A stretch of 49,877 nucleotides of DNA from a virus: IMG/VR virus record IMGVR_UViG_3300048592_000335, positions 1 through 49,877 of that record; one strand, given 5' to 3'. The notes below the pieces were generated by a model, which searched no databases, was not told the DNA's origin, and was given only the letters and a program-made list of their open reading frames with translations. How positions within the stretch are numbered: the first letter of the stretch is position 1; the number at the start of each line of letters is the position of its first letter. This document shows positions 1-49,877 of this stretch, in pieces. A program made the position numbers and the translations under genes.

Positions 1-127
1 GTGTTGGGAAATTGCTGGTAGACAACATCAACGCCACTATCAGCAGCCGGTCAACGTTGACAGCAGCGCAAGTCAACACCGAGGCTGATCAGGCCTTGGC
101 GGATGTTGGCCTGACTCCGACAGTTAC
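1..127. repeat. Terminal overlap, copy at left end
   Basis: Identical to 49751-49877 and also to 49274-49400. An overlap of exactly 127 bp is a usual assembler k-mer size, so it most likely reflects a circular contig cut at a repeat rather than a biological terminal redundancy. Confidence 0.9.
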
Positions 128-1385
128 GGGCCGGATTGACGCCGCTATCAGCACACGGTCAACGTTGACCACAGCCCAGGTCAATGCGGAGGCGGATACC
201 GCCCTTGCAGACGTTGGGTTGACTTCGACGGTAACAGGCCGGATTGACGCGGCGGTCAGTACCCGTTCCACCTTGACAGCCGCCGATGTTTGGTCGGATG
301 CCAGCCGCACGTTAACGAGTTTTGGCACGTTGGCGGCTGACGTGTGGGCCGTGGCGACTCGCACCATTACCGGCGGTACTGTGTCAACCGTTGGCGACAA
401 AACCGGCTATAGCTTGAGCACAGCGGGTGTTGCTGCAATCTGGGATGCGCTGCTGACCGGGATTGCGACCGTGGGCAGTATCGGCAAGCTCATCAAGGAT
501 AACCTTGACACCACGATTAGCAGCCGGTCAACCCTGACAGCGGCCCAAGTCAACACCGAGGCTGATACGGCGCTTGCTGATGTTGGGCTGACTTCGACGG
601 TTACCGGCCGCATTGACGCTACAATCAGCAGTCGCTTGGCAACGTCATCGTATACAGCGCCGCCAAGCGTTGGCGCCATTGATAGCCAGCTTAGCGGTAC
701 CCACGGGGCGGGGAGTTGGGCAACGGCAACGGGCTTTGCGACACCGGCGAACGTGACGGACGCAAGGGACGCAGTGATCGACGCTGTACCGACAGTGGGC
801 GAGATTGACAGCCAGCTTAGCGGTACCCACGGGGCGGGGAGTTGGGCAACGGCCACGGGGTTTGCAACACCGGATGACCTGGACGCCCTCGCCACGCCTG
901 CGGACATTGCGCCTGTGCTGGTTGCTATCGACGCGTTGGACGTGGTAGCGGTGGGCCAGAGCGGGCGGCCTGAGACGGTCGGGGAACTGGTGGTGGTGCG
1001 GGCATCCACGTTCACGGCGTCGGTTACGCTCCAGTCGATCCCTGGCGACTGGAGCGAACTACGCTTTACCGTCAAGCGCGGGGATAGCCTCCTGGACGAT
1101 GACGGCGGGGCGGTTCTGCAAATCCTGCTAAGTAATCCAGGTGGGGCCGGTGATGGGTTGCTGGTGGTTAACGGGACGGCTGCTGCGCTTGTGGCTACGC
1201 CTGCGGACGGTGCACTGACCGTGACCGGTAGCGTGGTAGACATTCGGGTCGAAGATGATGTCACGGCTCTGCTTTACCCTGACAACTACGTGTACGATTT
1301 GAAGTTCTACCACGGCTCAAGTGAAAGCGGCTTGCCCTATCCTGGGCGGCTCAAGGTAGTGGCGACGGCAACACAGACGGTGTAA
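1..1385 (+). CDS. Repetitive tail fibre protein, C-terminal part
   Basis: This is the C-terminal part of a gene that begins at 48589 and runs over the contig junction; the frame here starts at base 3 and is the same as at the window end. Joined, the gene is 2547 bp (848 aa). The first 650 bp continue the tandem repeats with sub-repeats of the form TGRIDA..S.RSTLT. Then two copies of a shorter repeat follow (IDSQLSGTHGAGSWATATGF, at about 680-740 and 807-867). The last 140 residues are a non-repetitive beta-rich domain resembling the Ig-like domain of BppU-type baseplate proteins. Such proteins form trimeric fibres or baseplate parts that contact the host surface. The terminase genes follow after 2 bases. 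Function is inferred from repeats and position. Confidence 0.75.
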   Translation, partial: VGKLLVDNINATISSRSTLTAAQVNTEADQALADVGLTPTVTGRIDAAISTRSTLTTAQVNAEADTALADVGLTSTVTGRIDAAVSTRSTLTAADVWSDASRTLTSFGTLAADVWAVATRTITGGTVSTVGDKTGYSLSTAGVAAIWDALLTGIATVGSIGKLIKDNLDTTISSRSTLTAAQVNTEADTALADVGLTSTVTGRIDATISSRLATSSYTAPPSVGAIDSQLSGTHGAGSWATATGFATPANVTDARDAVIDAVPTVGEIDSQLSGTHGAGSWATATGFATPDDLDALATPADIAPVLVAIDALDVVAVGQSGRPETVGELVVVRASTFTASVTLQSIPGDWSELRFTVKRGDSLLDDDGGAVLQILLSNPGGAGDGLLVVNGTAAALVATPADGALTVTGSVVDIRVEDDVTALLYPDNYVYDLKFYHGSSESGLPYPGRLKVVATATQTV

Positions 1386-1387
1386 CG

Positions 1388-1903
1388 ATGGCAAAAGCGC
1401 AAAGTCAAAAACCAACCGCAGATTGGCGGGATATTTTCATCAAAGAACTGGCGCGGGTTCCCAACGTGACCGCGGCTGCCAAGAAAGCCAAGGTATCGCG
1501 CATCCACGCTTACACCACGCGGCGAGATGACCCCGACTTTGCAGCGGCCTGGGAAGACGCCCTGGAGCAGAGCGTGGAAAACCTGGAAGGCGAGGTATAC
1601 CGCCGGGCCGCACATGGCACGCTGGAACCTGTGTTCTACCAGGGCGTCAAGGTCGGAAACGTGCGCAAGTACTCCGATACGTTAGCCATGTTCCTCTTGC
1701 GTGCACATAAGCCGGCATTCTATGGGGACCGTAGCAAGGTAGAGATGGAACACAAGGGCAGCATAACGGGCAATGTCGATCACAGCATCAGCGGAGAAAC
1801 AGCACAATCAATCTTTGATGTCTTGGCGGCAGCGGGCGTACTCCAACCCGGAGCTGATGACCCCGAGGCTAACGGCGTACATCCCGCACAAGCCGACGAT
1901 TAA
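1388..1903 (+). CDS. terS: Terminase small subunit
   Basis: A 171-aa protein located directly before the large terminase, as expected for the DNA-recognition subunit of the packaging motor. The N-terminal third carries a helix-turn-helix-like stretch (VTAAAKKAKVSRIHAYTTRR, about residues 28-47). It is followed by a segment typical of phage TerS proteins (EDALEQSVENLEGEVYRRA) and then by the LLRAHKPAFYGDRSKVE region that many small terminases and DNA-binding phage proteins share. The C-terminus is acidic and probably contacts the large subunit. It begins 2 bases after the fibre gene stop and its 3' end overlaps the large subunit by 47 bases in another frame, a usual arrangement for terS/terL. 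Confidence 0.85.
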   Translation: MAKAQSQKPTADWRDIFIKELARVPNVTAAAKKAKVSRIHAYTTRRDDPDFAAAWEDALEQSVENLEGEVYRRAAHGTLEPVFYQGVKVGNVRKYSDTLAMFLLRAHKPAFYGDRSKVEMEHKGSITGNVDHSISGETAQSIFDVLAAAGVLQPGADDPEANGVHPAQADD

Positions 1904-3131
1904 ACAAAGCGCTTTCCTGTTGCTACCACAGCGGGAAGCGTTCTATGGCGGGGAGCCTGGTGGGGGGAAGTCTGATGCGCTCCTGATGGCAGCGTTGCAA
2001 TATGTGGATCACCCTGGCTATGCTGCTATCCTGTTCCGACGTACCTTCCAGGATTTAGCGCTACCTGGTGCGTTGATGGACAGGGCCAAAGAGTGGTTGA
2101 TCGGCACGGATGTGCATTGGGCGGACAAAACCAAGACCTGGACTTTCCCAAGCGGGTCAACGTTGTCTTTTGGATACCTGGAACATGAGGGCGATAAATA
2201 CCGTTACCAGGGCGCCGAATTCCAGTACGTTGGCTTTGATGAGGTAACCCAGTTCAGCGAAACGCAGTACAGCTATTTGTTTAGTCGGTTGCGGCGGTTG
2301 GCTGGATCACCTATCCCAATCCGAATGCGGAGCGCCGGGAATCCGCCCACGACATCGGGCGGGATGTGGGTCAAGGATAGGTTTGTAATCAACCGTGATC
2401 CTAAGCGGCCATTTATCCCGAGCGGCCTTGACGACAATCCGCACTTGGATCGGGATGAATACCTGGAGAGTCTAAGCCATCTTGATGAGGCAACCCGTAA
2501 ATCGTTGTTTGACTGGTTTGCCAGTGTAGAGGGGCTGGTCTTCGCTGATTTCAACGAAGCGAACTTGACCGACGAAGAACCCAACCCGCTGGAACCAACG
2601 CTACTGGCGATTGATGACGGGTACTTCCCAGACCCACGGGCCACGCTCTTTGTACAGAACAAGGGTTCTTATCTGTTGGTCTTTGATGAGCTATACCAGT
2701 ATCGGACCTTGGAAGAAACCACAGTCACGGACATTGTAGGGCGCTATGAGGAACGAGAATTACCCAAGCCGAAAGCGGCGGCTGTCTCGCACGAAGCGCC
2801 GGCATTGCGGGACCGGCTAAGCAAAGCCGGGATTCCCGCCTATTCTTGGTTGCAAACGCAGGCCAGTGACAGCAGTACCCGTGTAGCGGCCATTAAGCTT
2901 ACCCGGTCAATGATTAAGGATGCCAAGGGGCATCGGGGAATCCTGGTGCATCGGCGGTGCAAGAATCTAATCAAGGAAATCACCCAGGGCTATCGTTATC
3001 CCGAGGGGAAACATAGGCCAGATGATAGGCCAGCGGATGGCGATGATCACGCCTGTGAAGCGCTAGAGGGATTAGTCTGGATGCTCTACGGTGGACGCCA
3101 AGGACAAGGCAAAGGCAGTAAGGAGTACTAA
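1857..3131 (+). CDS. terL: Terminase large subunit
   Basis: ATPase-nuclease that pumps and cuts phage DNA at the portal. The ATG at 1857 follows GGAG and gives 424 aa; an in-frame ATG at 1773 would add 28 residues but lies deep inside terS. Walker A is GGEPGGGKS (about residues 31-39) and Walker B is VGFDE (about 125-129), followed by the coupling segment with SAGNPP. The C-terminal half is a RNase H-like nuclease, with acidic residues around LLAIDDGYFPDP and a final HRPDDRPADGDDHACEA segment typical of terminases. The stop overlaps the next ATG (TAATG). The assignment is secure from motifs and position; the packaging type (cos or headful) cannot be read from the sequence. Confidence 0.92.
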   Translation: MTPRLTAYIPHKPTIKQSAFLLLPQREAFYGGEPGGGKSDALLMAALQYVDHPGYAAILFRRTFQDLALPGALMDRAKEWLIGTDVHWADKTKTWTFPSGSTLSFGYLEHEGDKYRYQGAEFQYVGFDEVTQFSETQYSYLFSRLRRLAGSPIPIRMRSAGNPPTTSGGMWVKDRFVINRDPKRPFIPSGLDDNPHLDRDEYLESLSHLDEATRKSLFDWFASVEGLVFADFNEANLTDEEPNPLEPTLLAIDDGYFPDPRATLFVQNKGSYLLVFDELYQYRTLEETTVTDIVGRYEERELPKPKAAAVSHEAPALRDRLSKAGIPAYSWLQTQASDSSTRVAAIKLTRSMIKDAKGHRGILVHRRCKNLIKEITQGYRYPEGKHRPDDRPADGDDHACEALEGLVWMLYGGRQGQGKGSKEY

Positions 3132-3409
3132 TGATAGTTTGCATACAAGCAGGAAATACAGACAACAAACTGACTCAGCAGGAATGGGCCAGTTTCGTAG
3201 AACACATCAATGCAACGCTGGCCATACACCAACAAGGGCGCTATTTCTTTGGCGGTTCGGAAACCTACGCCCCTTGGCAAAATGTGTGTTTTGTTTGCGA
3301 AGTGGACCCAACATGCTTGAATGCCCTAAAGACTGACCTGGCACAAGTGCGCGCCAGCTACAAACAGGACTCTATCGCCATGCTAAGCGGCAAAACGGAA
3401 TTCATATGA
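3131..3409 (+). CDS. Hypothetical protein between terminase and portal
   Basis: A 92-aa soluble protein of no recognised family. It starts in a TAATG overlap with the large terminase and its end overlaps the portal start by 4 bases (ATGA), so it belongs to the packaging operon and is probably translationally coupled. It contains NVCFVCEVDPTCL (three Cys within 11 residues), which might bind a metal, but no clear zinc-finger spacing is seen. A role in packaging or head assembly is only suggested by location. Confidence 0.7.
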   Translation: MIVCIQAGNTDNKLTQQEWASFVEHINATLAIHQQGRYFFGGSETYAPWQNVCFVCEVDPTCLNALKTDLAQVRASYKQDSIAMLSGKTEFI

Positions 3410-4917
3410 TCGACATCTTTAGCTTGACCCCGGAACAGCTTGATAAATTCATCAGCATTCAGGCCCAAATTGCGCGCCAAGAGGAAGACGCTGGCAAGGT
3501 CAGGGCGGCGCGTGACTATTACCGTGGTGAGCATCCGACGATGTTGACGCAACGCCAGGAGGAGTTCCTGGGGCGTGCGCTGACTCAGGGGGATTACGGC
3601 TTTGCCCATAACCTGATTAAGTCCGTGATTGACACCTTGCGGGAACGCCTGGATATCACCGGCTTTACGGTCAATGGCGAGGCGGCGGGCGAGGATTCAC
3701 CAGAAGGTCAACTGGCGGCGCTGCTGTGGGAATGGTTCAAGCATAGCAAGATGCCATCGCAACAGATCCGGCTATGGCGGCGGGCCTTGCGTGACGGCAA
3801 AACGTATCTCATGGTGGACTATGACAACGCCCACGGCCGGCCACGCTTCACCCTCCACGAGGTTGACGACGGGACCACCGGCGTTTCCATGCGGCGCGAT
3901 CCCAGTGACGAAAACTATGTGTTGTTCGCTTCCCGCTACTTCCAGGACCTTGACCCCGTGCGGATGATTGAGGGTAGCACGATCAACAGCACTGTGGCGC
4001 GGCGTACGGTCTACATGGCCCACGAAATCCGCAAGTATCGGCGCCAGGGCATTGCCAGCGGCCTGGGATTCATCACCGGTTGGGAACGCATCACAGACCC
4101 CGATGACGCCGGCGTGTGGCCCTTGCCGTGGGTAGACCGCCAGGGCCAACCGTTGGGCGTGCCACTTGTCGAATTTGCCAACCCTGGCGGCTCCGAAGTG
4201 GCCCAGATTGCCGGGCTGCAAAACAGCCTGAATAAGACCTGGCTTGACCTGATTGCGGCGGCGGATGCCAGCGGGTTCCCGTTGATTACATTCAACTACC
4301 GTGACGGTAAGCCCATGCCACTGGGGTTAATCGATGATAGCAACCTGGACGGTGAAGACGAAACCATCATTGCGCCGGGCCGGGGCTTGGAAATCTTTGG
4401 GGGGACCATTGACCGCATCGAAGGCGCAAACCTGGATCACATGATCCAACTCATCTGGACCATTACAGCGGCCATCGGTGGGATTACCAGGACGCCACAG
4501 TATTATCTAAAGCCAATTCTTGGCGTTGACGTGCCGAGCGGGGAAGCCTTGAAACAGTTGGAATCTGGCCTGGTGGCAAAGGCAGAGGAACGTCAACTGG
4601 TCTTTGGGGAAGCAATGGCGGATGCCATGAGTCTGGCCTATCGTGTGGCGCTGACCTTTGGGCCGGGCGGGATTCCGGTCATTGATGACCCGGTGATTGG
4701 GGTCCAGTGGGCGGACGCCAGTACCCGAATGGAAGAAACTGAGAGCAAGATTGCAGAGACTCACAAGGCGCTTGGCGTGCCCGATGTGGCTGTGTGGGCC
4801 CGCCTGGGCTACAGTCCCGAGCAAATCCAACGATTCCAACAAGCCAAAGAACTAGCGCAGGCCACTATGATCGCCAACATCGCGGCGGCGGCGCAACAGC
4901 CAGGGGCAGGAGCATAA
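3406..4917 (+). CDS. Portal protein (SPP1 gp6-like)
   Basis: A 503-aa protein in the canonical position after the terminase. The N-terminal pattern ARDYYRGEHP and HNLIKSVIDTLRERLDITGF, the mid-protein N-G/S-LNKTWLDLIAAADASGFP helix, and IQLIWTITAAIGGITRTPQYYL.. LKQLESGLVAKAEERQLVFG near the C-terminus are typical of the SPP1 gp6-like portal family. Portals form the dodecameric ring at the capsid vertex through which DNA enters and leaves, and dock TerL and the head-tail connector. The gene ends in an Ala/Gln-rich tail and overlaps the next ATG by one base. Confidence 0.88.
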   Translation: MIDIFSLTPEQLDKFISIQAQIARQEEDAGKVRAARDYYRGEHPTMLTQRQEEFLGRALTQGDYGFAHNLIKSVIDTLRERLDITGFTVNGEAAGEDSPEGQLAALLWEWFKHSKMPSQQIRLWRRALRDGKTYLMVDYDNAHGRPRFTLHEVDDGTTGVSMRRDPSDENYVLFASRYFQDLDPVRMIEGSTINSTVARRTVYMAHEIRKYRRQGIASGLGFITGWERITDPDDAGVWPLPWVDRQGQPLGVPLVEFANPGGSEVAQIAGLQNSLNKTWLDLIAAADASGFPLITFNYRDGKPMPLGLIDDSNLDGEDETIIAPGRGLEIFGGTIDRIEGANLDHMIQLIWTITAAIGGITRTPQYYLKPILGVDVPSGEALKQLESGLVAKAEERQLVFGEAMADAMSLAYRVALTFGPGGIPVIDDPVIGVQWADASTRMEETESKIAETHKALGVPDVAVWARLGYSPEQIQRFQQAKELAQATMIANIAAAAQQPGAGA

Positions 4918-5660
4918 TGAGAATTTTAATAATGGGCAATGATGGGGAACCTACTGTTTGGTGGCACGGAAATCGGTTCAGCAAAACACAGAGGCAAGTG
5001 TGGCTTCATTGGCCTGGGAATTACGCCGGCGTTGAGTGGTCTATAGGCAAGAATGGTTTAGGGGCTTATATTCAATGCAATGATCCAGTGGTTGGCGAGG
5101 AAGCGCTGATTATGCACATCCAATTACCGTTCCTCTTTTCAGTTTGGCTAATGGTACAAAATGTACCATTTCTCAAGAAATTACCCGGCGTGAAATGGCA
5201 GGCAGATGACCACGGCCGTGGTGGGGAGCGGGAGTTGTCATTGAAGTTTCACCACGGCGCTATGTGGTGGCGGCTTTGGCGCAATCCCAATGTCGGCTAT
5301 GCACACGACTGGCGTGACAGCAACTTCAACCCGATACGTTTTTTTCTGGGTTATCCAAAGTACAGCGAAGGCCCGCGCAATCACTTCGATTCCTACCTGG
5401 AAATGCCGGAAGGTGTTTACCGGGTTTCCATAGACATTTACACGGCAATCTGGAAGCGTCCCCGTTGGCCTTGGGCAACGCGCATTACCCGCTCCGACAT
5501 CGAATTGAAGGATGGGGTATGGGTTCCGGGCAAAGGTGATAATGGATGGGACATGGATGATGACACCATTTATTCCATGACATGCAATGCTGCCACTGTA
5601 GCCGAAGCGTTAGACCATCTACGGCAATCTGTGTTGCGTGATCGAGAACGGTACGGGTAG
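4917..5660 (+). CDS. Hypothetical protein in head gene cluster
   Basis: A 247-aa protein starting at the ATG within the TAATG junction with the portal gene. It is rich in Trp and aromatic residues (VWWHGNRFSKTQRQVWLHWP near the start, MWWRLWRNPN around residue 118), with no signal peptide or membrane span. I recognise no family. It is the last gene before the 410-bp repeated element at 5680, so it may originally have been directly upstream of the MuF-like gene. A structural or accessory role is inferred only from place. Confidence 0.7.
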   Translation: MRILIMGNDGEPTVWWHGNRFSKTQRQVWLHWPGNYAGVEWSIGKNGLGAYIQCNDPVVGEEALIMHIQLPFLFSVWLMVQNVPFLKKLPGVKWQADDHGRGGERELSLKFHHGAMWWRLWRNPNVGYAHDWRDSNFNPIRFFLGYPKYSEGPRNHFDSYLEMPEGVYRVSIDIYTAIWKRPRWPWATRITRSDIELKDGVWVPGKGDNGWDMDDDTIYSMTCNAATVAEALDHLRQSVLRDRERYG

Positions 5661-5679
5661 CATTCTTTAATTGATTTTT

Positions 5680-6089
5680 GGATCACATTTTTTGCGTTTG
5701 GATCACATTTTTCGTTTTGGATCACTTTTTAAAATCAAAATGTGATCCAGGATTTCAACCAATGCTTGCTACATTTTGGTGGGGTGCTACAGGTGGTAGA
5801 GGTGAAAAAGAGGAAGGGGCCTTATATTAAATAAATGTGTTTGTGGATCACAAGATCACTTTTTTTTTATATTAGATGTCGCGTGGCAACTTTTTCCCTT
5901 ACGTTTTACCTTACGGACGTTCCAAGACATTTTCCGCCAAGATCCATCTATGCGCGCAAAAATGTGATCTTGTGATCCAAATGCCCCTTTTTGGGGTGCT
6001 CTACCACCTGTAAATCTATGGATCACATTTTTAAAACAAAAGTGATCCAAGTCGAAAAAATGTGATCCGTAGCAGAAAAAATGTGATCC
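5680..6089. repeat. 410-bp mirror-symmetric GGATCAC element, copy A
   Basis: This fills the 447-bp gap between two rightward head genes. Left block: three direct GGATCAC motifs about 20 bp apart, the third forming a hairpin with an inverted GTGATCC (5719-5748). Right block: the mirror image (about 6020-6089). Inside lie an inverted pair ACAGGTGGTAGAG / CTCTACCACCTGT and an inverted pair GGATCACAAGATCAC / GTGATCTTGTGATCC around a core of about 100 bp. Reverse-complement copy B lies at 33718-34126 with roughly 94% identity; differences, including one-base indels, fall in spacers and spare the motifs. Open frames crossing it are not credible genes. Possible natures: a MITE-like mobile element, a replication or partition site with iterons, or a protein-binding array. 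No target-site duplication was seen. Confidence 0.85.
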
Positions 6090-6107
6090 ACGGGATAGGC
6101 TGATTGC

Positions 6108-7622
6108 ATGGATAGTATTATTGCAGCGCTGTTGGCATCCGGCGCCATAGATGACGAAACCGCCGGCATACTTCAACGGCAAAACGACATAGACGCCGCT
6201 AGGGTATGGGCTGAAAATGTGCTGACCACGGCAACCCAAGGAGCCTTGACAGCGCAACAGCAGCGGCTTTTGGCGCTCCTGGTTAACACCGAGAACAGCC
6301 CCACGGCCGCCGAGCTAAACACGTTCTGGTCAGCCGAGAATGATCTGCTGTATGATGCCTTGGAACCTGACATAATGCGCTTGGTCTTGGAACGGGCCAC
6401 GCTTGCCGCCGTGACAACAGGCCAAACCTTTGCCTACACCAACGGCCTGGCGAGGGCGTGGGCACAAACCTATTACCGTAGCGCCACCGAGTTTGGATCA
6501 GTCCCTAACCTGAACCAGACGACCCGGCAACAGTTCCAGGCGGTCTTCGATCAATGGCTTGGCGGGCAGCTTGGCCGCCGTGGGTTGCCTGACCTCATCA
6601 CAGCGCTTACGCCCACGTTCGGCCCCGTGCGCGCCCGTGCCATCGGCGTTACTGAGACAACACGTATCTTTATTGAGTCACAGAGAGCCGTGGATCGTGA
6701 TAACCCCTACGTGATTGCTTATCGTTGGCAAACGGCGGCGGATGAACGAGCGGCTGTGTGTCCGATTTGCGGTCCTATGAATGGCCGGATTCGTCGCAAA
6801 GATCAGGGGTGGGGTAGCGGCTTGGATATCCCGGCCCATCCCCGTTGCCGTTGCCACGAAAGCAGGGAAACGGCGGGTACGCTTGGTGAATTGCCCACAG
6901 GGACGCCACAGCCGACGCCACAAGCCACGCCGGAAGCGGTAGCGGCGGTGGGATTGACACCGAGCGGGAAACCAATTAGTAGTGCGTTAGAAATACCGCG
7001 AGCCAGTAACCGAGTAAACGACGCGGCTCGTACCGTTGTTGACGCAATCGACAGCGTGCATGGTGACGGTAAATTGTTCCGTATTCCAATCATTACGCCT
7101 AGCAATATGGGCAATTCACTCGGTGAATTTCGCTATGAGATAAATTACGGGGCACCTCTTGAAATAGCTATCAAATTTAGGGGAGAACGGCTGCATAGCA
7201 CAATAGCGCATGAGATCGGGCACTTTGTGGAAATCGGCGCAATCCGTAACGCTGTAGAGAACAGTGACGCAGTTGCAGCGGCATGGGCCAATGTAGTTGC
7301 CGTGGCAGATGCCACGGCAACGCTAAGCAAATTGCGCGGATTACGGGATGGTGCTGAGCTTTTGACTATTGTTAGGCCAGATGGGACACAGTACGCAGCA
7401 CGCGCCGACAAAACACACCTAGATTACTTGTTAAGGGAAGAAGAAATTTGGGCCCGTGCCTACGCTCAATACATTACCGTGCGCAGTGGTCAGGCTGATT
7501 TACGGAATGACCTAGATGGATTGCGTAATCAGCGCTATTCAACTGCGTGGTCAGATGATGACTTTGAACCAGTGGCGGCGGCCATTGATAATTTATTCAA
7601 GGTGTTGGGGTGGATGAAATGA
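6108..7622 (+). CDS. MuF-like head protein with C-terminal zinc-metallopeptidase domain
   Basis: A 504-aa protein. Residues about 1-250 match the MuF / SPP1 gp7 minor head protein fold, ending with the diagnostic CPICGPMNGRI ... IPAHPRCRCH cysteine/histidine cluster. A Pro/Thr linker (GTPQPTPQATPEA, about 262-278) leads to a second domain with HEIGH at 368-372 (HExxH zinc site) and a Glu-rich helix REEEIWARAYAQY near 443-455 that could give the third ligand. MuF proteins are packaged in the capsid and can be ejected with DNA; C-terminal enzyme or toxin domains on MuF are a known theme. The substrate is unknown. It starts 18 bases after element A with only a weak ribosome-binding site. Confidence 0.82.
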   Translation: MDSIIAALLASGAIDDETAGILQRQNDIDAARVWAENVLTTATQGALTAQQQRLLALLVNTENSPTAAELNTFWSAENDLLYDALEPDIMRLVLERATLAAVTTGQTFAYTNGLARAWAQTYYRSATEFGSVPNLNQTTRQQFQAVFDQWLGGQLGRRGLPDLITALTPTFGPVRARAIGVTETTRIFIESQRAVDRDNPYVIAYRWQTAADERAAVCPICGPMNGRIRRKDQGWGSGLDIPAHPRCRCHESRETAGTLGELPTGTPQPTPQATPEAVAAVGLTPSGKPISSALEIPRASNRVNDAARTVVDAIDSVHGDGKLFRIPIITPSNMGNSLGEFRYEINYGAPLEIAIKFRGERLHSTIAHEIGHFVEIGAIRNAVENSDAVAAAWANVVAVADATATLSKLRGLRDGAELLTIVRPDGTQYAARADKTHLDYLLREEEIWARAYAQYITVRSGQADLRNDLDGLRNQRYSTAWSDDDFEPVAAAIDNLFKVLGWMK

Positions 7623-7789
7623 TTCAAGAGCTGTTAGCGCAGGGCTTGACCAAAGAAGAAATCATTGCTATCTACGTAGAGCAGCTTGGCTTTACGCAGG
7701 GGGAAGCCGAAATGGTCTTTGCCATTGAAACCGGGGAGATTGATGGCGATCTGGTAGCCGTGGAGGGTCCCGATGAACGTCAGCCTTAG
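7619..7789 (+). CDS. Small head-cluster protein (56 aa)
   Basis: The ATG overlaps the stop of the MuF-like gene (ATGA) and the reading frame ends 17 bases inside the next gene, so the frame is tightly packed between two real genes. The protein is acidic, with a helical segment LTKEEIIAIYVEQLGFTQGEA resembling a short UBA- or CUE-like three-helix fold. The function is unknown; coupling to MuF suggests a chaperone or small capsid accessory. Confidence 0.6.
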   Translation: MIQELLAQGLTKEEIIAIYVEQLGFTQGEAEMVFAIETGEIDGDLVAVEGPDERQP

Positions 7790-8174
7790 AGTAGATGACG
7801 CTGCTGCCCGCGCGCAAATGGAGCGCTACCCAGACAAGATGGAACGGGCGTTGCGTGGCGCCATTGAAGACGCCACGGCACTTCTTCTGCGCGAGGCTCA
7901 GACCTACCCAGAGCAAGACCCCGGCGCCGACTACGTACGCACGGGAACTTTGATGCGTAGTTGGGACCGCTCCCCCATCCAGGGCACTGGCCTTAGCCTG
8001 TGGGCCATTGTGGGCAGTGATGACCGCATAGCGCCGTACAACCGCTATGTGATGGATGACGCACATCAGGCACGGGTTCACCAAGAGCGCTGGGACACAA
8101 TCCAGGGGATTGCGTTGGCGGCCACACCGCAAATTGTGGCCATGTTTGAAGCCAGAGTAAGGGCGGAATTATAA
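7773..8174 (+). CDS. HK97 gp10-like neck/connector protein
   Basis: A 133-aa protein with the typical layout of gp10-like putative neck proteins: an N-terminal beta strand, then a long helix with EDATALLLREAQTYPEQDPG, then YVRTGTLMRSW (the conserved R-TG-L-rSw motif), a central VGSDDRIAPYNRYV strand and a C-terminal helix. Members sit at the head-tail junction of siphoviruses. The start has a good GGAGGG ribosome-binding site inside the upstream gene. Confidence 0.75.
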   Translation: MNVSLRVDDAAARAQMERYPDKMERALRGAIEDATALLLREAQTYPEQDPGADYVRTGTLMRSWDRSPIQGTGLSLWAIVGSDDRIAPYNRYVMDDAHQARVHQERWDTIQGIALAATPQIVAMFEARVRAEL

Positions 8175-8368
8175 TGGAAACCCTTAACCCCCAGGGTGAA
8201 TACGTTGATCGCAAACGGACACTGCCCAAGCGGGTGGTTCCGTTGGCGCTACACCTTACCCGGCTGCAACCGGGCCGCCATGTGGTGGTGATCGAAGTCG
8301 ATCCCGATGGTCGGATGCAGTTTGAAACGGCGCAATTGTCGCTAGACAAAAACGGGATTTTATGCTAG
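8174..8368 (+). CDS. Hypothetical protein (64 aa)
   Basis: Starts in a TAATG overlap with the gp10-like gene. Small, beta-rich and basic at its centre (TLPKRVVPLALHLTRLQPGR), without Cys or membrane spans. No family recognised. It is likely a real gene because of the coupling and the tight spacing to the next gene. Confidence 0.6.
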   Translation: METLNPQGEYVDRKRTLPKRVVPLALHLTRLQPGRHVVVIEVDPDGRMQFETAQLSLDKNGILC

Positions 8369-8378
8369 AATTTTAGGC

Positions 8379-8651
8379 ATGGCTAAACGTGTAAAAATCA
8401 TTACACCGTGCCCAACCTGTGGGCGCAACCTGCTGTTTGGGCGGTCTTTGAAAATTCGCCAACTGCCAAAGCTTGAGAAGGGATTGCGGGAATTGGGCCT
8501 GGAATGCGTCCACTGTAACGCCTGGCATCATCGTTACTATGAGACGGAAGCCATGCGGGCACGGATGCCGGTCAAGCCAGAGGACCGGGAAGCGTATGGA
8601 CAGTTCTATGACGCTGAACAGGAACGCATCAAGGGATTGATTGATGGCTGA
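8379..8651 (+). CDS. Zinc-ribbon protein
   Basis: A 90-aa basic protein with CPTCG (residues about 11-15) and a second pair CVHC (about 43-46), the spacing of a zinc ribbon, followed by WHHRYY. A nucleic-acid or protein-binding role is likely. It lies 10 bases after the preceding gene and overlaps the next. Similar small zinc-ribbon proteins occur in many phage head clusters without known function. Confidence 0.65.
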   Translation: MAKRVKIITPCPTCGRNLLFGRSLKIRQLPKLEKGLRELGLECVHCNAWHHRYYETEAMRARMPVKPEDREAYGQFYDAEQERIKGLIDG

Positions 8652-8883
8652 TTACTGGATTATCATCATTGCAGCGGTGGTTGTTGCTGTGCAAATCGCG
8701 GCGGCCATCGGCGGTTGGTTTCGACGGGTATTGCGCATCAAATCGCCATCTACAGAGTTGCTTCCCGCCTGGCATTATGGCATGGATGGATACGTAGCTG
8801 GCGAGGATATAAGGGTTGATACTATTCTTTATATTGGTCCCGATGGCAAGCTGTACACGAAACCAAAACAAGGGGAACCCTAG
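8644..8883 (+). CDS. Small membrane protein
   Basis: A 79-aa protein starting at ATG 8644, overlapping the zinc-ribbon stop by 8 bases (an in-frame TTG at 8641 is possible). Residues 5-23 (WIIIIAAVVVAVQIAAAIGG) form one hydrophobic span, followed by a positively charged turn (WFRRVLRIK), suggesting the C-terminus is cytoplasmic. The soluble part is a short beta-rich domain. It is the last gene before the tRNA-like element and terminator. Confidence 0.6.
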   Translation: MADYWIIIIAAVVVAVQIAAAIGGWFRRVLRIKSPSTELLPAWHYGMDGYVAGEDIRVDTILYIGPDGKLYTKPKQGEP

Positions 8884-8906
8884 CCGGGTCTGGGGATAAT
8901 GCGAGA

Positions 8907-8975
8907 AGGGGAGGGAACGCCCCGAGCCGCTTTCCTTATATCACAGTACCGGGTGCAATTCCCGGCTCCCCTCCA
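8907..8975 (+). ncRNA. tRNA-like structure with encoded CCA end
   Basis: A perfect 7-bp acceptor-like stem (AGGGGAG at 8907-8913 with CTCCCCT at 8966-8972), a perfect 5-bp T-arm-like stem (CCGGG/CCCGG, 8949-8965) with a 7-base loop TGCAATT, and a 3' CCA (8973-8975) are in exactly the tRNA arrangement. The 35 bases in between are about six short of normal and I find neither a 5-bp anticodon stem nor a clear D arm. It is therefore not a standard tRNA: it may be a decayed tRNA gene or a tRNA mimic. Confidence 0.45.
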
Positions 8976-9005
8976 TAGTGACATGACGGCGTGAACCGTA
9001 GAACC

Positions 9006-9053
9006 ACGGCGGCATGATTGAGCATTTCTGCTCAATCATGCCGCCGTTTTTTT
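9006..9053 (+). terminator. Rho-independent terminator
   Basis: A 19-bp perfect stem (9006-9024 with 9029-9047), a 4-base loop and a run of seven T. It closes the terminase-portal-MuF transcript and lowers read-through into the scaffold and capsid genes. The long GC-rich stem makes this one of the strongest terminators in the window. Confidence 0.9.
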
Positions 9054-9066
9054 CCTGGGGAATTTT

Positions 9067-9156
9067 ATGGACGAGTACGGCCGCAAAACCAAACAAGGCA
9101 GCAGTAAGAATCCATACCCCTTTGACAAGAAGAAAACCACGTCCACAGGACGGTAA
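9067..9156 (+). CDS. Possible 29-aa basic peptide
   Basis: An ATG frame just after the terminator, preceded by TGGGGA, encoding MDEYGRKTKQGSSKNPYPFD and then KKKTTSTGR. It is Lys-rich and unstructured. Only the placement and a plausible ribosome-binding site support it. Confidence 0.3.
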   Translation: MDEYGRKTKQGSSKNPYPFDKKKTTSTGR

Positions 9157-9185
9157 CAGCCGACAGGCTATAAATGGAGAATGCA

Positions 9186-9677
9186 ATGGTAGACGAAACC
9201 ACGACCGCTACAACGGAAGACGCCACCGGGACAACGGCGGAAAAAACATTTACCCAAGCGGAGCTGGATCGAATCGTCAAAGAACGATTGCAGCGTGAGC
9301 ATGCCAAGGCAGAGCAGATGGCCCAGAAGGCCAGAGCGGAAGCCGAGGCGCAAGCGCTGAGCGAACAGGGCAAGTACAAAGAGCTTTTCGAGAAACAACA
9401 GGCAGATTTGCAAGCGGCAGCGGAGCGAATCAAGGCGATGGAACTAAACACCCTTCGCCGTGATATAGCTACCAAAGTTGGATTGCCGGCGGCTTTTGTC
9501 GATCGCCTTCGTGGCGAAACGGAAGCGGACATCGAAGCCGATGCCAAAGGCCTGTTGGAAGCCTTGCCCAGAGTCGCACCAAATATCAACAGTCAAAGTG
9601 GTGGCAAAGCACAACCGCTAACCGCTGCGGACATCGCAGCGAAGAAGCGGAGCAGCGGCCACTACGTTCCCATGTGA
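9186..9677 (+). CDS. Capsid scaffolding protein
   Basis: A 163-aa protein from the ATG at 9186, which has GGAGA 6 bases upstream; the ATG at 9174 has a poorer site. The protein is almost entirely charged coiled coil (FTQAELDRIVKERLQREHAK through AERIKAMELNTLRRDIA) with a short C-terminal basic tail, the pattern of the DUF4355-type phage scaffold family. Scaffolds co-assemble with the capsid protein and are expelled before packaging. It is immediately upstream of decoration and capsid genes, as expected. Confidence 0.82.
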   Translation: MVDETTTATTEDATGTTAEKTFTQAELDRIVKERLQREHAKAEQMAQKARAEAEAQALSEQGKYKELFEKQQADLQAAAERIKAMELNTLRRDIATKVGLPAAFVDRLRGETEADIEADAKGLLEALPRVAPNINSQSGGKAQPLTAADIAAKKRSSGHYVPM

Positions 9678-9685
9678 GGTAAAAC

Positions 9686-10084
9686 ATGGCTCTTATCACT
9701 CGCAGCGCTGATGCCAGTATGGACGTGAGTACTGGTATGTACGCTCCCCAAATTTCCGGCCTCTATGCCGGTGAAGACTTGGACCCCGCCGCGCCCTGCT
9801 ACATCAAGAGCGCAGACGGCAAGGTCTACATGAGCAACGGCACATCCGCCAACGAAGCGGCCGAGGTTGTTGGCTTTACGCCCCGTTCGGTCAAGAGCGG
9901 CCAGCCGGTCACCCTGTTTGGCGACGGCGCACGCTTTTTCTACGGCTCTGGCCTGACCCCTGGTGACAAATATTACATCGGCGCCACGAAGGGCCGCTTG
10001 GATGCGTCCACCACCACGGGTGACAGCGTGGGCGTTGCGCAAGCCATTACGTCTACTGATATCCGGGTTATCCGGGACGCCTAA
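9686..10084 (+). CDS. Capsid decoration protein (DUF2190-like)
   Basis: A 132-aa beta-rich protein between scaffold and major capsid genes. The layout (LYAGEDLDPAAPCYIKSADG, then VVGFTPRSVKSGQPVTLFGDG, then GLTPGDKYYIG and GVAQAITSTDIRVIR) matches phage capsid cement proteins of the DUF2190/lambda gpD-like type, which bind the capsid exterior and stabilise it after expansion. Preceded by GAGGTAAAAC. Confidence 0.75.
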   Translation: MALITRSADASMDVSTGMYAPQISGLYAGEDLDPAAPCYIKSADGKVYMSNGTSANEAAEVVGFTPRSVKSGQPVTLFGDGARFFYGSGLTPGDKYYIGATKGRLDASTTTGDSVGVAQAITSTDIRVIRDA

Positions 10085-10098
10085 GGAGAACATAACCC

Positions 10099-11154
10099 AT
10101 GTCAACCGGAACACACGATATCTCAACTCTGTTGGCCGCCCGCGATCAATCGGTGGCGGCTTTTGGCCTGAACAACATCGTTCCTATCCTTGAGTCCGAA
10201 CTGGCCGCGCATAACGCTATTGCTATGGATATGGTCAGCACCTTTGCCGAGCCGACCACCGATCGCCAACGGAAGTATGGCACCAGCGCCGCCAGCGAAA
10301 TGATCGAAGCCGACGAGTACAGCCGTGCCCCTACCCAGCGCAGTAAGCCGGGGTCCACGGTCGGTTTCCCGCTCAAGATGTACCAATTCGCTTTGGGCTG
10401 GACGCGCAAGTGGTTCGATACCAAGACGCCTGCTGACCTGGCGATTGCGGTTCAGTCCGCCGAGCGTGCCCACCTGCGGCGTTTGCAGAATGAAATCAAA
10501 AAGGGGCTGATGCTTTCCGGCAACTATACCTTTACTGATTTCCTGGTGGACAACGTGGATTTGGCCGTCAAGCGGTTGGTCAACGCTGATTCGGCGGCAA
10601 TCCCCGAGGGGCCGAACAACGAAGTCTTTGACGGTTCCACCCATACCCACTACCTGGCGCGGGCGGGCGGTGCGTTGGCGGCGTCTGACCTAAAGAGCGC
10701 CATCAATACCGTGGTAGAACATGGCCACGGGGCTATGGTCAAAGCGGCTATTAGCAAGACCGACGAAACCACTGTTCGTGCGCTGAGTGGTTTCACGGCC
10801 TTCCCCGATCCCCGCATTGTGTACCGTAACACCGATACGCCTGGCCAGACGTTGGACATTTCCCGTCTTGACAACCGGGCCATCGGTATCTTTGAAGGCG
10901 CTGAAGTGTGGGTCAAACCCTGGGCGATTGCCAACTATATCTTGGTGTGGGACGACGGTAGCCCCAAACCGCTGGCAATGCGTCAACGTGACAATACCGC
11001 CATGCAAGGCCTTCGCATTGCTGGCGAGAACGACGCGTTCCCCCTCCACGCGCAGTACATGGAAGCGGAATTCGGTTTTGGCGCCTGGAACCGCACCAAC
11101 GGCGCTGTGTTGTATTTCGGCAACACCACCTACGCAGATCCGACGATTAGCTAA
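10099..11154 (+). CDS. Major capsid protein
   Basis: A 351-aa protein following scaffold and decoration genes with an AAGGAG site. It has an N-terminal helical segment, a central beta region with an extended loop (RSKPGSTVGFPLKMYQFALG, then WTRKWFDTKT), a long spine-like helix (AERAHLRRLQNEIKKGLML) and a C-terminal domain ending AEFGFGAWNRTNGAVLYFG. This is consistent with the HK97-type fold, with no separate protease gene and no obvious N-terminal delta domain to cleave. Hundreds of copies form the icosahedral shell. Identity rests on position, size and fold pattern. Confidence 0.85.
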   Translation: MSTGTHDISTLLAARDQSVAAFGLNNIVPILESELAAHNAIAMDMVSTFAEPTTDRQRKYGTSAASEMIEADEYSRAPTQRSKPGSTVGFPLKMYQFALGWTRKWFDTKTPADLAIAVQSAERAHLRRLQNEIKKGLMLSGNYTFTDFLVDNVDLAVKRLVNADSAAIPEGPNNEVFDGSTHTHYLARAGGALAASDLKSAINTVVEHGHGAMVKAAISKTDETTVRALSGFTAFPDPRIVYRNTDTPGQTLDISRLDNRAIGIFEGAEVWVKPWAIANYILVWDDGSPKPLAMRQRDNTAMQGLRIAGENDAFPLHAQYMEAEFGFGAWNRTNGAVLYFGNTTYADPTIS

Positions 11155-11158
11155 GACG

Positions 11159-11183
11159 GTGGCCAGGGGATTCCCCTGGCCAC
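11159..11183 (+). terminator. Hairpin after capsid gene
   Basis: A perfect 11-bp stem (GTGGCCAGGGG with its complement) and a 3-base loop starting 4 bases after the capsid stop. There is no T-run behind it, so it probably protects the capsid mRNA end or attenuates transcription rather than terminating it fully. Confidence 0.55.
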
Positions 11184-11200
11184 TTCTGAAAGGAAACACC

Positions 11201-11389
11201 ATGCTTGACAAGACAGTTCCAGGCGGGATTTACAAAGACGCTACAGGCGATGGTTACCATGACGCCAACGGGGACCCGGTGGAATTCGTGGAAACCACGC
11301 CGGTGGAACCTGAGGAAAAGCCTGAGGGAAAGCCTGAGGAAACACCCGAAGTGCAACCCGAGCCGGCCGCAACGCCTAAGAAGAAATAA
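11201..11389 (+). CDS. Small Pro/Glu-repeat protein
   Basis: A 62-aa protein with AAAGGA 8 bases before the ATG. Residues 1-25 contain a short GGIYKDATGDGYHDANGDPV segment (Asp/Gly-rich, similar to a calcium-binding loop), and the C-terminal half is a low-complexity EEKPEGKPEETPEVQPEP stretch ending in KKK. The function is unknown; it lies between the capsid and connector genes. Confidence 0.6.
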   Translation: MLDKTVPGGIYKDATGDGYHDANGDPVEFVETTPVEPEEKPEGKPEETPEVQPEPAATPKKK

Positions 11390-11394
11390 GAACC

Positions 11395-11844
11395 ATGTAC
11401 GGAAGTCTTGAAGGCGTCCTGGCCTTAGCGCCGGCGCTTGGGGCAATCGGAGACGAAACCACGCCAACCAACAGCGAGGTTGACACCTGGCTGAATGAGG
11501 GGTCAGCGCTGATTGACGCTGCACTCTCTGGGGCGGGCTACGTAGTCCCGGTGGCGCGCACAGCGGCGGCATACCCTATCTTTCGTGGGTTGGGCGTGCT
11601 CTACGCTACAGCGTACGCACTGCGCGCGCGTGGCCTGGATGTGGTCCAGGGCAACCAGGAAAGCCGCTCTGAACTGTACCTGAAAGACTTTCGGCAACGA
11701 CTCGATATGTTGGTGGCCGGTGACCTGACAAGCCAGGGAGTCCCCCTGCGCACGTCACCGCAAACCGTACGGCGTGGGGTCCGCTCATTCCAACTACGGC
11801 GGGCCGATGGCTACAGCCGGGACACGTTGGGGATTACTGAATGA
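11395..11844 (+). CDS. Head-tail connector protein (gp6-like)
   Basis: A 149-aa mostly helical protein in the place of the adaptor that binds beneath the portal. The pattern TNSEVDTWLNEGSALIDAALS followed by a long helix (FRGLGVLYATAYALRARGLD) and a C-terminal basic tail fits HK97 gp6/SPP1 gp15-like adaptors. It overlaps the next gene by ATGA. Confidence 0.65.
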   Translation: MYGSLEGVLALAPALGAIGDETTPTNSEVDTWLNEGSALIDAALSGAGYVVPVARTAAAYPIFRGLGVLYATAYALRARGLDVVQGNQESRSELYLKDFRQRLDMLVAGDLTSQGVPLRTSPQTVRRGVRSFQLRRADGYSRDTLGITE

Positions 11845-12323
11845 GCACCCCAACGCAAATCAAGGATGCCTTAGCGGATATCCTGTCAACGCTGAACGGC
11901 GTAGACCAGGCTTTGGTTGATAACTACCTGCCGCCTGTCGAGACTCGCACCGCGGCCGCCGTGGTTCCACCGTTTGGCCAACGTACCCGCGTTGACGTGC
12001 TGACCACGGCAGGATCACGCTTTGCACCGGAATCACAGACGATCATGGTATCCCACCAGTTCCGCTGTGAGCTGTGGGTTAAGTTGGATACGGGCCGCCC
12101 GGCGCTAACCCTGGCCCGTGCCAGCAACCTACCCATAGAGGCTATCAGGGCAATCCTGGCCAACCCAACGTTAAACGGAACGGTGGATCGGGTGGGCAAC
12201 TATGGCATTGCGGATAACCGCACCACCATCGAAACCGAAACCATTGACCGCCCCGTACAGGTTGCGGGCGTCCCCTACATCGTGATCGTGGTAACAATCC
12301 CGGTCATTTGTTACGAAGGATAA
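11841..12323 (+). CDS. Probable tail terminator/completion protein
   Basis: A 160-aa protein with an N-terminal helix (TQIKDALADILSTLNG) and a mixed beta sheet ending IETETIDRPVQVAGVPYIVIVVTIPVIC, the usual layout of the lambda gpU-like tail terminator family that caps the tail tube and joins it to the head. It is coupled to the connector gene by ATGA. The fold-level assignment is inferred from order and pattern. Confidence 0.6.
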   Translation: MSTPTQIKDALADILSTLNGVDQALVDNYLPPVETRTAAAVVPPFGQRTRVDVLTTAGSRFAPESQTIMVSHQFRCELWVKLDTGRPALTLARASNLPIEAIRAILANPTLNGTVDRVGNYGIADNRTTIETETIDRPVQVAGVPYIVIVVTIPVICYEG

Positions 12324-12328
12324 CAGCT

Positions 12329-12565
12329 ATGGCAAAACAAACTTTGCCGGAAGGTCACCAGGAATACATTGCTTTGGTGACGATTAGCACCAACGAGGGC
12401 AACGAACGGTGGTTGCCGGGTTCCCGCATTGTGCTGGATGACTTCCGCGCCAGTATCCATTTGGCAGCGGGTAACATTGCGCCGCTCGAAGCCACGGTAC
12501 CGCCTGTGGTTGACGTAGGCCCGGCGCTCGTGGTCCATGCGCCCGAAACGGAGGTTAGTACCTAA
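12329..12565 (+). CDS. Small structural-cluster protein (78 aa)
   Basis: Begins at ATG 12329, 5 bases after the previous stop, with GAAGGATAA upstream; it ends in a TAATG overlap with the next gene. No Cys and no membrane span; short beta strands (EYIALVTISTNEGNERWLPG). Unrecognised; possibly a small tail or head-tail accessory. Confidence 0.6.
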   Translation: MAKQTLPEGHQEYIALVTISTNEGNERWLPGSRIVLDDFRASIHLAAGNIAPLEATVPPVVDVGPALVVHAPETEVST

Positions 12566-12894
12566 TGGCAATCCTTACCACGGTACAGCCCGCTTACGCA
12601 GGCACAGCAGCGGCCCCGGCAACACCGCAGGCCGGTGGGGACAAGTTCTTGAATGATGGCAGCACCATCTTCCTCATTGAGAACGGGAGCGCTTCCAGTC
12701 GCACGGTAACCGTTGCCGTTCCGGGCACGGCAGAGGGCTTGGCGATTACCGCGCCGGTGGTCACTATTCCCGCCGGGGAGCGCCGGATCTGTGGCCCGTA
12801 TCCGCCACGCTTTTTCAATGACGTTGACGGCTATGTCAATCTTTCCTATTCAGCGGTGGCCAACATGAGCATCACCGTATACAAGGCGAAATAA
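12565..12894 (+). CDS. Hypothetical beta-rich virion protein
   Basis: A 109-aa protein with an Ala/Pro-rich start and a beta-sandwich-like core: NGSASSRTVTVAVPGTAEG, VTIPAGERRICGPYPPRFF and NLSYSAVANMSITVYKA. This pattern is common in small phage proteins placed just before the tail tube gene, perhaps decoration or tail tube-associated. No catalytic motifs. Confidence 0.6.
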   Translation: MAILTTVQPAYAGTAAAPATPQAGGDKFLNDGSTIFLIENGSASSRTVTVAVPGTAEGLAITAPVVTIPAGERRICGPYPPRFFNDVDGYVNLSYSAVANMSITVYKAK

Positions 12895-12897
12895 ACT

Positions 12898-13374
12898 ATG
12901 GCACAAACCACGGGTTCTATTAGTCAGGGCATCTGGACAGCCGAGGTAAGCACCAACGGTAGTTCCTGGACCAACATCAGCGGACAGGCCGGGACCGTCA
13001 CCCCGAGCGGTGGCGATCAGTTGACTGGCACCCAACACACTGCGGAGGGCAGCGCGCCAGTAGTGGTGGGGTCCAACAAGATCGAAGCGACCCAAGCCGA
13101 GGTACGGATCTTGTACACCGAAACCAACGGCGAGGCGTTCCGCATTGTGAAGGCCGCTTACGATGGCGCCAACAAGGTCATCTATTTCCGCTATGCTCCC
13201 AAGGGCAACACCACGGGCAACAAGCGCTACTTGGCGGCCAACGATGCGGGGTCGGCGTTCCCGTGCCCGATTGTTAACTGTATGCCGCCGACCTTGGACG
13301 CGGGCAGCGGTGATCCGGCGATGGCATCATTTACCATCATTTTCCCCAAGTGGTTGGAAGAGACGATTGCCTAA
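12898..13374 (+). CDS. Major tail tube protein
   Basis: A 158-aa beta-rich protein directly upstream of the frameshifted tail assembly chaperone, the canonical position for the tail tube monomer. It starts with a strand-rich segment (GIWTAEVSTNGSSWTNISG), contains the typical VTPSGGDQLTGTQHTAEG loop, and ends with a strand (PAMASFTIIFPKW). Polymerises around the tape measure. The stop overlaps the next ATG by one base. Confidence 0.75.
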   Translation: MAQTTGSISQGIWTAEVSTNGSSWTNISGQAGTVTPSGGDQLTGTQHTAEGSAPVVVGSNKIEATQAEVRILYTETNGEAFRIVKAAYDGANKVIYFRYAPKGNTTGNKRYLAANDAGSAFPCPIVNCMPPTLDAGSGDPAMASFTIIFPKWLEETIA

Positions 13375-13664
13375 TGGCTAAGCTTAAACGCAACACGGCG
13401 GATGCTAATCTAAGCAATGTAACCGTCAAGATAAAGCAGCCTGAACCGGTCGAAATCGAAGTTGATATTGACCGGCTCAAGTGGGAGCACTCGACAATGC
13501 TAAGCCGGGCGCAATCTGACGATGTGCCAGAGGCCGAACAGACAGAACTAGTGTTCGGCGTACTCGAAGCGGTAACGGGCCAGGACATGCGACAGATGCC
13601 CCTGCGCGTAATCAACGCTGTGTTGGGCGAAATCAGAGCGCATTTTGGCGCTGACCCAAACTAA
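13374..13664 (+). CDS. Tail assembly chaperone, short (G-like) product
   Basis: A 96-aa protein produced by normal termination at TAA 13662. It has an N-terminal strand region followed by helices (LKWEHSTMLSRAQSDD, TELVFGVLEAVTGQDM). In lambda-like tails the short G product and the longer frameshift GT product together hold the tape measure before the tube polymerises. The slippery heptamer lies in the last codons. Confidence 0.85.
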   Translation: MAKLKRNTADANLSNVTVKIKQPEPVEIEVDIDRLKWEHSTMLSRAQSDDVPEAEQTELVFGVLEAVTGQDMRQMPLRVINAVLGEIRAHFGADPN

Positions 13665-13861
13665 CGAACCGCCTATATCTGCATTTGTTTATAGGCGGGC
13701 AAGACAACCCACCACCGCGCGAATATGTAGAGCTGCAACTGTGCAGGGAGTTCCATGTACTTCCTTCGCAGTTGCGCGCCGAACGCATGACCGATATTTA
13801 TGCCATCCTGCGCATGATGGAAATTGAGAACCGAGTAAAGGCCCGTGGCAAACAACGTTAA
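13374..13861 (+). CDS. Tail assembly chaperone, -1 frameshift (GT-like) product
   Basis: A -1 slip at CCCAAAC (13655-13661) bypasses the TAA and continues to TAA 13859-13861, giving about 162 aa: 96 from the first frame and 66 from the second. The second part reads ...IGGQDNPPPREYVELQLCRE... AERMTDIYAILRMMEIENRV..., a coherent charged helical domain with no start codon of its own at its beginning, as expected for the T domain that binds the tape measure. It overlaps the tape measure start by 17 bases. Position between tail tube and tape measure is diagnostic. Confidence 0.85.
13655..13698 (+). promoter_or_regulatory. Programmed -1 frameshift signal
   Basis: The heptamer C CCA AAC fits the X XXY YYZ slippery rule in the zero frame. 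Seven bases downstream a 9-bp stem (CCGCCTATA 13669-13677 with TATAGGCGG 13690-13698) and a 12-base loop provide the pausing structure; the zero-frame TAA lies in the spacer. Confidence 0.85.
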
Positions 13862-16664
13862 GGTTATTGTCGAAGGACAAAACAATACACAGAAGACCTT
13901 TAACGATGTCCGTGGTGGCATGGACTCGCTACAGGGCGCGGCGGGCAATCTCCGAACCAAAGCGCTCGATCCCCTCAACAAAGCCCTGGGCACGGGCCTA
14001 AAGGTTGCCGGAGGCGCTGCTGTGGCGGCTCTTGGCGCGCTAACCGTGGCCGTGGGCAGCGGCGTTAAGGCCGCCATGAACATGGAACAGCAGATCGCTG
14101 ACATTGCGTCGGTGATGAACCTTGCCGCCGGCGAGACCGCCCCCCTAAAGAACCTAATCCAAGATTTGGGTATGGACCCCAAGCTTAAAGTTTCCGCCAC
14201 AGAAGCCGCTGATGCCATCGAAATGTTGGGGCGTAACGGCGTAGAGCTTAAGGACATTTTGGGCGGGACCGCACGCGCCACGGTGCTCCTGGCCAACGCC
14301 ACCAATGCTGACTTTGGAGACGCTGCCGACATCGCTACCGATGCAATGGCGCTGTTCAACATCGAAGCCGAAAACATGGCTACAGCGGTCAACGGGATTG
14401 CCAGCGTCACAACATCTTCCAAGTTCGGTATCAATGATTACAAGCTGGCCCTAGCCCAGGCCGGCGGTGTGGCAGCGGTTAGCGGTGTTGAGTTTAACGA
14501 TTTTAATGCTACCATTGCGGCCATCTCGCCTTATTTCGCCAGTGGTTCCGATGCGGGTACGTCGTTTAAGACAATGCTGCAACGGTTGATCCCGCAAAGT
14601 GAAGAGGCCGAGGGGATCATGAAAGAACTTGGGCTGATGACCATCAACTATGATGAGGCTGCTCAATCTTTGGCCCGTGGGTTAGGCCGCGAGGTTCAGC
14701 CCAATATCATGGATGTCATGTCGGCGTTTGAAGAGTTAAACCAAAAAACCCAGAATGGCAAAGCAAAGTATGGCGAGTTCATAGCGCAGTTCAAAGAAAA
14801 CCAGTTCTATGACCAGACTACTGGCAAAATGAAGAACATGGAAGATGTAATTGAACTGTTAAACGGCGCTTTCTCTGGGTTGACTGAGGAACAAAAAAAT
14901 CACGCCCTGTCTACCCTCTTTGGCACCGATGCCATGCGCGCCGCCGCTGCAATGGCCGAAATGACCAAGGGCGAGTACATAGAGCTTAAAGGCACAATGG
15001 GCGATGTCTCGGCAGAGACAATGGCCGCAACCCGCATGAACACTTTTTCGGGTGTTCTGGAAATCCTGGGCGGGGTGGTCGATACGCTCAAGATGCAGAT
15101 TGGGGATGCCTTCCTACCGGTCTTGCGGCGGTTAGCTGAACTGTTCACCGAACAGGCCCAGATCCACGGGCCGCGCCTGGTAACAGCATTCCAGAACTTG
15201 GCGGGGCAACTAGAGGTAGCGCTGAACCGGTTCATTCCTTGGGTACAGCAGGCACTTCCAAAGATGATTGAGCAGATCCCCACGATCATTGCCAACCTCG
15301 TCACCTTCGGACGCCAGATGCTTGACGCGGCAACCACGGTTTACAATGCCGTGGCGCCGGTGATTTCCTTTGTGGCTAAGCTAACTGACCTCAAAGGAAT
15401 CCTAACGACCGTGGGCGTTTTGGCGGGGATTTCGGTAGTTGCCCAGGTGGTCACGTTCGTATCCGGCATTGTAAGCGCTGTTTCTGCGGTGCTCAGCTTC
15501 GTGGGTGCGCTGACCGGTACCGGCGCAATCCTGACCACGGTCACAGGCGCAATCGGCGCAATCCTGGGGCCGGTGGGCTTGGTAGCGGCGGCGGTGGCTG
15601 GCCTGTATGTGGCGTGGAAGAATAACTGGTTTGGCATCCAAGACCTAACCAAACAAGTCTTCGACTGGCTGCGCAGTACCTTTGCCAACTTCCCCAACAC
15701 CTTGGCAAGCGCAGGCGAGGCGTTCCGCTCGTGGGCATCGTCGGCAATGGGGAAATTGCGTGAGGGATTCGAGGCGGGCAAGGATGCCGCACGAAACGCC
15801 ATTGACCGGGTACTCGACTACGTAAAAGGTGCTAACTTTGGCAGCTTTTCGCAAACCATGTTTGACGGAGCCAACGCAGTTGTAAGACGACTCGGGGAAG
15901 GCTTTGGGGCATCCCGAGAATTTGCCAAGGCACAAATCAAGCAAGTGATGGCGGACGTGGAAAGCCAGGGAGCGGCCTATGCGGGCGGCGCCTTTGCGGG
16001 GCGAATGTACGATGGCGCCAAGTACGCCATGCAGCGCTTTGGCGAGGGCTTGCGCTCTTCCTCATTTGATGAGGATATGCGGCGCGCCCTGAACGGCATG
16101 ATCAACGCCTTCAATGGCACAATGGATTCATTCAGGAACCATGTGTGGGGCGTGGCTGCTGATGTGGGGGACCGTATTAAAAACGGGTTGGCCGGTGCGA
16201 ACCTGTGGAACGCCATGACCAGTAACCTAAATCACCTGGTCAATGCCTTCAATGGGACAATGGATAGCTTTCGTGCCCACGTCTGGGGTGTGATGGAAGG
16301 CATCGGCCGGCGCATTGCAGACGGCTTGGCGGATGGCATCCGCAACGGGATCAACAACGTGATCAACGCCCTGAACTGGATCACGGACACGATGCCGCAA
16401 TGGGTCCGCAATTCCCTGGGCATCCACAGCCCTAGCCGGGTCTTTGCTGACATCGGGCAGAACATCAATGCAGGGTTGGCGCAAGGGCTTAACGAATCGA
16501 TGGCATTACCTCAAGCGGCCATTGCAAGCACTACGAATAGTCTGGTGAACACGACCACGGTCAACCAGCAGCGAACGTGGAATTTCAACGTGAACCAGGG
16601 CGGCGGCGGCACGGGTAACAATGTGCAGGATGTCAGAATGCTATCGATGCTATACGGGACATAA
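13845..16664 (+). CDS. Tail tape measure protein
   Basis: 939 aa from a GTG start with AAAGG upstream. The N-terminus (VKVIVEGQNNTQKTFNDVRG) is the usual tape measure opening. The region about 80-330 resembles the TP901-1 core (NMEQQIADIASVMNLAAGET... SKFGINDYKLALAQAGGVAA). Around residues 500-590 there are several hydrophobic Gly/Ala/Val-rich spans likely to insert into the host membrane during ejection. Near 750-830 there is an internal tandem repeat (INAFNGTMDSFRNHVWGV / VNAFNGTMDSFRAHVWGV), followed by the conserved WVRNSLGIHSPSRVF motif. The length of the protein sets tail length, roughly 140 nm at 0.15 nm per residue (family rule). Confidence 0.92.
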   Translation: MANNVKVIVEGQNNTQKTFNDVRGGMDSLQGAAGNLRTKALDPLNKALGTGLKVAGGAAVAALGALTVAVGSGVKAAMNMEQQIADIASVMNLAAGETAPLKNLIQDLGMDPKLKVSATEAADAIEMLGRNGVELKDILGGTARATVLLANATNADFGDAADIATDAMALFNIEAENMATAVNGIASVTTSSKFGINDYKLALAQAGGVAAVSGVEFNDFNATIAAISPYFASGSDAGTSFKTMLQRLIPQSEEAEGIMKELGLMTINYDEAAQSLARGLGREVQPNIMDVMSAFEELNQKTQNGKAKYGEFIAQFKENQFYDQTTGKMKNMEDVIELLNGAFSGLTEEQKNHALSTLFGTDAMRAAAAMAEMTKGEYIELKGTMGDVSAETMAATRMNTFSGVLEILGGVVDTLKMQIGDAFLPVLRRLAELFTEQAQIHGPRLVTAFQNLAGQLEVALNRFIPWVQQALPKMIEQIPTIIANLVTFGRQMLDAATTVYNAVAPVISFVAKLTDLKGILTTVGVLAGISVVAQVVTFVSGIVSAVSAVLSFVGALTGTGAILTTVTGAIGAILGPVGLVAAAVAGLYVAWKNNWFGIQDLTKQVFDWLRSTFANFPNTLASAGEAFRSWASSAMGKLREGFEAGKDAARNAIDRVLDYVKGANFGSFSQTMFDGANAVVRRLGEGFGASREFAKAQIKQVMADVESQGAAYAGGAFAGRMYDGAKYAMQRFGEGLRSSSFDEDMRRALNGMINAFNGTMDSFRNHVWGVAADVGDRIKNGLAGANLWNAMTSNLNHLVNAFNGTMDSFRAHVWGVMEGIGRRIADGLADGIRNGINNVINALNWITDTMPQWVRNSLGIHSPSRVFADIGQNINAGLAQGLNESMALPQAAIASTTNSLVNTTTVNQQRTWNFNVNQGGGGTGNNVQDVRMLSMLYGT

Positions 16665-17533
16665 TGAGCGACTTTCTAACCAGCGCGACCTATCAACTGA
16701 TTTGGCCTGATTCTGCCAACACCGTCTACACCATCGGAGCGGCCAACGGAATCACCCATGTGAGCCTGGACGGTACAGGCATTCCCGAGGCGCGTAGATC
16801 GTATGAGCCATACCTAACTAGTGATGGCGGCAACGATAGCGGCTTCCGTCTGGATGTGCGGCGTATGGTCTGGAAGGTGCTAATTCAAGCCGCTGACGAA
16901 TACGGACTGGACGATGCCCGCGCCAACCTGTTCAGCGTCTTCCGGCCCATCGAAGACCCATTCCGGCTGCGGGTTACCAGGGCGGATGGCGCCGTACGCC
17001 AAATCAATTGCTATGTGGATGGCCCGATTGAACTGGAAGAGGCCAAAGGCTATGCCTACACCGCATCGATACCCCTTATTGCGCCAGATCCGCTGTGGTA
17101 TGACCCCGTAGAGAAGTCGCAGACATTCACCAGTTGGACCAATCCGATCACGGTTACTTACGGCGGAACCTGGTACGAGTTCCCGATCATCGAAGTGACT
17201 GGCGAGGTGGTTAACCTACAATTGCAAAACATCGCATCCAGCAGCCTGGGTGGACGTGCTGGGCAAATTGAGCTTAATACCGTGCCGGCTGGCGAGGTGT
17301 ACACAATCAACTTGCGGCCTGGCCAAAAAACGATCACCGATGCATCCGGTAATAATGTTTTGGGTACTGCGATCGACAGTACATCCAGCCTATCTTTTAA
17401 TCTTTTTGTGGAATTTCGCTTATGGCCAACGCCCTGGAAGACCGGCGGCGCCAATAATATTAGCATCGGCGGGACACCGGGCAGCGGCGGGCAACTCAAG
17501 TTTGTTTGGTTCAATCGCTATATAGGTCTGTAA
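16664..17533 (+). CDS. Distal tail-like protein 1
   Basis: A 289-aa protein overlapping the tape measure stop (TAATG), in the position of the distal tail protein (Dit) that forms the baseplate hub. The N-terminal half has the Dit-like pattern LDVRRMVWKVLIQA ... FSVFRPIEDPFRLRVTRADG ... IPLIAPDPLWYDP, followed by a C-terminal beta-sandwich (FPIIEVTGEVVNLQLQNIAS, INLRPGQKTI) like a galectin-type Dit domain. It is paralogous to the next gene. Confidence 0.75.
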   Translation: MSDFLTSATYQLIWPDSANTVYTIGAANGITHVSLDGTGIPEARRSYEPYLTSDGGNDSGFRLDVRRMVWKVLIQAADEYGLDDARANLFSVFRPIEDPFRLRVTRADGAVRQINCYVDGPIELEEAKGYAYTASIPLIAPDPLWYDPVEKSQTFTSWTNPITVTYGGTWYEFPIIEVTGEVVNLQLQNIASSSLGGRAGQIELNTVPAGEVYTINLRPGQKTITDASGNNVLGTAIDSTSSLSFNLFVEFRLWPTPWKTGGANNISIGGTPGSGGQLKFVWFNRYIGL

Positions 17534-18400
17534 ATGTTCAAATCAGCGCGTGTTTGGAAGGTGGGGCTGGATGTACCAGTTCCAACCTATGTGACCATTG
17601 ATGGAACGGTCAACGCTTACCATGTGGCCCTGCGCGAGGTGGGGACGCCGCCGGTCAAGCGGCAAATCATCGAATACCCGGCGGCGGATGGCGGCGTTGC
17701 CCAGAGTTTCCGCCTGGAACCACGCCGCCTAGTCTGGGAACTATTTGTACAGGCTGACACCGAAGCGGCGTTCGAGGCTAAGCGAGATGCGGTGTACGAG
17801 TTGTTCAAACCCACGGACACCCCGATCAAAATATGGACCGATGGAACCAGCCTGCAACCAGTACGGCAACTGGACGCCCTGGTTAATGGGCCGATCGACT
17901 TCCAGCAAAGCACCCAGTTGGGATACTCGGCTTTAGTCAAGGTTCCGCTATACGCGCCAAGTCCGCTATGGTACAGCCCCACGCAATCGATATTTTTGAC
18001 CACGCTGCTTACCAGTGGATTCGGAGCAACCTTTACGTATTCTGGCAATCATGAGGAATACCCGATTATCGAAATTGATGGCATGGTACAGGATTTGGTA
18101 TTGTGGCAGACCACCACGCTGGCATTTCGCACGGTGACCACCAGGATTTCTTTACAGGGCGTCACCATTCCCGCAGGTGTTACCTATACCATCAACCTGC
18201 GGCCTGGGATTAAGCGGGTTATTGATAGCAGCTTCGTGAACCGAACCGGCGAAATGGCCGATCCATCTTGGGTAGATTTCCGACTGTGGCCTGCTCCCCT
18301 GCGCGCCAACGGACAACAGGCAATTTTCTACACCTACACCGCCAAGGACGCCAACGCCAAGTTTCGGACCAAGGTTAATTCGAGATACGTGAGCTACTAA
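17534..18400 (+). CDS. Distal tail-like protein 2 (paralogue)
   Basis: A 288-aa protein starting immediately after its paralogue. Shared landmarks in the same order: LEPRRLVWELFVQA, ELFKPTDTPIKIWTDG, VPLYAPSPLWYSP, YPIIEIDGMVQDLVL, TYTINLRPGIKRVID and a final K..V.SRYVSY. The pair looks like a tandem duplication followed by divergence, giving either two stacked rings or a mixed ring at the tail tip. Confidence 0.72.
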   Translation: MFKSARVWKVGLDVPVPTYVTIDGTVNAYHVALREVGTPPVKRQIIEYPAADGGVAQSFRLEPRRLVWELFVQADTEAAFEAKRDAVYELFKPTDTPIKIWTDGTSLQPVRQLDALVNGPIDFQQSTQLGYSALVKVPLYAPSPLWYSPTQSIFLTTLLTSGFGATFTYSGNHEEYPIIEIDGMVQDLVLWQTTTLAFRTVTTRISLQGVTIPAGVTYTINLRPGIKRVIDSSFVNRTGEMADPSWVDFRLWPAPLRANGQQAIFYTYTAKDANAKFRTKVNSRYVSY

Positions 18401-19488
18401 TGTATACCCACTTTGTCCGCACCTATGGGGCCAACGCCTATTTTATTGATAACTATCTTTCGGATAGCTACACGAAAATGGCGAACGATGTAGGGATGGC
18501 GGTGATCACGGTTCCTGCAAATCACCCGGCGGTGACGGGGTTGGCCCTGGACGATGTGATCGAGATATTCCGCGGCAACAATTACCCCGACAATGCCCTG
18601 CCGTATTATGCGGACTGGACAGGATTCTTTCGCGGAGTAACCTATCGTTCAGTGGGTGGGATGGATGTAGCCGACATTTTTGCCTGGCACGAAAACGAGG
18701 TGTTACGGCGGGCAATCTCAGCATATCCGGCGGGCGTCTCGGGCACATCCCAGTTCAACGGCTACACCGCAACCACGGTGATGAATGTCCAAATCAGCGA
18801 TAACTTTGCGAGTAAAACCGCTTCGTTCATCGGTACGCCACGGATTGCGCAGGCCACTAGCAAGTTTGTGGCATCGGGTAGCATTTCGGTACCGAGTTCC
18901 ACCACAGCCGACTTTAGCACCGGCGGCCGTACGGTCTTGGCTACGCTCCAAGAGTTGGCCGAGCTTGACCAGAGTGTCTTTGTCGTTAAGCGCTCTGGAT
19001 CCAACTGGCTGGTCTATATTGCGCGCAACACCTTTGCCACTGACCGACGCGCCGATACGGTGTTTGATGTGCGGCGCGAGAATGTCAACAGCGTGGAACT
19101 GGACGCGCGCAAAGTCGGAGAGACCACGGTGGCGATTGTGGCCGGTGTGGGCGATGGTGCATCACGTCCGTACGTGACCAGATTCAGCCCCGATCACGAT
19201 TATGCCACCAACCATTACGAAATGTTTATTGACGGCCGCGGCTTGGCATCCACGGCGGCGCTAGAGGCTTATGGGGATGCGTTCATCAATCGGTCCAAGG
19301 CACGGCCGCTGATGCGCTTTACCCCGGTTCAGTTGCCATACTTCTCCTATGGCCGGAACTACTTCTTTGGCGACATTGTGACCTGTCGCTATGGCGATCA
19401 AGAGCTGGTACAGCGCATCATGTCGGTGTCTGTGACCTATGGATCACAGGGCGAGACGGTGCAACTCGGATTGGAGAATTTGCCGTAA
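18400..19488 (+). CDS. Gp37-like tail protein (baseplate hub/Tal type)
   Basis: A 362-aa protein coupled to the Dit-like gene by TAATG. It resembles the siphovirus ReqiPepy6 Gp37-like family: an N-terminal LALDDVIEIFRGNNYPDNAL, a centre with STGGRTVLATLQELAELDQS and VVKRSGSNWLVYIARN, and a C-terminal YFFGDIVTCRYGDQELVQRIMSV segment. These proteins occupy the tail-tip hub, where they help tail assembly and host contact. Assignment by pattern and location. Confidence 0.7.
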   Translation: MYTHFVRTYGANAYFIDNYLSDSYTKMANDVGMAVITVPANHPAVTGLALDDVIEIFRGNNYPDNALPYYADWTGFFRGVTYRSVGGMDVADIFAWHENEVLRRAISAYPAGVSGTSQFNGYTATTVMNVQISDNFASKTASFIGTPRIAQATSKFVASGSISVPSSTTADFSTGGRTVLATLQELAELDQSVFVVKRSGSNWLVYIARNTFATDRRADTVFDVRRENVNSVELDARKVGETTVAIVAGVGDGASRPYVTRFSPDHDYATNHYEMFIDGRGLASTAALEAYGDAFINRSKARPLMRFTPVQLPYFSYGRNYFFGDIVTCRYGDQELVQRIMSVSVTYGSQGETVQLGLENLP

Positions 19489-20063
19489 TGCGCGCCAATG
19501 ATTTGTCGGAAAAAATCATTGAAGAGATTACTGCTCTGAAACGGCGGGTAGCGGCTTTGGAGCGCCAGGAAATCCCCGAGCCGCTTTCCGATCACACGCT
19601 GCTTAGCAACATCGGGACCAACACCCACGCCCAGATCGACACCGCCATTGCCGCCTACAATAGCCATGCGGCAAGCTCTGCCGTGCATGGAGTAAGCGGC
19701 GCCGTGGTGGGCACGAACAACACGCAGACCCTCGCCAACAAGACCTTGGCCAAGCTGCTGTTTGCGCGCACAGATCTGGTCATTGCCTCCGATGCCATCA
19801 CCGTAACATCAGCATACCATCGGGTAGACACCGAGGGCGGCGCCGCAACCGATAACCTGAGCACCATTAGCGGAATGGCAGTGGGCCAGGTGGTCATCTT
19901 GGCATCCACCGCAAGTGCACGGGACATCACGGTCAAGCATGGCACTGGCAATATCTTCCTACTGAATAATACGGATTTTGTCTTAGGTAACAGCCGGGAT
20001 CACATCGTTCTAATTTGTACGGGCGGCGAGATCAACGAGTTGGCCCGGAGTAAGAATAGCTAA
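19488..20063 (+). CDS. Coiled-coil baseplate/tail fibre protein
   Basis: A 191-aa protein with an N-terminal heptad coiled coil (LSEKIIEEITALKRRVAALE), then SNIGTNTHAQIDTAIAAYNSHAAS, a segment seen in many tail fibre proteins, and a C-terminal beta-helix-like domain. Probably trimeric. It overlaps neighbours at both ends by single bases, so it is cotranslated with the tail hub. Confidence 0.7.
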   Translation: MRANDLSEKIIEEITALKRRVAALERQEIPEPLSDHTLLSNIGTNTHAQIDTAIAAYNSHAASSAVHGVSGAVVGTNNTQTLANKTLAKLLFARTDLVIASDAITVTSAYHRVDTEGGAATDNLSTISGMAVGQVVILASTASARDITVKHGTGNIFLLNNTDFVLGNSRDHIVLICTGGEINELARSKNS

Positions 20064-20545
20064 TGGAATACCAGGTATACTTTCCGCACGTCCTGAAGAG
20101 CAGCCCATTGCGGGATTGCTTTGGTGACGATAGCGCCCTGGCCTTTTACCAGTTGCTAATGGCTGATGAGAGGCAACAGCGGCCAAGCCTGGGTTGTCAT
20201 CCTGGGTTAATCCAGGCGGCGCAACGGCGGGCCTATGGGCTTGCCAACGGTGATCCGTGGGGACACGTTGACCGCAACGGAGTAACGGCCAACGAATATG
20301 TCAGAGCGACAGGCGTGGTCTTGCCTGCGGAGTATGCCGAGCGGGGAAACAATGTGGAAAGTATTGCGGCGGGATCACCAGATGCCACGGCAATCTTCAC
20401 GGCGCTGGCACGGTCGGAGAGTCACAGCCAACACTTGTTTGGCGTGGGAGATTTCCTCAATCGTCAACGGCATTGCGGGATTGCCATAGCATCCGGTGGG
20501 CCTTATGGTTTTTACTGGGTGATTATGATAGCGGAGACAAGATAA
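20063..20545 (+). CDS. CAP/SCP-domain tail-cluster protein
   Basis: A 160-aa protein with the CAP (SCP/PR-1) fold signature: WGHVDRNG with His68, GNNVESIAAG with Glu99, ARSESHSQHLFG with His121, then CGIAIASGGPYGFYWVIMIA. The H/E/H set forms the metal-binding cleft of CAP proteins. No signal peptide. It ends the rightward tail operon, its stop lying inside the bidirectional terminator. CAP domains in bacteria are often secreted and associated with envelope binding or hydrolysis; at the tail tip it could act on host surface glycans or lipids. The role is inferred. Confidence 0.7.
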   Translation: MEYQVYFPHVLKSSPLRDCFGDDSALAFYQLLMADERQQRPSLGCHPGLIQAAQRRAYGLANGDPWGHVDRNGVTANEYVRATGVVLPAEYAERGNNVESIAAGSPDATAIFTALARSESHSQHLFGVGDFLNRQRHCGIAIASGGPYGFYWVIMIAETR

Positions 20546-20576
20546 GGGCCACTGTGAATTCACAGTGGCCCTTATC
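20541..20576. terminator. Bidirectional terminator
   Basis: A perfect 36-bp palindrome (18+18) between the convergent tail and replication operons. The rightward side is followed by TTTA and the leftward gene ends 2 bases away. The stop codon of the CAP gene (20543-20545) is within the stem. Confidence 0.85.
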
Positions 20577-20577
20577 T

Positions 20578-21213
20578 TTACCGCAACATATAATAGGTCC
20601 TACTGCCAATCGTGCGTTGGCTTGACACCAGAAACGCACGGTCAGTATACCAGGATTGATCCACGATTTCTATATCGTCTTCTGGTGGCTCCTTTTCGGG
20701 GCGCTCGGGTTTGTTTGTCTTGAATTCCTTGTGGGGATTGGGAACCCGCGCCGGAAAGACTTCCAGGTCTGTGAGGTCAGCCGCCATCTTTTCCCACTCA
20801 GCAGCAATGTTACCCCGCCTTTCGTAGCCCAACGCCATGAGCATCCCAAGGCCGGAGGGGTCCGTCTCTGGATTCCGCCACTTGTCATACTGTCCCCGTG
20901 TTGGTATCCAATCGCCACTGTACAGATCTTGCGCTGATGCCAGGAGCAGTTCCCGCGCCCGGTCGGGGTCCAACTCTGCCCGGTGGCGCTCTTTCGGCAG
21001 TGGCAAACCCAGTAGGTCTGCACAGAGAGCGGCCCAGCCCTCCAGGGTGTGTTCGTAGCCTAATCGGTCGCATATGGTTTGCGAGCTGGGGATTGCCGTT
21101 TTCAGACGCCAGTCCATAAACTGTTTCAGGCGTGGCGCATAGGCACCGTCAAACAGTTCATCAGCGGCTTGCTGCAAATAAAGCTTGGCTTCCTCTCTGG
21201 TAACGTTTCTCAT
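20578..21213 (-). CDS. Protein with two HTH-like repeats
   Basis: 211 aa from the ATG at 21213, which has GGAAAG upstream and overlaps the previous stop (ATGA); an upstream in-frame ATG at 21261 would add 16 residues. Two repeats of about 65 aa are visible (LYLQQAADELFDGAYAPRLK..F..W ... LGYEHTLEGWAALCADLLGL and LLLASAQDLYSGDWIPTRGQ..KW ... LGYERRGNIAAEWEKMAADL). The spacing resembles homing endonuclease-associated HTH repeats, so DNA binding is plausible. The C-terminus is acidic and Pro-rich. Last gene of the leftward operon. Confidence 0.6.
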   Translation of the reverse strand: MRNVTREEAKLYLQQAADELFDGAYAPRLKQFMDWRLKTAIPSSQTICDRLGYEHTLEGWAALCADLLGLPLPKERHRAELDPDRARELLLASAQDLYSGDWIPTRGQYDKWRNPETDPSGLGMLMALGYERRGNIAAEWEKMAADLTDLEVFPARVPNPHKEFKTNKPERPEKEPPEDDIEIVDQSWYTDRAFLVSSQRTIGSRTYYMLR

Positions 21214-21389
21214 TTCGTCTTTCCAAAATGTCCGTGATGGTATGCCCCGCAAAACTTGCACCGATATGGATGGGTGATCTCCCCGGTTCGGCGGCGTAGG
21301 TAGATACTGGCGCGCTGCGCAGCAGACCAGGTGGGATACCCTCGCTTATTGTTGCAGCTCTTGGGCGGTGCAAAGCGTTCGTTACGCAT
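21210..21389 (-). CDS. Small zinc-binding protein
   Basis: A 59-aa protein from the ATG at 21389 with GTTGGAA upstream. The pattern C-x3-K-x2-Y ... A ... R ... PYRCKFCGAYHHGHFG matches a family of small phage and plasmid proteins with one zinc site near the C-terminus followed by a W/Y-H motif. It overlaps both flanking genes by ATGA or 8 bases. Function unknown, probably nucleic-acid binding. Confidence 0.6.
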   Translation of the reverse strand: MRNERFAPPKSCNNKRGYPTWSAAQRASIYLRRRTGEITHPYRCKFCGAYHHGHFGKTK

Positions 21390-23907
21390 GTTCCAACTCA
21401 AACAGCATCGGTGTACTGCGTTCGGCCTCTGCTTCTTCGCAGTACTTAATACCATTTACCCAGTAAAGCGGGTTCAATTCACAACCCAAACCCCGGCGCC
21501 CCAGCTTTACCGCCATGTAGGGCACTGTGTGAAGACCGGCAAATGGGTCATAAATCAATTCATCAGGGTTGCTATAACGGACGATCAAGCGCTCTACAAT
21601 GTCCAACGGAAACGGACAAACGTGTTTTTCCACCCGGCGGCGCGCCTGCGACATGTTCAAGGTCCGCATGAACAGAACGTCGGTCCACACCGATTCTTCG
21701 TACTCTTCCGGCGCCTGCGGTGGCATCAGCATGAATTTAGCAGGGAGCCGATCGCCCATCGCTTCGTTGAATGCAACGTGTTGGTGATAATCGTAGGGAG
21801 CTTCCAGCGACCATTCCTTATACCAGTTGTAAACCTGGCTACCATCCATGCCGGTTAACAGGCTTGGATCATCCGCCGGCGTGAGGTGTTGACCATTGCT
21901 ACGCCAAAGGCTGTGGGCGTCGATTTGCCAGCGGCCCCGGCTGTAATCCCTCTTATCCTTGCGTACGGGTTCATCGGCGTAGCTGCGGCTTTTATCGGTC
22001 TGTGGCTTACGGAACAGTAACACCTTCTCAGACAGCCCAACGCCCATTTTTGACCCATCCTTGCAACACTCCGACCAGCCTAGGCGGTTGGTTGAATTGT
22101 TTTCCCGTACCACGTCGGTGGGTATAAAGATTTCCCCGTAGCTGACAAAGCCATGCTTCTTAAAGGCCCTGGCGCAATCGTGCGTGAAGTAATCTACTTC
22201 CATCATGCCATGTGGCGTTTGATGGCCGTATAAAAACCGATCCTTTACGTGAATGCACGCCATCCGCCCCGGCTTAAGCACTCGCAATAACTCAGGGATT
22301 AGGAAGTCCATCTGTTGCCAGAAGTCACTGTCGGTCTGGTTGTGGCCAAAATCATTAAGGCTCGCCACATATTCGTAATGGTTGCCAAACGGGATAGAGG
22401 TCACAATCTCATCAACGGAGTTATCCGCCATCATCATGGTTTCGGCAACACAATCATTGTTGATCGAGGTATACCATGTACCTTGCTTCTGTTGGCGCTC
22501 TACACCAAGGCTACGTTGCATCTGTGTCGACAATGCTTCGTTGGTCAGGCCATATTCACGGATGATTTCCCGCATTTTAGCGACCATTTCATCATGTTGT
22601 TGCCACTTGCGCATCAGCACATCAACAACGTGATCCTCGGCGTCTGTGTGGACAATATCGACGATCACTGTATGCTGTTGGCCGTAGCGCTGGAGCCGGT
22701 GCAAACTCTGGATGAAATCACGAAACTTAAAGCCAACACCGGCATAGATGGCCCGGTGGCAATGATGCTGAAAGTTAGCGCCGGCGCCGAACATCTGCGG
22801 CTTGGCGGCTAAGATTTGGATACGGCCGTGGGTGAAGTCCAGTACCAGGCGTTCGGCTTCGTCGGTGTCTTGGCTACCATAGACGGCCTTGGCGTTGGGG
22901 ATGGCTTTGGTGATGGCTTTGCGCTCATCTTCCAAATCGTGCCAAATTACATAATGGTCGGCGGGGTCTGCTGCGACGATTTCAGCAACCTTGGCGATAC
23001 GTGCATCCAGGCTGTTGCGCTTCTCCTTCATTGCCTGTTGAACCCCGGCGGCGGTATCGGCAAATAGGAAGTGTTGACCGAAAGGATCCGTCAACGCTTG
23101 CGCTGCTTCGTGGTCGGCGGCGATACGATGGAAGTTGATCTGCAGCTCTGGCATGACATAACCATCGTCACTGTAACCAAGGTCCGACGGCACATCCACG
23201 AAGATGCACCAGGACGCCACCCACAGCCAGAACTCTTTTTCCATGTGGTCTAACAGGATGAGATCCCCGGCTTTGTCAGGGTTGCGGCCGAAGAATCGTG
23301 TGAGCGCTTGCCCGGCGTCCATTACGTCAAGGAAGTCAGCAAAATAGATCATCTGCCGATAATCGTTCGGCGCAGGCGTGGCGGTGGCTACCCAACGATA
23401 TGGAATGGCTGACAGAATGCGGCTGAACTCCTGCTGGGTCTTCGTGCCCAGATTGCCCAGGATCGCGCCCTCATCCAGCGTGACCCCAGCTATTTCCGAC
23501 TGTAAGAAACCCTCGCTGATTTGGCCGTCGCGGATGCGCTCATAGTTGGTAATCAAATAGGGGGTGGTGGCGTTGAGTCCATCCTCATCATTGCCAATGT
23601 ACTGGAAGACGGTATCCATTGTCGGGCCATCCTCGTGGATGAACTGGTGCTTAACCCCGAGTGGGCAAACCACCAACACCCGGCGCCCGGTCTGCTGGTG
23701 GACTTGGCGCAACAGCTCGATTTGCATACGACTTTTGCCAAGGCCAAACTTGGCGGCAATCAGGGCCTTCCCTCGCTTCAGTGCCCAGGTGGTGATGTCC
23801 ACCTGATGCGGAAACAGGGATGGATGCATGGCGACCGCATCCAGGCCGCTGCTATGGCCAAGCTGCACTTTATCCTTCAAAAACTCGATATACTGTTGCA
23901 GTTTCAT
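21382..23907 (-). CDS. SNF2-like helicase fused to DNA methyltransferase
   Basis: 841 aa. N-terminal SF2 helicase: AKFGLGKS (Walker A, about 52-59), LDEGA (motif II, 144-148), ATATP (motif III), and a second RecA lobe ending QSLHRLQRYGQ (motif VI, about 400-410). C-terminal methyltransferase of the N4-C/N6-A type: TSIPFG at 503-508 in the place of the usual TSPPY/DPPY catalytic loop, and DPFAGLHT at 787-794 followed by GRRGLGCELNP (SAM-binding motif I). Motif IV before motif I gives beta-class order. It probably translocates on DNA and modifies it, protecting phage DNA from restriction. The changed Pro-Phe in the catalytic loop is unusual. Confidence 0.82.
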   Translation of the reverse strand: MKLQQYIEFLKDKVQLGHSSGLDAVAMHPSLFPHQVDITTWALKRGKALIAAKFGLGKSRMQIELLRQVHQQTGRRVLVVCPLGVKHQFIHEDGPTMDTVFQYIGNDEDGLNATTPYLITNYERIRDGQISEGFLQSEIAGVTLDEGAILGNLGTKTQQEFSRILSAIPYRWVATATPAPNDYRQMIYFADFLDVMDAGQALTRFFGRNPDKAGDLILLDHMEKEFWLWVASWCIFVDVPSDLGYSDDGYVMPELQINFHRIAADHEAAQALTDPFGQHFLFADTAAGVQQAMKEKRNSLDARIAKVAEIVAADPADHYVIWHDLEDERKAITKAIPNAKAVYGSQDTDEAERLVLDFTHGRIQILAAKPQMFGAGANFQHHCHRAIYAGVGFKFRDFIQSLHRLQRYGQQHTVIVDIVHTDAEDHVVDVLMRKWQQHDEMVAKMREIIREYGLTNEALSTQMQRSLGVERQQKQGTWYTSINNDCVAETMMMADNSVDEIVTSIPFGNHYEYVASLNDFGHNQTDSDFWQQMDFLIPELLRVLKPGRMACIHVKDRFLYGHQTPHGMMEVDYFTHDCARAFKKHGFVSYGEIFIPTDVVRENNSTNRLGWSECCKDGSKMGVGLSEKVLLFRKPQTDKSRSYADEPVRKDKRDYSRGRWQIDAHSLWRSNGQHLTPADDPSLLTGMDGSQVYNWYKEWSLEAPYDYHQHVAFNEAMGDRLPAKFMLMPPQAPEEYEESVWTDVLFMRTLNMSQARRRVEKHVCPFPLDIVERLIVRYSNPDELIYDPFAGLHTVPYMAVKLGRRGLGCELNPLYWVNGIKYCEEAEAERSTPMLFELEHA

Positions 23908-24290
23908 CAACTCAAATCCTTTTCAATATGGGCAATGGTTGCCATCAAATCAGGATTGCGATCCTGAATGGCATCACGCATAGCTGCGGTCAACTCGACG
24001 GCAACCAATGATGCGTGGCGCCATTTCTGTTCTACGGTCATTCCCAAAATTGCTTGGCAACGGGTCACGCAATCATCAATAACAGCCTTTAAGATCGCCA
24101 GATCCGTGACCGGCTGCGGCGTTGGTCGCGTCCACTCCTGGCACTCTGCGCGGTGCATAGTCTGTTGCGCAAACCGATTCCAGACGTAGCGCTTACCACA
24201 GCCGGGACACTCCAGGCGGTTGGCGTCACCTTCGACAGGGAGCCAACCAGCAGCTACCCGGCTGGCCATCACATCTGCTTTGTTTTTCAT
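23907..24290 (-). CDS. Zinc-finger hypothetical protein
   Basis: A 127-aa protein with CPGCGKRYVWNRFAQQTMHRAEC (residues about 28-50), a C2HC zinc finger in classical spacing, followed by a helical C-terminal half (LAILKAVIDDCVTRCQAIL). It overlaps both neighbours by a few bases (TGATG and ATGA). It may recruit the adjacent helicase-methyltransferase to nucleic acid; that link is inferred from coupling alone. Confidence 0.6.
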   Translation of the reverse strand: MKNKADVMASRVAAGWLPVEGDANRLECPGCGKRYVWNRFAQQTMHRAECQEWTRPTPQPVTDLAILKAVIDDCVTRCQAILGMTVEQKWRHASLVAVELTAAMRDAIQDRNPDLMATIAHIEKDLS

Positions 24291-24541
24291 AGTGCGCTCA
24301 TTGCCTCTGCGTAACAGCGTGGCCCTTCAAACTCCCAGCCCTGGACCATTAGCGCCGGCCAACTGGATTGCGGTGTGTAGCCCTTGCGCAGGGCCAAGCG
24401 GCCCATCTTGAACCACGAAACGGGCGGCACATAGCCAGGGCAGTACGTGATCTTGTCCATTGCGGATTCGAAGGATTCCGGCGCGATTTGTTCGGTGGCC
24501 ATAGTGGCGTTGACTGTGGAAACGTTCTGTGCTACAATCAT
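24287..24541 (-). CDS. Hypothetical protein (84 aa)
   Basis: Begins with ATG 24541, preceded by AAAGGGATAC, and ends in an ATGA overlap with the zinc-finger gene. Small and soluble, with WFKMGRLALRKGYTPQSSWP near the centre. No family recognised. It is the first gene after the hairpin at 24564-24599. Confidence 0.55.
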   Translation of the reverse strand: MIVAQNVSTVNATMATEQIAPESFESAMDKITYCPGYVPPVSWFKMGRLALRKGYTPQSSWPALMVQGWEFEGPRCYAEAMSAL

Positions 24542-24563
24542 CTTTGTGTATCCCTTTTGAAAG

Positions 24564-24599
24564 CGGCCCGGCTACTGTTCACCCCAGTAGACCGGGCCG
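24564..24599 (-). terminator. Intercistronic hairpin
   Basis: A 14-bp stem with one bulged base and a 7-base loop (CGGCCCGG..CTACTG with complement) in the leftward transcript between the small membrane gene and the next gene. There is no T-run, so an attenuator or processing site is more likely than a full terminator. Confidence 0.5.
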
Positions 24600-24616
24600 A
24601 ACTGTTTTGTAGACCC

Positions 24617-24835
24617 TTAGCGGGGCATGGTTGCCTTGGCAAACACATAGACCAGCGCCAACCCACCCACGAACTTCCCCAGAACGGGCAACGCCATCAG
24701 AAGAAGCGGCATGGCGGCCTGGACAGCCATCACGGTAAACACCACAGCAATGACCACAGCAGACGCCAAGAGCATGGCCTGAATCAGCGATACAATTTCA
24801 AAAGCGGGAATGCGGTAAGAGAATGCGGTAATCAT
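24617..24835 (-). CDS. Small two-span membrane protein
   Basis: A 72-aa protein directly behind a strong leftward promoter. Two hydrophobic spans: IQAMLLASAVVIAVVFTVMAVQ (about 18-39) and LLLMALPVLGKFVGGLALVYVF (about 44-65), with almost no soluble part. High early expression of a tiny membrane protein suggests superinfection exclusion, an anti-defence role or membrane anchoring of replication, but nothing in the sequence decides this. Confidence 0.6.
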   Translation of the reverse strand: MITAFSYRIPAFEIVSLIQAMLLASAVVIAVVFTVMAVQAAMPLLLMALPVLGKFVGGLALVYVFAKATMPR

Positions 24836-24882
24836 GATAGGTACTGTCCTTTCGTGAATCGGAATTAATTGCGACTAACGAA

Positions 24883-24911
24883 AGTCTACCATGATTACCA
24901 TTGCGTGTCAA
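24883..24911 (-). promoter_or_regulatory. Leftward sigma70-type promoter PL1
   Basis: TTGACA (24906-24911), a 17-base spacer and TAGACT (24883-24888), read on the minus strand, upstream of the small membrane gene. It lies inside the operator-like repeat and would be occluded by a repressor bound there. Confidence 0.8.
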
Positions 24912-24946
24912 GCATCAATTTGCGCAAATCGCAATTTTAGTTTGCG
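24901..24946. promoter_or_regulatory. Operator-like repeat O1
   Basis: A 46-bp block, 44/46 identical to 33642-33687. It contains TTTGCGCAAATCGCAA, with TTGCG/CGCAA half-sites, overlapping the -35 box of PL1. Related sites lie between the two HTH regulator genes, so this is probably an operator of the lysogeny switch. Confidence 0.7.
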
Positions 24947-25233
24947 GCCCCTATCACTCTTAGTGCATCTTCTAACGATTCCCAAACGTGCACCGGCGCA
25001 ACCCGGCTAAACTTGGCGTGCCAATCAATTTCCTCCGGTGTCAATCGCCGGGCCGATGGCGGTTTGCTTCCGTCCTTGATTTCCGCTGCGTACCATTGCC
25101 CACGAAACCCCACCAGCAGATCAGGACAACCCTTACCGACCATGTGGAGTGGCTGAACCTCAGCACCGACCCTGCGCAACCCATCCACAATATCCGCTTG
25201 ATTACTATCCACCTTCGCTGCAAACTTTGGCAT
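24937..25233 (-). CDS. VRR-NUC-like nuclease
   Basis: 98 aa from ATG 25233, five bases after the upstream stop with GGTGA in front; a longer frame from 25296 would overlap the upstream gene by 59 bases. It shows the PD-(D/E)XK layout of VRR-NUC proteins: SNQADIVDGLRRVGAEV, then GCPDLLVGFRGQWYAAEIKDG with Asp...Glu-x-Lys, then LTPEEIDWHAKF. Such stand-alone phage nucleases act like Holliday-junction or flap nucleases in recombination and replication. Its 3' end reaches into operator O1. Confidence 0.78.
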   Translation of the reverse strand: MPKFAAKVDSNQADIVDGLRRVGAEVQPLHMVGKGCPDLLVGFRGQWYAAEIKDGSKPPSARRLTPEEIDWHAKFSRVAPVHVWESLEDALRVIGAAN

Positions 25234-25237
25234 TAGT

Positions 25238-26092
25238 TCACCATGCTTTCTTTTTAGAAACTCTGGGCCATCCGCCGCCTGATTCACCGTGTTCAAAGCG
25301 GGCGGACTTGGCGGCGTTGATTGCTCTTATAATGCTGTTGTCGAGCAAGCCCCAGTTCTCGGGGATAACAACAAGGCCATTACTTCCGGCCTTAAGAGTA
25401 CATCCTTCCACGACTCTACTTGTGCCTATCTTTTGACTCCAATGGTTTTCCCCCCATTTGTTTAGTAACCAACCTTTATAAATAAGATATACATCTTTAG
25501 TACACCTTGTATTGCCAAGCGATACATCTTTCAAGTATTTCCCCAGAGAGTGAAAATCACCCTCGTTGACGGACAGCAAATCTCCATTGTGATCGATGTA
25601 GTCAAATTCATATGGACCCAGATCGCATAGTTCAACGAATACTCCTTCCCGACTATCAAGTAAATATGAAGCCAATGACTTCATATTGTATTGCAAATCA
25701 ACTAAGGACTCATCAGTACGGAGGAAATCGCCGGGTAACCATTCTTGCCAGGCGTGGCCCAAAACCATTAACGCAGTAAATCCCTGTTGACTATCCTCTA
25801 TGTCAGGCTGGCCGATTAACAACAAGATTGGCTGTTCAAGGCCAGCGCTTAGGAATTCTGCTTTTTGGAATTCATCTTTTTCGACCATGCCGGAAGCTTT
25901 GATTTCCACCCAACATCCTTGTCTGGGTAACCAAAAGTCAGGCAGGTACCAACCCGCATCACCGAGATCATAGCCTTCCTTTTCGTACTCCCATTCCACC
26001 CCAAGGGCATCAAAGAAGACAGCCCAACGCGCTTCCAGACGACTGCGGAAGCGGTACCCCTTATATGATGTTTCGATAGCCTTAATTGCCAT
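25238..26092 (-). CDS. PD-(D/E)XK endonuclease-like protein
   Basis: A 284-aa protein with GGGGGATC before ATG. The first 75 residues carry a restriction-endonuclease-like core: YRFRSRLEARWAVFFDALGV (Glu about 20), WYLPDFWLP (Asp about 52) and CWVEIKAS (Glu-x-Lys). The remaining 200 residues are a soluble domain without known motifs. This core is widespread in phage genomes. Likely cuts DNA or RNA during replication or host takeover. It is directly upstream of the VRR-NUC-like gene, so the phage has two nucleases in a row. Confidence 0.72.
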   Translation of the reverse strand: MAIKAIETSYKGYRFRSRLEARWAVFFDALGVEWEYEKEGYDLGDAGWYLPDFWLPRQGCWVEIKASGMVEKDEFQKAEFLSAGLEQPILLLIGQPDIEDSQQGFTALMVLGHAWQEWLPGDFLRTDESLVDLQYNMKSLASYLLDSREGVFVELCDLGPYEFDYIDHNGDLLSVNEGDFHSLGKYLKDVSLGNTRCTKDVYLIYKGWLLNKWGENHWSQKIGTSRVVEGCTLKAGSNGLVVIPENWGLLDNSIIRAINAAKSARFEHGESGGGWPRVSKKKAW

Positions 26093-26100
26093 GATCCCCC

Positions 26101-26583
26101 CTAGTCCATCACCAAATTGATTGACACGTTATATTGGTCAGCCCTGGCCAGGACATTGCGCAACGTGGCCAGGGCATCCGGCGCGCCCTTGGTTTCGTGG
26201 AATCGTAGCAGCGCTGTGCGGTACTCTTCCCCGAGTGCCCAATAGTATCTTTCGCCGCAAGTAGGGCAAGGGCAGTAGGGGCGGCTTAGCATCTCATACT
26301 GCACACCGGCGCTCTTGCAAAGGTTGTAATAATCGTCCAGGGCCTTGTGAGCGGTAGCAACGGCGGCAGTGTACTGGCGCTCAAAGTCTGCAATGATGGC
26401 CCGTACCCCATCCCGGCTAAGCTTGCCCGAGCGGATCACGTCTTCCCCTTTGGCAGTAGCGCGGGCAATACGCCCTTCCCAACACATCGTTTCGCCGTTG
26501 ACTGTCTGTGGTCCGTAGGCGGCTTCCAGGGCGGCAACGGCGGCAACCCTGGCACGCTCTATCTGTGCTTTACTGGCTTTCAC
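26101..26583 (-). CDS. Hypothetical protein with CxCxxC motif
   Basis: 160 aa from a GTG start at 26583 with GGGGG 7 bases upstream. Long helices (N-terminal Ala-rich; QYTAAVATAHKALDDYYNL) flank a PYCPCPTCGERYYW zinc-knuckle-like motif at about residues 105-118. No family recognised; position in the replication operon suggests nucleic-acid handling. Confidence 0.55.
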   Translation of the reverse strand: MKASKAQIERARVAAVAALEAAYGPQTVNGETMCWEGRIARATAKGEDVIRSGKLSRDGVRAIIADFERQYTAAVATAHKALDDYYNLCKSAGVQYEMLSRPYCPCPTCGERYYWALGEEYRTALLRFHETKGAPDALATLRNVLARADQYNVSINLVMD

Positions 26584-26986
26584 TGAGTAACCCCCTTGTA
26601 CTCTGCAACTTCTCCGGGCCTACTCTGGCCCAACGCCAGGAGTACCGGAACAACTCACGTAGAACTGCGAATTTCACAGCGTTGGTTCGGTTCCATTCTT
26701 CGACGGCTGCTGTGTCTAGTTTCCACTTACCCCACTTCTCAACCCACACCGCCCCGGCTGGCCCGGCCATTCGTGTTGACAACTCGGCATTCGTGAAGAC
26801 GTAACAGGTATCCGCCCCAAGTGGCCTGCAATCCCGCAGGACATCGGCCAAGACTTCCCACGGTTCAGCGCCGGATGCGTCCCCGACTTCCACCAACTCC
26901 CCGTTGTATTTCCGCAACTTGGCGAGGGCGGCGGCGCGGTTACCGTCCTGCAATAGACCTATCAGCAAAGCGTTGGCTTCGTTCAC
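26570..26986 (-). CDS. Hypothetical protein (138 aa)
   Basis: GTG start in a GTGA overlap with the prim-pol gene; its end overlaps the next gene by 14 bases. An N-terminal helical segment (NEANALLIGLLQDGNRAAAL) is followed by a small alpha/beta domain (CYVFTNAELSTRMAGPAGAV, WVEKWGKWKLD). No catalytic motif recognised. Coupled translation with the prim-pol suggests a replication accessory. Confidence 0.55.
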   Translation of the reverse strand: MNEANALLIGLLQDGNRAAALAKLRKYNGELVEVGDASGAEPWEVLADVLRDCRPLGADTCYVFTNAELSTRMAGPAGAVWVEKWGKWKLDTAAVEEWNRTNAVKFAVLRELFRYSWRWARVGPEKLQSTRGLLSESQ

Positions 26987-29688
26987 AGTCCGATTTCCTC
27001 AGCAGTTACCATGTGGCTTTCCCCCTCTTCCAGGGCCGACGATTTCAGCACCAAGACCCGTGGCCGCTTGCCGGTGACTGGATCATAGAGCGGTACCGTG
27101 CTCTTGCCGTCGCGCCCGACCGTGGCCAGGGCATCCAAGGTCTTTAGCTGTGCGTACAGGCTGTTTTTGGTCATCCCGTTGAGGGCGTCCCGGTTGACGG
27201 TTTCCACCGCCTGGATGGCTAAATCAGGGTAGAGGCAAAGGTTGCTTTCGCCATCGTACCAACCGATGACGGGGACGCCGTGCGGCGCCGACGTGGCCCC
27301 AATCGGCAGGACATGTACCCGGCCCGTTGCCATCAATGCCCCAAGTATCGCCAGAAACTTGTTGGCTTCCAGGTGGTCCGATGTGTGGCGCTCGATTGAG
27401 CCGGCCAGGTCCAAGAGCGTTTGATGGTGTAACGCCATGCGTCCCATGATTAAATCGTGGATGGGTTCCAGTTCAGCCAGGGCTGACCATACCGCACTCT
27501 GCAAAGCGAAGTTGGTAGCGCTGCGTAAGATATTCTCGGCCCGTGGCGAGTGGATGCGGATATGTTCTGCAAACTGGGCGCGGGCGGTGTCGAAGACATC
27601 TTTGGCCATGCCCACTACAGCCGGTCCCCGTGGCCCTTCCAGCAAATCCAACCAGGCGGCCCCGATGGCGTGAAGATGCCCCGCAAGGTCAGTGGCGACG
27701 GCAATCCCCTCGGGCACTTCCCCGTGTTTACTTTCGAGGTCCACGATAATCAGCCGGGCCAATGCTGCGGTGTCGGTCCCTGGGATGTCCTCGCCGGTCA
27801 TCAATGGCCAGCAATGCAAGGGCGTCGTCTTGGCGTTCTGGCCCGTGCGGGTTTGGCGGCTCTTGGTGTGCCCTTCCATGAGGGCATGAATTAAGGCAAC
27901 GGCGCTTTCCCGGCCTTGCGTGTTCGGCTTAAAATTGTCCAACATCCAGGGTAGGTCACCGATCTCAGCGGCCCGGCCAATGATCCCGTTGGCGGTTCCG
28001 CCGTGGGCGCCCATTTTTTCAAACAGTTGTTCACTGGCGAACCGTGGCCCCCATAGCGCCATCGCCAGGCGGCCCGTGGTGGTTTTCATAGAGCCGGTGA
28101 TACCACGGAGGAATAGCCCGTAGCGGTCACCACGCCATCCGGCAAGGGCAGCCAATGGGCCCAGCAGCGCATGGGCTACAACTACCGTGCCATATTCTCC
28201 TATGCCATCCATCAACGCATCCAGGGCAGTTACAGCGTGGCCCATATCAGCGCCGCCGGGTAAATGGTAGGCTGCGGCCTTGTCGTCCAGTTTGATTTCA
28301 ATGCCGGCGGGTTCACGCCCTGGGATGAGGAAGCGGCCATCACGCCAGCCGATGCGGTTATAGCGACGGGTAATGACCTGGCCGCCACTTAGGTTTTTGA
28401 TGGCAGATCCCAGGTGCTCTGTGGAACCGGCGTAGACCGTATCCAATGAGCTGATAGCATCCAGGGCAGCTTTCAGGCGCGATGGCGATCCCCAGTCGGC
28501 GGCTGATATTTCCTTCCTGAACGGTCCGCCACGTTTGCCAACCCCTTCAATCACATAGATTCGTTCGTCGTTTTCGTCAATGATTTCGTGGATGATTCGC
28601 GCCTGAAGGTCAGCCAGTTTTTCAAAATCAATCTTGCCCTTTGTCTTTTTGAACATGACCAAACAGCCATCCTGCACAGCAAACGGCCATGCCGGGTAAT
28701 CCGGCGCATCGTCGGCGGGTTCCTCTGGGTCTTCAATGGTTATGGTGTGGCCTATCTGAATATGGCTATGCACTGCGCTAAATCCGTCGTAACTATCCGT
28801 AAACGAGCCTTGCCATCCGTGGGCGCGGGCCAGGTGATCCACCGTCCCGAGCGTTACACCATCGCTGTGAAATGAAGCAAACTTGGCGGCAACTTCCCCA
28901 GGCGTACCCGGTGACCAGGATTCAATCAGGTCGATCCCATCGTCGCCAGGAAACACCGAGTGAACCGCCATCAGCACGCCGATCCAGTCCTGGTAGGTCA
29001 AGCCGCCTTCCCCATCGCTGATAGACCAATTTGGAATGTAGCTCAGGGCATCTGCTAGTGTCTCGGCTTCCGGCGCAATCTCTACCGTGCGTTGGGCGGC
29101 GCGCTCCTTTGCGCGCCGCCGGTCTTCCATGATGGCATCCAAGAGCGCTTTCAGTTTCGGCGGGACCGGCGCCAGCGGGATTTCCCCAGGCCCATAACCA
29201 TCTTCCCATTGATACTGCCCGCCGCTTTCGTGGTTGGACGGTGGCAATACAATGTACGCACCCCAACACCGCACATCGATCCCATCCGGCAAAGCCTTGT
29301 TACTGTTGCTGTAGGCGGCGGTGGTAGCGTAGAGCAGGTGCACCCCGCCGCCTCCGGTTAGACTGGTGACGGTCTGTTCATCCGCTGGCGTTATCAGCTT
29401 TTCCACTTCGCTGGCCAGGTACACATCCTTGTATAGGTCCAGGTCCAACGCCACTATCCCGCTAGGCCCGCAGTGTAAGCCGATGTTGGCTTCTGGGTTG
29501 TTGCGCCATAGGCCACTTAGGATCTTGGCATCGGTCGATGCTGCGTAACAACCACGGTGGGGGATCGGGTGTTTGCCGGGGCTTGTGCAATCAGGTTTCC
29601 CACATGCACAAGCCCCGTTCTCGTCAATCCACCACACCGGGAATACATGCCAGCCGAGCGCTGCATATTCCAGGGCGTAATTGAGCAT
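26983..29688 (-). CDS. Primase-polymerase/helicase replication protein
   Basis: 901 aa. Residues 1-200 are an archaeo-eukaryotic-type (prim-pol) domain with a zinc-like CACGKPDC motif (about 27-34), the catalytic VALDLD (Asp82, Asp84) and GGGGVHLLY. Residues 210-295 resemble a PriCT domain (YIPNWSISDGEG, VDHLARAHGW). An ATPase follows with GITGSMKTT (Walker A, 529-537) and WMLDNF (about 581-586), like DUF927-type superfamily 3/6 helicases. A winged-helix segment lies near the C-terminus (LYAQLKTLDALATVGRDG). It would make primers and unwind DNA at the phage origin; this and the DinG-like helicase are the core replication enzymes. Confidence 0.85.
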   Translation of the reverse strand: MLNYALEYAALGWHVFPVWWIDENGACACGKPDCTSPGKHPIPHRGCYAASTDAKILSGLWRNNPEANIGLHCGPSGIVALDLDLYKDVYLASEVEKLITPADEQTVTSLTGGGGVHLLYATTAAYSNSNKALPDGIDVRCWGAYIVLPPSNHESGGQYQWEDGYGPGEIPLAPVPPKLKALLDAIMEDRRRAKERAAQRTVEIAPEAETLADALSYIPNWSISDGEGGLTYQDWIGVLMAVHSVFPGDDGIDLIESWSPGTPGEVAAKFASFHSDGVTLGTVDHLARAHGWQGSFTDSYDGFSAVHSHIQIGHTITIEDPEEPADDAPDYPAWPFAVQDGCLVMFKKTKGKIDFEKLADLQARIIHEIIDENDERIYVIEGVGKRGGPFRKEISAADWGSPSRLKAALDAISSLDTVYAGSTEHLGSAIKNLSGGQVITRRYNRIGWRDGRFLIPGREPAGIEIKLDDKAAAYHLPGGADMGHAVTALDALMDGIGEYGTVVVAHALLGPLAALAGWRGDRYGLFLRGITGSMKTTTGRLAMALWGPRFASEQLFEKMGAHGGTANGIIGRAAEIGDLPWMLDNFKPNTQGRESAVALIHALMEGHTKSRQTRTGQNAKTTPLHCWPLMTGEDIPGTDTAALARLIIVDLESKHGEVPEGIAVATDLAGHLHAIGAAWLDLLEGPRGPAVVGMAKDVFDTARAQFAEHIRIHSPRAENILRSATNFALQSAVWSALAELEPIHDLIMGRMALHHQTLLDLAGSIERHTSDHLEANKFLAILGALMATGRVHVLPIGATSAPHGVPVIGWYDGESNLCLYPDLAIQAVETVNRDALNGMTKNSLYAQLKTLDALATVGRDGKSTVPLYDPVTGKRPRVLVLKSSALEEGESHMVTAEEIGL

Positions 29689-29690
29689 AG

Positions 29691-32069
29691 TTAGAATTCC
29701 AGTGTGAAATCGACGGTCTCACGTTTTGGGGCGGCAGTGTGCGGAATCAATGAAGGCATCGGAGCAACGGACAGGCCGCGGCGTTGGGCGTAGAAATCGT
29801 GTACTCGTGGTAAATCGTGGATCAGCTTGGCATCGGGCAAGGCGGGCAAGACTGTGTTGCGGCCATATTTGGTAGTGCGTAGGCGCGTATCCAAGATCGC
29901 CACCGTGCCATAGTCGCGCCGAGTTCTGATGAGCCGACCAAACGCCTGCTTCAGGTCCACAATCATCGTGGGCACACGCAATTTATCAAACGGGTACATG
30001 TCCGCTTTGAACCCGCTCAATCCCTGCTCTTTGGCTTGGCGGTGCAGGTCCGCTTCCAAGGCTGCGTTGAGGGGCGACGGCGCCATGAATGGCATCTTGT
30101 CCACCACCACCAAACGTAGGGCGTCCCCCTCGATTGATACCCCTTCAAAGAAGCTCTTGGTACCAAATAAGACACCATTGCCAGACTTAGCGAACCGGCG
30201 CGCCATCTCTTGCTTCCCAAGGTCTTCCCCCTGGATGAACACCGGATAATCTCGCTTGAACACCGGCGCCAGAGCATCACGCACGTTGCGCAGGTTGGCG
30301 TAAGAGGTGAAGAGCAGGAAAGCGCTGCCCTTCGATGCATCAACCAAGCGCTCGATTTCTTCGATAACCCATAGCGGATACTCTTTATCATTCGGCGCGG
30401 GACTCGCGCCGTTTGGGATATACAACAGCGTGTTTTTGGGATAGTCGAATGGGCTTTCGACTTCCATCACCAGACCACCACGAACACCCGTTTCCCGCTG
30501 GAACATTTCCAGATCCGGCGCCATCAACGTGGCACTGGTAAAGATCGTGGCATGTTGGCGCATGGGGACGGTTTCCACCCGATGGGTACCACCAAGCCAC
30601 TGCTCAAGGTCCACCAGGTCCGCATCACCGAACGCATCCACTTTATGAATGCAGTCTGGCCCGTACGGTTTACCGTTGAGAATCGAGACGGCCGGCGCTG
30701 TCAATACCCGGTTACACAGGGTACAGCGCGTGGGGTCTAGTTCCACGGTTTCGGTGGTGTAGCCGACCAGGTTCTTAAGGAACCAGGAGACGTTATAGGG
30801 CACGGTGAACAGCTTCACACCGTCCTTATATTCAATCCAGCGCGTCCAGCCGTCTTTGGTTGCCATCGAAAACGCCTTGACCTTATCGGCTATCTTGCGT
30901 ACCCGGTCAGCGTCCCGTTTCATCCGGCGCTCTTCCCGGTCGGCGGGAATAATGCCGGGGTCCCACAGGTCGCGCGCTGCGTCCTCTAATTCCTGAGCCA
31001 GGCGCAACCCGGCGGGAAACTCCTGGTCAGGCTGTACGCCAACTTGGGGGTCTGACTTCTGCGCAACGTGGCCGGCAATCTCGCTACTAAAATGAGCTGC
31101 AAGCCGGTCGGCGTCGCGTGGATCTACCTCTTCCGGGTAGCTATCCAGGTAATCCAGGGCACGTTCGATCTGGTGGTAACCGAGTTCTACCCCAAGGGCG
31201 TTGCGGGCATAGTCAACGAGTTTATGGGCCTCATCTACCACGATTACATCGGTCTGCGGTAGGATACCGGCGCCGGCGTAGGCCATGTTGAGACACAACA
31301 GGGCATGGTTAGTCACCACAACGTCAGCGGTTTCACGGGCATCTTTGGCGAGGTAGTAAAAGCAGCGGTCACCGAATACGCAGCTTTTACGGCCGGGGCA
31401 CTGGTCATCAATGGCGATCCCCTGGCGCTCAGCAGGCGTCAACGGGAACGTGATCTCTTCCATGTTGCCGGTTTCGGTGGCGTGGTACCACTGCGCAAGG
31501 TCGCCCGTGATGTTGCTGCTCAGGTCTTCGGCCTTGGCTTTACATGCGTAGTTGCTTTTCCCCTGAGCCAGGGCCACGCGCTTCCCTGGGAAGATTTGGA
31601 GCAAAAACGGGATGTCGCTGTTCATCAACTGGGCCTGTAAGGCTTTGTTACTGGTAGAGACGGTGATCGTCTTGCCCATCGCCATTGCTACGGCGAGGTA
31701 GGCAAAGCCCTTGCCCGTGCCCGTGCCAGCCTCAATCATGGCGCAATCATTCATTTCGATCGCACGTTGCACCATGCGCGCCATGTATAGTTGCTGTTTA
31801 CGTACCTCGTAGTTTTCTTTGATGGCGGCGATGGGCCCATTGGGACCAAACACCGTATCCGCCACGGATTCCCAGGCCATGACCAGTTTGTCTTTGGATT
31901 CCACCCGCTCAGCATGGGATGGCACGCCCATGAGAGCGCAGAGGTCAGACCACCCGGCTTTGTTGCCAGAAATAGTAAGCACAAACTGACCATCCTTGAC
32001 AACGAACGATGGGCGGGCAGGGCGGTCCTGGCAGGCAGTGGAGACTAATTCTCTGATTGTTTCAATCAT
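29691..32069 (-). CDS. DinG/XPD-like iron-sulfur helicase
   Basis: 792 aa from the second of two adjacent ATGs (32069; the first is 32072), with AAGGGG upstream. Motifs: EAGTGTGKG (Walker A, about 114-122), VVDEAH (motif II), and AFGRLIRTRRDYG (motif VI). Between motif I and II four Cys (YACKAKAE, then CPGRKSC, GDRC) fit the 4Fe-4S cluster of the XPD/DinG family. A CTLCNRVLT ... GPDCIHK insertion in the middle adds an extra zinc-like site. DinG helicases unwind 5'-3' and resolve R-loops. The gene starts just after a hairpin that follows the next upstream gene. Confidence 0.85.
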   Translation of the reverse strand: MIETIRELVSTACQDRPARPSFVVKDGQFVLTISGNKAGWSDLCALMGVPSHAERVESKDKLVMAWESVADTVFGPNGPIAAIKENYEVRKQQLYMARMVQRAIEMNDCAMIEAGTGTGKGFAYLAVAMAMGKTITVSTSNKALQAQLMNSDIPFLLQIFPGKRVALAQGKSNYACKAKAEDLSSNITGDLAQWYHATETGNMEEITFPLTPAERQGIAIDDQCPGRKSCVFGDRCFYYLAKDARETADVVVTNHALLCLNMAYAGAGILPQTDVIVVDEAHKLVDYARNALGVELGYHQIERALDYLDSYPEEVDPRDADRLAAHFSSEIAGHVAQKSDPQVGVQPDQEFPAGLRLAQELEDAARDLWDPGIIPADREERRMKRDADRVRKIADKVKAFSMATKDGWTRWIEYKDGVKLFTVPYNVSWFLKNLVGYTTETVELDPTRCTLCNRVLTAPAVSILNGKPYGPDCIHKVDAFGDADLVDLEQWLGGTHRVETVPMRQHATIFTSATLMAPDLEMFQRETGVRGGLVMEVESPFDYPKNTLLYIPNGASPAPNDKEYPLWVIEEIERLVDASKGSAFLLFTSYANLRNVRDALAPVFKRDYPVFIQGEDLGKQEMARRFAKSGNGVLFGTKSFFEGVSIEGDALRLVVVDKMPFMAPSPLNAALEADLHRQAKEQGLSGFKADMYPFDKLRVPTMIVDLKQAFGRLIRTRRDYGTVAILDTRLRTTKYGRNTVLPALPDAKLIHDLPRVHDFYAQRRGLSVAPMPSLIPHTAAPKRETVDFTLEF

Positions 32070-32090
32070 CATGTACCCCTTCGATAAACA

Positions 32091-32114
32091 GGGGGACCCC
32101 TGACGAGGTCCCCC
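32091..32114 (-). terminator. Hairpin between leftward genes
   Basis: An 8-bp GC-rich stem (GGGGGACC with GGTCCCCC) and 8-base loop in the 59-bp gap between the 323-aa gene and the DinG-like gene. It is followed by TGTTTATC in the leftward direction. It probably attenuates, making the upstream genes more abundant than the helicases. Confidence 0.55.
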
Positions 32115-32131
32115 GACTGCGCAACAGAAGA

Positions 32132-33103
32132 TTACAGCCCAGCGCCGGCGGCCATGTCGTTGAGACTTTGCGCCTCTTCTGCTTTGCCCTTGGCGGCTTC
32201 GCTGGCCTCTGCGTTGTCAGTTTCGCCGTTGAGGTTGGCCCATGCGCCGGCCCACTCCTTGTTGTCATCGAAGGCTTGGTTTGCTTGGGCGTTGACCGCG
32301 TCGCCAACATAGACGGCGGCCAGGTCGATGTCTTCAATGGTCCATTTGCGACCCACATAGGTTGGAACAACGATCATTTTCGATTTATCGCCCTTGCCGG
32401 CCTTAATAAACTGCGGCTTGTTGTCCACCACCTTGGGACCCATCGGGCACCATACCGAGCGGTAATTGATATGGGGCGGCTTCTGGCCCGGCTTAGCGAG
32501 TTTGGCGGCCACGGGATCTGTTACGTGGCGACGCAGATTGGTCATAACCCCATCGGCCATGAATTCTCGTGTTCCCTTGAAGCTCATCATAGGGTAACCC
32601 TTGAAGGTGAAGACCACTGGGCCAAAGGCTTCCATACCCTTGACCAGGGCCAACACCTGCTGATTGCCACGAGGACCGCCGACTTTTTCTGCATCTTTGT
32701 AGTTCGTAAATGCTAACACCGTGTTTTTCTGGTCTTCGGTATGGACCAACCAACGTTCCCGGCCACAGATCAAAGCGGCTTCAATGTTGCGCCGATACCA
32801 ACCGTCAACCCGTTCACCGCGGGAATTGCTAAAGTAGTCTTTCCGCCACCCATAAGGGGCCAGGTCAATTTCCTGATAATCCGTCTTGTCGGCACCATCG
32901 GGAATCCGGGTAACAATCTCATCATTATGGCGGTACCAGGTCCCCGTGAACCAGCCGCCGACATACTCCAGGGCGTCCAAGCCCATCTTGGCAGAACCAG
33001 GATCACCGTTCTGCCACATAATGAGCGGAAAACCATTGAACTCTGTCTGGTTGCTTTCTAAGCCGGTGTCCTCTTGTTGGCCAATCATGTTCTCGAATGA
33101 CAT
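32132..33103 (-). CDS. Hypothetical acidic-tailed protein, possible ssDNA-binding
   Basis: A 323-aa protein with AGGAG before ATG. The core is alpha/beta with aromatic-rich strands (GTWYRHNDEIVTRIPDG, RKDYFSNSRGERVDGWYRRN, VVFTFKGYPMMSFKGTREFM). The C-terminus is an Ala/Glu-rich acidic tail (NLNGETDNAEASEAAKGKAE). The second-from-first position in the replication operon, the size and the acidic tail recall phage single-strand binding proteins, but I see no OB-fold signature, so this remains a guess. Confidence 0.6.
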   Translation of the reverse strand: MSFENMIGQQEDTGLESNQTEFNGFPLIMWQNGDPGSAKMGLDALEYVGGWFTGTWYRHNDEIVTRIPDGADKTDYQEIDLAPYGWRKDYFSNSRGERVDGWYRRNIEAALICGRERWLVHTEDQKNTVLAFTNYKDAEKVGGPRGNQQVLALVKGMEAFGPVVFTFKGYPMMSFKGTREFMADGVMTNLRRHVTDPVAAKLAKPGQKPPHINYRSVWCPMGPKVVDNKPQFIKAGKGDKSKMIVVPTYVGRKWTIEDIDLAAVYVGDAVNAQANQAFDDNKEWAGAWANLNGETDNAEASEAAKGKAEEAQSLNDMAAGAGL

Positions 33104-33149
33104 AGTATGCTCCTGTAAAAAGTGGTATAGGTTGGAAAGAAGTTATTAG

Positions 33150-33560
33150 TTACAGCCCTAGTTCGGTGGCGGTGGCTTGGGCAACCACGGCGCCGGTGTG
33201 CGTGCGGTCCATGACCATGTGGGCGGCGGTGAGGGCGGCAATTTCCCGCATGGCGTAGAAAAGATTTTTCAGGCGGCTGATTTCGATTTCTGTTTCGGCA
33301 ATGTTATCTTCAGCATCCGATACGGCTCCCAGTAATGACAGGTAATTTTTGTCAGCGAACAGCGCCGCCTTCTGGTTAACTTTGCGTTCTCCGTCGTTCT
33401 TACCCCAGTCCTGGCGACTGGCCAGAACTTCGGTTTCGCGCCGCTCAAGCAGGGTCTTAGCCATCTTCAAGCCCTTGCGGAATTCCAACAGGTCACCTTC
33501 CTGGCTGGCGATGTCAGACGGTAAATCAAGTAGACTGTAAACAATGTCTTGGTAATCCAT
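33150..33560 (-). CDS. Coiled-coil protein, first gene of leftward operon
   Basis: 136 aa from ATG 33560, with AAAGGG upstream; longer frames starting upstream cross the promoter and are rejected. Two long heptad-like helices (LLEFRKGLKMAKTLLERRET and AVSDAEDNIAETEIEISRLK) separated by a short loop. The pattern resembles small recombination-mediator or host-nuclease-inhibitor coiled-coil proteins, without specific proof. It is the most promoter-proximal gene of the operon. Confidence 0.6.
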   Translation of the reverse strand: MDYQDIVYSLLDLPSDIASQEGDLLEFRKGLKMAKTLLERRETEVLASRQDWGKNDGERKVNQKAALFADKNYLSLLGAVSDAEDNIAETEIEISRLKNLFYAMREIAALTAAHMVMDRTHTGAVVAQATATELGL

Positions 33561-33623
33561 AGCGTGTACCCTTTCGGCAATAATCCCGATTATCGTGCAC
33601 AATTGCGTAAATCGGTAATTGAC

Positions 33624-33652
33624 AGTATAGCACTGCCTTAGTTGCGTGTCAA
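33624..33652 (-). promoter_or_regulatory. Leftward sigma70-type promoter PL2
   Basis: TTGACA (33647-33652), a 17-base spacer and TATACT (33624-33629) on the minus strand, about 65 bases before the first gene of the replication operon. Operator-like sites lie on both sides: 33642-33687, and a weaker TTGCGTAAATCGGTAA around 33603-33618. Confidence 0.85.
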
Positions 33653-33687
33653 GCATCAATTTGCGCAAATCGCAATATTTGTTTGCG
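33642..33687. promoter_or_regulatory. Operator-like repeat O2
   Basis: Second copy of the 46-bp block seen at 24901-24946, with two mismatches. It overlaps the -35 box of PL2 in the same way as O1 does at PL1, so both leftward promoters are probably controlled together. Confidence 0.72.
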
Positions 33688-33717
33688 ACAATCGAAACCA
33701 TGAGCCGGTACCACCTT

Positions 33718-34126
33718 GGATCACATTTTTCAGCCTATGGATCACATTTTTTCGACTTGGATCACTTTTGTTTTAAAAATGTGATCCATAGATTTACAGG
33801 TGGTAGAGCACCCCAAAAACACCCGTTTGGATCACAAGATCACATTTTTGCGTGCATAGATGGATCTTGGCGGAAAATGCCTTGGAACGCCCGTAAGGTG
33901 GAGCGTAAGGGAAAAAGTTGCCACGCGACATCTAATATAAAAAAAAAGTGATCTTGTGATCCACAAACACATTTATTTAATATAAGGCCCTTCCTCTTTT
34001 TTGCCTCTACCACCTGTAACACCCCTCAAAAACGTAGCAATCATTGGTTGAAATCTTGGATCACATTTTGATTTTAAAAAGTGATCCAAAACGAAAAATG
34101 TGATCCAAACGCAAAAAATGTGATCC
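33718..34126. repeat. 409-bp mirror-symmetric GGATCAC element, copy B
   Basis: The reverse-complement copy of 5680-6089. All GGATCAC/GTGATCC motifs, the AGGTGGTAGAG inverted pair and the GATCACAAGATCAC inverted pair are kept. Differences are single bases and short indels in spacers (for example the stretch between 33811 and 33830). It occupies most of the 772-bp gap between the leftward promoter PL2 and the rightward promoter at 34266. Its outer ends lie 31 bp from operator O2 and 140 bp from the rightward promoter. Two overlapping frames across it are not conserved in copy A because of indels and are not called genes. Confidence 0.85.
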
Positions 34127-34265
34127 AAAAATAGCCTGCAACCAGCATCGGATGGGCGGGCGGCATGGTCACCCCCTCGGACCCCAAGGGGCGCAAACCT
34201 TACGAAAACAAAAGGAGAAATCCCGAAATTCGCCAAAACTCGTTGAAATTCGTCAAAATTGGGCG

Positions 34266-34294
34266 TTGACATGTTACGTAACATGTGTTATACT
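34266..34294 (+). promoter_or_regulatory. Rightward promoter with palindromic operator
   Basis: TTGACA (34266-34271), a 17-base spacer and TATACT (34289-34294). The spacer carries a perfect 18-bp palindrome ACATGTTACGTAACATGT (34269-34286) that overlaps the -35 box, an ideal repressor site different from the TTGCG-type operators. Upstream, AAATTCGCCAAAA and AAATTCGTCAAAA are A/T-rich near-repeats that could act as an UP element. Confidence 0.82.
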
Positions 34295-34332
34295 GTAGAC
34301 ACAGGAAAACGTAAACAAACAGGAGCGACGAA

Positions 34333-34560
34333 ATGAAACACTTAGTGCACGAAGTAAACGGCGAAATCAAAGTAGTGACCGGGACAGTGGCAGAACTAGA
34401 GCAAGTCGAGACGGATGGGAACGAACGGTGGTATAACGCCCACGCAGTCACAGCAGAACAGGCCAAGCGGAATTACGCAGAAATCACCGGCTTTGAGAAG
34501 TGGCAAGACGAAATGGTAGCGGCCTACGGCGAGAACGAAGACAACTGGCCAGAAGAATAG
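34333..34560 (+). CDS. Small acidic early protein
   Basis: 75 aa, first gene of a strong rightward promoter, with AGGAGCGACGAA before ATG. Strongly acidic with an N-terminal strand region (HEVNGEIKVVTGTVAELEQV) and a helical C-terminus ending ENEDNWPEE. Phages often encode small acidic proteins that mimic DNA or inhibit host enzymes; no specific target is visible. Confidence 0.6.
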   Translation: MKHLVHEVNGEIKVVTGTVAELEQVETDGNERWYNAHAVTAEQAKRNYAEITGFEKWQDEMVAAYGENEDNWPEE

Positions 34561-34606
34561 GGGGAAGGGGCGAAAGCCCCAACCCTTACCGAAAGGAGCA
34601 ATAACT

Positions 34607-34795
34607 ATGGCAAAAGGACAAAAGTACAACCCAGAGTGGGCAGACAGTAAAGAGGCACGAAAAGAGCGCCAAGCAACCCGCCGGGCGGCGCTCCTGGCCA
34701 AACTGGCGGCGGCGGGGTGGGATGGGGAATCCGAGTTTCTGACGGCCATCATCAAGGGTGTGGTGGAAGTGCCGCAGAAGCCAAAGGAGAAATAA
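34607..34795 (+). CDS. Small basic protein (62 aa)
   Basis: Second gene of the short rightward operon, with AAAGGAG upstream and followed at once by a strong terminator. Rich in Lys/Arg/Ala (KEARKERQATRRAALLAKLA), probably helical and nucleic-acid binding. No family recognised. Confidence 0.6.
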   Translation: MAKGQKYNPEWADSKEARKERQATRRAALLAKLAAAGWDGESEFLTAIIKGVVEVPQKPKEK

Positions 34796-34796
34796 A

Positions 34797-34829
34797 AAAG
34801 ACCCCCAGGGATAATCCCTGGGGGTCTTT
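34797..34829. terminator. Bidirectional terminator
   Basis: A 15-bp perfect stem (AAAGACCCCCAGGGA with complement) with a TAA loop, flanked by A- and T-runs. It ends the two-gene rightward operon and also stops leftward transcription from the integrase and lipoprotein genes. Confidence 0.88.
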
Positions 34830-34847
34830 ACGTTAGTACGCAAATTA

Positions 34848-35234
34848 CTAGGGCGTTTTTAGCAGAATCACGCAAGTGGCGGCCAAGTCGAGCATGGTGG
34901 CCTCTTCCCCATAGGCCAGGGCGTATTCCTCAAATCCGCCTTCCACGCACGCCAGCAGTTGCGGCGCCATCTCTTCTAACGCTGCAACCGTGGTCAACTC
35001 AAAGCCACCCGTGGCCCAATCCGCAGCCGTGGCCAGACGGTCTTCTGCCGACCCTGCGCGCCACTGGGCAGCCGTGGCTTGTTGCAGCGTACCACCGGCA
35101 TACCAAGCCGCTGTGGGCGTCATGGTGGGCGCCGGGGCAACCGTGGGCAATGGCGTTGCGGTAGGGCTAGGCGTCGGCGTTGGAGCGCCACAGCCGGCCA
35201 ACAGTAGTAGGGCGATAACACAGTAACGAATCAT
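34848..35234 (-). CDS. Lipoprotein with Thr/Pro linker
   Basis: 128 aa with a lipoprotein signal (hydrophobic stretch, then LLAGC; Cys15) and a PTPTPSPTATPLPTVAP linker before a soluble Ala-rich helical domain. The protein would be lipid-anchored outside the cell. It sits between the terminator and the integrase in the lysogeny region, so it could be a prophage-expressed conversion or superinfection-exclusion factor (inference). This kind of linker is common in Chloroflexota surface lipoproteins. Confidence 0.72.
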   Translation of the reverse strand: MIRYCVIALLLLAGCGAPTPTPSPTATPLPTVAPAPTMTPTAAWYAGGTLQQATAAQWRAGSAEDRLATAADWATGGFELTTVAALEEMAPQLLACVEGGFEEYALAYGEEATMLDLAATCVILLKTP

Positions 35235-35254
35235 GATTTTCCTCTTTCTTGTTA

Positions 35255-35300
35255 TGTAACTATCAGATAGGTTATCTCGATGCGCCCTGCGATAGTTACA
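35255..35300. other. Candidate attP: inverted repeat beside integrase
   Basis: TGTAACTATC (35255-35264) and GATAGTTACA (35291-35300) form a perfect 10-bp inverted repeat around a 26-base asymmetrical centre. The site abuts the end of the serine integrase gene and contains its stop codon. The total of 46 bp is the usual size of a serine-integrase attP. It could instead be an RNA hairpin at the integrase mRNA end. Confidence 0.4.
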
Positions 35301-36906
35301 GAAAAATTACATCAATCCGGCGCTCCTCATCAATGAACACTTTAACCCGGCGCTTAAGCCAAGTGTTGGCCCGGCGCACGTCATCAGACAACAGGTAGGC
35401 CAGGCCATCTTTGCGCACGTCCTGGATGCGGTCACCCCGTTTGGCGTCATGCTCCAGGGCGTGTTCAATATCCCGCAGTCTGGTCAATTCGGCCTGAGCG
35501 TCTGTGATCTGCTTTTTGAGGGCGTCCACAATGGCGCTATGGCGGTTGGAATCGATGGCGCCGCCTGCGTAGTGGTCTACATCGGCTTTCGTGATGCCAG
35601 CCTCTAGGCGTTTAATTTTGGCCTTTACCGTGGCGATTTGCTCAGCGACCGATGGCCCAATGCCGGCGGTGTCGGCGGCCCCGGTAATGGCGTTGGCGTC
35701 AAGAGAATCACTTAGCCCTTCGATGGCATCTTGCAGCGCTGCGGTAATGTGGCGCTCCGATATACGGACATGGTGCTCCCGGCAACGGTACTGGATCACC
35801 CAGTAGCGCTTCTGTTCTCCGCTGGCCAATGTGCGGTCACTATATGACGTGCAAGCGTGTAGACGTTTCCCACATTCGCCACAGTAGCACAGCAGGCTAT
35901 AGCGATACGGTGATCCGATGGCGCGGCGGGCCTGGCGCCTGCCCTTGAGTTCAGCCAGGACCAACCGTGCCCGGTCTTCCGTGATAATCGCAGGCCAAAT
36001 GCCCTGCGCTTCGACATATGGCCTGGACTCACTGCGACGGTTCAACTGCGCAATCCCAGCGTAAATCCTGGAGCGGCTTAGGACGTGGTATATCTGCGCA
36101 TCGGTCCAACCCTGGCCACCGCTTGGGGTCTTGTGGCCGGCGGCGTTGAGGGCATCGGCGATCGTCGGCTTACCCAGGCCATCATCCAGGTACATCGATA
36201 CAATCAACCGAATGGTAGCGGCGGCGTCTTCGTCAATGGTGTAGCCGGTAATCTTCCCCTTATCGTTCCTGACTTCGTGCCAGCCCCAGGGCGTCACACC
36301 GGGGAAGCGGCCCCGCTCCACACGACGGATCATGCCGTCCCGGTGGTTCTCTGTAATCTGCGCGATCTCATTCTGATAACCAACCGCCTGGAACGCCAGC
36401 ATCAGGTTGGCCTGGTATGACGCCTGGCTTTTCACGTCGAAGGCGTGCGGCGGCGCCTGGGTACTGTAATAGAAGATGCCACTGATTTGGCATAGCCTGA
36501 CGATGGTCAGTTGCAACACAGCGTCGCGCCCTACCCTGCCTAGGTTGTAAAAGGAAAATGCCTGGAATGACTTGGCGAGGATAGCGGCGCGCAGCTCGGC
36601 ATAGGGATAGATGCGTGGCGTGGCCCTGAGTTCCACCAGCTTGGCATCAATGGCGGCTTCCAGGGCGTCCCCTTCGAGTCCATCCAGGCCGGTGGAATCC
36701 AACCGCCACCCGGTAACCCGTTGCGCAGCTTCGGACAACTCGGTGATGTCTCGACTCTCACCGGGTATCACGAACTGGTAGACGACTCTCCCCCACTTGC
36801 GACCTTCTATCAAGTTCATCGCAAGCTGTCTCGTCAAGCTTATTTTTTCTTCAGATGCCTGAGGGCGCGATGACACAGCCGCCCATCCGACGATGTTAAT
36901 GTTCAT
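35296..36906 (-). CDS. int: Large serine recombinase (phage integrase)
   Basis: 536 aa. The N-terminal resolvase-like domain begins VGWAAVSSRPQ, with Ser12/Ser13 in the place of the catalytic serine, followed by the recombinase domain (RVERGRFPGVTPWGW ... GLGKPTIADALNAAGHKTPSG) and a zinc ribbon (CYCGECGKRLHAC ... YRCREH), then a coiled coil (VAEQIATVKAKIKRLEAGIT). Large serine integrases recombine attP with attB without high sequence demand, making the phage temperate. The leftward direction shares a transcript with the lipoprotein. An accessory directionality factor is not identifiable, though the small basic proteins nearby are candidates. Confidence 0.9.
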   Translation of the reverse strand: MNINIVGWAAVSSRPQASEEKISLTRQLAMNLIEGRKWGRVVYQFVIPGESRDITELSEAAQRVTGWRLDSTGLDGLEGDALEAAIDAKLVELRATPRIYPYAELRAAILAKSFQAFSFYNLGRVGRDAVLQLTIVRLCQISGIFYYSTQAPPHAFDVKSQASYQANLMLAFQAVGYQNEIAQITENHRDGMIRRVERGRFPGVTPWGWHEVRNDKGKITGYTIDEDAAATIRLIVSMYLDDGLGKPTIADALNAAGHKTPSGGQGWTDAQIYHVLSRSRIYAGIAQLNRRSESRPYVEAQGIWPAIITEDRARLVLAELKGRRQARRAIGSPYRYSLLCYCGECGKRLHACTSYSDRTLASGEQKRYWVIQYRCREHHVRISERHITAALQDAIEGLSDSLDANAITGAADTAGIGPSVAEQIATVKAKIKRLEAGITKADVDHYAGGAIDSNRHSAIVDALKKQITDAQAELTRLRDIEHALEHDAKRGDRIQDVRKDGLAYLLSDDVRRANTWLKRRVKVFIDEERRIDVIFL

Positions 36907-36974
36907 GATTTAAAGGATTTGCGTTAAAATTACGATAAAGTAAATACGACGTATTGCTTAGGAAAAAGGGAACC

Positions 36975-37133
36975 ATGCCTACAAAGAACAAGGATGTAAC
37001 CAAGATGAGCCGTGAAGAATTTCAACGGCTCCCCCGCGCTGAACGGCTCAAGGTTTTAAATGAACTCCGGAAACGGTACAAATCAAAGGCCACTACCACG
37101 ACGTTGATTGATACCTATTTTACGAAGAATTGA
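36975..37133 (+). CDS. Small basic protein (52 aa)
   Basis: ATG preceded by AAAAAGGGAACC. Lys/Arg-rich helical sequence (MSREEFQRLPRAERLKVLNE) that could bind DNA. It is transcribed away from the integrase gene, and its end overlaps by 19 bases the end of the oppositely directed repressor gene. The size and location fit a recombination directionality factor or an antirepressor, but this is inference. A 13-bp palindrome AATACGACGTATT lies 20 bases upstream. Confidence 0.6.
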   Translation: MPTKNKDVTKMSREEFQRLPRAERLKVLNELRKRYKSKATTTTLIDTYFTKN

Positions 37134-37639
37134 CCGTGCCCTGACCTGATCATCCCCCACCAGGTCAGGGCCAATCCTTGCATAAAATCAAAGATTTCCG
37201 TCTCTATTTCATGGCGTTCTTGGTCTATGCCGTAGATTTGCCGGATGATATTGACGCACAGTTGGCGCGTCCCCTCTTCCATCGCGTCTATCATGTTACA
37301 GGCGGCGTCGGCTTCCGGCGTGATGTAGTGATCACCGCTGTTGGTGGCTTCCCTGCCACGCACGATCCAATCCATTGACGTGTCAAACATCTCACAAATG
37401 GCTTCCAGTAAATCACGGTCAAGCCGGTTAACGCCATCTTTAATCAGGCGGCTGATTGCGGTGGGCGATGTGTGTAAATCGTAAAACTTACCGTTCGGTC
37501 CTCTGACTTCCCCGTTGAGAAACGCCACCAACTCTTTCTGCTCATACTCGCGCCCACGGTCGGCGCGACCCCGATCCCGCAACAGTTGCAGGATGCGATC
37601 ACCCATTGTTTCACTGATGTTCATTTTTAGTCCGATCAT
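37115..37639 (-). CDS. XRE-type HTH repressor
   Basis: 174 aa from ATG 37639, with GAGAGGG upstream; ATG 37624 is an alternative. The first 100 residues form a helix-turn-helix domain (QKELVAFLNGEV ... TSPTAISRLIKDGVNRLDRD ... LLEAICEMFDTSMDWIV), typical of phage CI-like and bacterial XRE regulators. The C-terminal part is helical, not a LexA-type protease, so RecA-driven self-cleavage is not expected. It is divergent from the next HTH gene with three operator-like sites between them, the arrangement of a lysis-lysogeny switch. Confidence 0.8.
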   Translation of the reverse strand: MIGLKMNISETMGDRILQLLRDRGRADRGREYEQKELVAFLNGEVRGPNGKFYDLHTSPTAISRLIKDGVNRLDRDLLEAICEMFDTSMDWIVRGREATNSGDHYITPEADAACNMIDAMEEGTRQLCVNIIRQIYGIDQERHEIETEIFDFMQGLALTWWGMIRSGHGQFFVK

Positions 37640-37709
37640 GTGTGTATCCCTCTCTGGAAAACAAACTATTCTACGACGGTTATTGCAGATAGCACCGTGA
37701 TTCGGGCAA

Positions 37710-37799
37710 TTTTGCGCAAATCGCAATTTGCCTATTGACAAATCGGGATTGATCGTGCTACCATTTGCGCATAACGCAATTACGTGTGCAAATCGCAAG
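37710..37799. promoter_or_regulatory. Divergent control region with three operator-like sites
   Basis: TTTTGCGCAAATCGCAATTTG (37710-37730), ATTTGCGCATAACGCAAT (37763-37780) and TGCAAATCGCAAG (37787-37799). The rightward promoter is TTGACA (37735-37740), 18 bases, TACCAT (37759-37764), so the first site lies just upstream of it and the second overlaps the -10. This is analogous to the OR region of lambdoid phages, with a common TTGCG/CGCAA half-site also found at O1 and O2. Confidence 0.75.
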
Positions 37800-37808
37800 A
37801 GGAGGATT

Positions 37809-38090
37809 ATGGAAAACATCATTGAACGGATTCGACCAGGGGCACCGCAACCGGCGTTGGCTCCGGCGCTCGAAATCGATACCGACGAATTACGTGTTTC
37901 TATCGGCGCTCGGCTGCGTGACATACGCTTAGAACGGGGCGCGACGATCAAGACCGTGGCGGATGCTACCGGCATTTATGAATCGCACCTGTCACGGGTG
38001 GAAGGTGGCAAAGCGGGCCTGGATATCCGTCAGACGTTAATCCTGGCCAATGCCTATGGCATGAGCGTTGAAGAGCTACTCGGGGTCTAA
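37809..38090 (+). CDS. Small XRE-type HTH regulator (Cro-like)
   Basis: 93 aa with GGAGGA before ATG 37809. The HTH domain (RLRDIRLERGATIKTVADAT, then GIYESHLSRVEGGKAGLD) and TLILANAYGMSVEELLGV are a canonical XRE fold. It is the first gene of the long rightward run from the switch region, the place of cro in lambdoid phages. Its short length with no effector domain supports a Cro-like role. Confidence 0.78.
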   Translation: MENIIERIRPGAPQPALAPALEIDTDELRVSIGARLRDIRLERGATIKTVADATGIYESHLSRVEGGKAGLDIRQTLILANAYGMSVEELLGV

Positions 38091-38091
38091 G

Positions 38092-38316
38092 ATGATTGAT
38101 CATGGCTACCCTGTGATTAGGTCTTCAATGGTGAATGGCAAGCAGGTCACAGTTTGCGCCGCGCGTCCTTGGGGGCAAATTTTGCAGGACTGGGCTAACA
38201 GTCTAGCGCAAGACCACGCACGGCGTCAAGTAATGTCTATTTCAAAGGAGGTACAGAATGGAAGTGGCGGCGATCGTTGCGTGTATAGTGGGCTTACTGG
38301 CCCTGATGATGAGTGA
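38092..38316 (+). CDS. Possible 74-aa protein
   Basis: Starts one base after the Cro-like stop, but has a weak ribosome-binding site and no recognisable family. Its last 59 bases overlap the microprotein gene at 38258 in another frame. Real or spurious status cannot be settled; coupling to the upstream gene favours it mildly. Confidence 0.4.
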   Translation: MIDHGYPVIRSSMVNGKQVTVCAARPWGQILQDWANSLAQDHARRQVMSISKEVQNGSGGDRCVYSGLTGPDDE

Positions 38317-38323
38317 CCTATGA
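38258..38323 (+). CDS. 21-aa membrane microprotein
   Basis: Preceded by AAAGGAGGTACAGA, the best Shine-Dalgarno sequence of the window, and its stop overlaps the next ATG (ATGA). The peptide is one hydrophobic span: EVAAIVACIVGLLALMMSDL after Met1. Alternatively the strong site serves as a leader that raises translation of the downstream 134-aa gene by coupling. Confidence 0.6.
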   Translation: MEVAAIVACIVGLLALMMSDL

Positions 38324-38724
38324 CAGATATTAAAGTTACGATTGCGCTCAAAGATTTAATGGAGCTTGTCCGCAACGGTGCGAGTGATGCGCCGGCGGAA
38401 GTTACAGCGGATGGCGAGAAAGCCGCCTTGCTTGACCAACTAGCAGAATGCAAGGCTGAGTTGAAAGAGGTCAAGGCCATCTACGCCAAAGCCATTTTGG
38501 AATACACTGGCTCTTGGCAGGATTGCGACAGGAAACAGCCGGTTGACGATGATGTCCCTGTGCAGGTTGTCACGCACTTGGGGGATTGCTGGGAAGCGCT
38601 TGCTGGCGATCTTACATGGGAAAACGGGAACTATGTAAAGTGGCGGCGCGTGACAGCGGTAGAGCTTGCCAAATACGGTTCGCGGAATGAGGTTAGGCCG
38701 CGCCGGTGGAGAGAAGACCTATGA
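38320..38724 (+). CDS. Hypothetical protein (134 aa)
   Basis: Coupled to the microprotein by ATGA at its start and to the next gene by ATGA at its end. N-terminal beta strand and helix, a coiled-coil segment (LLDQLAECKAELKEVKAIYA), then an aromatic-containing domain (CWEALAGDLTWENGNYVKWR). No known motif; probably cytoplasmic. Confidence 0.6.
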   Translation: MTDIKVTIALKDLMELVRNGASDAPAEVTADGEKAALLDQLAECKAELKEVKAIYAKAILEYTGSWQDCDRKQPVDDDVPVQVVTHLGDCWEALAGDLTWENGNYVKWRRVTAVELAKYGSRNEVRPRRWREDL

Positions 38725-38981
38725 AACCAGCATGGGACAACGCCGGCTTACCGGTGAACCTGGAAGCGGCGGCGCTGGATGCGGACCTGTGGCTTGACCT
38801 GTTGCAGAAATCATCATTGCCGCTGACCGTGGAAGACCGCCAACGCCTGAGCCGATGTCGGGCCACGTTGCGTCAACTCGTGACGGATGCGCCGCCGCTT
38901 CTGGCCATGCGCGCCACTGTGCTCATTGCGGTGGCAGTCGGCGGCGGGCTGGTGGGCCTGCTGGTGGGAGCGTTGGGGTAA
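38721..38981 (+). CDS. Small C-tail-anchored membrane protein
   Basis: 86 aa. A helical soluble part (LWLDLLQKSSLPLTVEDRQR) is followed by a single C-terminal Gly/Val-rich span (ATVLIAVAVGGGLVGLLVGA) ending one residue before the stop. This gives tail-anchored topology. Function unknown. Confidence 0.6.
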   Translation: MKPAWDNAGLPVNLEAAALDADLWLDLLQKSSLPLTVEDRQRLSRCRATLRQLVTDAPPLLAMRATVLIAVAVGGGLVGLLVGALG

Positions 38982-38993
38982 AAACGGAGGGCT

Positions 38994-39218
38994 ATGGACG
39001 ATGACGCAATCATCGAAGACGACATCGAAGAGGAACCCATGAACGAACCGCAGCACATGCGGGACTGGCCACGCTTCCAGGCGTGGTACCTACAGCAGTA
39101 TCCACAGGACGCAACCTTACTTGAAAACATCAATGACAGTTACCGATTCACCACAGACGACCGGGAACAAGATTCATTACTTTGTGCATGGCGACTGGGT
39201 GGACGCTCTGGCCAGTGA
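38994..39218 (+). CDS. Small acidic protein (74 aa)
   Basis: AACGGAGGGCT precedes ATG. The N-terminus is strongly acidic (DDDAIIEDDIEEEP), the middle aromatic (WPRFQAWYLQQYP). No family recognised. Its 3' end overlaps the following gene by 86 bases in another frame. Confidence 0.55.
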   Translation: MDDDAIIEDDIEEEPMNEPQHMRDWPRFQAWYLQQYPQDATLLENINDSYRFTTDDREQDSLLCAWRLGGRSGQ

Positions 39219-39327
39219 TGAGCCGGAAGCCGTAGCCCAGCGGCGTAGGGAAGTGGCCCAGCGGTTTGGCGTGGCTGAATCGTTGGTGGAAGTGCGAAGG
39301 CTTGACGAAGTGAAGTACTGGGGATAA
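39133..39327 (+). CDS. Hypothetical protein (64 aa)
   Basis: ATG at 39133 inside the acidic gene (a TTG at 39121 is also in frame). Contains VHGDWVDALASDEPEAVAQRR and a basic helical segment. The large overlap with the previous frame makes either one of the two uncertain; the C-terminal region beyond 39218 is clean coding sequence. Confidence 0.45.
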   Translation: MTVTDSPQTTGNKIHYFVHGDWVDALASDEPEAVAQRRREVAQRFGVAESLVEVRRLDEVKYWG

Positions 39328-39332
39328 ATTGA

Positions 39333-39512
39333 ATGGGCAATGTTACATCTTTTGTTTTGTACCCCGAAGATCGGGAAAAGCTCGAATTACTCGCTAAGCA
39401 ACTAGGGGTAAACCGCTCTGTAGTGGTGCGGTTATTGATCCAAGGAGCCGAGGTGGTAAGTTTACCCGAACTAAAAATTACACCTTTGGTGATAAAAGCC
39501 AATGATAATTAG
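39333..39512 (+). CDS. Ribbon-helix-helix protein (59 aa)
   Basis: GGGGATAAATTGA precedes ATG. The pattern TSFVLYPEDREKLELLAKQL then GVNRSVVVRLLIQGAEVV is a ribbon-helix-helix DNA-binding fold (strand, helix, G-x-S-x-S/V turn, helix), as in CopG/Arc-type repressors. It lies directly before the structured leader at 39532. Too short for many gene finders but well supported. Confidence 0.72.
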   Translation: MGNVTSFVLYPEDREKLELLAKQLGVNRSVVVRLLIQGAEVVSLPELKITPLVIKANDN

Positions 39513-39531
39513 CAAAGTGAAGTACGGGAAA

Positions 39532-39643
39532 TAGAGCCGGCTGGACCCCGGCCCTACTCCCTCACCTAATCGTGAGATGAGCACGATCGAGGCTGTGCAT
39601 AGCATAGCAGATCCCTCGTCTCCTAGCAATAGGAGATTTTTTT
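39532..39643 (+). ncRNA. Structured leader RNA with terminator hiding a ribosome-binding site
   Basis: Four consecutive hairpins without coding frame: P1 (GCCGG/CCGGC, 39536-39552, extended by TAG/CTA), P2 (ATCGTG/CACGAT, 39569-39587), P3 (CGAGG-CTG / CAG-CCTCG, 39588-39618) and a terminator (TCTCCTA GCAA TAGGAGA, 39619-39636) followed by seven T. The ATG of the next gene starts right after the T-run, and its AGGAG lies in the terminator stem. It resembles a riboswitch or attenuator, but I do not recognise a known class. Confidence 0.55.
39619..39643 (+). terminator. Intrinsic terminator directly before ATG 39644
   Basis: A 7-bp stem with a GCAA tetraloop and T7 tail. When formed it should end transcription and also sequester the AGGAG of the following gene. 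It is part of the structured leader. Confidence 0.75.
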
Positions 39644-39889
39644 ATGGTCAGTTGGAATTCCTCCAAACAACGTAAACAGACCAAAGCCGATTACACCGTT
39701 GCCGTTATCGTGGTCGGCGTCGCTTTGACCCTTGCCGGGTACTTGGCTGCGTTTCCAGCGCAGGCCGGGACGGTCCCGCCGTTTCCCACGATGTCATCCA
39801 CGTCATGGGTTGCCACACCGACCCGGGCGCCGGCAGCTCCACAGCACACCAAGGTTTATCTGCCGTTGATTCAGAAGGGCGGTGCATGA
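39644..39889 (+). CDS. Membrane-anchored protein with VYLPLI ending
   Basis: 81 aa: a basic N-terminus, one span (YTVAVIVVGVALTLAGYLAA, residues 17-36) and an extracellular Thr/Pro-rich stretch (PTRAPAAPQHTKVYLPLIQK). The VYLPLI-type ending after a P/T linker resembles many secreted Chloroflexota proteins. Probably exposed on the cell surface in an N-in orientation; possible superinfection exclusion or lysis role (inference). Confidence 0.62.
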   Translation: MVSWNSSKQRKQTKADYTVAVIVVGVALTLAGYLAAFPAQAGTVPPFPTMSSTSWVATPTRAPAAPQHTKVYLPLIQKGGA

Positions 39890-40056
39890 TGGCATGGTGG
39901 GATAAAGACAAGATCGAAGAACTTCAGGCACAATTGCCGCCGATGGAAAACGAACCCAACCAGAAAGAAGTTGACGGCGGCTTTGCGGAACAGCTCCGGG
40001 CAGCGGCAAGGGCGCGACGTGAAGAGCAGCAGCGACAACAGGAGAACCAAAGATGA
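39886..40056 (+). CDS. Small charged protein (56 aa)
   Basis: ATGA overlap with the previous gene (ATG 39886 or 39889). Helical and highly charged (IEELQAQLPPME, then FAEQLRAAARARREEQQRQQ). It ends in an ATGA overlap with the next gene. Unrecognised. Confidence 0.55.
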   Translation: MMAWWDKDKIEELQAQLPPMENEPNQKEVDGGFAEQLRAAARARREEQQRQQENQR

Positions 40057-40253
40057 TTGAAGAGCGCCACATCAAATGGATTTTGAAAGAGGCCAAGCGG
40101 CGTGGGTTGGTGATTCGTAAAGCGCCCAAGCATTACAAGTTCCCCGGTAAACGCATCGGAGGAAGTAAGCGCAAGTTTGGGCAGGATCGATGGATGGGTA
40201 AGGCAAATGTCGCTTTGTACAAATGGCAATTGGCAAAGGAAGGCAAGAAATGA
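40053..40253 (+). CDS. Small basic protein (66 aa)
   Basis: GGAGAACCAAAG precedes ATG. About a third of the residues are Lys/Arg (HIKWILKEAKRRGLVIRKAP, then KRIGGSKRKFGQDRW), suggesting nucleic-acid binding. Overlaps on both sides by ATGA. Confidence 0.58.
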   Translation: MIEERHIKWILKEAKRRGLVIRKAPKHYKFPGKRIGGSKRKFGQDRWMGKANVALYKWQLAKEGKK

Positions 40254-40534
40254 AATGGTACTTTGCCTTGAACCTCGCCGGGCTTTTACTCAGCGCGTTG
40301 GTGCTTAATCCTGTCCCCATCGGCGCTACCCTTGCCGCCACCGTGGTTGCCTTCGTCATAGAGCAGCCACAGCAGGCCGCAGTGAGCGCAGCCGGCCGTA
40401 GTGCTGATTTACCCACACCAGACAGCGCGGCCGGCTGTGGGGCGTTCCTGGTGTCGTTGGTGGCGTGGGCGTTGGTGGCGTTGATCATTGTTGGTACGGT
40501 TGGCGTGTTGATCATGGGGGGCTTGGGTGCGTAA
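40250..40534 (+). CDS. Membrane protein with two or three spans
   Basis: 94 aa. Spans at about 3-18, 24-38 and 70-92 (LVSLVAWALVALIIVGTVGV), with a short polar Ser/Ala loop between. It is sandwiched by one-codon overlaps. No family recognised; could be holin-like, but the endolysin is 4 kb away. Confidence 0.55.
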   Translation: MKWYFALNLAGLLLSALVLNPVPIGATLAATVVAFVIEQPQQAAVSAAGRSADLPTPDSAAGCGAFLVSLVAWALVALIIVGTVGVLIMGGLGA

Positions 40535-41252
40535 TCAGACAACAGCAGAGCGAATCCAGGTACGCAAAGACCGCACGCAAAGCAGCGTTGCCGCCAAAAC
40601 GCAAGAGAATTTCTATGCGGGCGTTGGCGTGGTCTGCGTGGTGCTTGGCGCTGCGCTGATTGTCTACACTGTTCAGGCGTGGTCAACCACGGAGCCGGCC
40701 GCACGAATCGCCATCATTGCGTTTGCGCTTGGGATGATTTGGTTTGGTGCACTGTCTGTTCTGCGCTTTAGCCTGGATGAGGTCAAAGATCTTTATCAGT
40801 ATCTCCGGATGCAAGAAATGTTGGTAGAGAAGGAAGCGAAGTTGCAAGAGCTAAGCGCCGACAATCAGCACTTGCGCGAGGAGCTGCGCAAGGTGCGCGC
40901 CACGATCAAAACCCAGGAGTTTAACCAGGCCAGCGCCGGCGCCCGCGTGGTCAAGGCAGAGGAACCAACCGACAAGCACGCGCAGTTACTCAAAGACGTT
41001 GACGAAATCATTCACCGTTGGCAACAAGGATTGAAGTACGGCCGGGACCATTGCACGATGGGGAAGGGCCGGTGGGGGAAGGCGACAAGTTTCTTACTGC
41101 ACTGTGGCGTGATGATCGTGGAAGATGACCAACGCGGCACACGAACGTTTGCGGATGGCATGACACCGGCCAAAGCAGAAGCCAAAATCAATCGTGCACT
41201 GGGTAGGATTGAGAAGTTCAAAGACACGAATTATGTCCCCCCCCTATCGTAG
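40527..41252 (+). CDS. Two-span membrane protein with coiled coil
   Basis: 241 aa from a GTG start overlapping the previous gene. Two spans (FYAGVGVVCVVLGAALIVYT about 29-48, IAIIAFALGMIWFGALSVLR about 61-80), then a cytoplasmic coiled coil (MLVEKEAKLQELSADNQHLR) and a compact C-terminal domain (RWQQGLKYGRDHCTMGKGRW, TFADGMTPAKAEAKINRALG). The C-terminal domain resembles a small DNA-binding fold. Its role is unknown; membrane-tethered DNA binding is one possibility. Confidence 0.6.
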   Translation: MRNQTTAERIQVRKDRTQSSVAAKTQENFYAGVGVVCVVLGAALIVYTVQAWSTTEPAARIAIIAFALGMIWFGALSVLRFSLDEVKDLYQYLRMQEMLVEKEAKLQELSADNQHLREELRKVRATIKTQEFNQASAGARVVKAEEPTDKHAQLLKDVDEIIHRWQQGLKYGRDHCTMGKGRWGKATSFLLHCGVMIVEDDQRGTRTFADGMTPAKAEAKINRALGRIEKFKDTNYVPPLS

Positions 41253-41318
41253 TTTTCTCGCCTCGGACACTAAATTTACACGAGTCTCGGACCCTCGGAG
41301 CCGAGACGGGCGAGAAAA
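41253..41318 (+). promoter_or_regulatory. Nested hairpin in gene leader
   Basis: Outer stem TTTTCTCGCC/GGCGAGAAAA (41253-41262 with 41309-41318) enclosing GTCTCGG/CCGAGAC (41284-41290 with 41301-41307). It occupies the gap before the 112-aa membrane gene, whose own site is GAGAGAGGTG. Possible attenuator or protein-binding leader. Confidence 0.5.
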
Positions 41319-41356
41319 ACGAGAGTGGGGGAGGGGCCTACCGAGAGAGGTGTACT

Positions 41357-41695
41357 ATGCTACTAACATCAGCAATTTTAGGCGTTGCAATCGCCATTGT
41401 TGTGATCGGAAACATGATACGGAACGGCTTAGTCAACATCATCACCGGGCCGGCGTTGGGCGCTTACCTGGCGGTTGTGTGGGGGCAGACGATGGGCGTT
41501 GACGTGGAAACGGGGCGTATCGGCCTGGCCCTTTGCGCAGTGGCAATCACGTACTTTTTGGAGTACGCACGGAAGCAACCACAACTAGACCTGGTGGCGG
41601 TCAAAGTGCGACGCCAACGGCGCGCCGCCGCTCGACGGTCGGTAAAGAGCGAAGTCAATCGGGTAAGATTCGGAAAGTTTGAGGTAGAAGCGTGA
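41357..41695 (+). CDS. Small membrane protein with basic tail
   Basis: 112 aa with two or three spans (LLTSAILGVAIAIVVIGNMI, IITGPALGAYLAVVWGQTMG, IGLALCAVAITYFLEYA) and a strongly basic C-terminus (VKVRRQRRAAARRSVKSEVN). Good AGAGAGGTG site. The basic tail could contact DNA or lipid headgroups. Holin-like in shape but not adjacent to the endolysin. Confidence 0.58.
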   Translation: MLLTSAILGVAIAIVVIGNMIRNGLVNIITGPALGAYLAVVWGQTMGVDVETGRIGLALCAVAITYFLEYARKQPQLDLVAVKVRRQRRAAARRSVKSEVNRVRFGKFEVEA

Positions 41696-41835
41696 AACGA
41701 TGGAACACACTTAGTATGTACATGTTCATCGGCGCCACAATTTCAGCGCTCTGGATGGGCAATAATGATCGGGCAATGATTTGGGCAGTATGCGCGGCGG
41801 TGGCAGCGTTTGCGGCCTGGAAGGTGCAAGCATGA
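41692..41835 (+). CDS. 47-aa membrane protein
   Basis: GTG start in a GTGA overlap, stop in an ATGA overlap with the next gene. Two short hydrophobic segments (MYMFIGATISALWMG and MIWAVCAAVAAFAAW). Supported by perfect packing between neighbours. Confidence 0.55.
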   Translation: MKRWNTLSMYMFIGATISALWMGNNDRAMIWAVCAAVAAFAAWKVQA

Positions 41836-41981
41836 AGACAACCATATCAATCTACGTAGACCGCTCTATCATCCGTACTATAGACCAGATTGCCGACGAA
41901 ACCGGCAAGAGCCGTGGCGATGTTGTGGCGCTGCTTTTGGAGCATTACCAGGAAGAAAGGTGCAAACATGTTTGTAACTAA
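41832..41981 (+). CDS. Ribbon-helix-helix protein (49 aa)
   Basis: MKTTISIYVDRSIIRTIDQI then ADETGKSRGDVVALLLEHYQ is a textbook CopG-like ribbon-helix-helix: beta strand (TISIYVD), helix, G-x-S-R turn, helix. Probably a transcriptional regulator of this run of small genes. It overlaps the next gene by 14 bases. Confidence 0.72.
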   Translation: MKTTISIYVDRSIIRTIDQIADETGKSRGDVVALLLEHYQEERCKHVCN

Positions 41982-42240
41982 CTATGATTTAAAAGCGTTG
42001 ATGCATGATGTTGATCTTTTGTGCGATACAGCGGACAAAGAGCAATTCAAAAATGATGCTATCAACTGGGGGGATCTAGGCTGCACACGCGCTGAATTCT
42101 ATATTGATGATGAAGGGGGGCAGGGCTACCGAGTTACCATCGAAGAAGTAGCCCCTGACGCGATACAGTTTAAGATGTGGCTGTCTGCCCAACTTATCGA
42201 TTTTGGGTATTCCGATGTCGAAATTGTACTGGAATGGTGA
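41968..42240 (+). CDS. Hypothetical acidic protein (90 aa)
   Basis: AAAGGTGCAAAC precedes ATG. Acidic alpha/beta protein (LKALMHDVDLLCDTADKEQF, then AEFYIDDEGGQGYRVTIEEV). No motif; may be a partner of the adjacent ribbon-helix-helix protein, though no toxin-antitoxin signature is seen. Confidence 0.55.
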   Translation: MFVTNYDLKALMHDVDLLCDTADKEQFKNDAINWGDLGCTRAEFYIDDEGGQGYRVTIEEVAPDAIQFKMWLSAQLIDFGYSDVEIVLEW

Positions 42241-42242
42241 CC

Positions 42243-42797
42243 ATGAAATACCTAACATTACTCCTGGCGATCTTTGTTCTGTCGGGCTGTTTCCAGGCTA
42301 TGGCCGACCGTGAAGAAGCCAAGGCACGCCAAGCCGAAGCCGCACAACTGGCACAACAAATCGTCATTGAAGCCACGGCTACGGCGCAACAGCAACAGAT
42401 CGACGCACAGACAGCAGCACTCCAGGCACAAGCGCAGGCCGCCGCTGCACAAGCGGAGAGCGCCGCCGACATTGCGGCCGTCAACGCGCAGACGGACCAA
42501 CTGGAAGTACTCGCTAAAGCAGCCAAGCCTACCTACTGGCCCATCGTGGCGGTGGTTCTGGTCTTCGCTGGTCTGTTGCTGCTCTTCATGCGGTGGCACA
42601 TGGTAACGGTAAGCCATGTGGCCGTGGGTAGACCGGTAGCTGATTTGCCGATGCTCCCCGATGGCGTGACGAGTTTTGCCCAGATGCGCCGGGAAGCGGC
42701 CCGCATTGGCTGCACGATAGAGGCAAGAGGAGATTCGTTTTACCTGGTTGATAGCCAGGGGCGCGAGAAGAAAGTGAAGGCATTACTAAATGGATAA
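42243..42797 (+). CDS. Lipobox protein with long coiled coil and internal membrane span
   Basis: 184 aa from ATG 42243. Lipobox LSGC (Cys16) after a short signal (YLTLLLAIFVLSGC), a 65-residue Ala/Gln coiled coil (KARQAEAAQLAQQIVIEATA onward), a span (WPIVAVVLVFAGLLLLFMRW, about 98-117) and a C-terminal basic domain of 65 residues. The lipobox, coiled coil and span order resembles phage unispanins; in a monoderm host this would instead tether surface and membrane. Its stop overlaps the next gene. Confidence 0.6.
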   Translation: MKYLTLLLAIFVLSGCFQAMADREEAKARQAEAAQLAQQIVIEATATAQQQQIDAQTAALQAQAQAAAAQAESAADIAAVNAQTDQLEVLAKAAKPTYWPIVAVVLVFAGLLLLFMRWHMVTVSHVAVGRPVADLPMLPDGVTSFAQMRREAARIGCTIEARGDSFYLVDSQGREKKVKALLNG

Positions 42798-43518
42798 GAC
42801 ACTATATCAAACCAGCTTTGAACGGCACTGGACGGCCGTCTTGGGAATGCTGCGATACCTCATCACTCAATTCGCTGATGAATCGGTGGAAGTGGCAGCG
42901 CGAGCCGTTGCCCTTGCAGCTCCATTGCCCAATGCTATCAACATGTACAACGTGGGCATCGGGCAGTTGGGCTGGAGCGCGCCGGCGTCTTTCGCCTTCT
43001 CCCTCACGTTGGAAATCGTCGTTTTCCTTCTGGTGGAAATTGCGCTGCTGATGTGGGATGGCTACCTGCGCAACCCGAAGCGCTACACAATGCCCCTTGC
43101 TGTTTCCGTGGGGATTGTTCTGGTTTCCGTTGCCGTCGTTATGACTATCGTGTACCAACTCGAAACACACAAAATCATGGCGTTGTTACCCGTTGTTTCA
43201 CTTTGTTCATTTGTCGGTATCGGCCTGAAACGCTGGAACGAGCGCAACGAAAGCCACGTTCAAACCGCCATCGTTCCAGAGGTACAAGCCGTGAACGATG
43301 GAACGATAGACCGGCGCAAGCAGGTTGCCACCCACTACCTGAACAACCCGATGGACAGTTACCAGGCGGCGGCGGATGCCCTGGGCATTACCAGCAAAAC
43401 AACGGTGTATAACGATGTCAAATGGCTGGAACGGAACGGCGTTGTTCACGTTGAACGTAACGGCAAAACGACGAACGTAACAGTGAACGGGCAGTATGAA
43501 ACGTTCATGAATGGCTAA
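42790..43518 (+). CDS. Membrane protein with C-terminal winged-helix domain
   Basis: 242 aa with about four spans between residues 57 and 145 (SFAFSLTLEIVVFLLVEIAL, MPLAVSVGIVLVSVAVVMTI, KIMALLPVVSLCSFVGIGLK). A C-terminal winged-helix DNA-binding domain follows (SYQAAADALGITSKTTVYND, then VKWLERNGVVHVERNGKTTN). The architecture suggests a membrane-tethered transcription factor or sensor that reports on the envelope. It closes this gene run and is followed by a terminator. Confidence 0.68.
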   Translation: MDKTLYQTSFERHWTAVLGMLRYLITQFADESVEVAARAVALAAPLPNAINMYNVGIGQLGWSAPASFAFSLTLEIVVFLLVEIALLMWDGYLRNPKRYTMPLAVSVGIVLVSVAVVMTIVYQLETHKIMALLPVVSLCSFVGIGLKRWNERNESHVQTAIVPEVQAVNDGTIDRRKQVATHYLNNPMDSYQAAADALGITSKTTVYNDVKWLERNGVVHVERNGKTTNVTVNGQYETFMNG

Positions 43519-43544
43519 TACTTCGCATAACAAAAGTACACCAG

Positions 43545-43570
43545 ACCCCAGGGCAATCCTGGGGTTTTTT
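43545..43570 (+). terminator. Rho-independent terminator
   Basis: Stem ACCCCAGG/CCTGGGGT with a GCAAT loop and six T. It ends the small-gene run just upstream of the late promoter. Confidence 0.85.
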
Positions 43571-43597
43571 GTTGCCTTCGCATATCGGCATTGTTGA

Positions 43598-43626
43598 TTG
43601 CGAAAAACGGGATTTTGCGCTATACT
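43598..43626 (+). promoter_or_regulatory. Rightward promoter of lysis/fibre genes
   Basis: TTGCGA (43598-43603), a 17-base spacer and TATACT (43621-43626). TTGCGA and TTTTGCGC around it resemble the TTGCG operator half-sites, so repression in the lysogen is likely. Confidence 0.68.
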
Positions 43627-43669
43627 GTGGTCAGCGTAATTTGTGCTGATTCAACAGGAGATCCCCCCT

Positions 43670-44095
43670 ATGCGCTTTGTTCGTGCAATCGTCGCGGCCG
43701 TTATCGTGGCTGCATTCCTCACCATTCCGGCAACGGCTCAATCCACGGCTAACTATAAATTCTACTTGTGGTCCGACGGCAACGGCAACGGCGTCTTCGA
43801 TTCATTCGGGGCAGACAAATGCATCGGCGGCGGGCAAACCGTCAACGTCTTCAAGTATGGTACGGGGTTCCAGCCGTGGTTTCGTATCACCTTCAGCCGC
43901 CCCACCTTCGTGGTGACGAACAACAGCCTTTACACCAACTGCCAATTCCAGAGCAGCAACGTCTATGGCCTGGTACCCGGCGCGCAGTACTACATGAGTT
44001 GGCCAGGGCCGGCTACATGGTTCACCACGCCAACCACGGGCCTCAACTTCACGTACGGCCAGGGTCACCGTATCTACCCAACATCGGGGGAATAA
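43670..44095 (+). CDS. Small secreted protein
   Basis: 141 aa from ATG 43670 with CAGGAG upstream. The signal peptide FVRAIVAAVIVAAFLTIPAT with a likely cut after ATAQS releases a beta-rich protein (YKFYLWSDGNGNGVFDSFGA, IGGGQTVNVFKYGTGFQPWF). It is the first gene behind the promoter and is coupled to the endolysin by TAATG. Possibly helps lysis or alters the cell surface. No family recognised. Confidence 0.65.
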   Translation: MRFVRAIVAAVIVAAFLTIPATAQSTANYKFYLWSDGNGNGVFDSFGADKCIGGGQTVNVFKYGTGFQPWFRITFSRPTFVVTNNSLYTNCQFQSSNVYGLVPGAQYYMSWPGPATWFTTPTTGLNFTYGQGHRIYPTSGE

Positions 44096-45624
44096 TGCAT
44101 AAGATTGGCGTTCACTGGATCAAGACCCACGGCCGGCCGGAAGACTTACAGTATGTCCGCGATCTGCAACCACGGTCGATCAAGTTAGTTTCCACGTCGG
44201 TTCCTGATGTGCAATGGATAAGCGACACCTACCAGGCCGCACCGGATGCGCTGCTGGTTCTGCGAGACTGGGCATTGTCCGAACAAAAGAGCGACATGGT
44301 AAACGACCCGGCCGGGACAGGGCGTCGTCATGCGCAGGAATGGCGTCAACACATTGAAGAGCTGCGCAACGAAGCGGGGCGTCGGCATATCCCGTTTCCG
44401 CCTGACAATAAGCTCTGCGTGGTCGGCATTAACGAACCAGAGGTCTGGAACCACCTGCAACAGACCGCGGCCTATACGGTGGCTTTCCTAGATGAATGCG
44501 ACAAACTTGGCTTGACCGCCGGTGCGTTGAATTTGTCCGTTGGTTGGCCGGCCAACAGCGGGCCGGATACACCGCCAAACTGGGCACCATATGCCCCGAT
44601 TTTGCCCGCTATCGTACGGGGCAATCATTATTTGGTCTTACACGAATACTGGGCAGATCAGGGACCTAGCGAGCGGTGGGGCTGGTGGGGCGGGCGCTAC
44701 GCCAAATGCCCTTGGGATGTGCCGATTATCATCGGTGAGTGCGGTCTAGACATGTACGTCAAGGATGCAGGGCGAACCCCGCGCGGCTGGCAAGGCAACA
44801 TCAGCGCCGAACAGTACCACGCGCATTTGCAGCAATACCATGAAGCGGTCATGCAAGATCCACGGATTCATAGCATCCAGGTCTATACAACTGACTTTGG
44901 TCACCCGTGGGGGTCTTTCGACCTTGCGCCGCTTCAACCACATCTAGCAGCGTACGCCAACAGTGTTTCTATTGTGGTCGGTCCTGGTGTGAGTTTGCAA
45001 CGCCCTGGGTATGTCCTGGCCACAGCGGGGCTAAACATGCGGACACAGCCGAGTACCACGGCGCCGGTCAATACCACGTTGCGCTATGGGACAGAGGTAA
45101 TCATTACCGGAGCGCAGCAGGGCGAATGGTTGCCGACGCTCTATCAGGGGGTTACCGGCTGGCTCTTTGCCCAGTACGTTGGTGATACCAAGCCGCAATT
45201 CATGATTGAGCTTGATAACTTTGACCGCTCCATTGCCTTTGTGCTCCAGGAGGAAGGCGGCTATACGCCTGGGCTTGCCGGTGACCGTGGCGGGGAAACG
45301 AACTTCGGTATCAGCCGCTTGGCGTATCCAGAGTTAGACATTGCCAACCTGACCTTGCCCGAGGCGGTGGCCATCTATCGGCGCGATTACTGGACAGCCT
45401 CCAACGCTGACCGCCTAGCGTGGCCCATGTGCCTTGTGCATTTGGACACTGCAGTGAATCTTGGCGTAGGGGCGGCGCTCGATATCATGAAAGAATCCGG
45501 CGGGGACCCGCTGCGTTACCTGGCCAACCGCTTGGAGCGTTACGCGGCAATGGGCAACGTCGGAACCTTTGGCAAAGCGTGGGGCGCTCGCGTGGGGCGC
45601 TTGTTGATCGAGGTGGCGAAATAG
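44095..45624 (+). CDS. Three-domain endolysin (glycosidase, SH3b, GH108-like)
   Basis: 509 aa. Residues 1-300: a TIM-barrel glycoside hydrolase-like domain (VVGINEPEVWNHL with Asn-Glu-Pro, VPIIIGECGLDMY with the second Glu). Residues about 305-365: an SH3b wall-binding domain (TAGLNMRTQPSTTAPVNTTL then EWLPTLYQGVTGWLFAQYVG). Residues about 375-509: a GH108/ZliS-like muramidase with FVLQEEGGYTPGLAGDRGGE, TNFGIS and YWTASNADRLAWP. Two catalytic modules around a cell-wall-binding module are a sign of a peptidoglycan hydrolase for host lysis. There is no signal peptide, so a holin is needed. Confidence 0.82.
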   Translation: MHKIGVHWIKTHGRPEDLQYVRDLQPRSIKLVSTSVPDVQWISDTYQAAPDALLVLRDWALSEQKSDMVNDPAGTGRRHAQEWRQHIEELRNEAGRRHIPFPPDNKLCVVGINEPEVWNHLQQTAAYTVAFLDECDKLGLTAGALNLSVGWPANSGPDTPPNWAPYAPILPAIVRGNHYLVLHEYWADQGPSERWGWWGGRYAKCPWDVPIIIGECGLDMYVKDAGRTPRGWQGNISAEQYHAHLQQYHEAVMQDPRIHSIQVYTTDFGHPWGSFDLAPLQPHLAAYANSVSIVVGPGVSLQRPGYVLATAGLNMRTQPSTTAPVNTTLRYGTEVIITGAQQGEWLPTLYQGVTGWLFAQYVGDTKPQFMIELDNFDRSIAFVLQEEGGYTPGLAGDRGGETNFGISRLAYPELDIANLTLPEAVAIYRRDYWTASNADRLAWPMCLVHLDTAVNLGVGAALDIMKESGGDPLRYLANRLERYAAMGNVGTFGKAWGARVGRLLIEVAK

Positions 45625-45674
45625 CAGGACCAACGTACACCGTTGCAGCCGTCAAAGATACCGTAACCGTCAAA

Positions 45675-46472
45675 ATGGATAGCGTAGCACCGGGGTGGGA
45701 ACAGTGGTTCTTACTCGGTGCTGATGACCACTGGGACAACCCGCACTGTGATCGGACTATGCACAAACGCCACCTGGATCAAGCGGTGGAACGTGGGGCC
45801 GGAATTCTCAGATTTGGTGACTTTTTCTGTGCTATGCAGGGTAAGTACGATCCACGGGCCGATAAAAGCAGCCTACGCCCCGAGCATCAGGTAACCAACT
45901 ACCTGGATGCCTTGGTGGATACAGCGACGGAGTACCTAAAGCCCTACGCAGAGCACATCATTATGGTAGGGCGTGGGAACCACGAAGAGAGCATCAAGCG
46001 GCGCCAAGAGACGGATCTGATAGCGCGGCTGTGTAAAGGGCTTGGCGTCAACGCAGGCGGGTACAGTGGCTTTGTGCGGTTCATGTTCAGCCGAGCGGGG
46101 AGTGGGTATAGTAATTTTCCCTTGTATTACCACCACGGACATGGCGGCGGCGGTCCTGTGACCAAAGGCACGATCCAAACCAACCGGCGGGCAGTGTATT
46201 TGCCCGATGCTAAATTTGTGGTGGGCGGCCACATTCACGAAGAGTGGATGCTAACCATACCACGGGTGCGATTATCCGAAGCGGGCAAGGTGTACTTGGA
46301 TGAACAGATCCACATCCAGTTGCCGACGTACAAACAAGAGTTTGACCTTGCCGGTGGGTACCATGTCGAAAATGGTAGACCACCGAAACCACTGGGCGGG
46401 GTGTGGCTGCGCTTTTACTATGATGTCTCGCAACGTGGGCGCGTCGGGTTTGACTTGCTGAGGGCCAAATGA
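45675..46472 (+). CDS. Calcineurin-like metallophosphoesterase
   Basis: 265 aa from ATG 45675. Metal-binding motifs: LLGADDHWDN (GDxH-like), FGDFFCAMQ (GDxx), GRGNHEES (GNHE), YYHHGHGGG (H-x-H) and VVGGHIHEEWM (GHxH). Sequence upstream of this ATG stays open in frame and encodes a plausible first strand (TYTVAAVKDTVTVK), but the only start-like codon with a site (GAGGTGG) is ATA 45621, so the start is uncertain. It hydrolyses phosphoesters in nucleic acids or nucleotides; its placement after the endolysin is unusual. Confidence 0.78.
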   Translation: MDSVAPGWEQWFLLGADDHWDNPHCDRTMHKRHLDQAVERGAGILRFGDFFCAMQGKYDPRADKSSLRPEHQVTNYLDALVDTATEYLKPYAEHIIMVGRGNHEESIKRRQETDLIARLCKGLGVNAGGYSGFVRFMFSRAGSGYSNFPLYYHHGHGGGGPVTKGTIQTNRRAVYLPDAKFVVGGHIHEEWMLTIPRVRLSEAGKVYLDEQIHIQLPTYKQEFDLAGGYHVENGRPPKPLGGVWLRFYYDVSQRGRVGFDLLRAK

Positions 46473-46840
46473 GCAAAGACCTAATCACAAGCGACTTTGG
46501 CGACACTGGGGAAAACCTCGCCGGCGGCAAGGGCATTCAGCAGGTACATATTGATCTCGGTAGCAAGACGCCATCGGAGATTGCCGAAATCCTGCGTATG
46601 GTCCCAAGATTGAGTAATGCAGTATTCGGAGACGGCTACAATTGGGTAGGTGTGGTGGACGATCTAAGAGACTTAAAAAAAGAGGTTAAAGCGCTCGTCT
46701 CAAAGATGCAAACATTAGAAAACACTGTAGCCGTTTTGCAAGAGCAGTCAGCGCGTCGGATTGAAACCAGTCAGCAGACCCGGCTATTGCTATGGGTCAT
46801 TCTGTTGGTTCTGTTGTTTTTGGTATTCAGAACATTTTAG
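46469..46840 (+). CDS. Tail-anchored coiled-coil protein (holin-like or spanin-like)
   Basis: 123 aa, ATGA overlap with the phosphoesterase gene. Coiled coil (VDDLRDLKKEVKALVSKMQT, then LENTVAVLQEQSARRIET) followed by a C-terminal span (LLLWVILLVLLFLVF). This resembles hemolysin XhlA-like proteins that assist holins. Near the endolysin, consistent with the lysis cassette. Confidence 0.65.
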   Translation: MSKDLITSDFGDTGENLAGGKGIQQVHIDLGSKTPSEIAEILRMVPRLSNAVFGDGYNWVGVVDDLRDLKKEVKALVSKMQTLENTVAVLQEQSARRIETSQQTRLLLWVILLVLLFLVFRTF

Positions 46841-46847
46841 GGGGATT

Positions 46848-47075
46848 ATGAAACTACCTGGCATTCTCTACAGTTTTATCTTGGCAGTCGCGACGTGGGC
46901 CACTACGTACTTTGCCACGGGCAACCCTGGCGGGGATTACGTATGGGCGCCGATCTTGCTCCTGGTCATTCCGGCGGCGCTCAAGGCCCTGGAAGTCTAC
47001 GCGCCAAGCGATGAACCGATGGCGCGCAGCCTGGGCGTGAGTGACAGCAAGACGCGGCGTCTCTTCCTTGGCTAA
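46848..47075 (+). CDS. Putative holin
   Basis: 75 aa with GGGGATT before ATG. Two spans (ILYSFILAVATWATTYFATG and YVWAPILLLVIPAALKALEV) joined by a GGD turn, with a charged C-terminal tail (SDSKTRRLFLG). Size, topology and place after the endolysin fit a two-span holin that forms membrane lesions for endolysin release. Confidence 0.68.
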   Translation: MKLPGILYSFILAVATWATTYFATGNPGGDYVWAPILLLVIPAALKALEVYAPSDEPMARSLGVSDSKTRRLFLG

Positions 47076-47163
47076 CGTGTTGGAGTCGATCCCGCTGCTA
47101 ACCGTGACCGTGTTTGCGGCGGGATTCCTGATTGTCTGGCTACGGCAAAGGATGGGGCCATGA
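47068..47163 (+). CDS. 31-aa single-span peptide
   Basis: TTG start overlapping the holin-like stop, followed by an ATGA overlap with the next frame. One span (LLTVTVFAAGFLIVWL) then RQRMGP. Supported by coupling only. Confidence 0.42.
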   Translation: MANVLESIPLLTVTVFAAGFLIVWLRQRMGP

Positions 47164-47267
47164 TTATTGCCTTTATCGTGGGCGTTATCGTGGGTATTGC
47201 GGCCACGGTGGTTCTTGCCACGTTGGTGGCAACCGGTATTTTCGATGATTACAGCAACAGGCGGTAG
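47160..47267 (+). CDS. 35-aa single-span peptide
   Basis: ATG in an ATGA overlap; the peptide IIAFIVGVIVGIAATVVLAT then LVATGIFDDYSNRR is a single hydrophobic span with an acidic-basic tail. Three bases separate it from the next gene. Perhaps a pinholin-like or antiholin-like regulator, not provable from sequence. Confidence 0.45.
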   Translation: MIIAFIVGVIVGIAATVVLATLVATGIFDDYSNRR

Positions 47268-47270
47268 GCA

Positions 47271-48116
47271 ATGCCCAACGCAGTTTACGTCCCGTCTCGG
47301 GTAGGCGAGGGCCACTTTACAGACTTCCAGTCGCCCGCCGCGGGGTCTACGGACAATAGCAAGGGCTGGCTGTGGAATAGCTCAACGGGCAAATTTGAAC
47401 CGCTCGTGACCTTTAGCGCGTTCGGTATTGGGTTGGTGGCGGCGGCTGATGCACCGGCGGCGCGCACGGCGTTGGGGATGTCGGCAATCTCCACAGAAGC
47501 CAATGCTTCGCTGCTGGTCAATAATGGCACGTTATCCACAACCCCGATTACTGGCAAGTTGCCGGCCTCGGTATTCATTACCAGCGCCCGGCCGGGTATT
47601 GCGCACTTGTTAAACTCACCCACGGGCAGCGGGGCGTCCGCTGTGTTGAATGATGTCTATGTGCAGAATAACACCACCACAGAACGCATTTTTGCACACG
47701 GCATTACGGCCACCTTGAACCAGGGCGGTACACCGGCGTTAAACCGGTACTGGATGTCAATTGACACCGGGTCAACGCCTTGGAATAGCCCGATATTTGC
47801 TATCTTGAGCAGTGGCTATATCTCGATTGGCTCCACAAGCGCTACCGCTCTAATGGACTTCGCAGCGCCGACTACAGCACGCGCCCAGGTCCGCTTCCGG
47901 GTTGGCCCTGACCCCACTTCACCCGCAGATGGGGAACTGTGGTACAAAACCGCCAACCGGCTGCAATTTCGCCGGGGTAGCACTACGGAGCTGATCGCCA
48001 GTGGCACGGTGGGAACCGGCGGCGTGGCCACGGCGGGCGCATCCTATACCAGTACTGAGCAAACCATGCTACAGGCGGCGTACAATGCCTGTAGAGCATT
48101 TGGCCTATTAGCATAA
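47271..48116 (+). CDS. Tail fibre/receptor-binding protein
   Basis: 281 aa. N-terminus with PSRVGEGHFTDFQSPAAGST, then an Ala/Ser/Thr-rich shaft and beta-helix-like region (ITATLNQGGTPALNRYWMSI, IFAILSSGYISIGSTSATAL) and a C-terminal DGELWYKTANRLQFRRGSTT segment common in phage fibre and appendage proteins. Virion surface protein for host adsorption, probably trimeric. Confidence 0.65.
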   Translation: MPNAVYVPSRVGEGHFTDFQSPAAGSTDNSKGWLWNSSTGKFEPLVTFSAFGIGLVAAADAPAARTALGMSAISTEANASLLVNNGTLSTTPITGKLPASVFITSARPGIAHLLNSPTGSGASAVLNDVYVQNNTTTERIFAHGITATLNQGGTPALNRYWMSIDTGSTPWNSPIFAILSSGYISIGSTSATALMDFAAPTTARAQVRFRVGPDPTSPADGELWYKTANRLQFRRGSTTELIASGTVGTGGVATAGASYTSTEQTMLQAAYNACRAFGLLA

Positions 48117-48126
48117 AGGAAACACT

Positions 48127-48429
48127 ATGGCAACCAAAGTAGAGCGTCTTCAATCTGTTCTGCAAACCTTGCGCAACAATGATGCAAACGTGGTCACTAA
48201 CGCGGAAGTCCGCAAAGTGGCTGATGCGTTTGCCTTCACGTTTCAGCGAGAAGATTTGCTGAAACTGACCAACGCACAGAAAGCGGGCGTGGCACTGCGC
48301 GAGATTAAGCGCTGGGTTCGCGCCATCACTCGGGACGCCATTGTTAGCCAGGCGGCGGCGGCGGCGGGTCAGGCGGCGGCGGTGGACGCTGATGTAAACT
48401 TGGGAGATGATGAGGTCAATGGAGTCTAA
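48127..48429 (+). CDS. Small helical protein near fibre genes
   Basis: 100 aa with AAAGGAAACACT before ATG. Predominantly helical (ERLQSVLQTLRNNDANVVTN, AQKAGVALREIKRWVRAITR) with an Ala-rich C-terminus. Its place between two fibre genes suggests a fibre assembly helper. Confidence 0.55.
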   Translation: MATKVERLQSVLQTLRNNDANVVTNAEVRKVADAFAFTFQREDLLKLTNAQKAGVALREIKRWVRAITRDAIVSQAAAAAGQAAAVDADVNLGDDEVNGV

Positions 48430-48592
48430 ACCAGAACAGAACCCCGCGGAAGAGTTGGCCAAGTGGCTACAAGAAAAGGGCATAGAGATCCAGCTTGTGG
48501 CCAAAGGGCGCATTACGGGCGCATTGACGTTGATCCAGGACTTTGAATCAGCGTCGCATGAATTCACCTATATATTGGTACCAAAACAATGA
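48419..48592 (+). CDS. Small hypothetical protein (57 aa)
   Basis: ATG 48419 with GAGGTCA before it (ATG 48407 is also in frame). Ends in an ATGA overlap with the repetitive fibre gene. Helix (PAEELAKWLQEKGIEIQLVA), then strand and helix. Likely translated with the fibre gene. Confidence 0.5.
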   Translation: MESKPEQNPAEELAKWLQEKGIEIQLVAKGRITGALTLIQDFESASHEFTYILVPKQ

Positions 48593-49877
48593 CGCAACAG
48601 ATCAGTATCGGGGTAACACTCGGAGCGGGCAAGGCCGGCCAAGCGGTCGGCTACCGTATCCTAAATCACGATGGCAGCACGTACAGCGCTTTTACCACCA
48701 CGGGCGTGGTAGAGACGGTGGCGGGGACGTACGTCGTCAATGCACTGGTTGACGCGCCGGACGGTGGCGGTCGTGTGGTGTGGGGCATCTCCGGTACTGA
48801 TTATCTGGTGGACGTTCTGAACCCCATCACCACGGCCAACCTGACCACGGCTGCGATTGCTGCGATTTGGGCGGCGCTAACCAGCGGGCTAACCACCGTG
48901 GGCAGTATCGGGAAACTGTTGGCAGATAATATCAACGCCACAATTTCCAGCCGTTCCACGTTGACCACAGCCCAGGTCAATGCCGAGGCCGATCAAGCTC
49001 TTGCCGACGTTGGCTTGACTTCGACCGTTACCGGCCGCATTGACGCCGCGGTGTCTACCAGATCCACGTTGACGGCCGCCGACGTGTGGACCCATGCCAG
49101 CCGTAGCCTTACCACATTTGGCACATTAGCCGCCGATGTGTGGGCCGTGGCTACCAGGACCATTACCGGCGGAACCATTGCCACGGTATCGGACAAAACC
49201 GGCTACAGCCTAAGCAGCGCCGGGATTACGGCGATATGGGCCGCACTAACTTCCGGCCTAACCACGGTTGGTAGTGTTGGGAAATTGCTGGTAGACAACA
49301 TCAACGCCACTATCAGCAGCCGGTCAACGTTGACAGCAGCGCAAGTCAACACCGAGGCTGATCAGGCCTTGGCGGATGTTGGCCTGACTCCGACAGTTAC
49401 AGGCCGGATTGACGCGGCTATCAGTACACGTTCCACCTTGACCACAGCCCAGGTCAATGCCGAGGCGGATACCGCCCTTGCAGACGTTGGCCTGACTTCG
49501 ACGGTAACAGGCCGGATTGACGCGGCGGTCAGTACCCGTTCCACCTTGACCGCTGCTGATGTGTGGGCACATGCAAGCCGTAGCCTTACCACCTTTGGCA
49601 CTTTGGCGGCTGACGTGTGGGCCGTGGCGACTCGCACGATCACGGGTGGCACTGTCAGCGCGGTATCGGACAAGACCGGCTATAGCCTAAGCAGTGCAGG
49701 CATTACGGCGATTTGGGCAGCGCTGACCTCTGGCCTAACCACGGTTGGTAGTGTTGGGAAATTGCTGGTAGACAACATCAACGCCACTATCAGCAGCCGG
49801 TCAACGTTGACAGCAGCGCAAGTCAACACCGAGGCTGATCAGGCCTTGGCGGATGTTGGCCTGACTCCGACAGTTAC
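48589..49877 (+). CDS. Repetitive tail fibre protein, N-terminal part
   Basis: Opens at ATG 48589 and stays open through the window end; joined to base 1 the frame continues to the stop at 1385 (1162+1385 = 2547 bp, divisible by three). The first 80 residues form a unique beta domain (ISIGVTLGAGKAGQAVGYRI), probably virion attachment. Then come tandem repeats: VGSIGKLLADNINATISSRS, TAQVNAEADQALADVGLT, TGRIDAAVSTRSTLTAADVW, TLAADVWAVATRTITGGT, DKTGYSLSSAGITAIWAALT. Successive large units begin near 48895, 49258 and 49735. The gene forms a long fibre whose length may vary with repeat number. Confidence 0.78.
   Translation, partial: MTQQISIGVTLGAGKAGQAVGYRILNHDGSTYSAFTTTGVVETVAGTYVVNALVDAPDGGGRVVWGISGTDYLVDVLNPITTANLTTAAIAAIWAALTSGLTTVGSIGKLLADNINATISSRSTLTTAQVNAEADQALADVGLTSTVTGRIDAAVSTRSTLTAADVWTHASRSLTTFGTLAADVWAVATRTITGGTIATVSDKTGYSLSSAGITAIWAALTSGLTTVGSVGKLLVDNINATISSRSTLTAAQVNTEADQALADVGLTPTVTGRIDAAISTRSTLTTAQVNAEADTALADVGLTSTVTGRIDAAVSTRSTLTAADVWAHASRSLTTFGTLAADVWAVATRTITGGTVSAVSDKTGYSLSSAGITAIWAALTSGLTTVGSVGKLLVDNINATISSRSTLTAAQVNTEADQALADVGLTPTV
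49274..49400. repeat. Internal identical copy of the terminal overlap
   Basis: 127 bp, base-for-base the same as 1-127 and 49751-49877. It lies 477 bp (159 codons) before the terminal copy, so it is one period of the fibre gene repeat. Confidence 0.9.
49751..49877. repeat. Terminal overlap, copy at right end
   Basis: Same 127 bp as at position 1. Joining the two ends keeps the reading frame of the fibre gene. Confidence 0.9.

Follow-up and report, generated by a model that had tools for sequence, protein, structure and literature searches.

The block at positions 5679 to 6090 (copy A), which lies within the head operon of a temperate siphophage, is probably a non-autonomous, MITE-like foldback mobile element that occurs twice in a phage genome that is itself probably complete. 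The record analysed here (the window, 49,877 bases in all) begins and ends with the same 127 bases (1-127 and 49751-49877) and therefore probably represents a complete circular assembly. It encodes a terminase, an SPP1-type portal, a MuF-like protein, a scaffold, a major head protein and a tape measure, as well as a serine integrase, a prim-pol, a helicase and a methylase-helicase fusion, a gene set that identifies a temperate siphophage. A preliminary description of copy A had recognised a real block and had correctly read its anatomy, i.e., a motif array with mirrored ends and nested inverted pairs, but it drew the limits one base too narrow on each side and overlooked the second, inverted copy (copy B). 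The features of the two copies are as follows.

5679-6090, plus strand: copy A, 412 bp, between the gene at 4794-5660 and the MuF gene at 6108-7622
5679-5749, plus strand: left arm of copy A, with TGGATCAC(A/T)TTTT three times in direct orientation, 19-20 bp apart, followed by a single inverted site
5788-5801, plus strand: left partner of the inner inverted repeat, TACAGGTGGTAGAG
5844-5865, plus strand: inner double site, TGGATCACAAGATCACTTTTTT
5866-5957, plus strand: core, 92 bp
5958-5979, plus strand: inverted partner of the inner double site, AAAAATGTGATCTTGTGATCCA
5999-6012, plus strand: right partner of the inner inverted repeat, CTCTACCACCTGTA
6019-6090, plus strand: right arm of copy A, mirror of the left arm, one site, then three inverted sites
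33717-34127, minus strand: copy B, 411 bp, 94% identical to copy A and inverted, between divergent promoter-like sites

The window contains 37 copies of the motif GGATCAC against 6.1 expected, a count reached in none of 100 shuffles, and 10 of these occurrences fall inside 5680-6089 and 10 more inside 33718-34126. The ten in copy A stand in an order (+ + + -, then +, then -, then + - - -) that is mirrored around the core. Together with two AAGATCAC sites, copy A holds 12 sites, 10 of them pointing inward. The termini form a 15-bp inverted pair (TGGATCACATTTTTT and AAAAAATGTGATCCA) that is perfect in copy A, although the match across the whole arrays is imperfect; the inner 14-bp pair TACAGGTGGTAGAG and CTCTACCACCTGTA is also perfect, and the GATCACAAGATCAC pair is nested within a 33-bp inverted pair (82%) whose partners stand 92 nt apart. 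The element is poorer in GC than the window (38% vs 55%). All motifs contain GATC, as had been stated, but GATC itself is not enriched window-wide (214 seen vs 190 expected). The MuF gene starts 17 nt past the right end of copy A and, by inspection, is preceded only by a weak Shine-Dalgarno-like stretch (GGGATAGG), in agreement with the weak ribosome-binding site proposed earlier.

The 94% identity of the two copies extends across the full length, the non-motif core included, and alignment with flanks shows both copies to be bounded by TGGATCACATTTTT and AAAAATGTGATCCA, whereas the flanks are unrelated and share only the bases ATTTT on the left side. The same ends within unrelated flanks mark the block as a discrete unit that was moved or duplicated, and the second copy, the unrelated flanks and the identical termini lend good support to the MITE-like mobile element that had been among the candidates of the preliminary description. 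The copies differ in 24 of 413 aligned columns, only one of which is a motif column, although the motif accounts for 146 columns (35%; P = 3e-4), and the left arm shows no difference at all. All 24 GATCAC sites of the two copies score between 17 and 31.7, compared with at most 12.7 elsewhere in the window, where no single or partial site of comparable quality was found, other promoters included. This preservation fits selection for transposase binding, though a phage regulator would give the same pattern. An assembly chimera is unlikely given the 24 differences; the copies are also identical over no more than 87 bp at a stretch, less than the 127 bp by which the ends of the contig overlap, and this too argues against it.

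Either copy is predicted to fold into one giant, very stable hairpin, both as RNA (-168.5 kcal/mol, z -13.4) and as DNA (z -11.4). The folding thus supports the capacity to form a large cruciform or foldback site, another of the roles suggested earlier, and this support consists of predicted structure. In the consensus fold, eight of the differing columns take part in base pairs, and pairing is kept at each of them, with two pairs altered on both sides; since the consensus was derived from the same two sequences, these differences are supporting rather than independent evidence. Within the core hairpin (5901-5906/5915-5920), ACGTTT/GGACGT in copy A corresponds to ACGCTC/GGGCGT in copy B, so that one pair is altered on both sides and another on one side. 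No ORF is conserved between the copies: each frame either meets an indel or a stop codon or differs mostly at amino-acid-altering positions. This rules out a protein-coding block, and no conserved protein of the kind that would have argued against the preliminary description is present. Additionally, neither istA nor istB genes were found inside the element or among the window proteins scanned.

For a non-coding, discrete unit that carries repeated, probably protein-binding sites in inverted terminal arrays and is found at two unrelated places, the best reading is a non-autonomous element mobilised in trans. The recombinase or transposase would be supplied by the host or by a co-resident element; in the phage itself no recombinase was recognised besides the serine integrase. 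Such an enzyme would bind TGGATCAC(A/T)TTTT in the arrays at the two ends, pair these ends and insert the unit. No target-site duplication was found at either copy, even with the ends shifted by several bases or the flanks swapped as by inversion. The enzyme may therefore be one that makes no duplications, possibly with a preference for insertion after ATTTT; alternatively, a duplication may have been lost by later recombination. A DDE-type transposase is hardest to reconcile with this absence. The 94% identity of the copies suggests that a duplication should still show, and two copies could also be explained by duplication without transposition. Mobility of the HUH/IS200 type was considered and would agree with the missing duplication and with a left flank fixed as ATTTT, but the right end holds no matching cleavage sequence. 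As a tentative possibility, the two copies could represent a phage-adapted foldback class outside the known IS families, inserted after ATTTT without target duplication by a transposase or recombinase acting on mostly inward mirror arrays.

Several alternatives to a mobile element are less likely. The block could be a phage control region, i.e., a duplicated operator or silencer array bound by a phage protein, such that one regulator governs both the head and the early operons. The location of copy B between two divergent promoter-like sites (minus strand, 33652-33624; plus strand, 34266-34294), the better preservation of motif sites than of the remaining columns, and a site spacing of 19-20 bp that would permit cooperative binding all speak for such a role. 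It is nevertheless unlikely: the other promoters carry no single or partial sites, the early promoters bear a different repeat of the TTGCGATTTGCGCAA type (33642-33687, 24901-24946), and operators do not need the whole 412 bp, core included, to be common to the copies. Replication or partition iterons (an origin or a centromere), also proposed in the preliminary description, would account for an AT-rich array of direct repeats about two helical turns apart and for the position of copy B upstream of the primase and helicase genes. However, the unit is symmetric and closed with sharp ends, and the array is present twice, in the head operon and in the early control region, always as the whole 412-bp unit; the proposal gained no positive support, and we regard it as most improbable. 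Changes in skew track gene direction, which makes skew uninformative on an origin. There is equally little chance that the block is a structured RNA gene or an mRNA hairpin controlling downstream genes. The very stable predicted fold and the pairing-preserving differences would suit an RNA, but the fold follows directly from the inverted DNA arrays, and copy B lies upstream of the early promoter-like site, outside the leader. Moreover, copy A contains no promoter-like site or terminator, and its only Rfam matches fall below the gathering scores, with no family above chance.

Derivation from the IS21 family, with the sites as IstA-binding end repeats and the block either as an IS21 MITE or as a junction of rearranged ends, is very unlikely. 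At each end, IS21 elements have two or more direct repeats (PMC10122671). The two-site matches in GTDB genomes (contigs L012 and L028) include elements with genes between TGGATCACTTTT end repeats that are IstA/IstB-like by a reading of their translations, and a short element with IS21-like ends in a Myxococcales genome bears the same motif. The likeness is that TGGATCAC(N)TTTT recurs within each of the two ends, and it came from searching by that very motif. In the GTDB elements the motif points outward, whereas 10 of the 12 sites of the phage block point inward, and their repeats are mostly about 23-24 bp apart rather than 19-20 bp. IS5376, a member of the IS21 family, made 5-bp duplications (PMC10122671), and direct repeats of 7-8 bp are seen by inspection at two of the Myxococcales copies, whereas the phage block shows none. 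Because of its mostly inward sites, shorter spacing and missing duplication, the phage element, which lacks the family's combination of outward direct repeats at its ends with a short duplication of the target, is not filed under IS21. The Myxococcales element itself, about 280 bp long, is present in three copies in one MAG (contigs L011, at 3912-4190, L013 and L018), with outward TGGATCACTTTT repeats at both ends and, by inspection, 7-8 bp direct repeats at two copies.

Among known systems, MITEs offer the broadest likeness to the phage element. Their general features are a length under 500 bp, inverted termini, AT-rich sequence and a stable stem-loop (PMC10969869). The phage block is likewise short (412 and 411 bp), non-coding, AT-rich, intergenic and strongly stem-looped, with 15-bp terminal inverted repeats that are perfect in copy A, and it exists in more than one copy with unrelated flanks. 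In contrast to MITEs, it is inverted over nearly its whole length, holds 12 sites in mirror order, has terminal arrays that exceed typical MITE ends in length and complexity, and is present twice in one phage. It also shows neither a target-site duplication, such as younger copies should carry, nor ends matching an autonomous transposon, and for want of the duplication we call it MITE-like rather than a member of the class. A second comparison is the mycobacteriophage mobile element MPME1, a phage-borne element of 439 bp with inverted repeats, which adds 6 bp at its left end instead of making an ordinary duplication (PMC3029335). MPME1 and MPME2 are the closest phage-borne analogue of the block in size and in the absence of an ordinary duplication. 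MPMEs, however, code for a small protein, and their inverted repeats are no more than short, whereas the phage block has no conserved ORF and its arms span the whole element; blastn against the phage collection gave no mycobacteriophage match at E values up to 10. Foldback/Galileo elements share long inverted termini composed of short subrepeats in tandem, but they are eukaryotic and kilobase-sized, with a P-superfamily transposase and target duplications.

Searches for relatives were made mostly with exact patterns, so that diverged relatives or partners could be missed. Within that scope, the core pattern found no third copy among IMG/VR and GTDB contigs (85,000 GTDB genomes), the three-site pattern had no match in IMG/VR, the palindrome pattern had none, and no autonomous partner with inward arrays appeared among the matches in IMG/VR or GTDB genomes. 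The two-site patterns matched IS21-like ends, collagen-like coding repeats and unrelated tandem repeats (e.g., contig L069). A blastn search against phages and plasmids gave chance-level matches only, and a DNA search of 400 Chloroflexota genomes returned three weak matches of 23-24 bp with no further sites alongside. No relative of this design was found in the collections searched, and its twelve-site, mostly inward arrangement and missing target duplication fit none of the element families compared; most likely the block is a small transposon that travels as the passenger of an outside enzyme. Reports of small non-autonomous elements in phages are, to our knowledge, rare, and spare DNA comes at a cost in such genomes. 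This one occurs twice in a single phage, once in the head operon, with its likely binding sites kept and the rest drifting, and it offers a clean case for asking which enzyme moves such passengers between phages and their hosts.

Searches of IMG/VR with the portal, terminase and helicase identified no close phage relative, and hence no true empty site. In a distant Chloroflexota prophage, the terminase, portal and MuF genes abut or overlap without a gap (the first two roles being assigned from order and size), and the ORF ahead of the MuF homologue overlaps it; this order gives only indirect support to an insertion of copy A. Terminase relatives (62-65% identity over about half of the protein) come from one Chloroflexota genome and from Peribacillus plasmids. 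Residues ~36-257 of the large subunit (1773-3131) match at this level and the rest is unmatched, possibly reflecting a mosaic gene, and the Chloroflexota contig ends soon after.

Copy B occupies the early control region, upstream of the primase and helicase genes, between the leftward and rightward promoter-like sites described above. The idea that it too precedes a start codon closely (by 15 nt), as copy A does, was dropped, since a promoter-like site falls inside that ORF; the start at 33701 is likely wrong and the ATG at 33560 appears the better one. The rightward site is strong (11/12), overlaps the palindrome ATGTTACGTAACAT and precedes small ORFs on the plus strand (34333-34560, 34607-34795). 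The early-promoter repeats at 24901-24946 and 33642-33687 are 46 bp long and 96% identical, and each adjoins a leftward TTGACA promoter-like site with an operator-like TTGCGATTTGCGCAA stretch, an arrangement that probably places two early operons under a common repressor. Elsewhere in the window, the presence of related repeats in 1-873 and in 48823-49877 suggests that a repetitive gene runs across the junction, and positions 21382-23910 encode an 842-aa protein in which an SNF2-type helicase domain is fused to an N6/N4 DNA methylase domain.

Follow-up and report, generated by a model that had tools for sequence, protein, structure and literature searches.

Genome layout and the two copies of the element

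The window analysed here is the whole of IMG/VR record IMGVR_UViG_3300048592_000335, a stretch of 49,877 bases with a G+C content of 55.4% and an identical 127-base sequence at both ends. Its gene content (head and tail, replication, and integrase genes) identifies the virus as a temperate siphophage, and searches with its helicase, portal, and terminase returned no close relatives. The host is probably a Chloroflexota bacterium, judging only by two protein features, a PTPT-rich lipoprotein and a YLPL-type C-terminus. The genes and features discussed below are listed in Table 1.

Table 1. Genes, promoters, and parts of the repeated element, with positions in the 49,877-base window
Feature	Position	Strand or direction	Remarks
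Head and tail genes	1 to 20.5 kb	rightward	
phrog_20814 protein	4911..5660	+	no assigned function; the phage collection has three distant relatives
Copy A	5674..6089	-	inverted; flanked by the phrog_20814 and gp7-like/MuF head genes
Candidate unwinding region, A	5822..5871		sequence identical to 33934-33983
SPP1 gp7-like/MuF minor head protein	6108..7622	+	directly right of copy A
Replication operon	33.6 to 20.6 kb	leftward	
Prim-Pol primase-polymerase	26983..29688	-	DUF927 domain; replication module
DinG/YoaA-like helicase	29691..32072	-	replication operon
Leftward early promoter	33624..33652	-	TTGACA-17-TATACT; replication operon; reads away from B
Copy B	33718..34132	+	non-coding; imperfect palindrome of GGATCAC(A/T)TTTT iterons
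Left outer iteron set, B	33718..33787		sites 33718+, 33739+, 33759+ (21 and 20 bp apart), 33787-
Second motif TACAGGTGGTAGAG, left arm of B	33795..33808	+	
Inner double site GGATCACAAGATCACATTTTT, left	33829..33849	+	
Central spacer of B	33850..33941		asymmetric; about 92 bp
Candidate unwinding region, B	33934..33983		least stable 50-bp duplex in the window, equal to its twin in A
Inner double site GGATCACAAGATCACTTTTTT, right	33942..33962	-	mirror of 33829-33849
Second motif TACAGGTGGTAGAG, right arm of B	34005..34018	-	
Right outer iteron set, B	34058..34126		mirror image; sites 34058+, 34087-, 34106-, 34126- (19 and 20 bp apart for the last three)
Rightward early promoter	34266..34294	+	TTGACA-17-TATACT; reads away from B
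Large serine integrase	35296-36906		
HTH repressor candidate	37115-37975		weak match

A non-coding element of approximately 410 bases is present twice in the window, as inverted copies (A and B) that are 94% identical and about 27.6 kb apart. A repeat search of the whole window recovers the inverted arms 5805-6093/33714-34002 (92%) and 5674-5818/33988-34132 (94%), and a self-search matches 5680-6089 on the minus strand to 33718-34126 at 94%; both searches bear out the coordinates, orientation, and identity in the preliminary description, where copy B was the reverse complement of copy A at about 94% identity and about 28 kb away. The G+C content of copy B is 38.6%, well below that of the genome as a whole. 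Copy A, together with an unusual ORF (the phrog_20814 gene), breaks the succession from portal to gp7. The C-terminal part of the adjoining gp7-like/MuF head protein contains a HEIGH zinc-protease-like motif, possibly marking a MuF-linked effector domain.

The two promoters said to flank copy B were located at their described positions, each matching the consensus at 11 of 12 positions with a TG ahead of the -10 box, in a scan that overall found no excess of promoters over shuffled sequences. Near copy A, the best promoter-like site scores no better than 9/12. Because copy B lies outside both predicted early transcripts and copy A inside the late operon, any function common to the two copies probably acts as DNA. 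A perfect 18-bp palindrome, ACATGTTACGTAACATGT (34269-34286), unique in the window, lies over the rightward early promoter and is likely a repressor operator, and just upstream of the same promoter lies a pair of AT-rich direct repeats, each about 20 bp long (GAAATTCGCCAAAACTCGTT and GAAATTCGTCAAAATTGGGC, 34229-34262). On the other side, a 46-nt direct repeat (24901-24946 and 33642-33687, 96%) takes in a TTTGCGCAAA palindrome and the -35 region of the leftward promoter, which suggests that another leftward promoter, regulated together with the first, is present near 24.88 kb.

Repeat architecture, motif conservation, and duplex stability

Each copy contains ten exact GGATCAC sites and two with one mismatch, most of them followed directly by (A/T)TTTT, and 13-14 GATC sequences. 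With up to two mismatches allowed, the window has 25 occurrences of GGATCACATTTT, compared with an expected 4.5, and 20 of these 25 fall within the two elements. The sites follow a fixed order, in which three sites facing the same way and one facing back (in the left outer set of copy B, sites 33759 and 33787 form an inverted pair) are followed by an inner double site and a roughly 92-bp centre, after which the whole is repeated in mirror image. Spacing inside the sets is 19-21 bp (12 sites), or about two helical turns. The inverted motif TACAGGTGGTAGAG occurs four times in the window, always at mirrored positions of the two elements. Both copies as a whole are long imperfect palindromes, with self-complement scores of 100 and 98, where shuffled sequences reached at most 44 and 39, respectively. 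The palindromic design, TACAGGTGGTAGAG, and the melting-prone core described below were all absent from the preliminary description.

A slightly larger alignment of A with B, in which the element ends with AAAAAT at 34132, has 416 columns, 25 of which differ, one of these being an indel. Motifs occupy 126 of the 416 columns and contain none of the 25 differences (hypergeometric P = 9e-5; P = 0.013 once neighbouring differences are merged into 12 events), and three of 416 circular shifts of the motif mask are equally free of differences. This alignment is the comparison of motifs with spacers that had been proposed as a check, and it agrees with the earlier observation that differences fall in the spacers while the motifs stay intact; the exact conservation also supports the suggestion that the motifs are under selection. 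The accompanying idea of putative protein-binding sites between the divergent early promoters likewise finds support. No homologous element was found by blastn in phages and plasmids, or by exact patterns in viral and genome collections.

Nearest-neighbour stability was calculated over the whole 49.9-kb window in 50-bp segments, and the weakest duplex of all is the same segment in both copies (Table 1), with zero differences between A and B. With the other segment sizes tried, at least one copy was among the three weakest. A competing AT-rich patch is present near 25.46 kb, inside a gene, and the AT-rich gene at 25238-26092, whose N-terminus is resolvase/endonuclease-like, holds the third weakest-duplex region of the genome.

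Similar arrays in other phages and known origins

A pattern scan for paired GGATCACNWTTT in 2.9 million viral contigs returned three loci (L110, L111, and L112). L110 and L112 are related phages that both have GGATCACTTTTTCC/GGTTCACTTTTTCC, and the gene concerned encodes an HTH_36 domain and matches the PHROG 'replication initiation O-like'. Five GGATCACTTTTTCC/GGTTCACTTTTTCC repeats, 22-31 bp apart, lie within this O-like initiator gene in L110 and occupy two reading frames in alternation (EEKVIL and GKSDP), which implies that the DNA, not the peptide, is what is kept. L111 was rejected as a related iteron array and is a plain peptide repeat. At a further locus, L021, three copies of GGATCACGATCACATTTT precede an HTH_36 gene with matches to replication-initiation families, and L091 has a similar array with no convincing initiator nearby. 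The near-identical iteron (GGATCACTTTTT) and its roughly 20-bp spacing liken the present element to the lambda-type origins in the O-like initiator genes of L110 and L112, from which it differs in being intergenic and palindromic, not inside the initiator gene. A wider scan for GGWTCAC-TTT matched mostly collagen-like peptide repeats and was not counted as support; the motif alone is thus not diagnostic of origins. In another phage (L116 9614-9663, L117, L118), an amidase gene has three GTGGTTCACTTTTGGC repeats at its end; all are in one frame, and they may be only a peptide repeat.

An architectural parallel beside a related primase-polymerase is found in Streptococcus phage Sfi21, whose annotated 302-bp non-coding origin adjoins a Prim-Pol gene; the two Prim-Pol proteins share 28% identity (E = 6e-15). 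The Sfi21 origin, which the literature describes as a phage-resistance (PER) element (PMC6356513), is an imperfect palindrome (55-nt arms) with AGTAAC iterons in both directions and an AT-rich centre, and its palindrome score is 78, versus 100 and 98 here and shuffle maxima of 35-44. It resembles the present element in being non-coding, 300-400 bp long, palindromic with short two-way iterons, provided with an AT-rich core, and next to a Prim-Pol module, whereas its iteron is AGTAAC, the Sfi21 genome has just one cluster, and the two are without sequence similarity. No homology between the Sfi21 origin and the present element was detected, blastn finding no match in phages, and the parallel is drawn only in the sense that the two may work alike.

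Few phages are known to have two origins. Satellite phage P4, with ori1 and crr, has a genome in which one initiator site forms two separate clusters. For a switch from theta replication to concatemer synthesis by fork stalling at a second origin, the textbook case is SPP1. Its two origins are similarly organised, with repeats and an AT-rich unwinding region; the second, oriR, lies in an interruption of the head genes near gp7 together with accessory ORFs, and a proposed role of gp38 bound there is to stall forks and set off concatemer synthesis (PMC6316719). The present phage shares the arrangement of one array in the replication region and one among the head genes near gp7, copy A adjoining the gp7-like gene; in SPP1, however, oriL lies inside the initiator gene 38, whereas both copies here are non-coding, 94%-identical palindromes. 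No initiator, loader, or helicase resembling gp38, gp39, or gp40 was recognised in the present phage, which has a Prim-Pol/helicase module instead. Origins of PICIs always have two iteron sets around an AT-rich region (PMC6092414). PICI/SaPI origins are alike in that two iteron sets flank an easily melted region and in their primase-initiator module (PMC6092414), and unlike in that the PICI origin follows the rep gene, while the present phage has two copies, both at a distance from the Prim-Pol gene, with the weakest stretch to one side of the centre.

A probable iteron-type origin and its alternatives

Each element is probably a replication origin of the iteron type, or at the least an array of such build to which an initiator binds, a reading that the preliminary description did not consider and that fits both elements best. 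It is favoured by direct and inverted iterons at 19-21 bp that were kept exactly while the spacers changed, by the coincidence of the weakest 50-bp duplexes with one segment in both elements, by the position of copy B beside the replication operon, by near-identical iterons in or near the initiator genes of L110, L112, and L021, by the palindromic iteron origin that Sfi21 has beside a homologous Prim-Pol, and by the PICI origins with two iteron sets and the two origins of SPP1, one of them near gp7.

The strongest rival is a bidirectional regulatory array, in which a repressor, activator, or silencer on the iterons would act on both early promoters from copy B and on the late operon at copy A, comparable to stoperators or an enhancer. 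Copy B does lie exactly between two divergent strong promoter-like sites, and arrays of identical sites suit cooperative regulators, but the sites are at least 65 bp upstream of both -35 boxes, the promoters hold their own, different operator-like palindromes, and no promoter-like site above 9/12 is found near copy A. Nor would such an array predict that both copies contain the weakest duplex of the genome, and we regard it as unlikely.

A MITE-like mobile palindrome inserted twice, such as an internally deleted IS21-type element, appears unlikely, although the two copies are near-identical, have long inverted arms, and lie between unrelated flanks, as would be expected of it. IS21 ends consist of repeated transposase sites (PMC10122671), which counts in its favour, as do the comparable direct repeats GGGTCAAATTT, about 24 bp apart, at the ends of IS1326; among the 13 IS21-family loci whose ends were examined, motif likeness was confined to the IS1326 group. 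Against insertion, A and B share no consistent target-site duplication (the joint hits are only GATC within the motif), the outermost units point inward here and outward at the ends of IS1326, the only element compared, and the motifs were kept while the spacers changed. No similar copy was found in 85,000 genomes (searched with one exact spacing), in plasmids, or in phages, and the window encodes no IstB.

We consider it very improbable that the element is a centromere-like partition site or a packaging site, even though inverted-repeat arrays occur at such sites too and copy A is near the terminase genes: the proteins scanned included no recognisable ParA or ParB, packaging from two inverted sites would run in opposite directions, and the presence of a large serine integrase points to an integrated prophage.

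That the element works as a structured RNA, in cis or in trans, is scarcely credible, despite a very strong fold of the strand (-158.7 kcal/mol, z -14), since that fold follows from the palindromic sequence; the central part by itself has no significant fold, no Rfam family matches the element, a stem needs no exact repeated motif, and neither early promoter transcribes copy B.

Inverted 410-bp copies at 94% identity can recombine homologously, but the earlier proposal that A and B serve to invert the 28-kb segment between them is not supported and most improbable. In the present orientation, terminase, portal, gp7-like/MuF, scaffold, and capsid follow their standard order on one strand across copy A, and an inversion would cut the late operon in two. 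Sites used by invertases are usually much shorter and less repetitive than this element, and no dedicated recombinase fits, the only one recognised being a large serine integrase, whose sites are usually short, unlike this element.

If the elements are origins, the replication initiator of the phage would bind the GGATCAC(A/T)TTTT sites as DNA, binding at the mirrored sets would melt the weak duplex at 33934-33983 (5822-5871 in copy A) and load the Prim-Pol/helicase machinery. Prim-Pol may itself be the initiator; its AlphaFold model (pLDDT 35) is too poor to look for an origin-binding domain. No HTH_36 domain and no significant match to the L110 or L021 initiators was found in the window, and the proteins scanned included no O-like PHROG. 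Copy B, flanked by the divergent early promoters and adjoining the replication operon, would be the main origin, and copy A, in the head-gene operon, either a second origin or a fork-stall site that triggers the concatemer switch, as has been proposed at SPP1 oriR; we infer both the origin activity and any such division of labour from architecture. Bridging of A and B by a bound protein is possible. A model of GC3/AT3 skew with antipodal breakpoints centred on copy B reaches a nominal p of 0.02, whereas an unconstrained two-breakpoint fit breaks elsewhere, and the skew gives no independent support.

Tentatively, and with considerable doubt, we extend this to a temperate phage with two inverted, near-identical, fully palindromic non-coding origins, which lie in the early switch region and the late head operon and are served by an undescribed type of initiator, possibly Prim-Pol/helicase, the late copy acting as a fork barrier or superinfection decoy. 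If the two arrays are indeed origins, this would be an independent second phage type with the SPP1 layout, in the form of non-coding palindromes, and the stall model would become testable by comparison. It would also tie the GGATCAC-TTTT iterons of unrelated phages to O-like initiators and so help in finding origins in metagenomic phages.

Internal repeats of other kinds are present elsewhere in the window. The last gene of the leftward operon (20578-21261, minus strand), which has no Pfam match, contains two that by eye are like homing-endonuclease-associated DNA-binding repeats, and a long fibre-like gene with internal repeats (1-873 and 48823-49877) runs across the contig ends.
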